64,000 bases of DNA, from the NCBI RefSeq assembly GCF_965363235.1, contig NC_134851.1, positions 25,593,847 to 25,657,846 on the forward strand, given 5' to 3'. The first letter of the stretch is position 1; each line of letters opens with the position of its first letter. Below, one piece after another: positions 1 to 64,000 of this stretch. The DNA comes from Mytilus galloprovincialis. Taxonomy: Eukaryota > Mollusca > Bivalvia > Mytilida > Mytilidae. The notes under the pieces are model-generated. The model worked only from the letters and a program-made list of their open reading frames with translations. It did no database searches and had not been told where the DNA came from. Made by a program: the position numbers and the translations under genes.

Positions 1-20
1 ATGGTTTACTGTGAAACAGT

Positions 21-2986
21 ATGTATTTCATACTTGTCCATATAGTGTCAATTTTGTTTGCCATACACCACATCATAGTTGCTAGACCACCATGCACGAC
101 GAAAGACTGTTTGGAAGTTCGAATGCCGCTTTTGTCCAACAACTTAAAGGCACCGTTGATTGCTGATTTAGACGTGTCATCGATGAACCAGCAATTGAAG
201 GAATATATCGACGACAGCATTAACTATACATTTAGTCACAAAATCGAAGACGTTGTCGATTCAAAGCAAGACCTGTTGCAGACATCGATGTTGAACCAAT
301 ATGAAAGAAATCTGAATGAAACAAGGAATATATATAATGCAAAAATTCATAATATTATCTCAGGAATGGAACAAAAACAGGATGGATTGAACTTACAAAT
401 TCAAAATTACTCATTACAATTGAACACCAGTAAATATATGTTTGAAAAGGAAGTTCAAAGTTCATTCGACAATGTAGACCAACAGCTAGCAAACTTGAAG
501 TTATCTATGTTTTCGGAATATGTTAGAGATCTTCAGAATACGAAATTCGTTTATGAAGAGAAATATGCAGAGTTTGTAAAAGAATTAAAATCACAATTCA
601 CGAACTTTTCGAAAGCTCTCCGAGAAGAATTTGATATGATAAAAACTAAAAGTGAAAACCATTATCACGAGATGATCGCATGGAAGGATAATTTGACTAA
701 ATATAAGGGTAAGATCTTTTGATAATATTAAGGATTAACAATACAAACTGCTTAAAGTCTGAAAGACAAAATAGTGTACTCTACCAGTATGGTCGAGTAC
801 ATATGTTACTTGACATAATCCTGACAGTACCTAATAAATAAACTCATCATAGATACCATGATTGACATTTTATATTTGCGCCACTTAATAAACTGTATTT
901 CACTGTACTCGACTTTACTGATTCAGTACTTGGTAATTTTGGTATTGTCTGTAATTGTCCCGTCAAATCCTCAACAAGTGTCGACCTGTCGCTACCTATC
1001 TATCATGTTTCATTCTATCTAGACTCAGTGTTGCCCTGTACATTTAGTCATTACTGGTCTGAATCAGTGCATCTAACTCGATTATATATCTTACAAAATT
1101 CCAGGTTATTTGGTAGTTTGGTTATATGCTGTCAAATAAAAGGATTGCATCAATGGGTTAAAAAAAGCCAGAATTTCAATTTTTATCAAATTCAAATACT
1201 TGTAGTCGCTTTAATTAAGAGCAATTCTCTGTAATCACCAAAATATTTCGGCACACACTCAAATATATTTGTTTTAAACTTTATTAGTTCAATAGAGCCA
1301 CATGAGCTTAACAAAAAATATTACTACACTTAGCCTCTGATGTTTACCGTTTCCATGGTAACAGGACTTAAAAGTGGCAAAAAGGGGGAAAATGAGGTGT
1401 TTACAAATTATGATCAATTAAAATCTATATTTTTTTCAAGTCAACTGGGATTTTCTTAAAACTCTACTGTAAACTCAAATCTGCATTTATCTACAGAATG
1501 CGAGAATGTGTGAACAATTGGGTTGCTGCTGTCAAATTAAAGTATTTAATAAATAGGTGCATAAAAAACTATACAGCTGGAGTGAGTGACCAATATTCGC
1601 AGCATAATTCGTTCATTTCCCCTCAAATCCGATCTACGTTCAAATATTTGGAACTTTTTATGTAGGTTTAAGAAATTTAATATATGAAAAAAAAAAATTG
1701 GTAAAGGAATTATCCTGAATACATTGGTTAGTGTGTTTTTTTTAAAATTACGCATGATTGCCATATAAATCTTACATAATAGCAAAAAAATGTTTAAAAA
1801 TGCCTGCGTATACCTTAATATGTGCAATAGGATAAAGAGGAATATCAACCGTTCGAACAATACAAACAGCCTTAAATTTACCATCTAGTTAGCAAATACT
1901 GGGTAAAGGCACACAAATTTTACAGGAAAAATAGCAAACGGCGAAAATATGTCCATGGCAAATATGCGCCACATACTCTATCTTAGTTGTATATTTTCCT
2001 TACAGAACGCAAGGTTATTCGCAAGTTTGGTGTTTTGTTGTCAAATGAAAGGATTAGGTTAATAGGAAAAGAAAAAGATACAATTTCTTGTTTTCGATAG
2101 GTTAAATAAATAATTAAATTCACCTGACAACACTTTGAGTAAAATGGTCATCAGTATACAATTCTGAAAAAAAAGGACACTACTGTTTAACGTTAGAGAC
2201 AGTGATCGGTGTGAGTACCAGGCATTTTTGTCTTGATTTTGCATTATAATCAAATGTTCCTGTTACTATATATATTAAAACGTTTATCTGCAAATAATTC
2301 ATCGTGGACATTAATGCAGGTTACATTCAACTTTATTTATAACACATATTTAACCTAAATGCTATCAAATGTCAAGAAACGTGCATGCACCTGTATATCT
2401 TATGATTAACTTAAACACAGAAGTTGAAAGGTCTTCCTCATATTCGGACAAAGGAAAATTGTATGATCTCCGTTTCATGTTATATGTTAAACAAAATGCA
2501 GAGCATATTTATCATACCAAGAAAAATCACGAAAAATCAAATTAAGAAATGTCATTTTTTTAATGTATGGCAATATATTGGACACCCAGTACAATCTTAA
2601 TAACACATGATATTTATTCTATTTCAGTTGGGTTTACAGCTTGTGACGGATTGAAGGTATCTGGAGGTAGAATCAAATTCAGAACTGTAAAATATTCTCA
2701 TGGTATTTCAATGGTTACTGCATACCGGGACGGAAAGTTTTTTGCTCCGAAAGCAGGATTTTATTTAGTTATATCAAATATACTTACTTCTAGCCAGGAA
2801 GGTTATCACATTCGAAAGAATGGTATAAGCGTTGCAATGGCTTGGTCACACTATAATGATGCGAACAAATCTCACTTTTACTCAGCCCCTTTATCAGCCT
2901 TTATGAAATTATCTGTTAATGACGAGATAACAATTATAGGCCAAGGTTTAGACTCTGCAAGCTGCCTCTCAATAGTTCAGCTTTAG
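21..2986 (+). CDS. Secreted coiled-coil C1q-domain protein (gene A), two exons
   Basis: Exons 21-708 and 2628-2986 join in phase 1 (G+TT gives Val) and encode 348 residues. The donor is GTAAGA and the acceptor follows TTCTATTTCAG. Residues 1-21 form a signal peptide. Residues ~45-228 are a charged, heptad-like stalk predicted to be a coiled coil, and two Cys (CTTKDC) sit before it. The C-terminal ~119 residues start VGFTAC, the usual first strand of a C1q head, and contain RIKF, YRDGKF and AGFYLV, ending SCLSIVQL. Family knowledge: bivalve C1q-domain proteins are secreted trimeric lectin-like recognition molecules of innate immunity. The ligand cannot be read from sequence. The stalk exon is the same length (688 nt) as that of the gene at 48763 and about 80% identical in protein, while the head is closer to the gene at 54025. 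The promoter lies outside the window. Confidence 0.88.
830..875 (+). repeat. Fragment of the dispersed repeat tandemly arrayed at 8306-9957
   Basis: The words AACTCATCATAGATACCA and ATTTTATATTTGCGCCA match the first part of the 365-bp unit at 9130. It lies in the intron of the first C1q gene. Confidence 0.5.
1085..2055 (+). repeat. Three diverged ~60-bp cassettes in the intron of gene A
   Basis: Stretches at about 1085-1147, 1493-1543 and 1998-2055 resemble each other: a pyrimidine/acceptor-like start, then (A)GGTTATT, AGTTTGGT and GCTGTCAAAT(A/G)AAAG. The rest of the intron is AT-rich and shows no exon. They may be relics of an internal duplication; no function is evident. Confidence 0.4.
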
Positions 2987-3174
2987 AATAATCCACGAAT
3001 TGCATGTTCAGTCCGAATATCCCATAAAATCAATTACAAATATATTAAATGTATTTGCATCAGTAAATATGACATTGACATGACATGGGCTTGGTGCCTT
3101 TACAATGATCTTAAAAAAATCTATACTCAGTCACTTTATCAACCTTTGGAGAATATTTGTCAATGATGTGATTA

Positions 3175-3300
3175 CACCTATTACGTTGTTATCAAATGCC
3201 TATTACATTATGTCAAAACCTTTATTACGTTATGTGCAAACACCTATTATATTATGTGCAAAAACGTATTACGTTCTGCTAAACCTTTTTTTACACAGAT
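3175..3300 (+). repeat. Short degenerate tandem repeat
   Basis: About five imperfect 23-28-bp units built on CCTATTACGTTATGTGCAAA. An ORF across it merely translates the repeat. Confidence 0.55.
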
Positions 3301-3574
3301 TAAAACAAAATGCATCAATGATTTAAACTTTGAAAATTAAGAAAATTACAAGTTTTGAGCTTTTTTAAAAAGCTGTTGGCTGCTTCGCTTTGTTCTTATT
3401 TCAGGTAATATGTGTGCATCGGGGTGTTGATTACGAATTGGAAAGATGGTATTTTCAAATATTGATTGATGTAAAAATGCTTTATATGTATAAAATATTT
3501 GTTCCCAATTAAAACCTTTTACAAATATACGGACACGACTCTAGTTTTCATGAAGTGCAACCGAAAGAAACAAT

Positions 3575-3740
3575 ACGATATGAAAAAGAAGATGTGATAT
3601 GAATGACAATGTGACAACTAAACGATAGATCACCGTACATCTTCACCAATGAGCAAAGCTCGTACCACACAGTCAGCTAGTTAAAGGCACCGAAATGACA
3701 AATTTAAAATAATTCAAGCAAAATAAAATAGCGGGCTAAT
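3575..3740 (+). repeat. Dispersed mussel repeat fragment (AAGAAGATGTG family)
   Basis: Shares AAGAAGATGTGATATGA, ATGAGCAAAGCTCGTACCA and AAAGGCACCGAAATGACA with the longer copies at 30405 and 58962. Confidence 0.6.
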
Positions 3741-5423
3741 GTATGCACTAAAATGTGAACTTAAAACAAATAAGTGTGGCACATTAATACCGAAATTTGA
3801 AAAAAAATCATGCTTATGGTGATTCAAGCATAGGTTTGGCACGTACGTTCTTTATGGTATATTTTAGAATATAAGTTGGATCGCCAACCTATGTTTGAAT
3901 TTTTTCACGGCGGCCATCTTGAATATAGAATTGACATCTTTTGCTAAATATTTGAAATTTGAAAACAGATCCATAATTTTTTTATTTTTTAGAACTTTTT
4001 CATATACAACAAAATGACATGAAAATATTTCCGACACACACTTATTGTAAAAATAAATCACCACTTACAGTTAGGGTTGTAAACGTTTATACAATCGAGT
4101 TACATGATAGTGTTGTGGATATGCTATGAAGATGTCCGTTTGGTATATAGTTAACTATTAATGAAAAGCAGGAAGGTCGATTAATGTATTATTCTAACAA
4201 GTTTTCCGATATATTTCGTTCTATCATGAATACAATGTTGTACATGTCAAACCAGGTTTGTAGGACATGTATCTACCAAAACAAGTTTTTCTAGTATCCA
4301 TATTTGTGTTACTCCTGGCAAGAAGCTGCAATGTTTGCTAATTGGGTCTAATTTAGAATCCTGATTATTAGTGTCGACTTACACCCATATGAACAAATAT
4401 CCATGTGTCTGCTCCCTCATGATTACAAGGACCATTCATACTTATATTCTGTAAACGCATCAGTAGATATTCGTACTTAAGAATGGCAGTAACATCACCG
4501 GGCAGAATAACTGTTTCTGATTTTGTTTTAAGATATGCATATACAGGTAACTTTCTATATTTTGGTTTGATATTATCTGATATTATCTGATCCCTTCTAA
4601 TTCTTGTTGTCTATGTTGCCAACCGAAGCTGTTGTAATCACTTTGCAATTAAATAAAAGCGGACAAACCATACTGTCATTCAAATAACGGCAAATTACAG
4701 CTTCACCCATTTGAGTTGAACAGCTGAGTATACATATAGAAACAAAATATAATATAGATTTTATGAAACGTAGTGAGCAATAGTTGCGTCTTTATAAATT
4801 GAAAAACTTAAACCAAAGACATTCTAGTTTTTTTTTCAGAAATCATTTTTATTTGGTGCTAGACGGAGATCAAATAACTGCATTTATGAAATAAAAATCT
4901 ACCCTTTATACACAATAGTTTAGTTTATTTCATAGTTTATCTTATTTACCCCGCTTCCCCTTAAATTACACATTTGTGCCACATTATTGTTATTCATAAA
5001 TAAATCTATATTATTTGTAGTATATACCTTTTTGAAAAGTATCATTCCAATGATAAAATGCATTTCCATTAGAGTAATGAAAACACAAAATGTGTTTTGA
5101 TGCTGTCGTTTAAGACAAAAATTGGTACGCCTCGAGAAACCAGCATGTTTAATGAAAAAATTAAAAAATATGCGATATCCATTCATGACCTAAAATTAGA
5201 ACATGCAGAATAACAAAAAAATATATTAATATAGAAAACCCAGCAGCAGCAAACATGCTCAGTTTGAATAGACAGTTGTCTCTTTGGCACTCATAAAACA
5301 ACATCTTATTTATAATCAGCAATAACTAGAAAGCAATTGAACTACAATAGTTCGTATAAATAAAGCAAACTTTTCTGAGCAGACGGCCTTTGCTTATTTC
5401 AATATGCAATTTGAATTATATAG

Positions 5424-5540
5424 GATCACTAATAGACACAAAGATGAAATAATTGAGGTACAAGGTTTCCGGTTAGAAATATCAAAGAATTTGACCTCTA
5501 TGCAAGTTAACGCAACCATTCAAACTCTATCTGCTTCGTT
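5424..5540 (+). pseudogene. Dead copy of the middle exon of C1q gene C
   Basis: It keeps the acceptor context (TTGAATTATATAG) and the start GGATCACTA of the exon at 55724-55840, and later encodes NLTSMQV. A 1-nt shift and in-frame stops (TAA, TAG) break it, and the donor is lost. No flanking stalk or C1q-head exon remains nearby. Confidence 0.75.
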
Positions 5541-5647
5541 TTTCTCGGATGATAAGTCAAAATGTACCATATGTATGTAAAGTCCGTGTTTGAGTACTCA
5601 TCTGGTTTGAAACACTTGGCAGACCAGTATCTTGCAAAATATTTGTA

Positions 5648-5940
5648 TGCCCCATCTACGATAGTAGAGCGGCATTATGTTTTCTGGTCTGTGGGTCTGT
5701 TCGTTCGTCCGTCTGTTTGTCCATCCGTTCGTCCCGCTTCAGGTTAAAGTTTTTGGTCAAGGTAGTTTTTGATGAAGTTGAAGTCCACTCAACTTGAAAC
5801 GTAGTACACATGTTGCCTATGATATGATCTTTTTAATTTTAATGCCAAATTAGAGTTTTTACCCCAATTTCACGGTCCACTGAACATAGAAAATGATAAT
5901 GCGAGTGGGGCATCCGTGTACTTTGGACACGTCCTTGTTC
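5648..5940 (+). mobile_element. ~290-bp non-autonomous element, copy 1
   Basis: It starts TGCCCCATCTA and ends near GGGGCATCCGTGTACT, and shares most of its length with 12541-12825, including TTTTCTGGTCTGTG, GTTCGTCCGTC, CAGGTTAAAGTTTTTGGTC and GTCCACTGAACATAGAAAAT. TGCCCCA/TGGGGCA at the ends suggests a short inverted terminal repeat. It is absent from the duplicated sequence near 56370, so it inserted after that duplication. Confidence 0.7.
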
Positions 5941-6117
5941 ATGTTGTTGTCATCTCCATTTACCGACTTCTAACAACATTCTAAATTGAAATTAAATATT
6001 CGCATCGAGATGTGCAACGGAACGATTCATATCAATTTGTTTTTCCTATCATGTTCCCGTAAATGCAAAGATTAAATTCTAGATACACAGAATCCTACGC
6101 TGTATAAAAATGTCAGG

Positions 6118-7250
6118 ATTCAAGGAAGGCCTATTTTTTCATTATCGGGAACTGTTTTAGAGAGAATAGGGAAGTATTTGAATAAATTCATGCTTCCAGC
6201 AGTAGTTAAACAAGAAACACATTTAAGAGACTCATTATAATTTATAAATATTATTGAGAAATTGCATGTAAAACCTGACGCCCACTTATTAAAGAAATGT
6301 GCAACAATATGTCCCATGCAGAAATGATTGACGCAGTCAATCATGCTTGGCCTTCGATAATTAAATGTAAACATACGATACGTTTGCCTCCGCTGCGATA
6401 TAACTTGGAACTTCTAAAGGTAGTTCTTGAAAATAATGAATTTATGTTCAATGGTAAATTTTATAAAACTTCAACTGGAGTTCCAATGGGAAATAGTTTA
6501 TCACCTGAAATTACGGATCTGAGAGTTTATGAAGTCTTAAATAGTATTTTAAGGACTTTCCAACATAAACAGAAAATATCAAACCTCTATAGATTTAGGG
6601 ACGATGGCTTTTTTTTCTTTACAATGAAGGTACAGATGATGAAATAGCACATATTTTTTTAACATGCTAACAGACAACATGCTCTTCTAAAATCTACACA
6701 CGAGAAATCACAAACTAAAATGCAGTTTTTAGATGTGTTGGTATTTAAAGGCCCAAGATTTAGGGAAGCAGGAATCTTAGACCTCACGACACTCCGAAAA
6801 AAGACTGAAAATTATCAGTACTTAGAGAGGTCCTCATGCCACCCATCCTCTACTTTCAGAGGCATAATTAAAGGAGAAATGCTTCGCTTTAAGAGATGTA
6901 CGAACGACCCAGTAGATTTGCAAACACAATATGCGTTATTTTATGAGCGCCTTATTAAAAGGGGATATCCAAAAAATGAAATTAAAACTGTTATGCAGGA
7001 CGTGACTGGAAAACAAAGAAAAGACACATTAATGGTAAAGCCCAAATCTGTATTACAGTCGCCTCCCTTGGTATTCTCCACAGTGTTTTCAAGACCAAAA
7101 TCACACATAAAGAACAATATATTAAAACACTGGGATAAATTAAAGGATGACGAAGAGGCAACACTTTTAATTAATAAAAGACCTCTGTTTGCTTTCCGTA
7201 GGCATAAAAACTTGAAAGACACAGTAACATCAGCAACTCTGGGTAATTGA
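6118..7250 (+). mobile_element. Broken Penelope-like retroelement (reverse transcriptase part)
   Basis: The left half carries reverse-transcriptase fingers/palm sequence, with STGVPMGNSLSP and the catalytic YRFRDDG motif. The right half (6720-7250) carries the downstream region, with FLDVLVF, YQYLERSSCHPSS and FYERLIKRGYP, which fits the RT core of Penelope-like elements. No GIY-YIG endonuclease is visible after it, so the 3' end is lost or the element belongs to an endonuclease-less lineage. It is degenerate, with a few breaks, and appears non-functional and of moderate age. It sits at the right edge of the duplicated C1q fragment. Confidence 0.75.
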
Positions 7251-7399
7251 TATGTTGCAGATTGAAAATAGATTCTATACTTTGTTCGTTAAATTGATAA
7301 ACAAGGTAAAGTAGATAAATAGTATAGAGAAATATAAGTCAGACAGATCATGAGGTGCCGAGTAATAAAATTACAGTATTTTTATAATAAGTGTCACTA

Positions 7400-7600
7400 T
7401 GCAATGGCTTGGGCTCCTGTCGATGGACATGACCATGGTTAATTAGTTAATTCTAATTGGTCTAAAAGAGGGACGAAAGATACCAAAGGGACAGTCAAAC
7501 TCATAAATCCAAAACAAACTGACAACACCATGGCTAAAAATGAAAAAGACAAACAGAAAAACAATAGTACACACGACACAACATAGAAAACTAAAGAATA
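7400..7600 (-). repeat. Dispersed mussel repeat (CTTTGGTATCTTTC family)
   Basis: The reverse strand matches 41095-41280 and 52060-52250: TTTTTAGCCATGGTG, TTGTCAGTTT, TATGAGTTTGACTGTCCC, TTTGGTATCTTTC. Element class unknown. Confidence 0.65.
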
Positions 7601-7622
7601 AACTAAAGAATAAACTAAATAG

Positions 7623-8290
7623 ATGTTCGAAACACCTTATGATCTATGGAGTTGGGGTGCTGGGATAGGCTTTGACAACGATTTATTGAAATATTGTTGC
7701 GGTACTGGTACATCCTGTCATTATTTTTTATTTAATATTCTAGTATTCTTATCTTTCATTTTTGCTAATGTGCTTTGTCTATATGCCTTTTTATCTTATC
7801 TCTATACATATATAGAGCGTTTTTGTACATCCCATTATTGCGCTATTATAAAACTTATTTATTGCTTGTTGTTCTTTTTTGCTATGTGCTTTGTCTATAT
7901 ACCTTTTTATGATGTTTCTTTGTTACATATAGGACGTAGCTCTGTACTTATACATCCCGTCATTGTGTGTTTGTACTGTGGTAAATTTGTGTATTCTTGT
8001 CTTTAATTTTTGCTGATATGTTTGGTCTATATGCCATTTTGTGCTTCTTTGTTACATATTTGTTTGTAATTTTAGTGATTAAGATTATATCACAGTGTTG
8101 ACTGTTGTATTTTTGACATTTTTACCTATTGTGTCCGTTTGATTTGTTCGCGCATCTTTCTCAAGATAATATAATTTGATGCGACTGTCGTACAAGTGAG
8201 AAGTTTGTTTAGCTATAACACCAGGTTCAATCCATCATTGTCCTTATACGAAAATGCCTGTTCCAAGTCAGGAATATGACAGTTGACATC
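7623..8290 (+). repeat. Long dispersed mussel repeat (CCAAGTCAGGAATATGACAG family)
   Basis: The reverse complement of 55865-56290 matches this stretch (CATATAGGACGTAGCTCTGTAC, cited in part; TTTGTTACATAT; TGCGACTGTC). Partial copies lie at 39820, 47655 and 50210 (+) and at 31640 and 45180 (-). The 127-codon ORF inside it is hydrophobic, compositionally biased and unlikely to be a gene. Confidence 0.65.
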
Positions 8291-8305
8291 CATTTGTTTT
8301 ATGTG

Positions 8306-9957
8306 TATAATTAAACTCATCATAGATACCAGGATTGAAAATTTATATTTACGCCAGACGCGCGTTTCGTCTACAAAAGACTCATCAGTGACGCTCGAAT
8401 AAAAAAAAATACTAAAAAGGCCAAATAAAGTACGAAGAACAGCATTGAGGACCAAAATTCCTAAAAGTTTTGCCTAATACAGCTAGGATAATCTATTCCT
8501 GAGGTAGAACAGCTTTAGTATTTCAAATATTCAAAGTTTTGTTAACAGGTAATTTATAATTATGAACATATCATTGATTTCTCAAGTCAAAACAGAAGTG
8601 GGTCAATATCTTTAATTGTTTTACATAGGTGGTAATGGTAACGTTTTTTCCTGTAGCTAAGTCCATATCGTAAACTTGGATATGTATGATAGCTCTTTTC
8701 GAAGCTGTGCCAATTTCACATATGTAGTTTTTTTTCGGGGTACGAAGTGAGATTACTTTTCCCATAAATTAGCATACACCGAACACCCTTTCGTGATGCG
8801 ACTCTTCGTGGTAAAAAATTCTTTATTTAAGACAATAAGTTATTTGAAAATTTAACACTTTGAACACATTTGATAGTATCATAGTTTTTACACATTTGTT
8901 CTATGTTCCTCTTCTTTCTTATCACCACAAATGGTTAAGCTCAGTAATTTGTAAAAAATAGAAACATGTCCAATATCACTAAACAGAGATTTTTTGTTTA
9001 CACACAACTTTTGTGTTTCTTATTTCGAGGCGCATAAGGGATATAGACCCAAGTGCTGACTACTGGACTGATGATACCCTCGGGGAATTAAAACTACACC
9101 AGCAGTGGCATCGACAAAGTGGTTGTAAATAAATTAATCATGGACACCAGGATTGAAATTTTATATTTACGCCAGACGCGCGTTTCGTCTACAAAAGACT
9201 CATCAGTGACGCTCGAATAAAAAATGTTAAAAAGGCCAAATAAAGTACGAAGTTGAAGAGCATTGAAGACCAAAAAGGCCAAAAAGGTTTGCCAAATACT
9301 AGTACAGCTAAGAAAATATATTCCTGAGGTAGAAAAGCCTTAATATTTCAGATATTCAAAGTTTTGTTTAACAGTTGATTTATAATTATGAATATATCAA
9401 TGATAACTCAAATCAACACAGAAGTTCTGACTACTGGGCTGGTGATACCCTCGGGGAATTAAAACTCCACCAGCAGTGGCATCGACCCAGTGGTTGTAAA
9501 TAAATTTATCAAAAATACCAGGATTGAAATTTTATATTTACGCCAGACGCGCGTTTCGTCTACAAAAGACTCATCAGTGACGCTCGAATCAAAAAATGTT
9601 AAACAGGCCAAATGAAGTACGATCGAGTTGAAGAGCATTGCGGACAAAGAATTCCTAAAAGGTTTTTACCAAATACAGCTAAGGTTATCTATTCCTGAGG
9701 TAAAAAAGCCAAAGTATTTCAAAAATTCAAAGTTTTGTTAACAGGTAATTTATAATTATGAACATATCAATGATAATTCAAGTCAACACAGAAGTGCTGA
9801 CTACAGGGTTGGTGATACCCTCGAGGAATTAAAACTCCACCAGCAGTGGTATCGACCCAGTGGTTGTAAATAAACTCATCATAGATACCAGGATTGAAAT
9901 TTTATAGATACACCAGACGCGCGTTTCGTCTACAAATGATTCATCAGTGACGCTCGA
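8306..9957 (+). repeat. Tandem array of ~365-bp mussel repeat units
   Basis: Units near 8306-8600, 9055-9420, 9424-9790 and 9790-9957 share CATAGATACCAGGATTGAAA, CCAGACGCGCGTTTCGTCTA, AAGACTCATCAGTGACGCTC and GGTGATACCCTCGGGGAAT. A non-repeat insert lies at ~8615-9050. Isolated pieces of the unit occur at 830, 17655, 35505, 45712 and 48370. Several ORFs on the minus strand here are translations of the repeat. Confidence 0.85.
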
Positions 9958-11088
9958 GCTTTTATTTTTTTCATTTGATTAGGGACTTTCCATTTTGAGT
10001 TTTCCTCGGAGTTCAGTATTTTTTGTGTTTTTACTTTTTCCTATATTCGCTTCATTTGAACTTTGTGAATATAAGTCTTGACAATTATAACACATGCATA
10101 TTGGAATCTTATGAAATTAAAAACATTTTAGCTTTGCTAAATAAATTGTATAATAATATATTTAGAATGCGACTATAAATGATATAGAATTTGACAGAAT
10201 TTTGCATTGTAATAGGTCCCTTAATGAAAACCAAAGCGTTGATAGCAATGTTTTATCATCTTGCAAAGATTATGACAATTCACCTAATTGAAACATTGGA
10301 TTTAATGTCCCAAATCTGACCATAAGTCTGCGTATCTATACGTTCCGTACAGCAAACAAGACGCCAAATTTTGCACAGTTTTTAAGGAGAGAAAAAGGTA
10401 ACCTACAAACAAAACAAAAATTAGGAATAAAGTTCTATCTGTAAAAAATAATACATATTTTCATGCTTTGTATATAAGTATGTGCAGCTTGTTTTTCGTG
10501 GATATTTGATTGAAAAGTTTGAAAAAATCTGCCATACAAGCCAACAAAAATTTTAACTTAATGAAACATTTAAATTTGCGGAAAATGCACAAAAATTGTT
10601 GTCTCAGAAAAAAATATTAATCCGCATGATATATGTCAAAACCCAGACATCCAGGAAGATTCATTCAATGTGTGAGAAATCTTAAAACCGTGTAACTAGA
10701 TTATGCTTGAATGCACCACATGTTTAGTTTATGAGGCAACTGTCTGCCATTCTACTAGAGGATAAAGAAGTGAACAATTCGGCTCACAGTAGGATCTTCA
10801 ACCAAGAGTAAAACTTGTATAGGGCTCTTTTTAAATATTCAAATAGAATGGAATGGAATGAGTAAACTTCATATTGTTTGTATAAAAATTTCTTCAAGAT
10901 GAGCAGATATTATTGATATATAAAGTTCATGCAAGCATTAATTAAAAAATACTTTTTTCTGCATACATAAAGGTGTATTTAAATACATATTTATTTTTAA
11001 ACCCTAATATAAATCATCATGATTAGTGACAGTCTATTCAATAGTTGTCATTGTATTTTCAGAACCTCCTGTATGACCTGTAACTCAG
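9958..11088. other. Intergenic or intronic sequence, no exon recognised
   Basis: AT-rich. If the PTPN23-like gene has upstream exons, this is its intron. No Bro1-like or V-domain coding stretch could be found. It includes the decayed repeat at 10185-10395. Confidence 0.5.
10185..10395 (+). repeat. Decayed copy of the repeat at 20440-20850
   Basis: Aligns by eye with 20615-20820: GACAGAATTTTGC, GGATTTAATGTCCCAAATCTGAC (in part), GTACAGCAAACAAGACGCC and CAAATTTTGCACA against the GC-richer words of the intact copy. Confidence 0.6.
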
Positions 11089-12267
11089 AAACCAGCAGAT
11101 GTATCATCAATGCTTCAAGGTCCAGGCAGTGCCTTACCATATGGTCCTTCTAACTTTTCGAATAGTCCAGGTGGAGTCTTGCCTGGTAGTCCATCTGGTC
11201 CAATTGGCCCAATGCCAGACTTGCATGCATCCCTGCCAGGTTTTGAAGGACCTAAATTAAAGGATTATCTCCCTTTCATGAAACCTAAAACATTTGGAAA
11301 AGGCAGAGTGGCAACTGGATCCCTGCCTAGTAGTTTAATATCATCACCAGTTCATCTTCCTCCTGGGCCAGATAGTTTACCAGCTAGTCCATTACATGGC
11401 ATGAACGATGAAGATATTAGAAAACTGGGAATCACGGACCCGAAAGTCTTAGCCATGATAAGAGCTCATTCTTTACCTCCTGTCACTGGGTCATCTCAAC
11501 AGCCATCAGGGGTTGGTGGATATCAGCAACCACCAGGGGGTGGTGGGTACCAACAGCCTCAAGGGAATGGTGGGTCCCATCAGCCACAAGAAGTCAGTGG
11601 TTACCAGCACCCATCTGCAGGAGTAACGGGACAAGCTGTAAATTATCCATCACCGTCACAATCCCCAAGCTTACAAGGAGGGATGACTGGTACAGTGAGA
11701 TTTGATAGATCTACCAAACCAAGTTCTTACTCACAAAATCTTGGACCTCATGGTATGCCACAATCACAACAAAGAATGGTCCAACCAAATGTGCCACAGT
11801 CTGCAGCAGGATACAATATGGGTCTGTCAGGAATGCCATCAGGTATGCAACAGATGCAAGGTGGCTTTGGTCCAAATGCCAGTTACCCCTCAACTAATAA
11901 TTTACCCCAGATGCCAGCTAATACATCGATGGGACAGCAGACCCCAGGCCAAAATCAATCTTTTTCTAGTCAGGCTGCACCAAGCCAGTCTAACTACCAA
12001 CAATCGCAAGGGCAAGCTGTTTCCCATCAAGGATATACCATTGGAAATATGGGACAGGTTCAGACTGGACAACATGTACCTCAAACAAATGTGGTGTCTT
12101 CAACAGGACAGCAGGACCCAACTAGTGGTGCACCCCAACCAGGAGCACAATATTTACCAACAGGACACCCAGTACAGTCAGGTATAGCTCCACCAGGGTA
12201 TGGAAATGCATTGCAGGATAGAATGAATCAGATACCATCTTCTGCACAACAAAATCATATGGCACAG
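11089..12267 (+). CDS. PTPN23: PTPN23-like exon: Gly/Pro-rich region
   Basis: 393 codons read KPADVSSMLQG through NHMAQ. It holds DYLPFMKPKTFGKG and a LGITDPKVLAMIRAHSLPP block, then GGYQQP-type repeats. The donor is CAG|GTATG, phase 0. The acceptor was chosen at 11088 because the better-looking TTTTCAG at 11062 would include an in-frame TGA. A start codon at 11110 is the alternative if this is a truncated gene. Confidence 0.75.
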
Positions 12268-15200
12268 GTATGTTTTTAATTTCCCAAAAAATAATTTAAA
12301 CTGTCAATATACTACATTGAAAGAGACATCCTTCTATCAAGTCTTCATTCTGTCCAATTTTTTTTTTTTTTTTTTTGGCATACAAATAGTTTTTGTATGG
12401 CGAGAGAGGCAAGGTAAACAATTTTAAAATTCATTGATGTCTTATAACTTTTGGTTATTGTTTTGGTTCAGTTATTAAACTCTTTGTATGGAGGTTGAAA
12501 CGTCCACTTTTTCATGCTCCATTTTCTTATAACATGTTTTTATGCCCCATTTATGGGCATTATGTTTTCTGGTCTGTGCGTCCGTCTGTTCGTTCGTTCA
12601 TCCATTCGTCCGTCTGTTCCGCTTCAGGTTAAAGTTTTTGGTCGAGGTAGTTTTTGATGAAGTTGAAGTCTAATCAACTTGAAACTTAGTATATATGTTC
12701 TGTATGATATGATCTTTCTAATTTTAATTCCAAATTAGAGATTTAACCCCATTTTCATGGTCCACTGAACATAGAAAATGATAGTGCGGATGGGGCATCC
12801 GTGTACTGGGGACACATTCTTGTTTAAACCTGAAAAAATATCATTATTTTCTACAAAAGATTGAAAGTTCAAAAATATGTAAACAGCAGTTCTTGCAAGA
12901 TATATATAAGATGGTTGATATTATCTTATTTCTTACTGATTTGACTCTGAAAACAAGAAGACATGACTTGTGTAAGTGTAATTATGTCATGCCAAAGGCT
13001 AAGCACAAAAGTACATGTAATATGGGCAAATACATATTGGAATTTTAGTCACTTACAACATATTAAAAGGTATATACAGCATATTAAAAAGGTAAATTAC
13101 CCAAAAAAAGATTACTTGAGATAAATTTTGATAATTATCACATAAATATTTCTTGTACATTTTTAGACTAGTACAACAACATACAACCAACCCTCTGCAC
13201 AGAGGTCATCACAAGGTGAAGTTCATTCAACACATGGGATTTCACCACATCCACAGAATGTTTCTGAACAGTCAAAGTATACACCTCAACAAACAATGAA
13301 CTCTCAGCCAAGTCAGAGTCAAGGGCAATTGTATCAGCAAGGTCAGATGGATCAAGGTCAAAACCAGCAATCTCAAAACTATCAAGGTAGTTTCACTCCT
13401 CAAAGTCAAGGTCAGTTACCACAACAACAGAGTCAACAACAGTGGTTACCAACAGCAGTTTCTGGAACTAATCAATATACCCAATCTGGACAGCAAATTT
13501 CCAATCAACAAGCCCAGGATCAAAGAATTCAACAGCCAATTGCTAGTCAACAACAAACCCCTGGTCAGCCATCAGGACAGAGATTTCAACAGCCAAATGT
13601 TGGTCCACAGCAAACTCTTCAGACACCCCAAAGGTTTCCCCAGGCAAAAATTAGTCAAGAACAACAGGGCCAAAGATTTCAACAACCAAATGTTAGTCAA
13701 CAGCAAAGTCAATATTATGGACAGCAACCTAATAATCAACAAGGTCAAGGTGGTCCTCAAAGTTCAGTGCAATATCCAAATAATCAAGGGCAAAATATTC
13801 GTGTCGCCCCTCAGACTCCACCCCCACAGACACAGTTTCAACAACTAAATGTTAGTCAACAGCAAACTCAATATTATGGACAGCAACCTAATTATCAACA
13901 AGGTCAAGGTGGTCCTCAAAGTTCAGCACAATATCCACCAAATCAAGGTCAAAATACTCCAGTGACCTCTCAGAATGCACCCCAACACAGACAGACTCAA
14001 CAACCAAATGTAGGTCAACAGCAACCTCAATATTATGGACAGCAATCAACTAATCAACAAGGTCAAGGTGGACCTCAAATTTCAGCACAGTATCCATCAA
14101 ATCAAGGGCAAAATACTCAAGTGACCTCTCAGACGACCCCCCAACAGTCAAAGATGTCATCTTCACAACCATCCCAGTTCTCACAGGAGCAAAGAAATCC
14201 ACAACAGTTTGGACAACAGCCAACAAGCCAACAACAAAGTACACCACAACAGTTTGAACAACATCAACAAGGCCAACATCAAAATACATCACAACAGTTT
14301 GGACAACAGGCTTTGCAACAACCATATAATGGATATGGTGGTCAGCATCAGAGCAGTCAACAAACTTCAACATCTGGTAATGGTCCTGCACAGATGAGTC
14401 AGGCCGGTCAAGGTCAAATGCAATATATGTCCACCAATCAGTCTAGTCAAGGGTACTCAAGAGGTCACCCAGTTCAAGGACAACAGACACAACAGCCATC
14501 ATTAAATCAAGGTTATGGCAGTCACCAGGGAAGTCAGTTGTCAGGACAACAGGTTCCACAAACTACCAATATAGCAAGTACAGGACAACAAATACCAAGG
14601 CAACCAGGACCACAATTTCAATATGGTACACAGCCACAAATGTCAAAGACTTCATCCAATTATGGTGGATTTGGCCTACAGCCCCAGATCCAACAATCCA
14701 GTTCATTGCCACAAGGCCCTCAACAAATGCAGGCAATTCCACCAGGAATGCCACAACAGGGTGGATTTATACCACAAGGGCAGACCATGACAACAATGGT
14801 AAATACAATGCCTCAAAATAAAGGAGGCATTCAGCAACAACAAGGTCAGGCCATGACAACAATGGCACAGTCAGGTCCACAACCTATTGGGGGTAGCCAA
14901 CAACAAGGACAGACACAGGTGCTACAACAAAGATATCAATCGCAAGTGCCACAGCCTAGTAATGTACAGCCATCAGTATCCATGAACTCCCAGCAGCAAG
15001 GGTACCCTACAGTACAGCCACCAGTATCCATGAACTCCCAGCAGCAAGGGTACCCTACAGTACAGCAGCAAACAACTAATCAACAGATGCAGGTATTTAT
15101 ATGAAGACATTTAGGGGTAGATCTTGGTTCAGGGACATAACTCTTTAATTTATCAGTTATGCGTTTGTAAAAGTCAAGTTTCGTCAATTCTAAGCTTCTT

Positions 15201-18200
15201 GGATACATAGATTATTTCCAATCTATTTCAGGTAAATGCTTAAAATTCATATTTATGAAAATGGCTGACACAAACGTACTGATGATTTTTAAGAGTTATT
15301 TCCCTTTACCTAGGTCTACCTCCTTAAAATACTTTATTGAAATCAAAGTTAAAAGTGCTGATTTTAATCTATCAACACAAATTATACATATTGTTGATTC
15401 ATTTTTCATGAGATACCAATTTTTGTGAGTTTTGTTGGTAAAGTTGAACCAAGAATTTAAATGTTCATGGAAGTACAAATTTGCTATATAATAAGATTGT
15501 TACACACTTTCTGAAAACCTAAAAATCAAATACAAATGAAAATACAATATTTGCTCAATCCTCAAAACATGTAAAAATCATTACCCACGATCCTCAAAAC
15601 ATGCAAAAATCATTACCCACGATCCTCAAAACATGCAAAAATCATTACCCACGATCCTCAAAACATGCAAAAATCATTACCAATGATCCTCAAAACATGC
15701 AAAAATCATTACCCACGATCCTCAAAACATGCAAAAATTATTACCCACGATCCTCAAAACATGCAAAAATCATTACCCATGATCCTCAAAACATGCAAAA
15801 ATCGTTACCGACGAAAGTAAATGAATCCACAACAAAAGGATAACAATATTATTTCGAAGGATACTGGACAAAACACTCCACAAAACAAACCACCAGCATT
15901 AGAAATCCTGGACAAAACACTCCACAAAACAAACCACCAGCATCAGAAATCATGGACAAAACACTCCACAAAACAAATCACCAGCATCAGAAATCCTAGG
16001 AAAAATGTGCACTTAGCAAAAAAGAAAAGAGACATAGAACTACACACAGAACACATAATTATGTATGTGGAGTTATATCAGGTTTATATATACATTTTGT
16101 ATATTAAAAGAACCAAGCTTTCAGTGCCACAAATAAGTTTATGTCATGTTATTTCCAAATAAAAATGTACATAATAAAAAGTATGGGTCACAAACGTTTT
16201 TTTTTTCAAACTATGAGAGAAATATAATGTGTCCAATTTTGTAATAGTACAGGGGTGTGGAAATATTTTTTCTGAGCACTTGTCCCTGGGCAAGTAAAAC
16301 TGTAAATTTTACTTGTCCGGAAAATAAATTACTTGCCCTGATGGTCCCAATAAATATTGAAGTATTCCATTGTTAGCTAAGCCTTATATATGATTCTTAG
16401 CACTGTTTTGCATCACAAACAAATGAAATCCATTTGATTATATGTGTAAAAATTTAGGAAAGTAGGAAATGGGTTAACATCAATGGGACAGAAACCTAAC
16501 ATCAAACCAACCAATGAAATGACATGTAAAGGACAATTTTGCAGCAGTTTTTGAATAAAAATTGTAGCCAGTAGGTACATGTACATATACTAATTTTGAT
16601 GACAGTGAGTAAAGAAACATGAGAAATGGAAACTAATTAATAAACTATTATTTTTTGGGGGGTTTCTTTCAACTGACACACTTTGTTTTTTCTTGATAAT
16701 TGTCTTGATGGGCAATAAAATCGTCCCTTCTATTTACCACTTTGACAACAAATAATGTTGACCTTTCATCTTTAAATAAGACAAAACATTTATTTATTTC
16801 CCATCCTAGATAGCCAGCGCCAATAAGATATCCACGATGTCTGAAATTCTCGCTTCCGTATTTTTTTTTTAATGCTGCTTGCCTCCATTTGCGTTTAAGT
16901 TTTCTATTCGACTCATTACTATTTTTGTCTTGCTTGTCCGGTGTTTTATTAAGTATTTATCAATCTGAATATCGATACAAAATCTAAAGAAATGACATTA
17001 CCGGTGAATGATGGATAAAACCGTAATCGACGAACCCTGGTCAATGGACAAAGCCAATGCAATGTTACGCGACTCGTGTTCGCATATTTATTTTTATTTA
17101 TTTTGATAATCGATCTATTTCCGTTATTATGCAATATTTATGGGTCATGAACATTGATGTTTTTACCTGCTGAACATTGGCTTCTTTTAAATAAATTAAA
17201 CATCTTTATACGTTTTGAAATTTATTCTATATTTTTGTTGGATTTGAACTTTGTCTTGTATATTTTTTTACTTGTCCACGGGCAACCAAGACAAAACTAA
17301 TTACTTGTCCGGTTGTTCAAATGTACGAGTCGTGCGAGTCGGGCATAGCATTTCCACACCCCTGTAGTACTACATGGAAAAAAGCTTTTTTGTGTGAAAA
17401 GAAGAAAATACGAGAAGATAGCTCTTATAATGTGCTTATAGAAAAGAAAAGAAAAGTTGAACTTATTAATTGAACAACATAACTGGACTTTGTGAGTGAT
17501 ATTTACAGCTGTTATAATAAATTATGTTTGATTTATTGTAGAGACCTCTCTCTGGACAGTCACAAATGTCACAGCCATTACCTCAGAAAGGTGAGTGCAA
17601 GAAATATTTATAAATAGACAATTTATCTGCAAAAGCTTCATAAGTGTTGCTTGAGTCAACAAAAATAAAAAGGCCAAATAAATTAGAAGTTGAAGATTAT
17701 CAAGAACCCAACATTCTGAAAGGTTTTCCCAAATACAGCTAAGAAAATCTAGTCCTTGGTTAGAAAATCCTGAGTATTAACTTTTTAGCTTACTTGAACC
17801 TATTGATCATGTGAGCTATCAACATTACCTTGTGTGTTAAGTAACACACGGTAGAAACTATCAACAGCAAAATATAGGCAAGTGAGTGATCCAGGCTTTT
17901 TTACATGTTTAAGAGCCTATTGTTTTATTTTCAGTTGTAACATCTACTCATTCTAATGTTCAATTTTACAAAATATTGTTGTTTGTCAGCTGGTTTAAAA
18001 ATGTTTAAAATGTTCTTGTAGTACAAAAATGTTATAAGACTGATTTTATACAAAAATAATATTCAATTAATACATAAAATCATAAATGTCCTTAGATTTT
18101 TTTTTTATATTCTTAATTTTATCCTTGAAATGAATTCTCCTTTATCTTAGGTACACCACAGCCTAGTTATTCATCAACAACAATACAGCAAATGAACCCT

Positions 18201-21200
18201 CTTTCTCCACCAGATATCCTACCACAACCTATCCTACCAAGCCCAATGAAACCAGTAACAGAGATCCAGTCATCCCTACAGGAAGTTACTATGGAAACAA
18301 AAACGCCATCTATACAAGATGTCACAGAACTAGAAACTACATCGAAGATGGAATTTCATACAAGAGCTAGAGAATCTCCAGTAGTACAAAGAAAACAGGT
18401 ATACATGTGTATTGTGTGAAAACAGGAAATTATGTTATAGATTTATTTGTAAGTGGTGTACTAGTATAGCTAATACTATGCGTAAAGCCATGAAGGGAAA
18501 TGCTAAATTAAACCAGTTTATTTAGGTAATAAGCCCTTTATCTGAATGTACACCTCAAAAATTTTCAAATGCAGTTCAAAATCTATGAAAAGCAGGACTT
18601 TTTTTTAAAACCCATACATTAACCGAAATATTAGTTCATAAACACATTGACAAAAAATGTGTAATAATTTCAGTGGGTTCATTTGTTCTATAGAAAAGAT
18701 ATCTTTATGACCATAATTTCAGTTACAATACATTTTTTCTTTCATCTTTAAATGATTGTTTTATGATTTAACATTGAAATAATTTTTAATGTATCATTGT
18801 AGCCTGAAAAGTCACATTCCAGATCCAATTCCAACACCAGCCAATCAGAATTCAAGTTGCCTTCTAGGAAACATTCCTGTTCTTCGATTGGTTCATCTCT
18901 GGATGACATTTTATCATCAAGTCCTGTAGACTCCACCCATGAACCACCTGACTCAGTTCTAACACCCAAGGTTCTTACAGCACAGGAAATAGCACAACAG
19001 AAAGAGGATGCTATTCTGAAAGGAACCCTGGGAAGACAATTTTCTAAAGACCCTTATCCTGATTCATCTAAAATGGATAAATTTGTTGCAGAGACTGAAA
19101 AATTGGCCAAGTTTGTTGAAAGTTTAGATAAAGCTACTTGTTCTGGACCCTCACATTTAGATATAGCTTGGAAGGTAATACTACAATTTAAAAAAGGCTA
19201 TAACGTTTTTATACACCTTGCAAACACTTTTATTTTTGGTTTGAAGAAGTGCACTGCTTATTTGTCTTATTTATCAGCTGTCTGTCTGTCCATCTTTTTA
19301 TGGTTATAATCTAACTTATATCTATTGGACAGATATTGATGAAACTTTAAGCAGTTGTAGAACATTACCTGAAGATGTGCAATGAATTTTATTAGTCTTA
19401 CATATGAAAGGGGAGATAATGTAAAACAAAATATTCTGCAGTAGAAAAATGATGCAAATATGTAAATTGTTGTGAATATATAACAATGTATAAAGCTTGG
19501 AGCTTTCCTTATTAAACTACATCAAGAAGTAAGAAAATTGTAATATCAAACATTCTTGAAATCGTCTAGAAAAAGTAAAATGCGACATAAAGTATCTGTT
19601 AAAATAAGTTGGTTTACTTTAAAAAGAACTTCACTATGAATATAAAATATATATTTTAGGAGGTGATAGAAGATTATGATATACATGGTAAGAAGAACTC
19701 AATGGCGATTGGTCGATGTTATCCAATGAAAAACAGAGATCAGGATGTTTTACCTTGTAAGTGTCCTTATTACATGTATCAGTACAAATAAGTGGTACAC
19801 CCTCACAAAGATGATGGATTAACTGCTATCTCCTTGTCCATCATCTGTTCATTTGTTCAACTATATCTTTTGTTTTATTTCAAAGTTTATGTATTGAGAA
19901 ATAATTTGATATTTTGTTTGTAACTTTATAGTGTTGTCCCAGTAAAACATGTGTTACATACTTCAAGTTTATGTATTAAGAAATGATTTGATATTTAATC
20001 TGTAACTGCAAAATGTTGCATTGCATAGTAGAAGTAATTTTTTCAAGTTGTTTGGCAGAACACTTTTTATTTGACAATACTTTGATTTTTTTTATATACC
20101 CTCTTGAATATTTTTTATAAATTGATTTAATACAGGTGCAGTATACTTTACAAGGCATTATTACTAAATCTGCTTTTTGCAAAATTTGCAACAAAAAATT
20201 ATAATAATTGGCTTGCATCATTGAATAAAAGCAATATTTACAAAGTATAATATTTTACATCAATCTATCATATACTATTTAGTCCAGGATTTTTTAATTT
20301 GCTGGTTTACGGATCAGCCGACCCGATTTTGTCGATTTTCAGAATAAAATTAAAGTTTACTTTTCATGCTTTTTTATTCCCGCCGACCCAAACAAATGCA
20401 TTATCCCTGAAAAATAATTAAAATATTATTTTTTTTTTTATGATTGATTGATTGATTGATTGTTGGTTGCTTAACGTCCAGTGGCAAATATTTCATGCAT
20501 ATTCAGGATGAAAACAAGTTCACAATAAATACAATAGGTAGGTCTTGTCACAAGAGAGACCATCTAGGATGATGGTTGGGGAAATTTGGACTGCCACTGG
20601 AAAATGAGGGTATATTGGATATGGACAGAAATTTTGCCTTGCAACAGGCCACCTACGGACCCCTTCAAGAGTTGTTGCAAGGGTTCTTAACGTGCAATGA
20701 GCGTGGCACTCTCTTCACACGAGGCATCGGATTTAACGTCCCCAATCTGACCGGACATGACTGCGAACTTGATACATCCCGCACAGCCAAACGGACGCCC
20801 CACTTTGGCAAGCGTTTTACTGCCGGTCGGAAGAAGACCAAGTGACCATATTTCTAATCCCCAGTCACCCTTGGGGAATTTTTTTTATGAAATGAAATGC
20901 ATTAATAAATAACAATATTGATAAAACTTTCTGTAGTGAAAAAAATAAAACTTCCAGTTTAAGTTTCTAAAAATAGACAAATCAATTATAACTGACCTTG
21001 AAATGTTGTTTGCGCAAATAATTTTGCAAAACAAAACCTGTGTGTAAAACCAATTAAACAATAAGTTCGTTTCCCGTATTTGTCATCAGTCCATAAGATG
21101 CATTATTTGATAGAAATAGACTTGTCCAAATGTGGACAGGTGGAAGACATCAAGTTAAAGTGCTGAATATTAAATAATCATTTGGAATTTTCTTGTTTCA

Positions 21201-24200
21201 TAGATAATGAAAAAAATATCGTCCATTTGGATAAAAATCGGGAATGCATGACAACAGATTAACCCGATATAATCGTTTTTCCAGTGGACGATTCTATTAC
21301 TTTTTTTGACACTTGTGTTAAAACTTATTTTCGTACGACGTTTTTACATTTTTTTTTTTACCAGTTTTCGTGCTTGAAGATCATAATTCACCAAGTTTTC
21401 TAGAATTGTTTAAGAGCTACGCGAATATATTTTTCTTGTTTGTGAAATGACGATTTAATTTCGTCTTTGTCCATGCACCCCTTTTTTTACAGGAAATTAT
21501 TAGAATGTCATGCGATGTTTATAAAATTTCATCAAACTAAAATCTAAGAAATGATGACAAAATAGATTAACAAACATATTGTTAGAAAGGTGAAATATAT
21601 ATTTATTTTGCATATTTTTCTGTCTTGAAAGATTTTTTTTCCCGACCGACCAACCCAACTTTTTCATGAGGAAAATCTGTAAACCAACAAATTAAAAAAA
21701 CGTGGCCTTAGTTTAGTGAAATGCTGAACAGTAGTTAATTTCATGGGTTTTTTTTTCCAGATGATGTATCCAGAGTGTTACTAACATCACATAAAGATGA
21801 TTATATAAATGCTAGCTGGATAAATGTAAGTAGTTATATATATAGTCTAAGATCTTGTTTTATTCACAATAAAAATAAAAATATTTATGCACATTTTAAT
21901 GTGAATGTTTTTTTATTCTGTATTAAGATTTCTAGTTTATCCTTAAATAAATGCTGTTAGCATCTAAAAACAAATATTAAACCCAGCCATGAATTAAAAC
22001 CTCTGTTACTCAAATTCATCTCAACTGTAACATGACGAGGTTCAATGACAAGATGTACAAGTACCAAGTAGTTGGTCTATAGTTATCAAAAGCCTGTCAA
22101 CACTGAAGTTGTGAGACACCAACTCATGACAGTTGTAATCAACTCCTTTCTTGATTGACAAGGATCACCAATATTTGTGTTGAAGATAGGTGGTTCTGTC
22201 CAGGAACTTTGGCCTTCTCCATAGAATAAGAACTGGTCACCACATTCTACATGAGAGTGCTGAATGTGGCATTAATCCCACAGAACAACCAATCAATTAA
22301 TCAATGAAACTTAACGAAACTCTCAAACATACAATGAGTTTCTTTAGCTCCACAGCAAATGCAACAGCAAAACTTACAAAAGACCTGAGTTTTAGATAAG
22401 TCTTTCTCATTCCAAAGTTTTTAGAATTTTTAAATTTTAACATGCTTATTTTCAGGATTTAGCAGAATCATGTCCCAAGTTTATAGCCACACAAGCTCCA
22501 TTGCACTCAACTATGTTTGACTTCTGGTTGATGGTTTATGAGCAGGGGTCAGAGGTCATTGTAATGCTGTCTAGTGAAGTGGAAAACAAAGACACAAAGG
22601 TATGGTAATAATTACAGTTGATTTCAATCAGTGTGTAGAGAAATGTACAGTCCTTGGTTAGCTTGCTTGTTATATGAACCGTGAAGTCATTATTAGGTTA
22701 GGTAAACTACCCTCCTTTAAAAGTAGACTAGTCCAAGAGGTAACCAATCTATGTGTTTGTAAGACTAGACTACTTCGAAAGGAGGATAGTATACCTTACC
22801 TAACGATGACTTCACGGTTCAGCTAACAAGCTAGCTAGCTAACCAAGGATTCTACCTTTCCCTACACACTCAATGAAATCGGCTGTAATTTTAAAATAAC
22901 TAATTGCTTGATCTACTGGGGATTCCTAAATATTTGTGGACTTTGTGGAAACAGGGCTTCCACAAATTTTAATGTTCAATGAATTACAAATTTTCTTGAG
23001 GAATTTTTGCCGACATTTCCAAAAACCAAGAAATTTAATATCCACCAAAATGCAAGTTTTCCTCAATCCACAAATGATAAAAAAAAACTACAGTATACTA
23101 ATTTGAAAATATGGTATGGTATTGACATTTGATAAAAATGTTCAACCATTTTTTGTCTTGCCTGCAACAAAAGTCTCGGAAGGAAAGATTCTGGCTACGG
23201 CAACAGATTCAGCCTCAACAATTGTTAAATTTTCTGAATTTTATGTTCATAGTTGAGACATATCTTTGTGTCAACAGTTCCAATGGGTTAAAGTGGAAAT
23301 GAGCAATTTCTTGATACTTATCTTTTACAAAGAAGCAACATCAATGTTTTTGTGGTGACAGATTGCATTTTTATTTTCAGTAACATGCATATTGATAAAA
23401 TTGAGAATGGAAATGGGGAATGTGTCAAAGAGACAACAACCCGACCATAGAAAAAACAACATATATTTACATCCAAAGACTAACATGATTATATAATTTT
23501 GAATAAGGAAATATCAGAAGGGTATTCAAATCACGGGTTGACGACATACTGACTATGTCATGACAAAAAGACAAAAATATCCAAAATTCCTACAAAAGTC
23601 TACAAAACTTTTAAACATTCAAAATAAAGACTGAGCAACAAGAACACCACCAAAAATCAGGGGTGATTTCATGTGCACTGGAGATATGATGAGTATTTCA
23701 ATGAAGCATAATGCAAAATACGCAACCTCAAACTTACTGTAAACCAACTTATTTTTGCGAGAAGAAAATTAACGCGAATATAAATCGTCGCGAATATGTA
23801 AAACTTAGATCTTTCTTTATTAAAGTATATCCATAAATTAGAAAATCATGATATTAAATAACCGAGAAATAGTTTACAAAGGGTAAAAGGCGAAATAAAG
23901 TATCCGCTAAAATAAGTTGGTTTACAGTACTCTATATAGGTGCTAACTAAAATGCAGTGATTTATCTTTTATATGAAGGTCAATTTACTTTCATTTAATA
24001 AGCTGCATACTTACTTCTCCATGAAAGATACAAATATTATAATTTCTTTTTTTTCAGAAATTTCCTGAATATTGGCCACCAGAGAAGGGCAAATTAACCC
24101 ACCATGGTCCTATAACATTAACTCTCCAGAGCTTGAAGGAGACACAGCTGTGGACAGAGAGAATTATCTACCTACAACACCAGCAGACAAAGACTGGCAG

Positions 24201-27200
24201 GACTATAGTACATCTACAGTATAAAAACTGGCCTGTCAGGTAGGCAAATGTAATATTAACAGTATAAAAACTGGCCTGTCAGGTAGGCAAATGTAATATT
24301 AACAGTATAAAAACTGGCCTGTCAGGTAAGTAAATGTAATATTAACAGTATAAAAACTGGCCTGTCAGGTAAGTAAATGTAATATCTCAAGTATACACTG
24401 TGGGTGGCCTTCCAGGAACATGTTATATGTTCAATGCACAAACTAATCTTTTAGGTGGCAACATATGTATGTTGCATGTACAATACATTATCTGACCTTT
24501 CAGGTGTCGATATCTAACTTGATCAGAAACACAAACTAGTATTCCAGGTAAGGGATATACATGTATATATATTTTACATGTACAATAAACAAACTGACCT
24601 TACAAGTATATAATTATCATGACTATATGGATATGTTACACAAACACTACATGTACAGTCTTTTTTTTTGTGTATTTTATTTTGCATATTGTTGTGTTGG
24701 AATTAAAATATTCAAATGTGTATGCTATCAACTCTAAACTTAATTGTGAGGCTTTGAAAACAAACAAAAATAGTTCATTTCTATTTTGATTACAGTGGAT
24801 TTCCAGAGAAGGTTCCTAGTGTGTTACAGTTTATCAATGAAGTCCATAACTTCTACAGACAGCAGAGAAGTTTACAAAAACCTGTCATGGTTCACTGCAG
24901 GTAAAGAAATAAAATAGAATACTAAACCCTGTCATGGTTTACTGCAGGTATAAAAATAGAATACAAAACCCTGTCATGGTTCACTGCAGGTATAGAAATA
25001 AAAATAGAATACTAAACCCTGTCATGGTTTACTGCAGGTATAGAAATAGAATACAAAACCCTGTCATGGTTCACTGCAGGTATAGAAATAAAAATAGAAT
25101 ACTAAACCCCGTCATGGTTTACTGCAGGTATAGAAATAAAAATAGAATACTAAACCCTGTCATGGTTTACTGCAGGTATATAGAATACTAAACTCTGTCA
25201 TGGTTTACTGCAGGTATAGAAATAAAAATAGAATATAAAACCCTGTCATGGTTTACTGCAGGTATAGAAATAAAAATAGAATATAAAACCCTGTCATGGT
25301 TCACAGCAGGTATAGAATTATAAATAGAATATAAAATCCTGCCATGGTTCACTGCAGGTATAGAATTATAAATAGAATACTAAACCCTGCCATGGTTCAC
25401 TGCAGGTATAGAATTATAAATAGAATACTAAACCCTGCCATGGTTCACTGCAGGTATAGAATTATAAATAGAATACTAAACCCTGCCATGGTTCACTGCA
25501 GGTATAGAATTATAAATAGAATGCTAAACCCTGTCATGGTTTACTGCAGGTATAGAATTATAAATAGAATACTAAACCCTGCCATGGTTCACTGCAGGTA
25601 TAGAATTATGAATAGAAATTATTTACTCACCAGTCATGGACTCTTTACAGTTTTGAAATTTCATACAACATATACAATGAATTATTGTTTTAAGGCAGTA
25701 CAATAATCAGTTAAATACAGTAAGGAAAAATTAGTGTATGCACATGAGAGAGAAAATGATTTTTAGGGGAGATAATCATTACAATTTACACTGACAGCAG
25801 GAATCACAGGCAAGACGAAGCACTTCACAGAACACCTTGATTTTTTGTGTCAGTTTACATTACACTTTTACACTGACTGCATCAATCACTAGCAAAACTA
25901 ATGAATATTTATTAATTTATAAACAAACTTATATTGGCAATTTCAGTAATGGTATAGGTAGAACTGGTACCTTTTTGATGATTTATACTGGAATGCAAGA
26001 GATCGATCACGGTAATGGTATCATCAATGTACAGGCAGTCGGTAAAAAGATGTTACAACAACGTAGATATGTCATCAGAGAGAAAAGTCAACTGAAATTC
26101 TGTTACGGAGCTATTTTGTACCATGCTCAGGATATATTGGCAAAACGTGAGTTCAAAATTCTAGAAAATATGTTTCAACCTTTTGTTAAAGGGTAAATAA
26201 AAAGCTGCACCAAACTAATTATAATCATAGGCTTAACTCTTAACCCATACCTAACCTTAAATAATCTCTAGCCTAAGCCCTAGTCATAAATGAACAATAA
26301 ACAATTCCTTTACTTGTTTTGTCCTATATATAAATACAAAAGATATTTGTTTAAAATGTTAGATGATAAAAACAACATGCTTAAATGAAACAGATCTATA
26401 CTGTTAACATAAACCAAAGTCCTGCTGAGCATTGTTTAGTTCATTCATCCTATTCTTTTATCTGACAATCATTGTAGATCAATTGTAAGAAATTGGTTGT
26501 TATAAATTTATGAAGATGTAACTCGGTAAGTCTTTTCACCACCGCACACCGCCAAACACCACTGAACACCCCAAAAGTTTATTTTTTTGTCTTTTATCGT
26601 TATAAATGTGACTTAAATATAATATTCAAGTTATTAATTCAACAAATCAGAAGATTAAGAGTTCAAATATCTAAAGAAAACATTTTTTTTTTTTTCTATC
26701 TTTTCTATAAAATAGTTGTACCAGTAATAAGAAAAGAGACAAAAAGCAAAATCTAACAGATGAATAAAGATCCAGGATACATTAAGATATTGTTCCTTCT
26801 TTCATGATATAATCTTAGATTATAAATTACCTATGGAATTTGTAGTTGTACCATTTGTCTGCCATAATACATAAATCCACAGTATATGAAATGCATTTTA
26901 TTTATTAATATTGTCCTAAGTATTGTGTCATCTATATTACAGAGGGGATATTGGTTCATAAAGCTTCATTTGGAGACAAGCTTCCTCATCCTGGAGAGAA
27001 ATCTTATCAGTGGACACCCACAGAGGATGTCATTTTTGGAGCATGTAGTATAAATGATCTTAAGAGCAATGTTGAAAAACTTGGATTACATTTAGGAATA
27101 TCAAACAAACATTCTAGTCCAAAGAAAACTGTCATTCCCAAACAGGAGCTCTCCAGTGAGGAGGTGGATAAGCAACAGAAATATTTTTTACCTTCAAAGA

Positions 27201-27625
27201 CAGAAGATCATGAAATTGAAGGAACTCTAATTAGCAGTTTACCTGATGTTGTTCAACGAACAGATGCGGCGAGATCGAGTGTTGATAATGACCAAAAGTT
27301 GACTGGGTCCCTGTCTGGCTCTAATGCATCACTTTTAAGTGTTGGATCAGAATCAGAAAAGATAACAGGTTCACCAATACATAAAATAAAGTCCAGAGAT
27401 GGTTCACCGAAGCCAAGTTCTCTACATGGATCACACGAGGGATCACCGAAAATGCAGTCATTGATGGATTTACAGAACCCAAGTTCATTTACACTTGGAG
27501 CTGACGGAGGAAAGAAGAAAATAACAAAAGCAAGTTTTCTGGATAAAACTTCAGGTTTAAGTGATAATTTGGACAATGATGATCCCTTTAGTTCAATAGA
27601 TCCACTTTGGACGATGAAAAAGTAA
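11089..27625 (+). CDS. PTPN23: HD-PTP (tyrosine-protein phosphatase non-receptor type 23) homolog, C-terminal part
   Basis: Twelve exons with matching phases encode about 1,749 residues: 11089-12267, 13167-15092, 17542-17590, 18151-18398, 18803-19174, 19660-19756, 21761-21825, 22456-22599, 24058-24239, 24796-24900, 25947-26146, 26943-27625. Order: Gly/Pro/Gln-rich region (~1,030 residues), linker, PTP fold (KNRDQDVLPYD, DDYINASWIN, ATQAPL, DFWLMV, WPV, HCSNGIGRTG, FCYGAI), then a Ser/Pro-rich tail. Family knowledge: HD-PTP is a Bro1-family ESCRT partner in endosomal receptor sorting, and its phosphatase domain is weak or inactive in vertebrates. Here the WPD Asp is Val and the Ala of HCSAG is Asn, so inactivity is likely. 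Bro1 and V exons are not in the window. The true 5' limit is uncertain because an in-frame stop at 11074-11076 precedes the first exon unless the acceptor is at 11087-11088. Confidence 0.85.
12268..13166 (+). other. Intron of the PTPN23-like gene
   Basis: AT-rich with a poly-T tract at ~12358-12376. It holds the second copy of the ~290-bp element at 12541-12825. No exon seen. Confidence 0.6.
12541..12825 (+). mobile_element. ~290-bp non-autonomous element, copy 2
   Basis: Matches 5648-5940 over nearly its full length, starting TGCCCCATTTA and ending GGGGCATCCGTGTACT. It includes a degenerate (GTCC/GTTC)n tract (CGTCCGTCTGTTCGTTCG). Confidence 0.7.
13167..15092 (+). CDS. PTPN23: PTPN23-like exon: 642-residue Gln-rich, prion-like region
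   Basis: The exon is open in phase 0 at both ends (TTTTTAG|ACT; CAG|GTATT). It is dominated by Gln with Ser, Pro, Gly, Asn and Tyr. Three imperfect repeats of ~54 residues lie at about 13674-14150, each with QPNV(S/G)QQQ, QYYGQQ, QQGQGGPQ and NQGQN. An exact 48-nt duplication near 14968-15066 gives two SMNSQQQGYPTVQ units. It corresponds in place to the proline-rich linker of HD-PTP, which binds ESCRT and endocytic adaptors in vertebrates; the strong Q/N/Y bias is extreme. Confidence 0.85.
15557..15812 (+). repeat. 32-bp minisatellite, 8 copies
   Basis: The unit is ATCCTCAAAACATGC followed by AAAAATCATTACCCACG, nearly identical across eight copies. ORFs here simply translate the unit. Confidence 0.9.
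15866..15998 (+). repeat. 44-bp minisatellite, 3 copies
   Basis: Three tandem units of GACAAAACACTCCACAAAAC followed by AAACCACCAGCATCAGAAATC, starting 50 bases after the 32-bp array. Confidence 0.85.
16250..17364. mobile_element. hAT-like DNA element (non-autonomous or decayed)
   Basis: Terminal inverted repeats CAGGGGTGTGGAAAT (16250) and ATTTCCACACCCCTG (ending 17364). Flanks TAATAGTA and TAGTACTA agree at 6 of 8 positions, compatible with a decayed 8-bp hAT target duplication. Subterminal ACTTGTCC/GGCAAGTA words are repeated at both ends. On the minus strand an open stretch of ~90 codons (about 16670-16957) contains RKWRQAALKKKYG and HRGYLIGAGYLGWE, possibly a transposase relic. Confidence 0.6.
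17542..17590 (+). CDS. PTPN23: PTPN23-like microexon (49 nt)
   Basis: Reads RPLSGQSQMSQPLPQK and leaves phase 1. Acceptor TTTATTGTAG, donor AAG|GTGAGT. Composition continues the Q/P-rich region. Confidence 0.75.
17655..17790 (+). repeat. Diverged fragment of the 365-bp mussel repeat
   Basis: AAAAAGGCCAAATAAA, GAAGTTGAAGA, AAGGTTTTCCCAAATACAGC and AAATCTAGTCCTTGG match the unit at 9220-9340. Confidence 0.55.
17791..18150 (+). other. Intron sequence, nothing recognised
   Basis: AT-rich, with no repeat or exon signal apart from the acceptor TTATCTTAG at its end. Confidence 0.4.
18151..18398 (+). CDS. PTPN23: PTPN23-like exon: proline-rich linker
   Basis: Enters in phase 1 (G|GT gives Gly) and leaves in phase 0. 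Contains LSPPDILPQPILPSPMKP and a Glu/Thr-rich end. Bounded by TTATCTTAG and CAG|GTATAC. Confidence 0.85.
18399..18802 (+). other. Intron sequence, nothing recognised
   Basis: AT-rich; no repeat or exon detected by eye. Confidence 0.4.
18803..19174 (+). CDS. PTPN23: PTPN23-like exon: Ser-rich linker entering the PTP fold
   Basis: 124 codons, phase 0 at both ends. A Ser-rich stretch (RSNSNTSQS, SCSSIGSSLDDILSSS) precedes LTPKVLTAQEIAQQKEDAIL and an alpha-helical stretch ending LDIAWK, which matches the start of the HD-PTP phosphatase region. Confidence 0.88.
19440..19620. mobile_element. Decayed MITE related to 23737-23927
   Basis: It ends AAAATAAGTTGGTTTAC like the intact copy and shares AAAGTAAAATGCGACATAAAGTATCTGTTA. 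The left terminus is eroded. It lies in the intron before the exon at 19660. Confidence 0.55.
19660..19756 (+). CDS. PTPN23: PTPN23-like exon: pTyr-loop region of the PTP domain
   Basis: Reads EVIEDYDIHGKKNSMAIGR, then CYPMKNRDQDVLP, leaving phase 1. KNRDQDVLPYD stands where active PTPs have KNRYxxILPYD, so the substrate-stacking Tyr is Asp here. Confidence 0.88.
20279..21711. mobile_element. 1.4-kb element with inverted terminal repeats
   Basis: The left end GATTTTTTAATTTGCTGGTT plus TACGGAT is mirrored at the right by ATCTGTAAACCAACAAATTA plus AAAAAA. Both subterminal regions carry GACCGACC/CCGACCC words. Class not assigned. A second repeat (20440-20850) is nested inside. Confidence 0.6.
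20440..20850 (+). repeat. Nested repeat with an uninterrupted 89-codon ORF
   Basis: It begins at (TGAT)n then TTGGTTGCTTAACGTCCAGT and GCAAATATTTCATGCATATT. A GC-richer ORF at 20576-20845 contains GFNVPNLTGHDCELDTSRTA. Decayed copies lie at 10185, 37645 and 44975 (the CTTAACGTCCA...TTTCATGC part in the latter two). I do not recognise a protein family; it may be part of a SINE-like or MITE-like unit rather than a gene. Confidence 0.55.
21761..21825 (+). CDS. PTPN23: PTPN23-like exon: DDYINAS motif of the PTP domain
   Basis: Enters phase 1 (T+AT gives Tyr) and reads DVSRVLLTSHKDDYINASWIN, cited here as two parts DVSRVLL and TSHKDDYINASWIN. The donor GTAAGT is strong. The DYINAS motif is well conserved. 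Confidence 0.9.
22030..22320 (+). mobile_element. Old tRNA-derived SINE
   Basis: Diverged relative of the SINE at 51488: AGCCTGTCAACACTGAAGTT against AGCCAGTCAACACTGGGATT, then GATTGACAAGGATCACCA, AGATAGGTGGTTCTGTC and a tail with AGAACTGGTCACCACA. The B box is degraded. Confidence 0.55.
22456..22599 (+). CDS. PTPN23: PTPN23-like exon: central PTP domain
   Basis: 48 codons in phase 0. CPKFIATQAPLHSTMFDFWL, then MVYEQGSEVIVMLSSEVE matches the ATQAPL...DFWxMV...VIVML core of PTPs and HD-PTP in particular. Confidence 0.92.
22613..22887. mobile_element. Fold-back MITE, copy 1 (275 bp)
   Basis: Almost the whole element is two inverted arms: TACAGTTGATTTCAATCAGT at the left, ATGAAATCGGCTGTA at the right, with inner CCGTGAAGTCAT / ATGACTTCACGG and TAGGTTAGGTAAACTA / TACCTTACCTAAC. 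Same family as 38961-39227. Confidence 0.85.
23395..23500 (-). repeat. End of a dispersed mussel repeat
   Basis: AAATGGGGAATGTGTCAAAG followed by AGACAACAACCCGACCATAG is the reverse complement of the end of the copy at 60335-60600. Confidence 0.65.
23737..23927. mobile_element. 191-bp MITE with TA target duplication
   Basis: Inverted ends CTGTAAACCAACTTATTTT and AAAATAAGTTGGTTTACAG are perfect, flanked by TA on both sides, which fits a Tc1/mariner-type non-autonomous element. A decayed relative lies at 19440. Confidence 0.85.
24058..24239 (+). CDS. PTPN23: PTPN23-like exon ending in the WPD loop
   Basis: Reads KFPEYWPPEKGKLTHHGPIT and continues to VHLQYKNWPV, leaving phase 2. The loop reads WPVSGFP across the junction, so the general-acid Asp of WPD is Val. 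The donor is CAG|GTAGGC. The last ~23 bases with the donor form the first unit of the array at 24217. Confidence 0.9.
24217..24390 (+). repeat. Tandem amplification of an exon end and splice donor, 4 x 43 bp
   Basis: The unit CAGTATAAAAACTGGCCTGT plus CAGGTA(G/A)G(C/T)AAATGTAATATTAA is repeated four times. The first unit straddles the exon end at 24239. Units 3 and 4 carry GTAAGT, a better donor than the native GTAGGC. Confidence 0.95.
24391..24795 (+). other. Remaining intron sequence
   Basis: AT-rich, with diverged echoes of ACTGACCTTACAAGTATA and CTGACCTTTCAGGTGTCGA that may be older units of the preceding array. Confidence 0.4.
24796..24900 (+). CDS. PTPN23: PTPN23-like exon ending at the catalytic cysteine
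   Basis: Enters and leaves in phase 2. Reads GFPEKVPSVLQFINEVHNFY and ends PVMVHC plus AG; the next exon supplies T for Ser. TGC at 24896-24898 encodes the P-loop Cys. The donor is GTAAAG. Confidence 0.92.
24880..25618 (+). repeat. Tandem amplification of the Cys-loop exon end and donor, ~16 x ~48 bp
   Basis: Each unit carries CCTG(T/C)CATGGTT(C/T)AC then TGCAGGTATAGAA, an A/T-rich filler and AGAATACTAAAC. The first unit contains the true exon end at 24900. About 16 copies of 38-49 bp follow, in two subtypes: AATAAAAATAG earlier and ATTATAAATAG later. Long ORFs across it are repeat translations. Confidence 0.95.
25947..26146 (+). CDS. PTPN23: PTPN23-like exon: P-loop arginine and Q-loop
   Basis: Begins T|AATGGTATAGGTAGAAC, giving S-N-G-I-G-R-T-G. 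Continues TFLMIYTGMQEIDHGNGI and ends LKFCYGAILYHAQDILAK in phase 1. The Q-loop reads VIREKSQLKF where active PTPs have VQTxxQYxF. Confidence 0.92.
26147..26942 (+). other. Last intron of the PTPN23-like gene
   Basis: AT-rich with a poly-T tract near 26683. No repeat family or exon recognised. Confidence 0.4.
26943..27625 (+). CDS. PTPN23: PTPN23-like terminal exon: Ser/Pro-rich tail
   Basis: Enters phase 1 (C+AG gives Gln). 227 codons then TAA. WTPTEDVIFGACSINDLKSN is followed by a low-complexity region with SP/SPK phospho-acceptor-like motifs (GSPIHK, DGSPKPSS, EGSPKMQS), and the protein ends DDPFSSIDPLWTMKK. It matches the position of the PEST-like tail of HD-PTP. Confidence 0.88.
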
Positions 27626-27737
27626 TTCATATTTATATGTTTTTATATTATTTTTTGTAGCATGTGATACACTATCAGTATATATCGGTCATTTCTTGAG
27701 GCTTTTGCAATATAGTACACTTTTCACTTTATTTCAA

Positions 27738-27743
27738 AATAAA
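27738..27743 (+). promoter_or_regulatory. Candidate polyadenylation signal of the PTPN23-like gene
   Basis: AATAAA 113 bases after the stop codon. Other AATAAA words further on could be used instead. Confidence 0.4.
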
Positions 27744-29261
27744 ATCGTCAAAATTTAAGAAAAAAAATCAACTTCTTAAATTCTCTCATTGGTGATTTAT
27801 GCACATGATGACCTGTACACACACTTTTACAGGTTATAAGTGTTTGAATAATGATATGGTTTAAATGTCAGAGTGTATGTATGTTTTAGGTGAACCAAAT
27901 TTATATGTTTAAATGTTCAACAAAGTACAATGCAGTAGGAATTTACTATAGGCTTGTTTGTAGACTTAAAGTAACATTTAAAATATGACAGATATCTTTT
28001 TGCTTGGATGCAATTGTTGTATTTTTCTGGTCAAATGTTTAGACTTTATCATCTTTTGTGATAAGAATATTGTATTTTGGAGATGTATTTGGGCTTTAAT
28101 TATTATTATGAAGTTTATTTTTGAGAAGGCATAATATTTATAAGGTGAATATCAAACATTATATAACAAATGTACGAATGAATGCACAGTTTAATCAGCA
28201 TTTGCAAAGGTTTCTAGACAGTACTTTCCAAATTTTTGTACTGTTTTCAAATATTTATTTACTGCTTTGGAATAGAATTTCACAAATCAATTGATATTTT
28301 TTGTGGCACATTTAGTGGAAGTAAATCAGGTATGTAACTGCCCGAACAGGCTTATAGTTTTGACAGATGACTTTCGCTGAAAGAACATACAATTATCAGT
28401 CTTGAATATATATGAACTATTTTAAATATACATGTAGCCAGAGGGCATTAAACTGTGAATTGCATGATCTGTTTTTGTTTTTCATTCATTATTTGTATAC
28501 ATTTATCAACATAAATGACTGTCCAGTGAATAAGATAGGTTTCAGTGTTACAGTTACTCTGAGTTTGTTTCTATTGATTGAATTATCCTTCACCAAAAAA
28601 TAACTTTTTTTAATTTTTATTGGATATATGGTTAAACTGTTAACTGGCCAAACTATATGAAACTGGTCTTATAATTTTGGAAGAAAATTCAAAATAAATT
28701 GAAGCAGGTGAATTACACATTGTATTAACAACATTTCTATCTTCTGGATTTGATATTTATTTCTTAAATGCGAAATATATTTATTAAAATCAGGAAAATA
28801 CATTAACATGAGCCAGTGCCCTTATTTTCTAATTATGGTTTTTGCACCTTAATATTTGAAAACATCCATAGTGCTTTTGTTTTATTTTGTGACAGGTTTT
28901 GCCTAGCTATAAGATGTTAGTAAGTTAACTCTGTAAATTGTAAACATTTGACAAGCATGACTAGGTAATCATGGTGATATTTTTTTTTATTTTATAAAAC
29001 ATATCATTTCATGGGTTTGCCTTGTGGAAAGTTGTTTCATTGGCAATTGTACCACTTCTTTTTTATACTTAGGACAATATCTGTTTAAATAATACAATAA
29101 AATCATGTAATTGAACTCTGAATCTGAAAAATTTTAAATTAAGAAAAGAGATTGCTGTATAGGATATTGAATTCTAAAGAATTATCTGTATGTCATGTAT
29201 ATTTTAGATTATATATTATTTTATTGATCTTTATTGTACAATGATGAAAACAATAGATATA

Positions 29262-29490
29262 AGGCCAAATAAAAAAGTATGTGTGGTTCCTGTTACATCT
29301 AGGGTAGGTAGGTAGGGATTTTTTTTTATTTTATGTTGTTTTTTTTTACATTGAGTCTATGGGAGCAACATTCTGACTTTAACAGTGAAAATGAAAAATG
29401 ACAATAAAATCTTTAGGGTATGCTATTTTTAAGCCGAAAAAGTAGGGACGGTAGGGTTACTGGAACCACACATATATTTTTATTTGGCCT
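29262..29490. mobile_element. 229-bp MITE
   Basis: Inverted ends AGGCCAAATAAAAAAGTATG plus TGTGGTTCC and GGAACCACACATATATTTTT plus ATTTGGCCT. The interior has GGTAGGTAGGG against AGGGACGGTAGGG. Target duplication unclear. Confidence 0.8.
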
Positions 29491-30404
29491 AATGAATATA
29501 CATCTGATGAATATCCATGAATCAACACATTTGTAGCCACACAAATTAATAAAAACGTTTTATGTGTGTTAAAAGCATCTCATTTTTATATTTGGTGGAT
29601 TGTGTCCTTTTCACCTTACTGCTACTGTCCACTCAAGTGTTGCATTAGAAAAAATATTTAATTAAAAAACTTCTTTATTATGTAAATTAATTTATTAATT
29701 TTATGCTGCATGATAGGAAATGCATGTCCTGTCAATAGAGTAGTCACCAGAAACCACTTAAAAATCCCACGGTGGATATTTAAGTGAAAAAGATAAGATC
29801 CACACAAACTATCTATATAGTATAGTAATTTTGTAAGTACTTGACCCTTGACATTTTTTATTGTTTATTGTCTTGTCTTGACAGAGTAAAAAAAGTGAGA
29901 CATAGGTATTCTGTTCACAAAAAAAAATAGTTTGAGATTAGATAAGTCTAAAGAAACTTGTTGTGGTATGTCAATAATATTTGGTATGTAATTTTAACAT
30001 TGGCACATTTCATTTCCATGGAGATTATTTTAGTCCTGGTTCATTGACTGAATATTTCGCATAACTAAATGTTAATCAAGTATTGATATTGTTTTTTACT
30101 TTTAAAATAACAAATAGGTGAGACATATCTCTGTGTCAATAGTTTATATGAATTTACATTGGCAAATCTGTATTCTCATTTCACACAGCAAATGTACTTA
30201 TTTACAAATATATATATGAATATCATCAGCCTTTATTGTGATAATGTTGTGTATAATTGTTATCATTGTTTAGCTTCACAATGCTATATATGTATATTAT
30301 GTTAATATGAAGACAAATTATTTATTGTTAATTGTGAAATATATTAATTACAAACTGATTTATATTCTTAATTTTTCTCTGCAAGGTTTGAGTCATCGAG
30401 TTAT

Positions 30405-30830
30405 GTGAATATAAAAAAGAAGATGTGGTATAATTGCCAATGAGACAAATCTACACAAGAGACCAAATGACACAGAAATTAACAACTATAGGTCACTGTA
30501 CAGCCTTCAACAATGAGCAAAGCCCATACCACATAGACTAGTCAGCTATAAAAGGCCCAGAAATGAAAATATAAAACAACTCAAAAAAGAAAACTAATGG
30601 CCTAATTTATGTACAAAAAATAAACGAAAAACATATGTGTAACAGACAAACAAACAACAACCACTGAATTACAGGTTCCTGACTTAGGACAGACACATAC
30701 AGAATGTGGCAGTGTTAAACATGTAAGTGGGTTCCCAACCCTCCCCTAACCTGGGAGAGTGGTGTAACAGTACAATATAAGAACAAACTATATAAACCCA
30801 ATGAAGTGATGTTAACTTGCGTTATGTGAA
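30405..30830 (+). repeat. Dispersed mussel repeat, long copy (AAGAAGATGTG family)
   Basis: TATAAAAAAGAAGATGTGGT, ACTATAGGTCACTGTACAGC, CAACAATGAGCAAAGCCCAT, ACAACCACTGAATTACAGG and CCTGGGAGAGTGGTGTAACA. Related copies are at 3575, 38205, 38500 and 58962 (+), and 46620 and 59085 (-). Confidence 0.75.
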
Positions 30831-31133
30831 TCTCATTCTTGGTAGAAATTAAAGCATTGTCCATGGCCAGTTCTAAATGTCTGTTTGTCTTGGTTCACCA
30901 GACCTTGACCTCATTTTGATGGTAAATTTTGGTTCATTATCAATAATCCTAATTAGTTATGTTTGTCAGATACTACAGATTGTATAAGCAATAACACAAC
31001 TGTCATTAGTTTGTAAAATGATCGTGAAATGTATGTGTCCCATCTGGAAGAGGTTATCTGTCCTTGATATCATTTTCATTGTTCATTTGTTAATGTTTCA
31101 TTTGTATACGTTTTTGGTACACAAAGGTCACCC

Positions 31134-31313
31134 ACAGTCAAACCTGCTTAAGAGACCACCTGTATTAAGCAAAAACCTGTGTTGAAAGACCACCATTTTT
31201 AGATCCCTCTGTAGCACATTTCATACAAATGAACCTGTATTAAAAGACCACCTGTCTTAAGAGTCCAACTTTTGGGTCTCCCTTAAGTGGTCTGTTGAAA
31301 CAGATTTGACTAT
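31134..31313. mobile_element. 180-bp MITE
   Basis: Ends ACAGTCAAACCTG and CAGATTTGACTAT are inverted repeats. The interior repeats AGACCACCTGTATTAAG and AGACCACCTGTCTTAAG. Confidence 0.65.
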
Positions 31314-31639
31314 ATTTATTGTATAGAGTGATCGTACCGTGTATATGTCAGTCTGGCTAAACTCATCTCACTTTGAATGTCCTACTGACCTCTAGTTTGG
31401 GGCCTCTACTTTTTAAAATCCTAGACCTATATCTGATCAGTTAAAAAAGTGCATATAGCCATACGTTGATTACATACTTTTCACTTGAACTCGGGTTAAA
31501 AGTTGTCTCATTGACAATCCTACCACTTTGTATTTACTATGAATACAACAAAACGCAGTACAGATAAAGCTCTTAAATCCAAATAATGTTATTATAAATA
31601 GCAAAACATAAAATTAATAACAAATAAAGGCAACAGTAG

Positions 31640-31900
31640 TATAGTACAGCTGTTCAAAAGTCATAATTGGATTAAGGAAAAACTAATCCGGGTAACAAAC
31701 TAAAACCGATGGAAACACATCAGCTATCAGAGGAAAACAACAGAACAACAGAAACACAACTGCAATAAAAACAAATGCCAACATACATAGAAACAGACTG
31801 TAAATAACAACTGCCAGATTTCTGACTTGGTACAGGACTTTTTTTGAAAAAATGGTGGGTTGAACCTGGTTTGATAGCCACCCAAACCTCCTGCTTATAT
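31640..31900 (-). repeat. Dispersed mussel repeat fragment (minus orientation)
   Basis: TTCTGACTTGGTACAGGACT, GGTGGGTTGAACCTGGTTT and ATAGCCACCCAAACCTC match the family seen at 45180 and 55865. Confidence 0.6.
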
Positions 31901-32301
31901 GGCAATGTTAGATATAATAAATGATATCAAAACTATTAAAATATTGTATCCGAATGGTTGTGTGTTTACCTTTTTATTTTTTATCTTATGTGATTATACA
32001 TTTATCCAACAATTTCTCCACTATCCACTTCTTCAGATCTGTAAAAAAATAAGGATGTGTATCACTTTGTCGTTCAACTTGTCGGTTATGTAATCACAAC
32101 AAAAATAAGAAGGGTTAGAGTGTATTGAACTATACCTATGTCTGTCAATTTGTTCATGCATCCCTCCCACATTGGGTACATGATGATTTGTCAGTATTCA
32201 AGCATTGAGTTTTTTTGTTTTTTTTTATTACACAGGGTTTCAGTACACATGATGAAGGTGAGCATGACATAAGCATTGTGTTTCTTTTTTAATTTTCCAT
32301 A

Positions 32302-32585
32302 AGGGAGCTACCATTTGATTTTTATGGGGGGGCTAGGATGAAAAATTTTGTCCTGCATTTTTTTTTAGTTGTAATCTCTGTCCTGCCTTTTTATTTTTCA
32401 CTCTATTCGGTCCTGCTTTTTTTTTTTTAGTTTATCCTGACTTTTTTTACATAAATTGTCATCCTGACTTTTTTTTTTGCAAGTGTCTCATCCTGCCTTT
32501 TTTTTTTACTCAAAACTCCTGTCCTGCCTATTTTTTTCAAATTTCATCCTAGGCCCCCCCCCTAAAAATCAAATGGTAGCTCCCT
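32302..32585. mobile_element. 284-bp MITE with poly-T internal tandem repeat
   Basis: Perfect-looking inverted ends AGGGAGCTACCATTTGATTT and AAATCAAATGGTAGCTCCCT continue into GGGGGGGCTAGGATGAAA / TTTCATCCTAGGCCCCCCC. Inside are about six imperfect units of (A/G)TCCTG(A/C)CTTTTTTTTT. Confidence 0.85.
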
Positions 32586-33188
32586 AAATGACCAGTTGTT
32601 GTTGACCGTAATCAATTATTGTCAAATCATTAATGATGGCAACATGGTTTTTCCGACAAACTGATGGTGAGTTGTACTAAGTATTTTTTTGATAACTAAA
32701 TGTTGCATCTTTATCCTCAATTCCCACAACTTTGAAAGTAGAATGTTTTTATCTGCAGTAGATTTGTGAACATTTAATAGTCAGAATGATTTTCAATAGT
32801 TCAACATAGCTCTGTACTGTAAATTTGGAAATTTTTGCGATTTTGAAGGATGGTTAAAAACGAGTAATTTATTTGATTTCAGAAGAAGAAAAAAAAAACC
32901 GCATATATATAATATATATATATATATAAATAGATATTAGATATCAGAATACAGTTCTTATTTATATTGCTATACAACCCCAGTCACATTATTCACGTTA
33001 ATAAAAACCTTGCAATAATTTCCAACTTACAGAATATAAAAAAAAAACATTTGAGTGTGTCGTATGTCTAGTACAAAAGATGGTACAGCACTTTGGATAA
33101 CACATCTTACTAGACAATTACCTTAATTTTTTGTTCACATCTAATTTTGAAAGAAACTACATGTGTATGTATACAATGACTGTTTTAA

Positions 33189-33852
33189 GGATGTTCGCTC
33201 TTCTGATTTAAAGTAACAAATTTTTTAAAAGACTGTTATACATTAATAGTATAGAAATAAAAAAATAAAAAGTAGATAAAAATGATGGATCAGAGACCAT
33301 GTTTTTAAGTTATAATCATTTGAAAATATGTTGGGAAATTATTACCTACATTTTTCATACTTTTTTTCTTTCAAAATCCATGAAATAATAACAAGGATTT
33401 TTATAAGATTTTCAAAAATGTCTGATATGTAATAAAATCATGAAAAGAAAAGTAAGAGTTAGTGGTTAAAAAACTGTAATTCTAATGCAACAACGTTTGT
33501 AACGTTCATTTTGATTGGATAACGTCACTTTCTTACATGGCATCAATTGAGAATTGATGCTATGGGACGGCATATGACAGATTTTAAATACATTTTTTAA
33601 CGTTGTTTTCTGTCAGTTTCATTAGAATGGAGATAACAATATTGTATTTTAAGCTCCGACGGCATCAATTTGGGATTTGATGGTCGCAAATACCCGTTTA
33701 CTGTCTCCGCTAACGCGTCGCTAGTAAACTTAATTTGCGACCATCAAATCCCCAATTGATGCCGTCGGAGCTTAAAATACAATACAGTTATCTCCTAATT
33801 GGCATCACATGGATAAAACTAGATGATTCAAAAACATGAGTAGCGATCATCC
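33189..33852. mobile_element. TTAA-flanked element with internal palindrome
   Basis: Starts TTAA|GGATGTTCGCTCTTCTG; a decayed mirror end AGTAGCGATCATCC lies at 33839-33852, followed by ATAA. The first ~230 bp align with the reverse complement of 57790-58074, which also abuts TTAA. This fits a TTAA-inserting superfamily (piggyBac or Kolobok type). Confidence 0.55.
33629..33795. repeat. Near-perfect ~62-bp-arm palindrome
   Basis: Arms 33629-33691 and 33733-33795: TTTTAAGCTCCGACGGCATC against GATGCCGTCGGAGCTTAAAA, and GGATTTGATGGTCGCAAAT against ATTTGCGACCATCAAATCC, with a ~41-bp loop containing CGCTAACGCGTCGCTAG. Confidence 0.9.
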
Positions 33853-34061
33853 ATAAAGTAAACTAGTCAATGCAACATACTGTGCAATCTTAATTGCAGC
33901 ACATTTGACACTTCAGCTTCTAAAATACAATTGTTTTAAAAGACATTTTTAGAGTCTATATAATGGCTCCCACTGTGCACTTCCGTTATTTTCAAGTAAT
34001 TATAGTTCATATTGCTATATAAAATTCATGTGTGTAAACTGACACCGCTTAACATTTGTAC

Positions 34062-37000
34062 TTACGGTCTTTCACAGATAAAATATATCCTGTGTTCACA
34101 GTAATCATCATTCCAGTTCCAAGCCTGATTCTTTGAAAGTTCTAAACAGTTTTCTCCAAGTCCTTTATGACTGTTATCAGGTTGACCTGGTCCCCAGTTT
34201 GTGTAGGTAAATTTGGTATGAGTTTTAGCCCACATCCATTCAGTCTCCGTCACAATATCGTTTCCACCAAGCCAAAACTTCGGAGGATCATAACTACCTT
34301 AAAATCATAACAGGGGTCGATATTGTCATCTCTTTTATTTATGATGTTCATATTTGATCTTGCTAAAATATTATTCAATTCTTTTGTGTTCTTAGCGTTG
34401 AATGAATGGCAGGCTGTTCAACGGCTTATATTTATTACATTTTAACAAAACAATGACTTTTTTCCCAATGCGGATGCACTCGACTCCAATCTTAATTGAC
34501 TAGGATTGTCAGTTTTCCAATCGAAGGTCGGTGGTTTTCTCCAGGTACTCCGGCTTCATCCACCAATAAAAACTGTCCGCCACAAAATAGCCTAAATGCG
34601 GTGCTTAAAAGTGGCGTTTAATCAACAAAAATCAAAATTAAAATCAATCTAATGCTGATAGTATTGTATTTCAAAACTCATTGGTTTTATAGCATAGTAC
34701 CATGCACTGTTGTTTTATTGTATCTTCAGTTCTTACCTCCCAGGTTTTCTATCATTCCATGTACGAAATGATCCTCTACCACTGTCTCTAAATTTGCCAG
34801 TTCTGATCCCATTGCTCGGCAGTATATCTATGATAATAAAGAGAAAAGTTGGCCGACAAATAAAGAATAGAGAATAATGGAATGCTCAAATATAAAGAAT
34901 ACATAATGCGCAAACAAAAAATAATGAATAGAGAACAATTGACCAATAAAACCTAAAAGAATACAAATCTAGACCTTCACATATAGTATATTAAAAGAGG
35001 CATTCGTAATTGACTGAAAGTGAAAAACACAAATGTACCACAACAGCAGGTGATTTTAGAAACGTGTCTTTATATAACACAAAATAATGTTGTCTTTGTC
35101 AAGATTTCGGACGGCCCTGGATCCAAGTCATTATGTTAAAGTGGCGCAAACTTAATTCTTTATGTAAAATTATCGAAATATTCGTATTAGGCTGAGGACA
35201 ACCCATGCTTTGCACACTAAAGAGGGGGATCATATCGCCACGCCCCCACCTGAATCCGCACCTGCGATTTTATGATAGTGTATGTATGTTTATTAAACAT
35301 GTTATATGAGAGTTCCGGCCTTTTAAAGACATCTATTTTTTTGTATACGTTGATTATTATTGAAACGCTATTGCAGTATACAATGTATAAACTCTATTGC
35401 AACTTGAATTTAATTTAAAAGAGGAGTTTTGTCACATAACAAAACCACACTTTATGAATGTAAACAAAATTCACAGTCCAGCTTGTATATAAGACTAACT
35501 TACACTTGGCCTTTTTTTTAAATTGTTTTGAGCGTCACTGATGGGTCTTTTGTAGACGAAACGCTCGTCTGACGCAAATATAAAATTTCAATCCTATAGT
35601 ATCTATGATGATTTTTTTTATATATATAAAAACAAGAGTTTACCTCTCTGCAAACCCTTATCTAAACCTCTATTATTATTGAAAGAAATATTAATGGTGT
35701 TATTTCTCAGTTTAAGGTAGAATTTAGGTACTCATATATTTATTACTCACGGTTGCTTCAGCCCATGTCGCTAAAGTTCTTATAATTTTGTAACAAGACT
35801 GGTCATGCTTGAGGTAACCATTCGGACATAAACAATGTGCTGAAAATACAATAACAAACTTGAAGAAATCGAGTAGGGAAAATAGAGGAAAGAGTATTTG
35901 TATTACCCTGGTTATTCAGTGACTTATTAACTGGAATACTCGGCCAACTGCTGTTGGTCGTGTAATTTGTCATTACAGAAAAGGAAGGTACAATGAATAT
36001 ATTTTAAGATAAAATAAAAGAAATATGTGTACTTATAGTATATTTAAATATCGAGACAATATATCCTCAAAACTTTTGCCCATAACAACAAGAATTCAAT
36101 TAGTTTTTGCGGGGCATTATGCCACTTTAGTGGATCAACTAAAACTCTTTATCGGATCAGTCGAGAAACTTTAGTGGATCAACTGAAACTCTTTATCGGA
36201 TCAGTCGAGAAACTTTAGTGGATCAACCAAAACTCTTTATCGGATCAGTCGAGAAACTTTAGTGGATCAACTAAAACTCTTTATCGGATCAGTCGAGAAA
36301 CTTTAGTGGATCAACCAAAACTCTTTATCGGACCAGTCGAGAAACTTTAGTGGATCAACCAAAACTCTTTATCGGATCAGTCGAGAAACTTTAGTGGATC
36401 AACCAAAACTCTTTATCGGATCAGTCGAGAAACTTTAGTGGATCAACCAAAACTCTTTATCGGATCAGTCGAGAAACTTTAGTGGATCAACCTAAACTCT
36501 TTATCGGACCAGTCGAGAAACTTTAGTGGATCAACCAAAACTCTTTATCGGATCAGTCGAGAAACTTTAGTGGATCAACCAAAACTCTTTATCGGATCAG
36601 TCGAGAAACTTTAGTGGATCAACCAAAACTCTTTATCGGATCAGTCGAGAAACTTTAGTGGATCAACCAAAACTCTTTATCGGATCAGTCGAGAAACTTT
36701 AGTGGATCAACCAAAACTGTTTATCGGACCAGTCGAGAAACTTTAGTGGATCAACCAAAACTCTTTATCGGACCAGTCGAGAAACTTTAGTGGATCAACC
36801 AAAACTCTTTATCGGATCAGTCGAGAAACTTTAGTGGATCAACTAAAACTCTTTATCGGATCAGTCGAGACACTTTAGTGGATCAACCAAAACTCTTTAT
36901 CGGATCAGTCGAGAAACTTTAGTGGATCAACTAAAACTCTTTATCGGATCAGTCGAGAAACTTTAGTGGATCAACTAAAACTCTTTATCGGATCAGTCGA

Positions 37001-37919
37001 GAAACTTTAGTGGATCAACTAAAACTCTTTATCGGATCAGTCGAGACACTTTAGTGGATCAACCAAAACTCTTTATCGGATCAGTCGAAAAACTTTAGTG
37101 GATCAACTAAAACTCTTTATCGGATCAGTCGAGACACTTTAGTGGATCAACCAAAACTCTTTATCGGATCAGTCGAGAAACTTTAGTGGATCAACTAAAA
37201 CTCTTTATCGGATCAGTCGAGACACTTTAGTGGATCAACCAAAACTCTTTATCGGATCAGTCGAGAAACTTTAGTGGATCAACTAAAACTCTTTATCAGA
37301 TCAGTCGAGAAACTTTAGTGGATCAACTAAAACTCTTTATCAGATCAGTCGAGACACTTTAGTGGATCAACTAAAACTCTTTATCAGATCAGTCGAGACA
37401 CTTTAGTGGATCAACCAAAACTCTTTATCGGATCAGTCGAAACACTTTACAAATGGTTACTTTATAACTGCACATGAAAGTTACAAAGATTTTGGTAAAA
37501 CTTGGTCTTGTATATCATTTAGTTTGGTTGGTCAGTCGGCTGAGCGAAAAGGCTTCCGGTAAAAAAAAAAGATATTCAAGTCCCCAATCAGTGTTGAACC
37601 TGAATTTTAAACTTTGCACAATGTTTTTATATACATTGATTATTTATTGTTGATCCCTTAACGTCCAATGGAAATTATTTCATGCACTTACATAATAATA
37701 TATACATTGAAGATGTTCACTCCACTTTGTGTACATATTTCGACAGTACGTTTTTGACGATTTGTCTATTTTAAAACAAATTAATTTACTCACGGAGATA
37801 AAGATTGCAGGTCCTTATAAAAAATGTACATATACAAAGAAAATGTCAGTAAAATATATTATCTTACCATAATTTATCAGAAACTGTGCAAATAAAGCAG
37901 CTTTAACTATAGTAAACAT
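34062..37919 (-). CDS. Secreted C-type lectin 1 (QPD type), four exons
   Basis: Minus-strand exons 37868-37919, 35751-35839, 34737-34827 and 34062-34297 keep phase (1, 0, 1) and encode 155 residues. Signal peptide MFTIVKAALFAQFLINYA, then CLCPNGYLKHDQSC (the extra N-terminal Cys pair of long-form CTLDs), AMGSELANLE, FWLGGND, GQPD, ENCLEL, WNWNDDYC and YFICERP. Family knowledge: QPD with WND forms the Ca2+-dependent site usually selective for galactose-type sugars. Likely a soluble immune or mucus lectin. It is a tandem paralog of the gene at 41827-45551; the loop after QPDN is three residues longer (SHKGLGENC against GQGENC). The first intron holds the 44-bp satellite. Confidence 0.9.
34480..34640 (+). 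mobile_element. SINE tail fragment
   Basis: GCACTCGACTCCAATCTTAA, TTGACTAGGATTGTCAGTTT, ACTCCGGCTTCATCCACCAA and AAAGTGGCGTTTAATCAAC match the body of the SINE at 51580 onward. The tRNA-like head is missing. Lies in the last intron of lectin 1. Confidence 0.7.
35505..35625 (-). repeat. 365-bp mussel repeat fragment (reverse)
   Basis: GAGCGTCACTGATGGGTCTT, TTGTAGACGAAACGCTCGTC and ATTTCAATCCT...ATCTATGATG are the reverse complement of the unit at 9130-9220. Confidence 0.75.
36122..37447. repeat. 44-bp satellite array, ~30 copies
   Basis: The unit is GAAACTTTAGTGGATCAACC plus AAAACTCTTTATCGGATCAG plus TCGA, very homogeneous. Variants (CCAAAAC/CTAAAAC, GAAACT/GACACT) are random on the left, but from ~36866 they alternate, giving an 88-bp higher-order dimer. 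It lies in the first intron of lectin 1. Confidence 0.95.
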
Positions 37920-38204
37920 TGTCCTTCTGTCAACACTATCAGATCTCTCAGAGAGATAAGTTCGACCTTGATGTTATTTGTGTCAAAAAATAGACTAGAC
38001 TTCAGCACTATATTAGTCTGATGTATTCTCGCATTGTTTCCATATGTGCGCTACTGATACTCCAAAATATTCTTTTGCATCTCAGCGATTTCACGAAATT
38101 TGTGTTTTTAACAGATTTTGTAATTAGTGCGTTTTTTTCTGCAAGAACCGAGTTTAATTTAAATTACTAAAGAATTAGTTGCGAACTCTCCATCAAATGC
38201 CGTT

Positions 38205-38720
38205 GAAGTAAGAAACTAAAGATCACCCTACAGTTTTCAACAATATAAGCGAAACCATACCGCATATCAACCTACAAAAGGCCCAAAAATGACACTTGTA
38301 AAACAATTCAAACGATAAACAAATATAATATTCAGCAACAAACGACAACCACTGAATTACAACCGCATGACTTGAGATATGCACATACAAAATTTGGCGG
38401 GGTTTATTTTGTTAGTGGTCTCCCTTACTTACCATTAACGTGGGCCAGTGGTGCAACACAATTACATAAAAATAACCTATACAAAGCGATAAAAATGTAT
38501 ATAGGACAAATAGCAACCAACGACAACCACTGAATAAGAAGCTCCTGGCTAGAAACAGACACTCAAGTTTTGTCTTCAGGTCCATGGTTAATAACGTTGA
38601 GTTTATATTGAAGTAAGGCTTAATTTGTGCTTGAAGACTATCAAAATAAAATTTATTTCGGATCAGTGCAATGTGAGGCTGTGAAGGCACCAGACTTAGA
38701 ACTGGCACACACAGAATGTG
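38205..38720 (+). repeat. Dispersed mussel repeats, two decayed pieces
   Basis: AAACTAAAGATCACCCTACAGT, cited in part, AAAGGCCCAAAAATGACA and CAACCACTGAATTACAAC belong to the AAGAAGATGTG family. A second piece, ACGACAACCACTGAATAAGA, follows at ~38518. Confidence 0.55.
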
Positions 38721-38960
38721 TTGTCTTCTTTTTCATCGTAAATTAATGATTTTCAGTTAGCATAACCCGTGGCACATTGGTCAAAGCTAATTTTCATTAG
38801 TAAGATTGTTTTCAGATACTTTAATGATTGTAAGTCATACAGTCTGTCTGATAGCTATAGGATTCATCGTACCTTGTCTTCATTTCCTTGGTTTGTGATA
38901 ATTTAAGTTTTTATGGTATTTGTAGTAAGCCTTTAAAACACTATCAACATAAAATTCAAT

Positions 38961-39227
38961 TACAGCTGATTGCATTGAGTGTGTATACAAAGATAGAATC
39001 TTTCGTTAGCCTGCTTGCTAGCTAAATCGTGAATTCATTTCTAGGTTAGGTAAACTACCTTTTAAGAGTAGACGAGTCCGACAGATAACCAATCTATCTG
39101 TCTGTAGGACTCGACTACTCCGAACGGAGGGTATTATACATGACCTAATAATGACTTCACATTCAGCTAACAAGCAAGCTAACGAAAGATTGTACCCTTG
39201 CCTACACACTCAATGCAATCGGCTGTA
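38961..39227. mobile_element. Fold-back MITE, copy 2 (267 bp)
   Basis: TACAGCTGATTGCATTGAGT at the left and ACTCAATGCAATCGGCTGTA at the right. It shares the inner TAGGTTAGGTAAACTACC and ACTCGACTACTCCGAA words with 22613-22887. Confidence 0.85.
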
Positions 39228-39615
39228 AGACTTTGACCATTTTACCTGTTCTTGCATTTCATTGATTCACAACTTTTTTTTCAGAAAAAAATAATTTTCA
39301 TCTTTATATAACATATTGACACGTGCATGTCGTTTGTGATGAACTGAAAATTTTACTTGTTTTAAGGTTTCCAGGGTTATTATATGAAATGTCTATAAGA
39401 CAACAGGTCGTGACAAATGTATTTCTACACGAAACATACAAAATATGAAGATGAAAACAACTAACTCTAATAATTACAGCACCACCTTACGGTCGTTGTC
39501 CTCCAGAGGATCGACTGAAGTGAGTGAAATATACCGACTGGATTATTCGGGTATGAAAACAACACGTTATAAATTTCATGCGTCTGACTCGCTTTCCTTG
39601 ATTTACATTCATTAG

Positions 39616-39720
39616 GAACGCTCACAGCTGAACATTTGAAAGCCAAGGATTGTAAGAAGTTACCAGAGTATTTATGTGAAATGTCTAGAAGAACCGATAT
39701 GGGTCATTGTATGTCTACAG
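39616..39720 (+). pseudogene. Possible C-type lectin terminal exon relic (plus strand)
   Basis: After TTCATTAG the frame reads TLTAEHLKAKDCKKLPEYLC then EMSRR. The C-x7-C spacing (CKKLPEYLC) equals the last Cys pair of the nearby lectins (CEHRIYFIC). No QPD/WND exon half is visible, and the reading continues into repeat DNA. A weaker echo lies at 39385-39425 (TATGAAATGTCTATAAGACA). Probably a fragment of a third lectin; uncertain. Confidence 0.3.
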
Positions 39721-39819
39721 GAGACATCAATCTATATATTAAATATGATTTTACAATTTTTCAACTTGTACCATTTTGGTCTATAAAAGTTATAAATAGA
39801 TTTCCCAGAAGGCATCACA

Positions 39820-40015
39820 GATCTTCCTGTACCCCTATTTTTGACATTTTTACTATTATGTCTGTTTATTTCAATTGTTTGCACATTGTTGTCAATATAA
39901 TGGAATTTTATTCGACTGTCAGAAGTGAGAGGAATTAACTACATGTAGCTATAAAACCAGGTTTAATCCACCATTTTCTACGTATGGAAATGCCTTTAAC
40001 AGGTCAGGATGCGGG
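39820..40015 (+). repeat. Dispersed mussel repeat fragment
   Basis: TTGACATTTTTACTATTATG, GACTGTCAGAAGTGAGAGG and ATAAAACCAGGTTTAATCCA match 8110-8260. Confidence 0.6.
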
Positions 40016-40029
40016 ATTTTCCGTCTTGA

Positions 40030-40412
40030 ATTTTCCTTGGAGTTGCTGACATGGAACCGATACTATTTACGATGTTCCTGGCTTGGCACAGATACTATTT
40101 AGGAGTTTCGTAACTTAAGACAAATACTATTTAGGAGGTTTCTGACTTGGGGCACGTACCTTTTAGGAGGTTCCTGACTTGGGACAGATACTATTTAGAA
40201 GTTTCATGACTTGGGACAGACACTATTTACGAGGTTCTTTACTTGTGAAAGATACTATTTTGGAGGTTTCAATCTTGTGACAGATACTATTTAGGAGTTT
40301 CCTGACTTGGGACAGATACTTTTTAGGAAGTTTCTGACATGGAACAATTACTATTTAGGAAGTTCCTGACATGAAACAACTACTATTTAGGAAGTTCCTG
40401 ACATGGTACAGG
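40030..40412 (+). repeat. ~32-bp minisatellite, ~12 degenerate copies
   Basis: The unit is CTGACTTGGGACAGATACTA followed by TTTAGGAGGTTC, with variants such as GACATGGAACAATTACTATT. Confidence 0.85.
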
Positions 40413-41094
40413 TACATGAAAATGGGGCTGAGTAAACTCATTCTATATATTTGAAACAATTCAAAGTAGCATTTAAACAAAAGTGCATATTAGAACATGG
40501 CCACACGTTGACCTATTGTTACTTATTCACGTCATTTGATCTTTAGTTGTTAAATGTCTCATTCGTAATCTTAACTCATCTCCTTAATTTATATAAAATA
40601 AAACCCAATGCATAAAAGAACTCTAACTTAAAATAACAATATTAAAGATAACAAAACATGATCTATAACATATAATATAAAAATCATTATAACAAATTAT
40701 ATAACTGTGCACAGTTCTGAAAGTTTATTTAGGATTTATTTGTTATTTGATGTAATTTGTCAATTATCCAATGATTTCACCACCGTCTATTTCTTCAGAT
40801 CTGCAAAAAAAAAAGTTCAAGAATTTATGTTGTTCAACTTAAAGGTATCGGCATCACAATTAAAAAAAAAATGCACGGTGTATGAAGTCATACCGTTTAT
40901 TTGTCAATTTGTGAATCTATCCTTCCATCCCACATTGGGTACCCCTTTTTCAGTTTTCAATTTAAAAATGCATAATATTACACATGTTTTTAGTACATAT
41001 AATAACGATGATCATATGCATGCTATCATGATTTGGGGTTTCTTTAGATTTCCATAAATGACAAATTGTTGAACTTTGATCAATCCTGAATGCA
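40413..41094. other. Intergenic, no gene seen
   Basis: AT-rich. Its 40740-41040 part resembles 31945-32280 (CACCGTCTATTTCTTCAGATCT-like and CATCCCACATTGGGTAC words), so it is probably another dispersed repeat. Confidence 0.45.
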
Positions 41095-41280
41095 GGCAAC
41101 ATGATATCTCCCTTGAAGTTATGTGGGGTTCGTGTTGCTTAGTTTTATATGTTGTGTCTTTTCAAACTATAATTTGTCTATTCGTCTTTTACGTTTTTAG
41201 CCATGGTGCTGTCAGTTTGTTTTCGATCTATGAGTTTGACTGTCCCTTTGGTATCTTTCGACCCATTTTTATGGTATACT
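41095..41280 (+). repeat. Dispersed mussel repeat (CTTTGGTATCTTTC family)
   Basis: GGGTTCGTGTTGCTTAGTTT, TTTTTAGCCATGGTGCTGTC and TGACTGTCCCTTTGGTATCT, as in 7400-7600 (-) and 52060-52250 (+). Confidence 0.7.
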
Positions 41281-41826
41281 ACTAATAAAAATATAAGGAA
41301 ATGGGGTATGGTTGCCTGTGATACAGCTATCCACCGAAGATCAAATGAACTGGATGCAATTAGTTGTCTGATAAATAGTGCATTCATATCTGTTCAACTC
41401 CTACAGATTCCAAACTAGAATATTTTATTATCAGAAAGTTTGTGTACGTTTAAAGTCATCATAGAATTTCAATACTTGCACACAGTTTAGAACTTAGTAT
41501 ATCAAGACTGTGACTTCTATACTACTAAAACACGTGAGTAAAATAATGTAAATGTGTTATAGTAGTCTCAAATGAAGATAACATCTTGGCGTAGTATCTA
41601 TTGTTTTCATAAACTATGTGGACATATTTTGGATATCATAGTGTTTTTATTATATCAACCTACGCATTGTTATATTATTGAATAAATAATTTAGAAAGTT
41701 TGAGAATATTACACATTTTCATTTAATTGCTAAAACCACACATATCCATTGTTTTGAGGTAAATTATAGTTTCGTCACATTATATGTAATTGGTGTGTGG
41801 ATAATGATACTGCATAACGTTTGTAC

Positions 41827-44800
41827 TTACGGTTTTTCACAGATAAAATATTTTCTGTGTTCACAGGTTTCATCATTCCAGTTCCAACCCACATTCTTTG
41901 AAAGTTCTAAGCAATTTTCTCCTTGTCCGTTGTCAGGTTGACCTGGTGCCCAGTTTGTGTAGGTAAATTTTGTATGAGTTTTAGCCCACATCCATTCACT
42001 CTCCGTTACAATATCATTTCCACCAAGCCAAAACTTGGGTGGATCATAACTACCTGTAAGTTATAACAAGGTTTTGCATTATCACCTCTTTTGTTTATTT
42101 TGTACATGAGTTTTAACCCACATCCATTCACGCTGAGTTACAAACAATATCGTTCCCACTGAGCAAAATTTTTGGAGGATTTTAGCTACCTGCAAGTTAT
42201 AACAAGGAGCGATATTAGCATCGCTTTTGTTTATTTCTTTATAAATGATCTAGCTAGTTTTATATTAAAGTATTTGATTTCTTAACATGGAAGGCATGAG
42301 AGAATTTTCAAAAGTTTATATTGATACGTTTTTACATATGCCTATACGTTTTTACATATATGCTGATATATACATTGGTTGTTCATATCTACTTGATTTT
42401 ATATAATTATAGGACCATAGTGAGTGCTGCAGCTTGTTTGATTGCATCTTATTCTTTTCTTTTTTTTCTCTTTCGGAGTGCCTGAGATCACACCTGTGAC
42501 CTAGTTTTGGGGAGGGTACGTGTTACGTGTACTATAGTTTGTATGCTTGTCCCATTCCTTTTTTAGCCATGGTTTATTTTCGACTTATGAGTTTGAATAT
42601 CACTCGGTATCATTCACCTCTTTTTGGCAGCTTGTTTTAATGCATTTCTTACCTCCCAGGTTTTGTAACATTCCATGTACGAAATGATCCTCTACCGCTG
42701 TCTCTAGATTTGCCAGTTCTGATCCCATTGCTCTGCAGTATATCTATTGTAATTTAAACAAACAGAACAATTCTAGGGTATTGAAAGTGTAAGTCGCTCA
42801 ATTATATTACGCTTATCATTAATTAAACGTTGATGTACGTGATACATATCTTATCTCAAACGGCATTTAAATTTAAAGAGAAGTTTTCTTATCACTTGAT
42901 CAAATAAACATTTTATAAAAAAAAGTTAATGCAAAAAAGGGTGTCCATCATGTTTTCCAAACTTATTAAAATAAATCAATTGAACTTGTATCACTCTAAG
43001 TAGACATGGAATATGGTGTTTCTACAGCTAGAAGTAGATTTTAGTTACTCATATATGCGTTACTCACGGTTGCTTCAGCCCATGTCGCAAATGTTCTTAT
43101 CATTTTGTAACAAGACTCGTCATGTTTCAGGTAACCATTTGGACATAGACAATATGCTAAAAATATATTAACAAACTGACGAAAGCAATAATGGAACAAT
43201 TAATGAAATAAGTGCTGCATGCTTATATATTCGAATTCTCAGTGCTGTTTACCTATTATTTCTATTTGAGAGTGTGGTTTGTCAGTACCTTTAAATTTTC
43301 ATTAAGAGTGTTGTTTCTCAGTACATTTAAATTGACAGTGTTGCTTGCTTATAACTTCTAGTTGATAGTGTTGTTTGCCTTTAAGGGAGAGGGCATACGT
43401 TACAGTTACAGGGGAGGTAATGAAGTTGCTAACGTAACATGTTATTTTCGCGACGTCAAACTGTGACATATCGGGAAAAGATGCATTTTTCGACTGATTT
43501 TTATCATTCAAATTGATTTAATTTGAAAACGAGTGCATGTACCACTTTTTTTAAAACGAAATTTTGTTTCATTTTGCAGGGAGATTATGTGGACCAAATT
43601 TGATAAAACTGTAACTAGTGCAATTTTTTTAATTTTGATAAATATACAGTAAAAAATACGTTTATTTCTCAATTCATGACATTTGATAAATATATATTTC
43701 TGAATGAAAAATGCATAAATTTTTATGATACTTATAAAATACAGAAATTACAAATTATTTAACAAAAACCAATTTGTGTTTATCTTTTAAAACAAAAAAT
43801 GTATGGCTTTCTTTCGAAGGGAAAAAATACGGCCACAAATCCGAATTTTGAGCAAATATACACAATTTTGACCTCATTTAACTCAAAAAGTAGCAGATGA
43901 AGGTATATTTTTTATTACATATTTGATTTAATCAGGCAAAAACTAGCCTATATGGAAATTTTCGTCAAACTGTAAATACGGGATCAAAACTGTATCGTAT
44001 GCCCTTAACTGCCAGTTTATGGTGTTGTTTGTCTATCACTACCAGTTGATAGTGTTGTTTTCATATCACTGCCAGTTGATAGTGTTGTTTGCCTATCACT
44101 GCCAGTTGATAGTGTTGTTTGTCTATCACTACCAGTTGATAGTGTTGTTTGCTTTAAACTTTTAATTGATAATGTTTTCATATCACTGCCAGTTGATAGT
44201 GTTGTTTTCATATCACTGCCAGTTGATAGTGTTGTTTGCCTATCACTGCCAGTTGATAGTGTTGTTTGCTTTAAACTTTTAATTGATAATGTTTTCATAT
44301 CACTGCCAGTTGATAGTGTTGTTTGCCTATCACTGCCAGTTGATAGTGTTGTTTTCCTATCACTGCCAGTTGATAGTGTTGTTTGCCTATCACTGCCAGT
44401 TGATAGTGTTGTTTGCCTATCACTGCCAGTTGATAGTGTTATTTGCTTTTAACTTTTAGTTGATAGTGTTGTTTTCCTATTACTGCCAGTTGATAGTGTT
44501 GTTTGCTTATAATATTTAGTTGATAAAGTTGTTTTCTTATAACTGCCATAAGTTTTAGTTGATAGTGTCGTTTGCCTATCACTACCAGTTGATAATGTTG
44601 TTTGTTTATAAGCTTAAGTTGATAGTGTTATTTTCCTATAACTGCCGATTGGTGATATTGTTGGCCTATAACTTTTAGTTGATAATGTTGTTTGCTTTTA
44701 ACTTTTAGTTGTCCTCTTCTATCGAAGATACATACATGCATTAGCAAAATATCAATAGAACTGCTCTTTAGTTGATTATTTAAATAGATCAACAGCTAAT

Positions 44801-45551
44801 GCTAAATAAAAATACTGAATAAATGTAGTTACTTGATAATTCTTTTAGAAAAGTTTAAATCTGGGGGTTGGGAGAGCCAATCGTCGGACAAATATATGGA
44901 TATAAAACACCTTCTTTAGTGTTCAATCTAATTGTAAAACGTTGGCTTATATTGAGATATACATTGCTTTTTGACAGTCACTTGCTAAACGTCCAGTTAC
45001 AACCATTTCATGCGTATTCAGGACGATATATACACCAAACACTTTCACTGAAGATAAACACCTCACTTTAAGTATCTATTTTAAAAACTGTCTCAACATT
45101 TCACCAAAGATATCGACGGAGTTAACAGATTTATAGACGTTACATGGGTGTATTGGCAAATACCTTCATGGGGAAAAAAGTAAAATCACAAAAATACTGA
45201 ACTCAAAGGAAAATCAAATCGGAAAACACCCTAATCACATGACAAAATCAAATAACAAAACACATAAAAAACGAATGGACAAGACCTGTCATATTCCTGA
45301 CTTGGTACAGACATTTTCAAATGTAGAAATGGTGGATTAAACCTGTTTTTATAGCGCTAAACCTCTTACTTTGTACAACAGTCTCATAAAATTTCGTTAT
45401 ATTTACAATGATGCGCGAACTAAACACGATGGAAATTGCTGCTTTGAATACCGAATATGCGAGAGAAAAAAAATGTCAGTATATAAAATAATATCTTACC
45501 ATATTTTACTAGAAACAGTGCAAACAAAGGAGCTTTAATTATAGTAAACAT
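41827..45551 (-). CDS. Secreted C-type lectin 2 (QPD type), four exons
   Basis: Minus-strand exons 45500-45551, 43068-43156, 42653-42743 and 41827-42053 encode 152 residues with the same phases and exon sizes as lectin 1, except a last exon 9 nt shorter. Signal peptide MFTIIKAPLFALFLVKYA, then CLCPNGYLKHDESC, AMGSELANLE, FWLGGND, GQPDNGQGENC, WNWNDETC and YFICEKP. The QPD/WND calcium-dependent sugar site is intact, so galactose-type binding is expected from family knowledge. The two genes share intron positions, upstream sequence (CATCTC(A)GCGATT..GAAATTTGTGT near 38090 and 46150) and orientation: a recent tandem duplication. The first intron carries the 30-bp minisatellite. Confidence 0.9.
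42102..42240 (-). pseudogene. Duplicated relic of the lectin 2 last exon start
   Basis: TGAGTTTTAACCCACATCCA, TTCACGCTGAGTTACA and GGATTTTAGCTACCTGCAAG mirror 41968-42060, including the acceptor and the intron beyond (TTATAACAAGG). Coding sense is lost. A small tandem duplication. Confidence 0.75.
42535..42630 (+). repeat. Dispersed mussel repeat fragment
   Basis: TTTTTAGCCATGGTTTATTT and CTTATGAGTTTGAATATCAC are a decayed part of the family at 41095. Confidence 0.55.
43260..44715. repeat. 30-bp minisatellite interrupted by a transposon
   Basis: The unit GCCAGTTGATAGTGTTGTTT plus GCCTATCACT occurs ~24 times over 44008-44715 and in four diverged copies at 43260-43380, with AACTTTTAGTTGATA variants. 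The two halves are separated by the element at 43385-44004. Confidence 0.9.
43385..44004. mobile_element. 620-bp TTAA-flanked element inside the minisatellite
   Basis: TTAA at 43381-43384 and 44005-44008. Ends GGGAGAGGGCATACGTTACA and TGTATCGTATGCCC are inverted repeats (GGGCATACG core). Removing it and one TTAA restores a minisatellite unit. No transposase ORF. TTAA targets are typical of piggyBac and Kolobok families. Confidence 0.8.
44975..45065 (+). repeat. Fragment of the repeat at 20440
   Basis: CTTGCTAAACGTCCAGTTAC and CATTTCATGCGTATTCAGGA match 20468-20510. Confidence 0.5.
45180..45400 (-). repeat. Dispersed mussel repeat fragment (minus orientation)
   Basis: CATATTCCTGACTTGGTACA, GGTGGATTAAACCTG and AACCTCTTACTT match 55925-56030. 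Confidence 0.65.
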
Positions 45552-45711
45552 TGTCTTTCCATTCACATTACCTTATCTCTCTCGAAATGATAACACCGAC
45601 CTTATTATTGACATAAAATAAGTCAATAAATGGGCTAAATGTAGCAATACATTTGGTCAGTAGGACTTAGATATTATTGCCATAAATATAGGTCTGATAT
45701 GTTCGATGTAT

Positions 45712-45865
45712 ACATTAACTCATCATAGATACCAGGATTGAAATTTGAAATATATGAGCCACACACGGGTTTCGTCTACAAAAGACTCATCAGTAACGCT
45801 CGAATCACAAATGTTAAAAAGGCTAAACAAAGTACCAAGTTGAAGAGCATTGAGGACCAAAAATA
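45712..45865 (+). repeat. 365-bp mussel repeat fragment
   Basis: AACTCATCATAGATACCAGG, GTTTCGTCTACAAAAGACTC and AGTTGAAGAGCATTGAGGAC match the unit at 9130-9280. Confidence 0.8.
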
Positions 45866-46619
45866 ATACACTTGTAACACCAATGACGGCACCGCTGCTG
45901 GCGCACTATATATATCCCGAAGGGTTTAAGAAACTGCAAAAATCTTAAGGTTTCAACTTCCTTAGGCAAATTTGATCTTAGATGGGTTTGGATGTTACAA
46001 TGTATGTATTATGTTTTGGTTATATAGCCTAGACATCGATTGTTTTGGTATTATACATTTTTGGCTTTCAAATATTCGGCTTTGAGCGTTCTTATAGTGA
46101 GGTAAATTCAGAAACGCTTTGGACGCATGTATTTTTCCTGAAACACTATTTTGGCATCTCATCGATTGCATGAAATTTGTGTGTTTTATCCACTTTGAAA
46201 TGAAACAGTTCGTTTAGAAGAACCTCTTGTGAGTTATGATGTAAAGCATAATACAAAAGAGTCTTAAATTATTGCCAATGAGGCAACTTTCAACCTGAGA
46301 ATTAAGAACAAATGCAGTTGAAGGGATTAGCTACTAGTATATATAGTATTTGATGGAGTCCCTCTTCTTAACTATTTCGCTGTTTGCGATTGAAAAGGAA
46401 AGATTTTTCTCAGTCACCTGTTTCGTCCTGGATATGCTAGTAGTCTGTTGTTATTTATGAATTATTGTCATTTTGTTTATTTTCTTTTTTAGTTACATTT
46501 ACTGACATCGGACTCGGATTTTTCTTGAACTGAATTTTAATGTGCGTATTATTTTGCGTTTACTTTTCTACATTGGCTATAGGTATAGGGGGATGGTTGA
46601 GATATCATAAACATGTTTA

Positions 46620-46690
46620 ACCCCACCGTAATTTGCTCCTGTCCCAAGTCAGGAGCCTCTGGCCTTTGTTAGTCGTGTATGACTTTTAAT
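46620..46690 (-). repeat. Dispersed mussel repeat fragment (AAGAAGATGTG family, reverse)
   Basis: TTAACCCCACCGTAATTTGC and CTGTCCCAAGTCAGGAGCCT are the reverse complement of the 30670-30720 part of the family. Confidence 0.55.
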
Positions 46691-47240
46691 TTACGTTTCT
46701 TGTACATGAGAAGGGTACCTAAGCGTTTATCGGGCGTTCAAGTAACGTACATGTATGTTGGCGTATGCCTGGCGTTTGTTTAACGTGGATGAAATGCACG
46801 CTACAAAGGAAAAAGTCTCTTGAACGTATTTAAGACGCGTCCTGGTTGTATCTAGGACGATAATCCGTGCGTTTGGCGTGTCTGGGACGTTTTATTATGG
46901 GTGGTTGTTTCAAACACACCTACATACGTTTTAGTTACAGTAGAACGACCTTGAAGCGTATACAACGTGCCCTAACCGTGTCTCAAACTTATCTGTAGCG
47001 TTTTCAACGCGCTTGTAGCGTACAGGTACACGCTAGACAAACGCTTGAGCTGGATTAAAATTTTTATGCTGCATGGACATTTCCTGGAGTTATAGCGTTC
47101 ACCAAGCGTAAAATTTTGCAATTCGACGTACTTCAAACTGATGTTACACACGTTTAACGATTGCTTAGCGTTCCTCTGGAGTGCAACTAACGTATACCGA
47201 CTTTAGTTTCTCTGTTCGTCTGGTGCATGCCGGTCTATAC
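46690..47240. repeat. CpG-rich block of degenerate GCGTT/AACG words
   Basis: In otherwise CpG-poor DNA this ~550-bp block carries dozens of ACGT, GCGTT and AACGC words on both strands (CTGGCGTTTGTTTAACGTG, GCGTTTTCAACGCGCTTGTA). No long ORF. Identity unknown. Confidence 0.5.
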
Positions 47241-47654
47241 GCCAATGTGTGACGCCAGCACTAGACGGAGAGGTTTCTCTCTGACACTTAAACCACATAT
47301 TCTTATAGCCCATACAAACAACACTACTGACTAAAACAATCAAACGCACACACAAATTAATACTCCAAAGACACCAACAACAAAGAGTCTTTCAGTTGAT
47401 AGTGAACACTGTATACTTTAGTATATAATTTTATCGATATGTACATATTAAGTAACATTTCGCAACTCAGGATGATTTCAGGATGCATAAATAGGTATTG
47501 AATACAGAGTCAATGTCAAAAATCATAAGGGCAAACGGAACATTATAGCACAAAGACAAATAAAGGGAAAACTAAACAGTAAATAACAAGACAGACAACT
47601 TTAGAATATATTACTCAAGACAAAACTGCATTCTTAGTGAAGTAGACGGTGAAT

Positions 47655-47800
47655 ATTTATCTATGCCTGTACCAAGTCAGGAATATGACAGTTGTTGTCA
47701 ATTTTGTTTGATGTGTTTTATACTTTGATTTTACCATTTGATAAGGGACTTTCCGTTTTGAATTTTACTCGGAGTTCAGTATGGTTTGTGATTTTACTTT
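47655..47800 (+). repeat. Dispersed mussel repeat fragment
   Basis: CCTGTACCAAGTCAGGAATA, TTGATAAGGGACTTTCCGTT and TTTACTCGGAGTTCAGTATG match the family at 7623 and 55865. Confidence 0.65.
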
Positions 47801-48369
47801 GTATTAGTCACAAATCAAACAATCAATCTGGTAATGACGCAGAAAGTTTTGGGGAAAAAGGTTCTACTCTCACTTTCTGGTTTGTAGGATATAAAACCTG
47901 TTTTTCAAGTTTAAGGGGGAATGGTTGATAGATGCCAAACAAATAGAATCTCAGCATTCAAAAACAACATAAAACAATTAAAATCAGTGTCTGCTTCAAC
48001 AATTAAAAAATGTGACTGTTTGTTTGTACATATATGTTTCTTATCTAAAAAAGAATGTGCATTCATAGTTTTAATTTATAAATTGCGTCAGTTGTCAGTA
48101 TTGCATCTTAAGTGCAGTAATTAATTATCATTCCTCACAGTTCTAATTTCATATAGTGAAGAATTGCGCAACTCATTATAAGTTATCCAATTTATTAGTG
48201 TTAAATAAATAACGAAACCTATTCTAGAATTTGAGGTAAAAGTGTTTTAGCAAATCTGTTTTTGTGAATTTATTGCATTTTGAACGGAACAATCAATAAT
48301 CCTTCCTCATGTTTTCTGTTTAAAAATAGTTTATCATTACTTATAACAGGTACGTTTAAAAACATTTGA

Positions 48370-48430
48370 AATTTGTCTTATGTAAACGAAACGCGCGTCT
48401 GGCGTACTAAATTATAATCCTGGTACTTTT
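48370..48430 (-). repeat. Short 365-bp-repeat fragment (reverse)
   Basis: GTAAACGAAACGCGCGTCTG and TAATCCTGGTA are the reverse of the core of the unit. Confidence 0.5.
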
Positions 48431-48646
48431 GTTAACTATTAACTTGTTTTGCAATTAAGTGAATTGATGCCCAATAATCATTCTTGTCATATCTTGCTAT
48501 CGAAGATTTTCTGTCATTAATCACTACGGGAATGTTTGTTTATTCCAATTTAAACATATCAATCTGCAGCCAAACTTTTCCCTTAATTTATTGCACCATT
48601 ACAGAAGCTTTGAACAATGACTGTTTTTTTACTTATGTTTTACTCA

Positions 48647-48654
48647 TATAAAAG
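48647..48654 (+). promoter_or_regulatory. Candidate TATA box of C1q gene B
   Basis: TATAAAAG 109 bases before the start codon at 48763 would place transcription start near 48680. Prediction only. Confidence 0.4.
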
Positions 48655-48762
48655 TTACTATCTCAAACTTTTCCACATTCAACCGTCTAACGACTTATCA
48701 CAATTATTGTAAACTATTGGAATACAAATAACGCTTGTGTCAATTGTATACAGTGAAACAGT

Positions 48763-51005
48763 ATGTATATCATGCTTGTCCATATGGTGTCAATTTTGTT
48801 TGCTATACAACACGTACTAGTTGCTAGAACACCATGCACGACGAAAAACTGTTTAGAAGTCCGAATGCCGCTTTTGTCCAACAACTTAAAGGCTCCGTTG
48901 ATTGCTAATTTAGACGTATCATCGATGAACAAGCAACTAAAGGAATATATCGACGACAGCATTGACTATACATTTAGTCACAAAATCGAAGACGTTGTCG
49001 ATTCAAAGCAAGTCCTGTTACAGACGTCGATGTTGAGTCAATATGAAAGAAATATGAATGAGACAAAGAATATATATAACAAACAAATGCATGACGTTAT
49101 CACGGGTATAGAACAAAAACAGGATGGATTGAACTTACAAATTCAAAATTACTCGTTACAGTTAGACAACAGTAAACATATGTTTGAAAAGGGAGTTCAA
49201 AGTTCATTAAAAAATGTAGACCAACAGCTAGCAAACTTGAAGTTAACAATGTTTTCGGAATATGTTAGAGATCTTCAGAATACGAAATCAGTATATGAAA
49301 AGAAATATGCAGAGTTTGTGAGTGACTTGAAATCCCAATTCACAGACTTTTCGAAAGGTCTTCGAGAAGAATTTGATATGATAAAAACTAAAAGTGAAAA
49401 CCAGTACCACGAGATGATGGCATGGAAGGATATTATGACTGAACATAGGGGTAAGATTTTTGATAATTTAATAATAGAAAATATATATGATATTCTATAC
49501 AATCGACCCCCTTGGTGGTCTCGTGAGAGCGTGTTCTCGTCGTGTGCGAGAGGTCGTAGGTTTGAAACCCGGTCGAATAAAAAACAAAGACGTTCAAATA
49601 GTATTTGTTGTTACAATACTAAGCACGCGGCATTCATGAGTAAGTGTAAAGACTGGTCGGCTCGTAATAAAAATAATGTGTCCGGGTAAGGCGACTTTTC
49701 GTCTTGCGAATTACTACCTTGTGAACCAAAACGTACATCAAATACGGCTCACTGTGTCGGTCTAGTACAACGCAGGGTTAATATTCTTATCACATTTTTT
49801 AGATGTTGTAGTTCTGAATATGCACTAAACGAACAAAAACGATCAGTAAGACAATGTCTTCAAATGAATGAAACGGCCAATATAAGTTAAATATAAAAAT
49901 TGTTTGCCCCTAAAAACACCTTTTTATTCAGTTTAACCTTTATGGAAACTTTGCACAAGTGTGGCGAAAGAGCTAAAAAAGTAAGGAAATCTATAAACTT
50001 GTCTTGATATTGTTTTGAATATATCTTTACTTTATTTGCACAGCAGTATCATAAAAACGACCTTTGTACAACTAGAAATGTTTTGTACAGACTGTTATTG
50101 TTACTGTCATGTAAAGTTGTCATTTTAGTGTTATATTTAACATTGCCATAAAAACGCGAGGTTTGGCTAGCCACAAAACAAGTTTGAACACACTATTTTT
50201 TCTTAAAATGTCCTGTACCAAGTCAGGAAAATGGTAGTTGTTATCTTATAGTTCGTTTCTGTGTGTGTTACATTGTCGTTTTGTTTTTTGTTGCATTTTA
50301 GTATTTCTGTTGTTTCGTTGTTTTCCTCTTATAGTTGATGTGTTTCCCTAGTTTGTAACCCGGATTTGTTTTCTCACAATCGATTTATGACTCTCGAACA
50401 GCGGTATACAACTGTTGCCTTTATTTATCATTTTTTTTTGTTGAGAGTCACTTTCATAAAAGAAATTATCCTTTTGGTTTTTACCATGCTTTCTAGCTTT
50501 TGAAACTAGCATTGTGATTCTGTCATGTAATTTAGATATTTCTGAATGCATATTACAAACCTTGTCGTGCATTTTTCATAAAAAACATCCTCTTTCGTAT
50601 GCTGTATTATTTAACAGTGATTATTGTTTTTTATTTACAGTTGGTTTTACTGCTTGTTCTGCACACTACACATCTAAAAACAGAATCAAGTTTATACAAG
50701 TTAAAACAGCATATGGTCTTTCGAAATCCCCTCCTTATGATGACGGAAATTTTATTGTTGAAAGAGCAGGATTTTATCTCGTCAGTGTTAATATACTTTC
50801 AAAGGATACTAACACATTTTATATTAGATTGAATGGACAGGGTATTTCAAGAACGTATTCCCGTCATCAATCTTCAACCGATAATGGACAAATCACAGGA
50901 TCAACAACTTCTTTCATCAAAGCAAAAGTCAATGATACTATATATATTGATGGATCCGGAGGCGATATATCGACTGGAAGTTGCCTGACAATAGTGAAGC
51001 TATAA
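48763..51005 (+). CDS. Secreted coiled-coil C1q-domain protein (gene B), two exons
   Basis: Exons 48763-49450 and 50641-51005 join in phase 1 and encode 350 residues. Signal peptide MYIMLVHMVSILFAIQHVLV, then CTTKNC and a long coiled-coil stalk to residue 229. The C1q head runs from VGFTAC to SCLTIVKL, with RIKF, YDDGNF and AGFYLV. The stalk is close to that of the gene at 21, but the head shares only about 45% with that gene's head. Expected role: an extracellular oligomeric recognition protein. Reading through the donor stays open for 79 codons into a SINE (ORF to 49689), so an intron-retaining form is conceivable. A TATA-like box lies at 48647 and AATAAA at 51125. Confidence 0.88.
49505..49800 (+). 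mobile_element. tRNA-derived SINE in the intron of gene B
   Basis: Pol III A-box-like TGGTGGTCTCGTGAG and B box GGTTTGAAACC (49559-49569) are followed by a body with AGCACGCGGCATTCATGAGT and AAGACTGGTCGGCTCG, as in bivalve tRNA-SINEs. The corresponding intron of gene A lacks it. Confidence 0.75.
50210..50400 (+). repeat. Dispersed mussel repeat fragment
   Basis: CCTGTACCAAGTCAGGAAAA, TGTGTTTCCCTAGTTTGTAA and CCCGGATTTG. The reverse complement resembles 31685-31760. Confidence 0.55.
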
Positions 51006-51124
51006 CCTGAACACTGGTGCTTTTAGAACACAGTTGAATATTGTATTATTTTTCAAAATTCAAGAAGACAACACACAGTTGAATATTGTATTATTTTGCA
51101 ATATCAATAAGGCATTGTCTTAAG

Positions 51125-51130
51125 AATAAA
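51125..51130 (+). promoter_or_regulatory. Candidate polyadenylation signal of C1q gene B
   Basis: AATAAA 119 bases after the stop codon. A ~26-bp direct duplication (ACACAGTTGAATATTGTATT) lies at 51020-51100 before it. Confidence 0.5.
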
Positions 51131-51487
51131 CGTTTAGACAACTAGCATTTTCACTTTTATTAATCATTGTATATTGATTATAAAAATTTGGAACACTAAG
51201 CTTTTTAACACATATCATGTCCTATATAGTTCGTTTAATCGAAAAGGAATCTTCGTGACTTTGACAAATGACGCATTTATAACTTTTACTGCACTCTTTA
51301 AGTTAGATGACACAAATGCAGCATAGATATGAAAATGAATTAATATAAATCAATGAAAATCGAAGGGTTTTCTAAATAAATATATTCCTCGTGTTTACCG
51401 TAAACATAGTAGAATGTCACAACTCATGGTCCAGATAGAGGGTTTTGGTACAGACACAGCATGTTTTTGAGTTTTATTCTGTACCTA

Positions 51488-51720
51488 AGGGGGCTCAGTG
51501 GCCGAGTGGTCTAAGTAGTTACTACTGTAATCACTAGCCAGTCAACACTGGGATTATGAGTTCGAATCCCGCTTGTGCGGGAGCACTCGACGTCAATCGT
51601 AATTGACTAGGATTGTCAGTTTTCATATTGAAGGTCTGTTGTTTTCTACGGGAACTCCGGCTTCCTCAATCAATAAAAAATGACACACTCTTCTTAATAA
51701 AGCAGCTCATTATTCTGTAT
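51488..51720 (+). mobile_element. tRNA-derived SINE with intact A and B boxes
   Basis: A box TGGCCGAGTGG (51499-51509) and B box AGTTCGAATCC (51560-51570) lie in a Ser/Leu-tRNA-like head, followed by GACTAGGATTGTCAGTTTTC and ACTCCGGCTTCCTC. The same body occurs headless at 34480 and, diverged, at 22030. Confidence 0.85.
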
Positions 51721-51879
51721 GTCAAACATTAAGGTCAGATAGAAAAGATTGTTAGGCTTCAATGTGCATGTTTTCTTTCTAGTGTTTTTTTTTAGATCAG
51801 ATAATCATTGTGCTTTCTTCAATCAATCTTTTATAATAATTCATCAAAGATATCAGGCATACAATTGTATATGACCGAC

Positions 51880-52060
51880 ATCAAACTCACCAGTCGCGGT
51901 CAAATCATGACAATTAGAGGGCAAATCATCAAATATGAAGATGAAAATCACGTCGTAACTACAATCCCCTTCCCTTTCATGAATATGACCTACCGAATTA
52001 GACTATTTACCGGATTGGTTATATCATGATCAACACGACGGGTGCCACATGTGGAGCAGG
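51880..52060 (-). repeat. Fragment of a large dispersed repeat shared with 58590-58960
   Basis: GTCGTAACTACAATCCCCTT, CCCTTTCATGAATATGACCT and CGAATTAGACTATTTACCG are the reverse complement of 58600-58680. Element class not determined. Confidence 0.65.
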
Positions 52061-52250
52061 GTATGCTTACCCTTCCGGAGATCACCCCTAGTTTTTGTTG
52101 GGGTTCGTGTTGCCTTTTCTTTAGTTTTCTATATGTTGTGTCAGGTGTAATATTGTTTGTCTGTTTGTCTTTTTCATTTTTAGCCATGGCGTTGTCAGTT
52201 TATTTTCGATTTATGAGTTTGACTGTCCCTCTGGTATCTTTCGCCCCTCT
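52060..52250 (+). repeat. Dispersed mussel repeat (CTGGTATCTTTC family)
   Basis: TTGGGGTTCGTGTTGCC, TTTTTAGCCATGGCGTTGTC and TGACTGTCCCTCTGGTATCT. Confidence 0.7.
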
Positions 52251-54024
52251 TTTAAAGCTGATAATTTCAAAACGTTGTGCTATACAATAAAGCTAAGGCA
52301 ACCTGTGCCTATATAACTTCAATCATAAACATCAAAAGAGGGTGTAATTTAGAAAGGAAGCTGAATCCGCCAACCGATCAGTTGTTGCCATGTTCATGAT
52401 GTTAGAAACCATGTCGGAGGGATTTTCTGTTCTTCATAGAAATTACCAAATTCAATATTACTAACCCTGGTTAAGATAATTGAAGTTATACTTTAATTCT
52501 ATGAACCCATTTGGGCTGCTTCGTTCGTTCTAGTTCGGGCTTTGCTCGGTAATTAAGCCCTACCAAGAGTTGAATATGGTTGAAAAGTAATCAAATGAAA
52601 CCGGCTGATTCAAAGATGGATACAGAAGTTCAAATTTAGACTTTTTGCTTTCAAAGCTAAGAAAGGTGAAAAATAACCTGCAGCTGTTAACAATAAATAT
52701 ATATATATTCATTTTTGTGAAATTTTTTTTTAACATGTTTACTGGCCATATTGAAGTTATTCATCCTAAAAACGTTTCTCCGAGACAATTTTATCAATTC
52801 TAAATAAGATATGGCGTTTCAATTTAATATCGTCATAGCGGACCACTGCAGTATAACATTGCAGTATAATTTGATTAAAATAATACAATATCTTCATCTT
52901 TCTTGCAATTCCGATACTATACCTTAAATTGTGCTTGACGCCATACTTTTTGACCGGCTGATTTATTGACGGTGTGTTAAGACCGACGAAAGCTGCGTAT
53001 GCCTATGTGTTCTGGCGACTGATTTCAATGCAAATAAAGCGACATAGCCTTTTCTGCAAATGAAGTAATAGCAATGAGGTTGCAATACTATTAGGATTGT
53101 GTTATTATTGATAAATAGATAACATCTACTTTTATTCAGAAATAATAAAATGATATGAATACTTATCCGTGATGCATAAATTGACCATGACATGTAATGG
53201 GGGTTGGGGGGATTGAAGTCAAATAATTATTGTGAGAAGGATGTCTTATTATTAATAAACCTTCATTAACACTCGGATCTAAAACAAAGAGTATTATAGA
53301 CGATTCAAATAAGTTCACGTGAATCTTACCTTAATTATCGAAGAAGTTTTTAAGAATAGTAGACGATGAAAAATAAATTCACGTTTATAACAACTCTTTT
53401 GCTAGAAAAATACACGATAAAAGATTATTTAAGTATTAAACAATACTTGTAAGTATGCTGATTTAAATATATATGTTTGTTTAAAACACTTGGCTTTTTA
53501 ACTCCATGTCTTGTTTTCAATGTGTAATTAATACAAGTTGATAATAGCGTTAGTAGAACATGAAGTTTGATTTAAAATCTTTGAGGGCAGCTCTCTGTTG
53601 ATCAAAGCTATATTTAAAATATTTATGATTGTTCAAAGCCAGCTTAGTGTTCTCCTTAAATTACTTTACTTGATCTTATTATTGACGTTGTTATTTCAAA
53701 ATATGATAAAGTATAATGAGAGTCTGCATGTGATATTAACCATATTGTTAAAGATTAAGTAAAAAAGTAGGCGCAATCAAAAGTCACACTTCGTTATTCA
53801 TTCAAAAATAAGATTGTTACAGTTTTGATATACATGTATAACATTATATATTTATTTAGGATATCCAAAATCTATTTAAATGTTATTATTATGTGTACAT
53901 TGTATTTACTTTAAATGAAGTTATCTTATCACTGCACATAGACACAGATAACTAAACAAGGAAAATATCTAGTCATTAATGAGGACTGAAATTATAATTT
54001 AATAATTCGAGAAACCTATATAAA
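52251..54024. other. Intergenic, no gene seen
   Basis: AT-rich upstream region of C1q gene C. Only short ORFs and a small dyad near 52500-52560 (GGGCT...AGCCC) were seen. TATATAAAATG abuts the start codon of gene C at 54015-54027. Confidence 0.45.
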
Positions 54025-57000
54025 ATGTTAACCTTTTGGGTGACCAAAATATTAGCCGTATCTTTCATTCTTCACGGCGGATGTTCATTCCTGATTGATA
54101 GTAGTACCCTCAGACCTAGTGGTGGAGGTCAGTTCCTCACTACAAGGCATTATATGCAATTAATGGATTTACTGTTTGAAGAAAAGCAGACAAGACGTCG
54201 ACTAGAGCAGATTGTCACAACGCTTCAGACAAAAGTAGATGCCATGAGTAAAAATGAAGGACAACACGCGGTAAACATAACAACGTTTCTTCAACCATAC
54301 GTTACCCGTATAGCAAATCAAGAGAAAGAGCTAACGACCTTACGACATACATATGATAGTATTCTTCAGACCAAGGAATCCGAGATAGACAAACTACGCA
54401 CTGCAGTAACGGTTTTAGAACAGAATCACACAAGCTTGCTGCGGGATTATACAGTGACTCAGGCAAACTACCGCACACTAAGACTAGAATTGGAAGGTTT
54501 AAAACAAATTAAAAATTTGAATATGGCTTATGGTTTGCAACAAACTAACAACGACATAAACAAGTTAAAAGCAAGTAATCAAGCTAGAAGTCAGGATTTT
54601 CTTGCTCTTTACAATTTAACAATATCATTCAAAAAGGACATCAGTATCGCCAAAAAGGAACTAGATAACGTTTATAATGGTAAGTAAAATAAGTAGTTCA
54701 AAATAAGACAAAACAGAAATCAAATAAAATCTATTTAGAATCCCCTTAATTGAAAAAAAAACGTAGTGAGCAATAGTTGTGTCTTCATAAATTGTACTCT
54801 GCAGTTAAGAACAAATGAAACTTTATAAAATCTGCTCTAAATATTAAAATATCATCCTAACTTGTATTTCCTAAAAAGGAGTTCCAGGTTTTAAGTCAAC
54901 ACAAAAAGCGGGCATACTAGTTATTGCGATTTCGATGACAATTTTGTGACTAGTATGTTTACATTTTAGGGACATGTTTTTCTTTGTCGATTTAAAAGAA
55001 ACCCTATCCGCAATGGTACTTAATTTTTTTGTTTGGTGCTAAATGGGGATTGATCAAGTAACTGCATGTAGGAAATAAAAAGCTACCCATTCTCATTATA
55101 CATAATAGTTTAGTTGTATCTTAGTTTATTGCATTTATTCCACTTTTCATTAAATTACACATTGGTGCCACATTGCTCTTAACATGAATGCATATTCTTT
55201 AATTCACGAATAGATCAATATCATTTGTTTTATGAACAAAAGCAAAATAACAGAGCTTTTATTGCTGTTCTGAATTTCAAAGTCACAGTGAGGCCTACAA
55301 CAGGGTACAAAAAAAACCGATCACATTTTTGATTGACTTTGTTAGATGTAACACCACATAATCGGGCCCGGTCAAAAAAGAACATCATTACTTTTCAAAA
55401 AAAATAATGATGAGAGAAAATCTCTTTTGTAACTGAAATATCTTTAATGTCAAAATTTCATTTTGAAATTTGGAATTTTGAGATATGTGAACTTGGAAAT
55501 TTGAGCTGCAGCAGCAAACATAATTACAAAATATATTAATATATAAAAACAGGCAACAGCAAACTCTTGGATAGAGAGTTGTCTCGTTTGCACCCTAATC
55601 AACTTATTTATAATAAATGATAATAAACAAAATGGAAATTCACCACAATAGTCCGTATGAATACAACAAAAAAATCTGACCAGCAGACTTTTACTATTTC
55701 AATATGCAATTTGAATTATATAGGATCACTTATTGACACAAAGATGAACGAATTGAAGGACCAGATGTCTCGTTTAGAAATGTCACAGAATTTGACCTCT
55801 ATGCAAGTTAAGGCGACCATTCAAGCTTTTTCTGAAAAGGGTAAGTGATTCGCCTTTCCGATGAATTCAAATTGAAAGTCCCTAATCAAATGACAAAATC
55901 AAAAGCTCAAACACACCAAACGAATGATAAAACAACTGTTATATTCCTGACTTGGTACAGGAATTTTCTTATGTAGAAAATGGTGGATTGAACATGGTTT
56001 TATAGATAGCTTGACCTCTTACTTGTATGATAGTCTCATCCAATTCCATTATATTGACAACGATGCGTGAACAAAACAAACAGACATAATAGGTACAAAA
56101 GTCAAATATACAGCAGTCAACCAGACAAATATGTAACAAAGAACCACAAAATGGCATAAATTTTTCATAGTACAATAACACAATGACGGGATGTTTAAGT
56201 ACAGAGCTACGTCATATATGTAACGAAGAGACATTAAAAGGCATATAGACAAAGAACAAAGCAACAAAAAAGGAGACAAGCAACAAACAAGTTTTACAAA
56301 ATGTATGTAAAGACTGGGTTTGAGTTCTCATCTTTTCGAAACACTTGGCAGACCAATGTATTGCCATATATTTTTGTCATCTCTATTTAAAACCGACTCC
56401 TAGCAACAATCTAAATTGAAATTAGATATTCGCATCGAGATGTGCAACGGGAAGATTAAACTGTAAAATTTATATCAATTTGTTTTTCCTATCATATTCC
56501 CGTTAATACAAAGATTAAATTCTAGAAATAAAGAGTAGAAAATGCAACAACATTTAACTGTTATGTCTTTATTATATAGAAATAGCAAACTTATCAAAGA
56601 TAGATCATTTGTAAGTTTTCACCAACATTTTTATCGTATTTATTTTTAGTGACTAATTCAATGGCATTTAGATTTTGTGTTTCAACCCTAAACATGCGAA
56701 CACCAAACAGTAATATCTAAATAAGTATATCAGGAAGGTTATTCTTCTGGGCATATTTCAAAAGTGCATTGCTGAAATGTTCCGTATTGTATACACATGA
56801 AACATGTACTTTTGTATCAAGAGAAAACAAATATCAAGCAAATAAGACAACGAAGGTCTTATATGACCCTAGACGTTTGATACATCAAATTGTTTGCACA
56901 CAAATCTAATTATCATACATGTTAAGATATATATTTAAATATTCATTTTTCTCCATGTTGTTTATTAGGGCAACAATTGATTTTTAACACTATTATTGTC

Positions 57001-57632
57001 AGACATGTTTTTATGCATATGTATGAATATTCCCGTAAAAACAGCATTGGTCAAAATTAATAGCAAACAGCTTTAGTCAAAGTTATGATTTTCTTAAAAA
57101 GAGTGCACTTTTTAATTGTTTATTACGCCATCAAAACATTTTAACTGTCTGATTTTGTTAGTTATAAATTAGTCAGATAATTCAACACATTATAGCATAG
57201 TTGTTTCCTTTTATGATTACATTTAAATATTGCAGTAACTGCATAACTGATGATACCTTTATTTCTATTTTAGTTGGTTTTACAGTATGTGAAGGATATA
57301 TGGTATCAGCTGGTAGAATAAAGTTTACATCTGTTAAATCATCTAATGGTATTTCTATGGCTTCTTCGTATCGTGATGGAAAGTTTATTGCTCCGAAAGC
57401 AGGATTTTATCTAGTGTTATCAAATATACTTTCAAAAAGCCAAGCTGGTTTTTACATTCGAAAGAATGGCAAAGAAATAGCAAGGGCGTGGTCCCTGTAT
57501 ATAGATTCAAACATAGATGCATATTATTCAGCTCCGTTATCAGCCTTTTTGGAATTATCTGTAAATGATGTGATTACTATTGAAGGCGAAAGTTTAAATC
57601 CTGCAAGCTGTCTCTCAATAGTTCAACTTTAA
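54025..57632 (+). CDS. Secreted coiled-coil C1q-domain protein (gene C), three exons
   Basis: Exons 54025-54679, 55724-55840 and 57274-57632, all joined in phase 1, encode 376 residues. A signal peptide (LTFWVTKILAVSFILHGG) precedes a Gln/Leu/Lys-rich heptad stalk unrelated in sequence to that of genes A and B. The 39-residue middle exon (SLIDTKMNELKDQMSRLEMS onward) extends the coiled coil. The C1q head starts VGFTVC, holds RIKF, YRDGKF and AGFYLV, and ends SCLSIVQL. Its head is about 70% identical to that of the gene at 21. Donors GTAAGT (both), acceptors TTATATAG and CTATTTTAG. A dead copy of the middle exon lies at 5424. The role is inferred as in the other two genes. Confidence 0.88.
55865..56290 (-). 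repeat. Long dispersed mussel repeat in intron 2 of gene C
   Basis: AAAGTCCCTAATCAAATGAC, TATTCCTGACTTGGTACAGG, GGATTGAACATGGTTTTATA and TACAGAGCTACGTC are the reverse of 7623-8290. It is absent from the duplicated segment near 5550, so it is a later insertion. Confidence 0.75.
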
Positions 57633-57789
57633 CATTACTTACATGAGTGCATTAAGTTCAGTTTTAATATCCCATAACATTATTTGAAAACATATTTTTA
57701 TTCAGAAAACGGGGTTTAAAAAAGGAGTTCGGAAACGCTTATTTATCATAGATCAGTAGTTGATGTATGTTAATTTTTGACGTTTTTAT

Positions 57790-58074
57790 AATTTGCGTAA
57801 TTGGGTGTTAACGGCCTACTGTTGCTATTCACACTTTAATAGGATTTTCGCTCCTCATGTTTTTGATTTCTTGAAAGAAAACGGTGTCAATGATAAATTT
57901 ATGAAAAGTCTAGATAGAATTATATCCCGCCAAATTTGCCATGGCTTATATCTTAAAAACAAGCACACGGACACTTATTTTGTTTTTACTTGTTTAGTTT
58001 CTTTATTTATTTACTATCAATGTATAATAGTTTATTTAAAAGCTTGTTATTTTGAAACGAAATAGCGAACATCC
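57790..58074 (-). mobile_element. Partial copy of the TTAA element at 33189
   Basis: Its end AGCGAACATCC abuts TTAA (58075-58078). The reverse complement shares ACTATTATACATTGATAGTA and GTTTTTAAGATATAA with 33235-33330. The other end was not located. A 90-codon ORF here is incidental. Confidence 0.55.
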
Positions 58075-58589
58075 TTAAAGTTTTTTATATTTTACTATTA
58101 TAGACTCAAAACGATTAAGAGTTTGACATAATGTAAAGGCACCTGTCGGTTATTAAAGACTGTTTGTCGTCATGGTATAGTCTTCTGGTTATTTTGCACA
58201 TCCTATTTGGTTTAGTCTTTTGCGCATTTCATATGTCCGTTAAGCATAGGTCTATATGGCTTTTGAACCTTTTTTTTCTAAAATTAGAAAAGTAAATATG
58301 TTATGCATGAATATCAACTGTTATATTCCAGATTTGGTACAGGAATTTTCTGATTAAACCTGGTTTAAAAACTAGAACTAAACCTCTGACTTGTATGACA
58401 GACGCATTAAATTTCATTGAGAGGTTATATCCTAAAAATCAATAATCATTATAAGCATAGCAAGACTACTTCAAACAAGAATGAACGAGACACGTGATCC
58501 AATTTCAAACATTCCATTTATTAGTACTACCATCATATCCATCTCTTGGCGTTTAAATGTCTTTTTTGATTACGTATCGTGATGCTTAT

Positions 58590-58960
58590 ATGATAACAAA
58601 TTCGGTAAATAGTCTAATTCGGTAGGTCACATTCATGAAAGGGAAGGGGATTGTAGTTTCGACGTAAGGAACATATCCGATATCATTTGTGAAACGGTTA
58701 TTCCATAACGGTCAACCAATTCGTGATTGCGTCCGTAAAATTTACGAAGGGAAGATTTCAACTTCACCATTTGGAACTCTTGGTTTAATAGATTCATTGT
58801 GAGCAGCAACATTCAATCAAGAAAACCATGATAGGACATGCAAGCACTGGAATATCGTAAAAATTGGGAGATATATACCCCGTTTGTAGGTGCTGCTTGA
58901 ATGTTGCTACTTAGAAATAAAAAGTTCACAATTAGAAAACTGAATCATCTCTTTTGTCGT
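58590..58960 (+). repeat. Fragment of a large dispersed repeat
   Basis: Overlaps in sequence with 51880-52060 (reverse). Also carries TCGTGATTGCGTCCGTAAAA, TTTGGAACTCTTGGTTTAAT and GATATATACCCCGT. Class unknown. Confidence 0.6.
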
Positions 58961-58961
58961 A

Positions 58962-59335
58962 AATATAAAAAAGAAGATGTGGTATGACTGCAAATGAGAC
59001 AACTATCCACAAAGGACCAAAATGACCCAGACATTAGCAACTATAGGTCATCGTACGGCCTTCAACAATGAGCAAAGCCCACCACATTATGTTTGTATGT
59101 GCCTGTCCCAAGTCAGAAGCCTGTAATTCAGTGGTTGTCTTTGTTGATGAATTACATATTTGTTTTTTTTTGTACATGAATTAGGCCGTTAATTTGTTCG
59201 TTTGAATGGTTTTACTTTTGTCATTTCGGGGCCTTTTATAGCGGTATGGGATTTGTTAATTGCTAAAGGCTGAAGGGTAACATATAGTTTTTTGCTTAAG
59301 CAATCATACCACATCTTCTTTTTTATATTTAAAAT
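58962..59335. repeat. Head-to-head pair of AAGAAGATGTG repeats
   Basis: A plus copy (58962-59090: AAAAAAGAAGATGTGGTATG ... CAACAATGAGCAAAGCCC) abuts a minus copy (59085-59335 ending CATACCACATCTTCTTTTTT), making a long imperfect inverted repeat. Confidence 0.75.
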
Positions 59336-60334
59336 CTGTCTTGTACATGTAGTTACCACGGAGTGCACATTACCGCCTTCTATACTTACTAGATTTTATT
59401 TCAGCAGAGAGTATTTAGACGTCAGAAAATGTTAGTTGCCGGATATTAAAAAAACCATTGAGCTAGACGCACCAACAATTAACTATTAATAATATGAGAG
59501 TGTTTAATATTATTTGTGCATGTATGTGTCAATAGTTAAGATTGAAGATACAAAATATTGGTTTCGATTTTTTGAAAACATAAATAAAACACAGTTGAGT
59601 CAATATATATGTTTTTTATTAGTAAACCATCATTAATTTATACATTACATCTGCAAAAGTGAATCTTATTTAATGATTAGAATAAACATTAAAACACGAC
59701 TGTCATTCGATATATATAGAGAAATGATTGTTAAAGAATGCTTAACCATGTTAACGATGGTCAAGCATTGCAATTGGATCGGTAAAGATCTGGTATCTGA
59801 TCGTGTGTAATTAAACAACCTGCAGAAAATCTGCTGTATGTTTTTAAAAGATGCTGAACAAATCCTAATAAAAAATGCTTCTCACGATTATTTCACATTC
59901 TCAATAATACTGTGAAACAGGTTGGAGAAAGTATGCAGGACATAATATGAAAACACAAAAAAACGCAACACAAGTAAAGTGCAAGTTCCTTGAAACCGTT
60001 CATTTTGTTGAATTTTTCATACAAAAATGATAGTGAAAGATCGGGCAATGCAATATCTTGATAGTGGAAGAAACAGTCATGACCATACGGACGAAGGATG
60101 TTTGCGCTTTTTTCCGTTACACTAAAATACATTTTGAACTTTATTTTCCTGTACAAAATTGACAAGACATTAGCGCTTTCAACCTCTATCAGTTTATCTG
60201 TAATCTGCAGAAAATTAACCAAGATTATATTATTTGATAGTTCTTCCGAACAAACGACAAAATCAGAAAAAAAATTGGGTAATCAAGTCATATTATAAAA
60301 AAATGATTCTTGGTAAACGATAGAGAAAATGAAA

Positions 60335-60600
60335 CTTTGTCAGGAGCCTTTGGCCTTTGTTAGTATTGTATCGTTCATTTCTAATTTTACTTTCTTCTGT
60401 GTATTTCGGAGTTTAGTATGACGTTCATCATCACTGAAGTAGTATACAGTTTTGTTAAGGGGTCCAGCTGAAGAATGCCTCGGGGTGCAGAAGTTTTTCG
60501 CTGAATTGAATACCAATTAGTTGCCTTGGCTGTTGTCGACTCTTTTGTCGGGTTGTTGTCCCTTTGACACATTCCCCATTTACATTCTCTATTGTATTTA
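60335..60600 (+). repeat. Dispersed mussel repeat
   Basis: CAGGAGCCTTTGGCCTTTGT, AAGGGGTCCAGCTGAAGAAT, TCGGGTTGTTGTCCCTTTGA and CACATTCCCCATTT. The reverse of its end is at 23395. Confidence 0.7.
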
Positions 60601-62968
60601 TGCTTTTTAACACTTAATTCTAATTACAACACTTTCCATTGGACGTAATTACAAAAAAACAAAAATGTAAATGTATGAAAATGGAGGTATTCTTTCACTA
60701 TAATTGTTATAAATATAACGAATGAAAGCCGTGTAAAACAACATTAACAAAACTGGTTAGAAAACAAATGATAATAATGGCAATATACAGTTATATGAAG
60801 AGCAATGGACAGCTTTAAACACACATAAAACCATTATGGTTAAAACTCAATATATATTACTCAAATTATAAAGGATGTTACTTTAACCTTATAAAGGGAT
60901 AGGGGGCTTTGTTCTTTTTACTACAATTTCTCCTGTCAAAAGTCCTTCGCAGAATATTTTGAATAAATTGGTATACAAGGTTAATGGCCTGAAGAAATTT
61001 CACTTTTTTAGTTCTGCCTACATATTGCAGATCGGTGTTCATTTGATTCCAAGGATGGTTTTTGATTTGGCAGATAGCTCTCCGTACCGTCAAAAATGTA
61101 TGACTAAATTGTCATATATGACACGAAAACAAAATGGGCGAAATACAAATGATAACAACAAGGAAAATAAACAAATTAGTCTCCCAATCTTGAATATAAT
61201 GAGTATAATGATATTACATAAAACAATAATAACTATAAATATACTATTATATCGAAAAAATATGAAAAAAAAAGAAAACCGTATTTACAGAAATCATATG
61301 TTATTTATAAAGCAAGTCATTTAGCTTTGGATATCTTCACGTTTTATGTGAATAAATGCATTGCATTATGAAAGAGGTGCTAAACAATCATGATTTTATC
61401 ACAAGAATTCAAACATGTCAAATGCAATAATTCTTTATAATCGCTTCTTCAAATACTTACAATAACCAACAGTTCATGAGGCACTCTTATAAATTTAAAG
61501 CAATCAAAATGTGGTACATATAGATACAATAGTCAATACATAAATAAAAATCATGAAACTCCAATATATATTACAATTCTATATAGTGTGACTATTTATC
61601 AGTTTAAGTCTGACATGGGCGATTTTGTACTCAATCCTTTTAAATTGGTCTGCATTCACATCGACATTCCTAGACTTTAGTTTTAACTATATTTAACAGT
61701 CTAAACTTGCACACGACTAGTATTTCACCAGGTTTTAATAGTTTTGAAAAATCTAAATTATAATCGACTCAAGCCTGAATCAGACTCAACCTTACTAAAC
61801 CAAGTTTAACAATACTCCACCTTTTTTGTTATCAATATCTCTTATTTTTGCTATTAACAAGAATTATTTTCCTTGACTATACATTTGACCAGAAATACTA
61901 TATACAAAAGAGGTTTGTCTGATAAAACAAAAACAAAAAATAATAATGTAATATCTCAATTTGAAATAGTGGTTTATAATTGATTATGTCATAATTATGA
62001 ATTCAATATTTATACAGTAGGAGTTCTTTAGTTGAGTAAGGTTTATACTTTAGTGGTATAGTTTAGGCTTTGGTCGAGTATGGTTCCGAACTTAACGTCT
62101 TTCTGTGTGTACTGTGAAGACATTAAATCAGATCAGGGACTGCTTATACTGTTTCAGACTTTTAAGTAGTGTCAAGATAAGGGTTGGGCAAACATAAGTA
62201 CAATTTATAGTTAATAATGAAGTCGGGTCATATAAAATTAATTACAGCTTCAGTCAGGCAGAATGGTCGAGTAAAAATTAGTTCACAGGTACAACTACTA
62301 CTTATCTCTAACTTTAATGGTTGTTTAGAGGAAAGCTTAAATATACAAATCACTATACAAATCAAACCTTATAAAATTGAAATATGTACATTACTGATAA
62401 TCAACAGAAAGTAAAATAACTTCAGATCAAAAGGTAAATTTAATGCGAGTTTCATATATATACTTTTTCGGTCCAAAACAAATCGTTTGAATATTCTACC
62501 TTTTTCATGTTCCTGATTAAGAAAAATCTAGAGAAAAGGTTTCTGACTCATACAATACATCAATTGTTTTTTGTTGTATTGTATTTAATTTATAGAAAGC
62601 AGAAACAAAACATGATAAATTAAACAGGATTGAGTTTTGTTAGCGTGAGATCTGTTTATATATCTTTGAGGATGGTCGAGGCTGTACTATTATAAAGATT
62701 TTAAGCCTTTAAACAAAATTGAAGAGCTAATATAAACGAAAAAAATACCAAACCCAAAATAAAAAATGTGATAAATATATATATATATATATTACAAATT
62801 AACAACTATATGTATTCTACTGCGCGCATGTTCTCGTTAAAAAGCTGTATATAGCTATAAATGTCCATCTGACCTAGTCTTTGCAGGCTTGATATGAATG
62901 TTTTGGAACAACTTAATTTCACTTCATTCGAAGGATACAAGAGGAAATAGTTCAAGAATGCAAACAAG

Positions 62969-63282
62969 TCAGAATAAATCTGATAACGTGTCTTCAACAA
63001 TTTTTATATTTTTGCCAATCTTGCTAAATGCCTGTGCAATTTTTCTCAAAGTTGGTTTTAGATTGTACATTTTACAAAAAGTATTTCTCCATTCCTCTAA
63101 GATTTCTCTATTGAGTTTTACCAAATCTCTTTCAACTGTGTGCCTGAAGTTTATCCGTTCCCAGGTATTGAATTCCATTTCAAGTTCAATCAGAAATTAT
63201 AAGGAGTTATTTCCAATTAATGGAGCTAATTTGTCAATATGTTTCTCTGTTGGTACAATGTCCCACTTTTCAGGTTCCTTAT
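62969..63282 (-). pseudogene. Death-domain-like terminal exon with an internal stop
   Basis: On the minus strand, after the acceptor TTATATAG, the frame reads DKEPEKWDIVPTEKHIDKLA, PLIGNNSL, a TAA at 63197-63199, FLIELEMEFNTWERINFRHT and then helices to IVEDTLSDLF and TGA. The hydrophobic pattern (LAPLIG, FLIELEM..FNTWERI, LNREILEEWRNTF, KPTLRKIAQAFSKIG) fits a six-helix Death-fold domain at the C-terminus of a bivalve signalling protein. Upstream exons would lie rightward, beyond or near the window end, and were not found. The stop suggests a pseudogene; a sequencing error or polymorphism is possible. Confidence 0.55.
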
Positions 63283-64000
63283 CTATATAATGAAACGAAA
63301 AGTAACTATTATTATATGTTTTTCATTTAAGATTAGAATAATGGTTATTATAATATAATATGATATCATATATTAGTTCAAATTTGAAAAATAATAACTG
63401 ATGAATTAACAAAAATTGAGAATTAAACAGTAATAAAGATATATACAAAACGAGGAATGCAATTCTATATTATTTCAGTGATGAATTGATATTCTAACAC
63501 AAGTCATAAAGCAAAACACTCTAAATTTTGATATATATTTCTACATAGTAGGTTGGTCTTGGTATATGATAAAGAGGGGCTACAGTAGAGACTACCCGAC
63601 ACAAAGTCCCTCCACCGCTCATGAAAAGTGTATATACGTGATACTGATCAAACACAAGTATTGTTAATTCATAAAACCAATTTGATATGCAGGTTTTGTA
63701 ATAAAGTTGTATCCATATAACCAAATACTTAAAATATTAAGTAAATACTACTTCGACTATTTACTACATCTTTCGACCTTTCAATAGCTTGTTTGGTATA
63801 GTTTAGTTCATACCTAGCTGTATAAACACATTTTCCGTGATACCACATTAACAATCTTAAAGGCTTGATTATAAGCAAAGCAAACATTGAAAGACACGCT
63901 TACAATGTCGAGGCATTATGTGAAGCACTTCAATATTTTATTTTATTATTTTCGTTATTGATAAGTCCATTTTTTGCTTCATCCAAATCTTAACTATAAG
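63283..64000. other. Window end, nothing recognised
   Basis: AT-rich. Probably intron or flank of the Death-domain-like gene. The minus-strand ORF at 63521-63724 has no recognisable domain. Confidence 0.4.

Follow-up and report, generated by a model that had tools for sequence, protein, structure and literature searches.

A genuine minisatellite across a splice donor of a tyrosine-phosphatase gene in Mytilus galloprovincialis

The window, by which we mean the whole stretch of 64,000 nucleotides analysed, contains a genuine splice-donor minisatellite: a unit composed of the last 28 bases of a phosphatase exon and about 20 bases of the following intron, repeated in tandem with exon end and donor GT present in 16/16 units (Table 1). 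We consider it highly probable that this array was born across the donor of an intron that already existed, its copies lying harmlessly within that intron; judged from the sequence, it is best explained by an ordinary tandem duplication that happened to straddle the donor and would leave the protein unharmed. The anatomy of the array, the comparison of two copies of the gene, the age of the intron, and a second, fresh array with decayed copies at the neighbouring donor all support this directly; that similar arrays occur at other genes is demonstrated in part.

Most units are 48 bp in length, with successive donor GTs lying 47, 42, 48, 42, 48, 48 and 38 bases apart, followed by eight intervals of 48. 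All copies are on the intron side of the exon end, the reading frame running to 24900 and resuming at 25947. A first-pass annotation of this DNA had described a roughly sixteen-fold tandem amplification of exon end and donor, and sixteen copies are indeed found, the exon share being 28 bases rather than the ~20 proposed; its statement that every unit carries CAG/GT (the slash marking the exon end), and hence both an AG and a GT, is borne out at all 16 sites, and the first, exon-proximal copy is intact as it had described. The coding changes it reported amongst the copies were likewise recovered: CAC has become TAC in 7/15 extra units and TGC has become AGC in 1/15. The acceptor was placed by it at 25946, which is where the AG ends, so the next exon is to be counted from 25947 onward.

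Table 1. Exons, intron and donor-spanning repeats of the phosphatase gene (positions in the window)
Feature	Position	Strand	Evidence or remark
Preceding coding exon, ending ...YKNWPV-AG/	24058..24239	+	ORF; PF00102 match of joined exons
43-bp donor-spanning array, 4 copies, 98% matches	24216..24385	+	Tandem Repeats Finder; single copy in duplicate L002
Four decayed older copies of the 43-bp exon-end/donor unit	24427-24469, 24475-24517, 24533-24570, 24576-24608	+	Alignment of the unit
Coding exon, ending ...KPVMVHC-AG/	24796..24900	+	ORF; PF00102 match of joined exons; identical in duplicate L002
48-bp donor-spanning minisatellite, 16 copies	24873..25617	+	Tandem Repeats Finder (period 48, 16.0 copies, score 1028); CAGGT spacing
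GT of the CAGGT sites, n=16	24901, 24948, 24990, 25038, 25080, 25128, 25176, 25214, 25262, 25310, 25358, 25406, 25454, 25502, 25550, 25598		
Phase-2 intron, 1046 nt; 16 potential donors (24901 exon-proximal, 15 inner), acceptor AG 25945-25946	24901..25946	+	
Next coding exon, (S)NGIGRTGTF...	25947..26146	+	ORF; joined-exon match; own donor GTGAGT from 26147

When joined, the three exons match PF00102 at E=1.1e-35, and their best relatives with a solved structure are receptor phosphatases. The WPD loop of the domain reads WPV, a change that we take, from general phosphatase chemistry, to suggest that the enzyme has little or no activity. A near copy of the gene (copy A, L002) is found ~40 kb upstream of the window array, at C14:25578867. 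By its predicted exons copy A appears to be PTPN23/HD-PTP-like, because BRO1 exons lie upstream of its phosphatase exons and the one tested matches PTPN23: there are 13 BRO1 matches in the genome, the five on contig C14 all being upstream of the phosphatase exons of this copy (C14:25539527-25547467), and one of these exons, compared with the PDB, returned PTPN23 for 3/3 distinct sequences at E<=0.1. The window copy has the PTP domain and a P/Q-rich part, and the BRO1 search of the genome matched no BRO1 exon belonging to it; as far as the exon search sees, it appears to be a partial PTPN23/HD-PTP-like copy consisting of these two parts. The P/Q-rich long open frame (13401-15101) itself contains in-frame repeats (159 bp x3, 45 bp and 48 bp), and is followed by 32-bp and 44-bp arrays that are probably intronic.

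The matching block between the two copies runs from about window position -32007 onto window 10428 onward, with large gaps; over the gene most pieces are 93-98% identical and one is 90%, and identity beyond window 31800 is 85-95%. Compared with upstream C14, window 10428-49471 has the appearance of a large partial segmental duplication, or second haplotype, of the 3' half of HD-PTP. Copy A also has 16 donors in its 48-bp array, with the middle rearranged relative to the window: the extra units follow each other in the order A B C D E C F G H I J J J K J here, and A L C C M N G O H I J J J P J in the duplicate. Both copies begin with an identical unit next to the exon and share their last units (H I J J J. 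J), the differences in the middle comprising unit order plus 6- and 10-base deletions. The earlier suggestion that the array may be length-variable is partly supported: the middle is rearranged and the neighbouring array has 4 copies against 1, but the 48-bp array counts 16 donors in both copies. We think it probable that this array is older than the split of the two gene copies and was reshuffled afterwards. Gene conversion between the copies may also have carried it across, because the introns beside the arrays diverge less (0.6-0.7%) than the upstream intron (5.6%); the four intron stretches compared differ by 0.6, 0.7, 1.5 and 5.6%. Coding differences between copy A and the window amount to five synonymous and no nonsynonymous changes in 218 codons, so the exons remained constrained in spite of the arrays.

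The donor of the preceding exon (24058..24239) has apparently undergone amplification on two or more occasions, because a fresh, four-copy 43-bp array is found there with decayed copies of the same unit beyond it. Together the five best alignments of the unit (the four decayed copies plus a short alignment at 24649-24659) score 130; first-order Markov introns, of which 500 were generated, give 87 +/- 7, and 0/500 reach as high a value; the score of the single best alignment was equalled by 1/500. A possible fifth decayed copy (24405-24426) is weak, ranking sixth and lying outside the five-alignment sum. This donor thus shows amplification at two ages, with four fresh copies, against one in the duplicate, in addition to the decayed ones, although the single copy in copy A could be a contraction and not the ancestral state.

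In the explanation that we favour, a local tandem duplication, caused by unequal exchange or by presumed replication slippage, would have taken the last 28 exon bases together with the first ~20 of the already existing intron. The copies beyond the exon-proximal donor would be intronic because that donor continued in use; freed of coding constraint, they could then have expanded to 16. Later slippage or conversion would reshuffle the middle of the array, with both ends staying common to the two gene copies, and the inner AG/GT sites would have come along with the unit rather than belonging to a new intron. We infer that donor 24901 is the one used, and that the array has little effect on expression.

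What an inner donor would cost can be read from the frame. Because the intron is in phase 2, a transcript passing donor 24901 reads AGG TAA, giving ...VHCR-stop with the stop one base past the donor; read-through of the 43-bp array likewise gives AGG TAG, and a stop precedes the second donor in 10/11 arrays checked, the exception (L060) being a probable coding repeat. It is conceivable, if improbable, that the array works as a set of functional decoys, its length tuning the use of inner donors and each such use leading to VHCR-stop and nonsense-mediated decay. The 15 inner donors all have their GT, with the stop one base after the first donor; CAG/GT is kept in 30/30 inner copies over the two genes, with substitutions in 14/48 unit columns; and a 31-bp VNTR in human CBS is tied to reduced CBS activity in the title of Lievers et al. 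2001. Young arrays, however, keep such sites without selection, 34/48 columns being unsubstituted anyway, and a stop before the second donor is often to be expected by chance in AT-rich introns. Given the retention of CAG/GT, some role of the inner sites is conceivable.

Calculated pairing with the U1 end is slightly better for the first donor of the 48-bp array than for the inner ones (-8.3 vs -7.2 kcal/mol); in the 43-bp array, 2/3 inner copies (24326 and 24369), which read GTAAGT, are predicted to be much stronger than the first, at 24240 (-13.7 vs -10.7 kcal/mol). Greater strength was rejected as the general reason for use of the first donor, because the first is the strongest only in the 48-bp array and in the duplicate of that array. 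Among the other 9/11 arrays compared, each has inner donors as strong as the first or stronger, a tally biased by the choice of 8 of those 9 arrays for at least three exact CAGGTAAG words, i.e. for strong inner donors. If the genes are expressed, the choice of donor would have to follow position, not strength. A genome search for spliced retrocopies, as a record of junction use, found none; all six of its matches are genomic exons belonging to the two copies.

We hold it very improbable that the array is an assembly artefact or belongs to a mis-joined second haplotype. The duplicate, mostly 93-98% alike over the gene, falls within the similarity conceivable for two alleles in a diverse animal; against this, the 184 kb spanning both copies contain no N, the unit order differs from one copy to the other, and even with L002 an allele the array would exist in both haplotypes. 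A single-unit artefact appears unlikely, given that the duplicate is assembled with a separate array, also of 16 donors but of different internal order. A dispersed satellite or transposon unit was also rejected: in the 1.38-Gb genome (331 contigs) the array matched two places, both copies of the same phosphatase gene, a number to be taken as a lower bound in a search that skipped very common words and scored the best candidates alone. An unrelated satellite with the same unit, which the first-pass annotation had named as one finding that would overturn its account, did not appear in this search, the two matches lying in the window and the duplicate gene.

The annotation's larger suggestion, that this may be an arrested example of a route to new introns through tandem duplication across AGGT sites, is not supported, and we give next to no credence to arrested or ongoing intron gain of this kind (Rogers model). 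Every unit does carry AG/GT, so that joining the GT of one to the AG of another restores the same junction, and the tandem copies with AG/GT in each unit are like those of the documented cases, namely ATP2A1 and the 24-bp AGGT arrays of fission yeast (the portions consulted of PMC3443670 and PMC4974935). In those cases, however, an exonic segment yields a new intron, whereas here the segment spans the donor of an old one, and the array is wholly intronic. The intron-site comparison was made amongst paralogues within the genome. Another tyrosine-phosphatase gene (L041) has an exon ending at the same codon and phase (IVHC-AG/GTAAGG), two further exons start at the same VHC/S site and phase (L042, tttcAG/TGCTGGA; L043, tttccAG/TGCTGGA), and 27 of about 150 listed PF00102 rows, counted by hand, end at profile position 177 or 178. 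Because paralogous phosphatases share its site and phase, the phase-2 VHC/S intron is, on this comparison, old, and the 48-bp array would lie wholly inside it; AGGT intron gain was thus rejected as the origin of this intron, the site being common to L041, L042 and L043. No more credible is recursive splicing of the intron with the inner AG/GT sites as ratchet points: a branch-site-like TACTAAA stands ~20 nt before CAG/GT in 9/15 extra units, but inspection by eye reveals no clear pyrimidine tract, and units of 38-48 nt lie in an intron of only 1046 nt.

By analogy, the 48-bp array would be the same kind of object as the human CBS 31-bp VNTR, in another animal gene. The latter is named c.1444_1467+7(16_21), with 16-21 copies, in the relevant section of PMC2630376, and is placed at exon 13-intron 13 in a table of PMC1395315. 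In both, the unit runs from the end of the exon across the donor (24 exon and 7 intron bases in CBS, by its name). The human VNTR differs in being a 31-bp, vertebrate array with measured population variation, whereas here two genomic copies are compared; a further difference is that, in the mussel gene, two neighbouring donors are hit, and other genes of this genome seem to carry arrays of a similar sort. CBS transcripts reportedly use the inner repeat donors. The human 844_845ins68 allele of CBS is also a duplication across a splice junction, of which, according to a section of PMC2630376, splicing favours one copy and removes the other; unlike the 48-bp array, it is a single 68-bp duplication, at the intron 7/exon 8 junction. 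In the literature searched, which had most subscription journals outside it, we found no report of donor-spanning arrays as a genome-wide class, and no junction-spanning units are described in the parts consulted of studies on C. elegans minisatellites and splicing (PMC4039745) and on earthworm metallothionein introns (PMC12783039).

Across the genome, three CAGGTAAG words spaced 12-42 bases apart occur 316 times. We examined 15 such arrays, 13 of them grouped by eye among the matches listed on C1 and C2 and two listed on C3, and sorted them by eye on ORFs, neither blind nor with control arrays. So sorted, 7/15 start at probable coding exon ends (L053, L055, L056, L059, L062, L064, L065); the remaining eight comprise L060, the ambiguous L061, and six without a coding end (L054, L057, L058, L063, L066, L067). 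L060 was dropped from the exon-end arrays because its 36-bp unit stays open for 650 nt, and is more likely a 12-residue coding repeat. The exon of L053 is a calcium-channel IQ exon (PF08763, E=1.4e-8, above cut-off), that of L059 is HSP70-like (PF00012, E=4.3e-4, 19.1 bits, just under the cut-off of 20.6) and that of L056 is mannosidase-like (PDB E=0.2, weak). Pfam at E<=1 gave no fitting family for 5/7 exon-end arrays (L055, L056, L062, L064, L065), and the exon ends of L055, L062, L064 and L065 rest on the ORF. The 48-bp array is thus probably not a one-off in this genome.

A comparison with two backward control words, over C1 and C2 to 102.96 Mb, gave 12 arrays for CAGGTAAG and 10 for AAGGTAAG (30,138 and 45,766 words genome-wide), against 8 for GAATGGAC and 4 for GAATGGAA (49,536 and 103,947 words), 3/8 GAATGGAC loci being one dispersed family. 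Donor words are therefore 3.7-fold over the two control words in arrays (Fisher p=0.0002), a ratio that takes words per span as a genome fraction and depends on arrays grouped by eye and on these two control words only; the pairs taken alone give 2.5-fold (p=0.06) for CAGGTAAG/GAATGGAC and 5.7-fold (p=0.002) for AAGGTAAG/GAATGGAA. Raw occurrences show no excess for the first pair (316 vs 351) and stand at 493 vs 139 for the second. In the 184 kb we counted 21 minisatellites, whose founding units make up 0.42% of bases, or, by subtraction, 0.34% without the three focal arrays; in the phosphatase/BRO1 family loci the share is 0.70%. Arrays were observed at 0.23% of CAGGTAAG words and 0.13% of AAGGTAAG words. 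A special attraction of donors would not be required for such arrays, because this minisatellite density (0.34-0.70% of bases in a founding unit) suffices. Outside HD-PTP, no donor-spanning array was found in 34 phosphatase/BRO1 exon loci, 28 of them with a candidate donor; none of these scored like a copy, the best reaching 33 out of a possible 66 (L027). An acceptor-spanning duplication was found in 1/34: in L023, at ~1440-1560, it covers the start of a tyrosine-phosphatase exon (ECEPHTYIATQGPM), the extra copy being intronic.

We regard as tentative, and on balance doubtful, the wider proposal that splice donors are a preferred minisatellite birthplace in this genome, such that dozens to hundreds of genes would have introns opening with ladders of up to ~30 near-identical donors, and their expression would rely on a strict exon-proximal rule whatever the strength of the rest. 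Tandem donor arrays offer natural experiments on the choice of a 5' splice site among equal or better neighbours, and the several candidates in this one genome are likely to provide a series of such tests. Within a single gene we find long, fresh and decayed arrays at two adjacent donors, with a near-identical duplicate for comparison; such arrays show a simple way for introns to grow from their edges with the exon unharmed.

Some further repeats were seen near exon borders and elsewhere. On the reverse strand of L053 (C1:585800-588200), a 57 bp x10 array (328-897) ends at the acceptor of the IQ exon and a 41 bp x6 array (996-1226) starts at the donor of the same exon. In copy A, a 76-bp x10 array (L049, 1666-2434) begins seven bases after a BRO1-exon donor and contains no exon sequence. 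The window has large minisatellites at 36124-37449 (44 bp x30), 40042-40415 (32 bp x12) and 44008-44695 (30 bp x23), and, on its minus strand at 34062-34298, an open frame whose motif we take to be like that of a C-type lectin domain exon.
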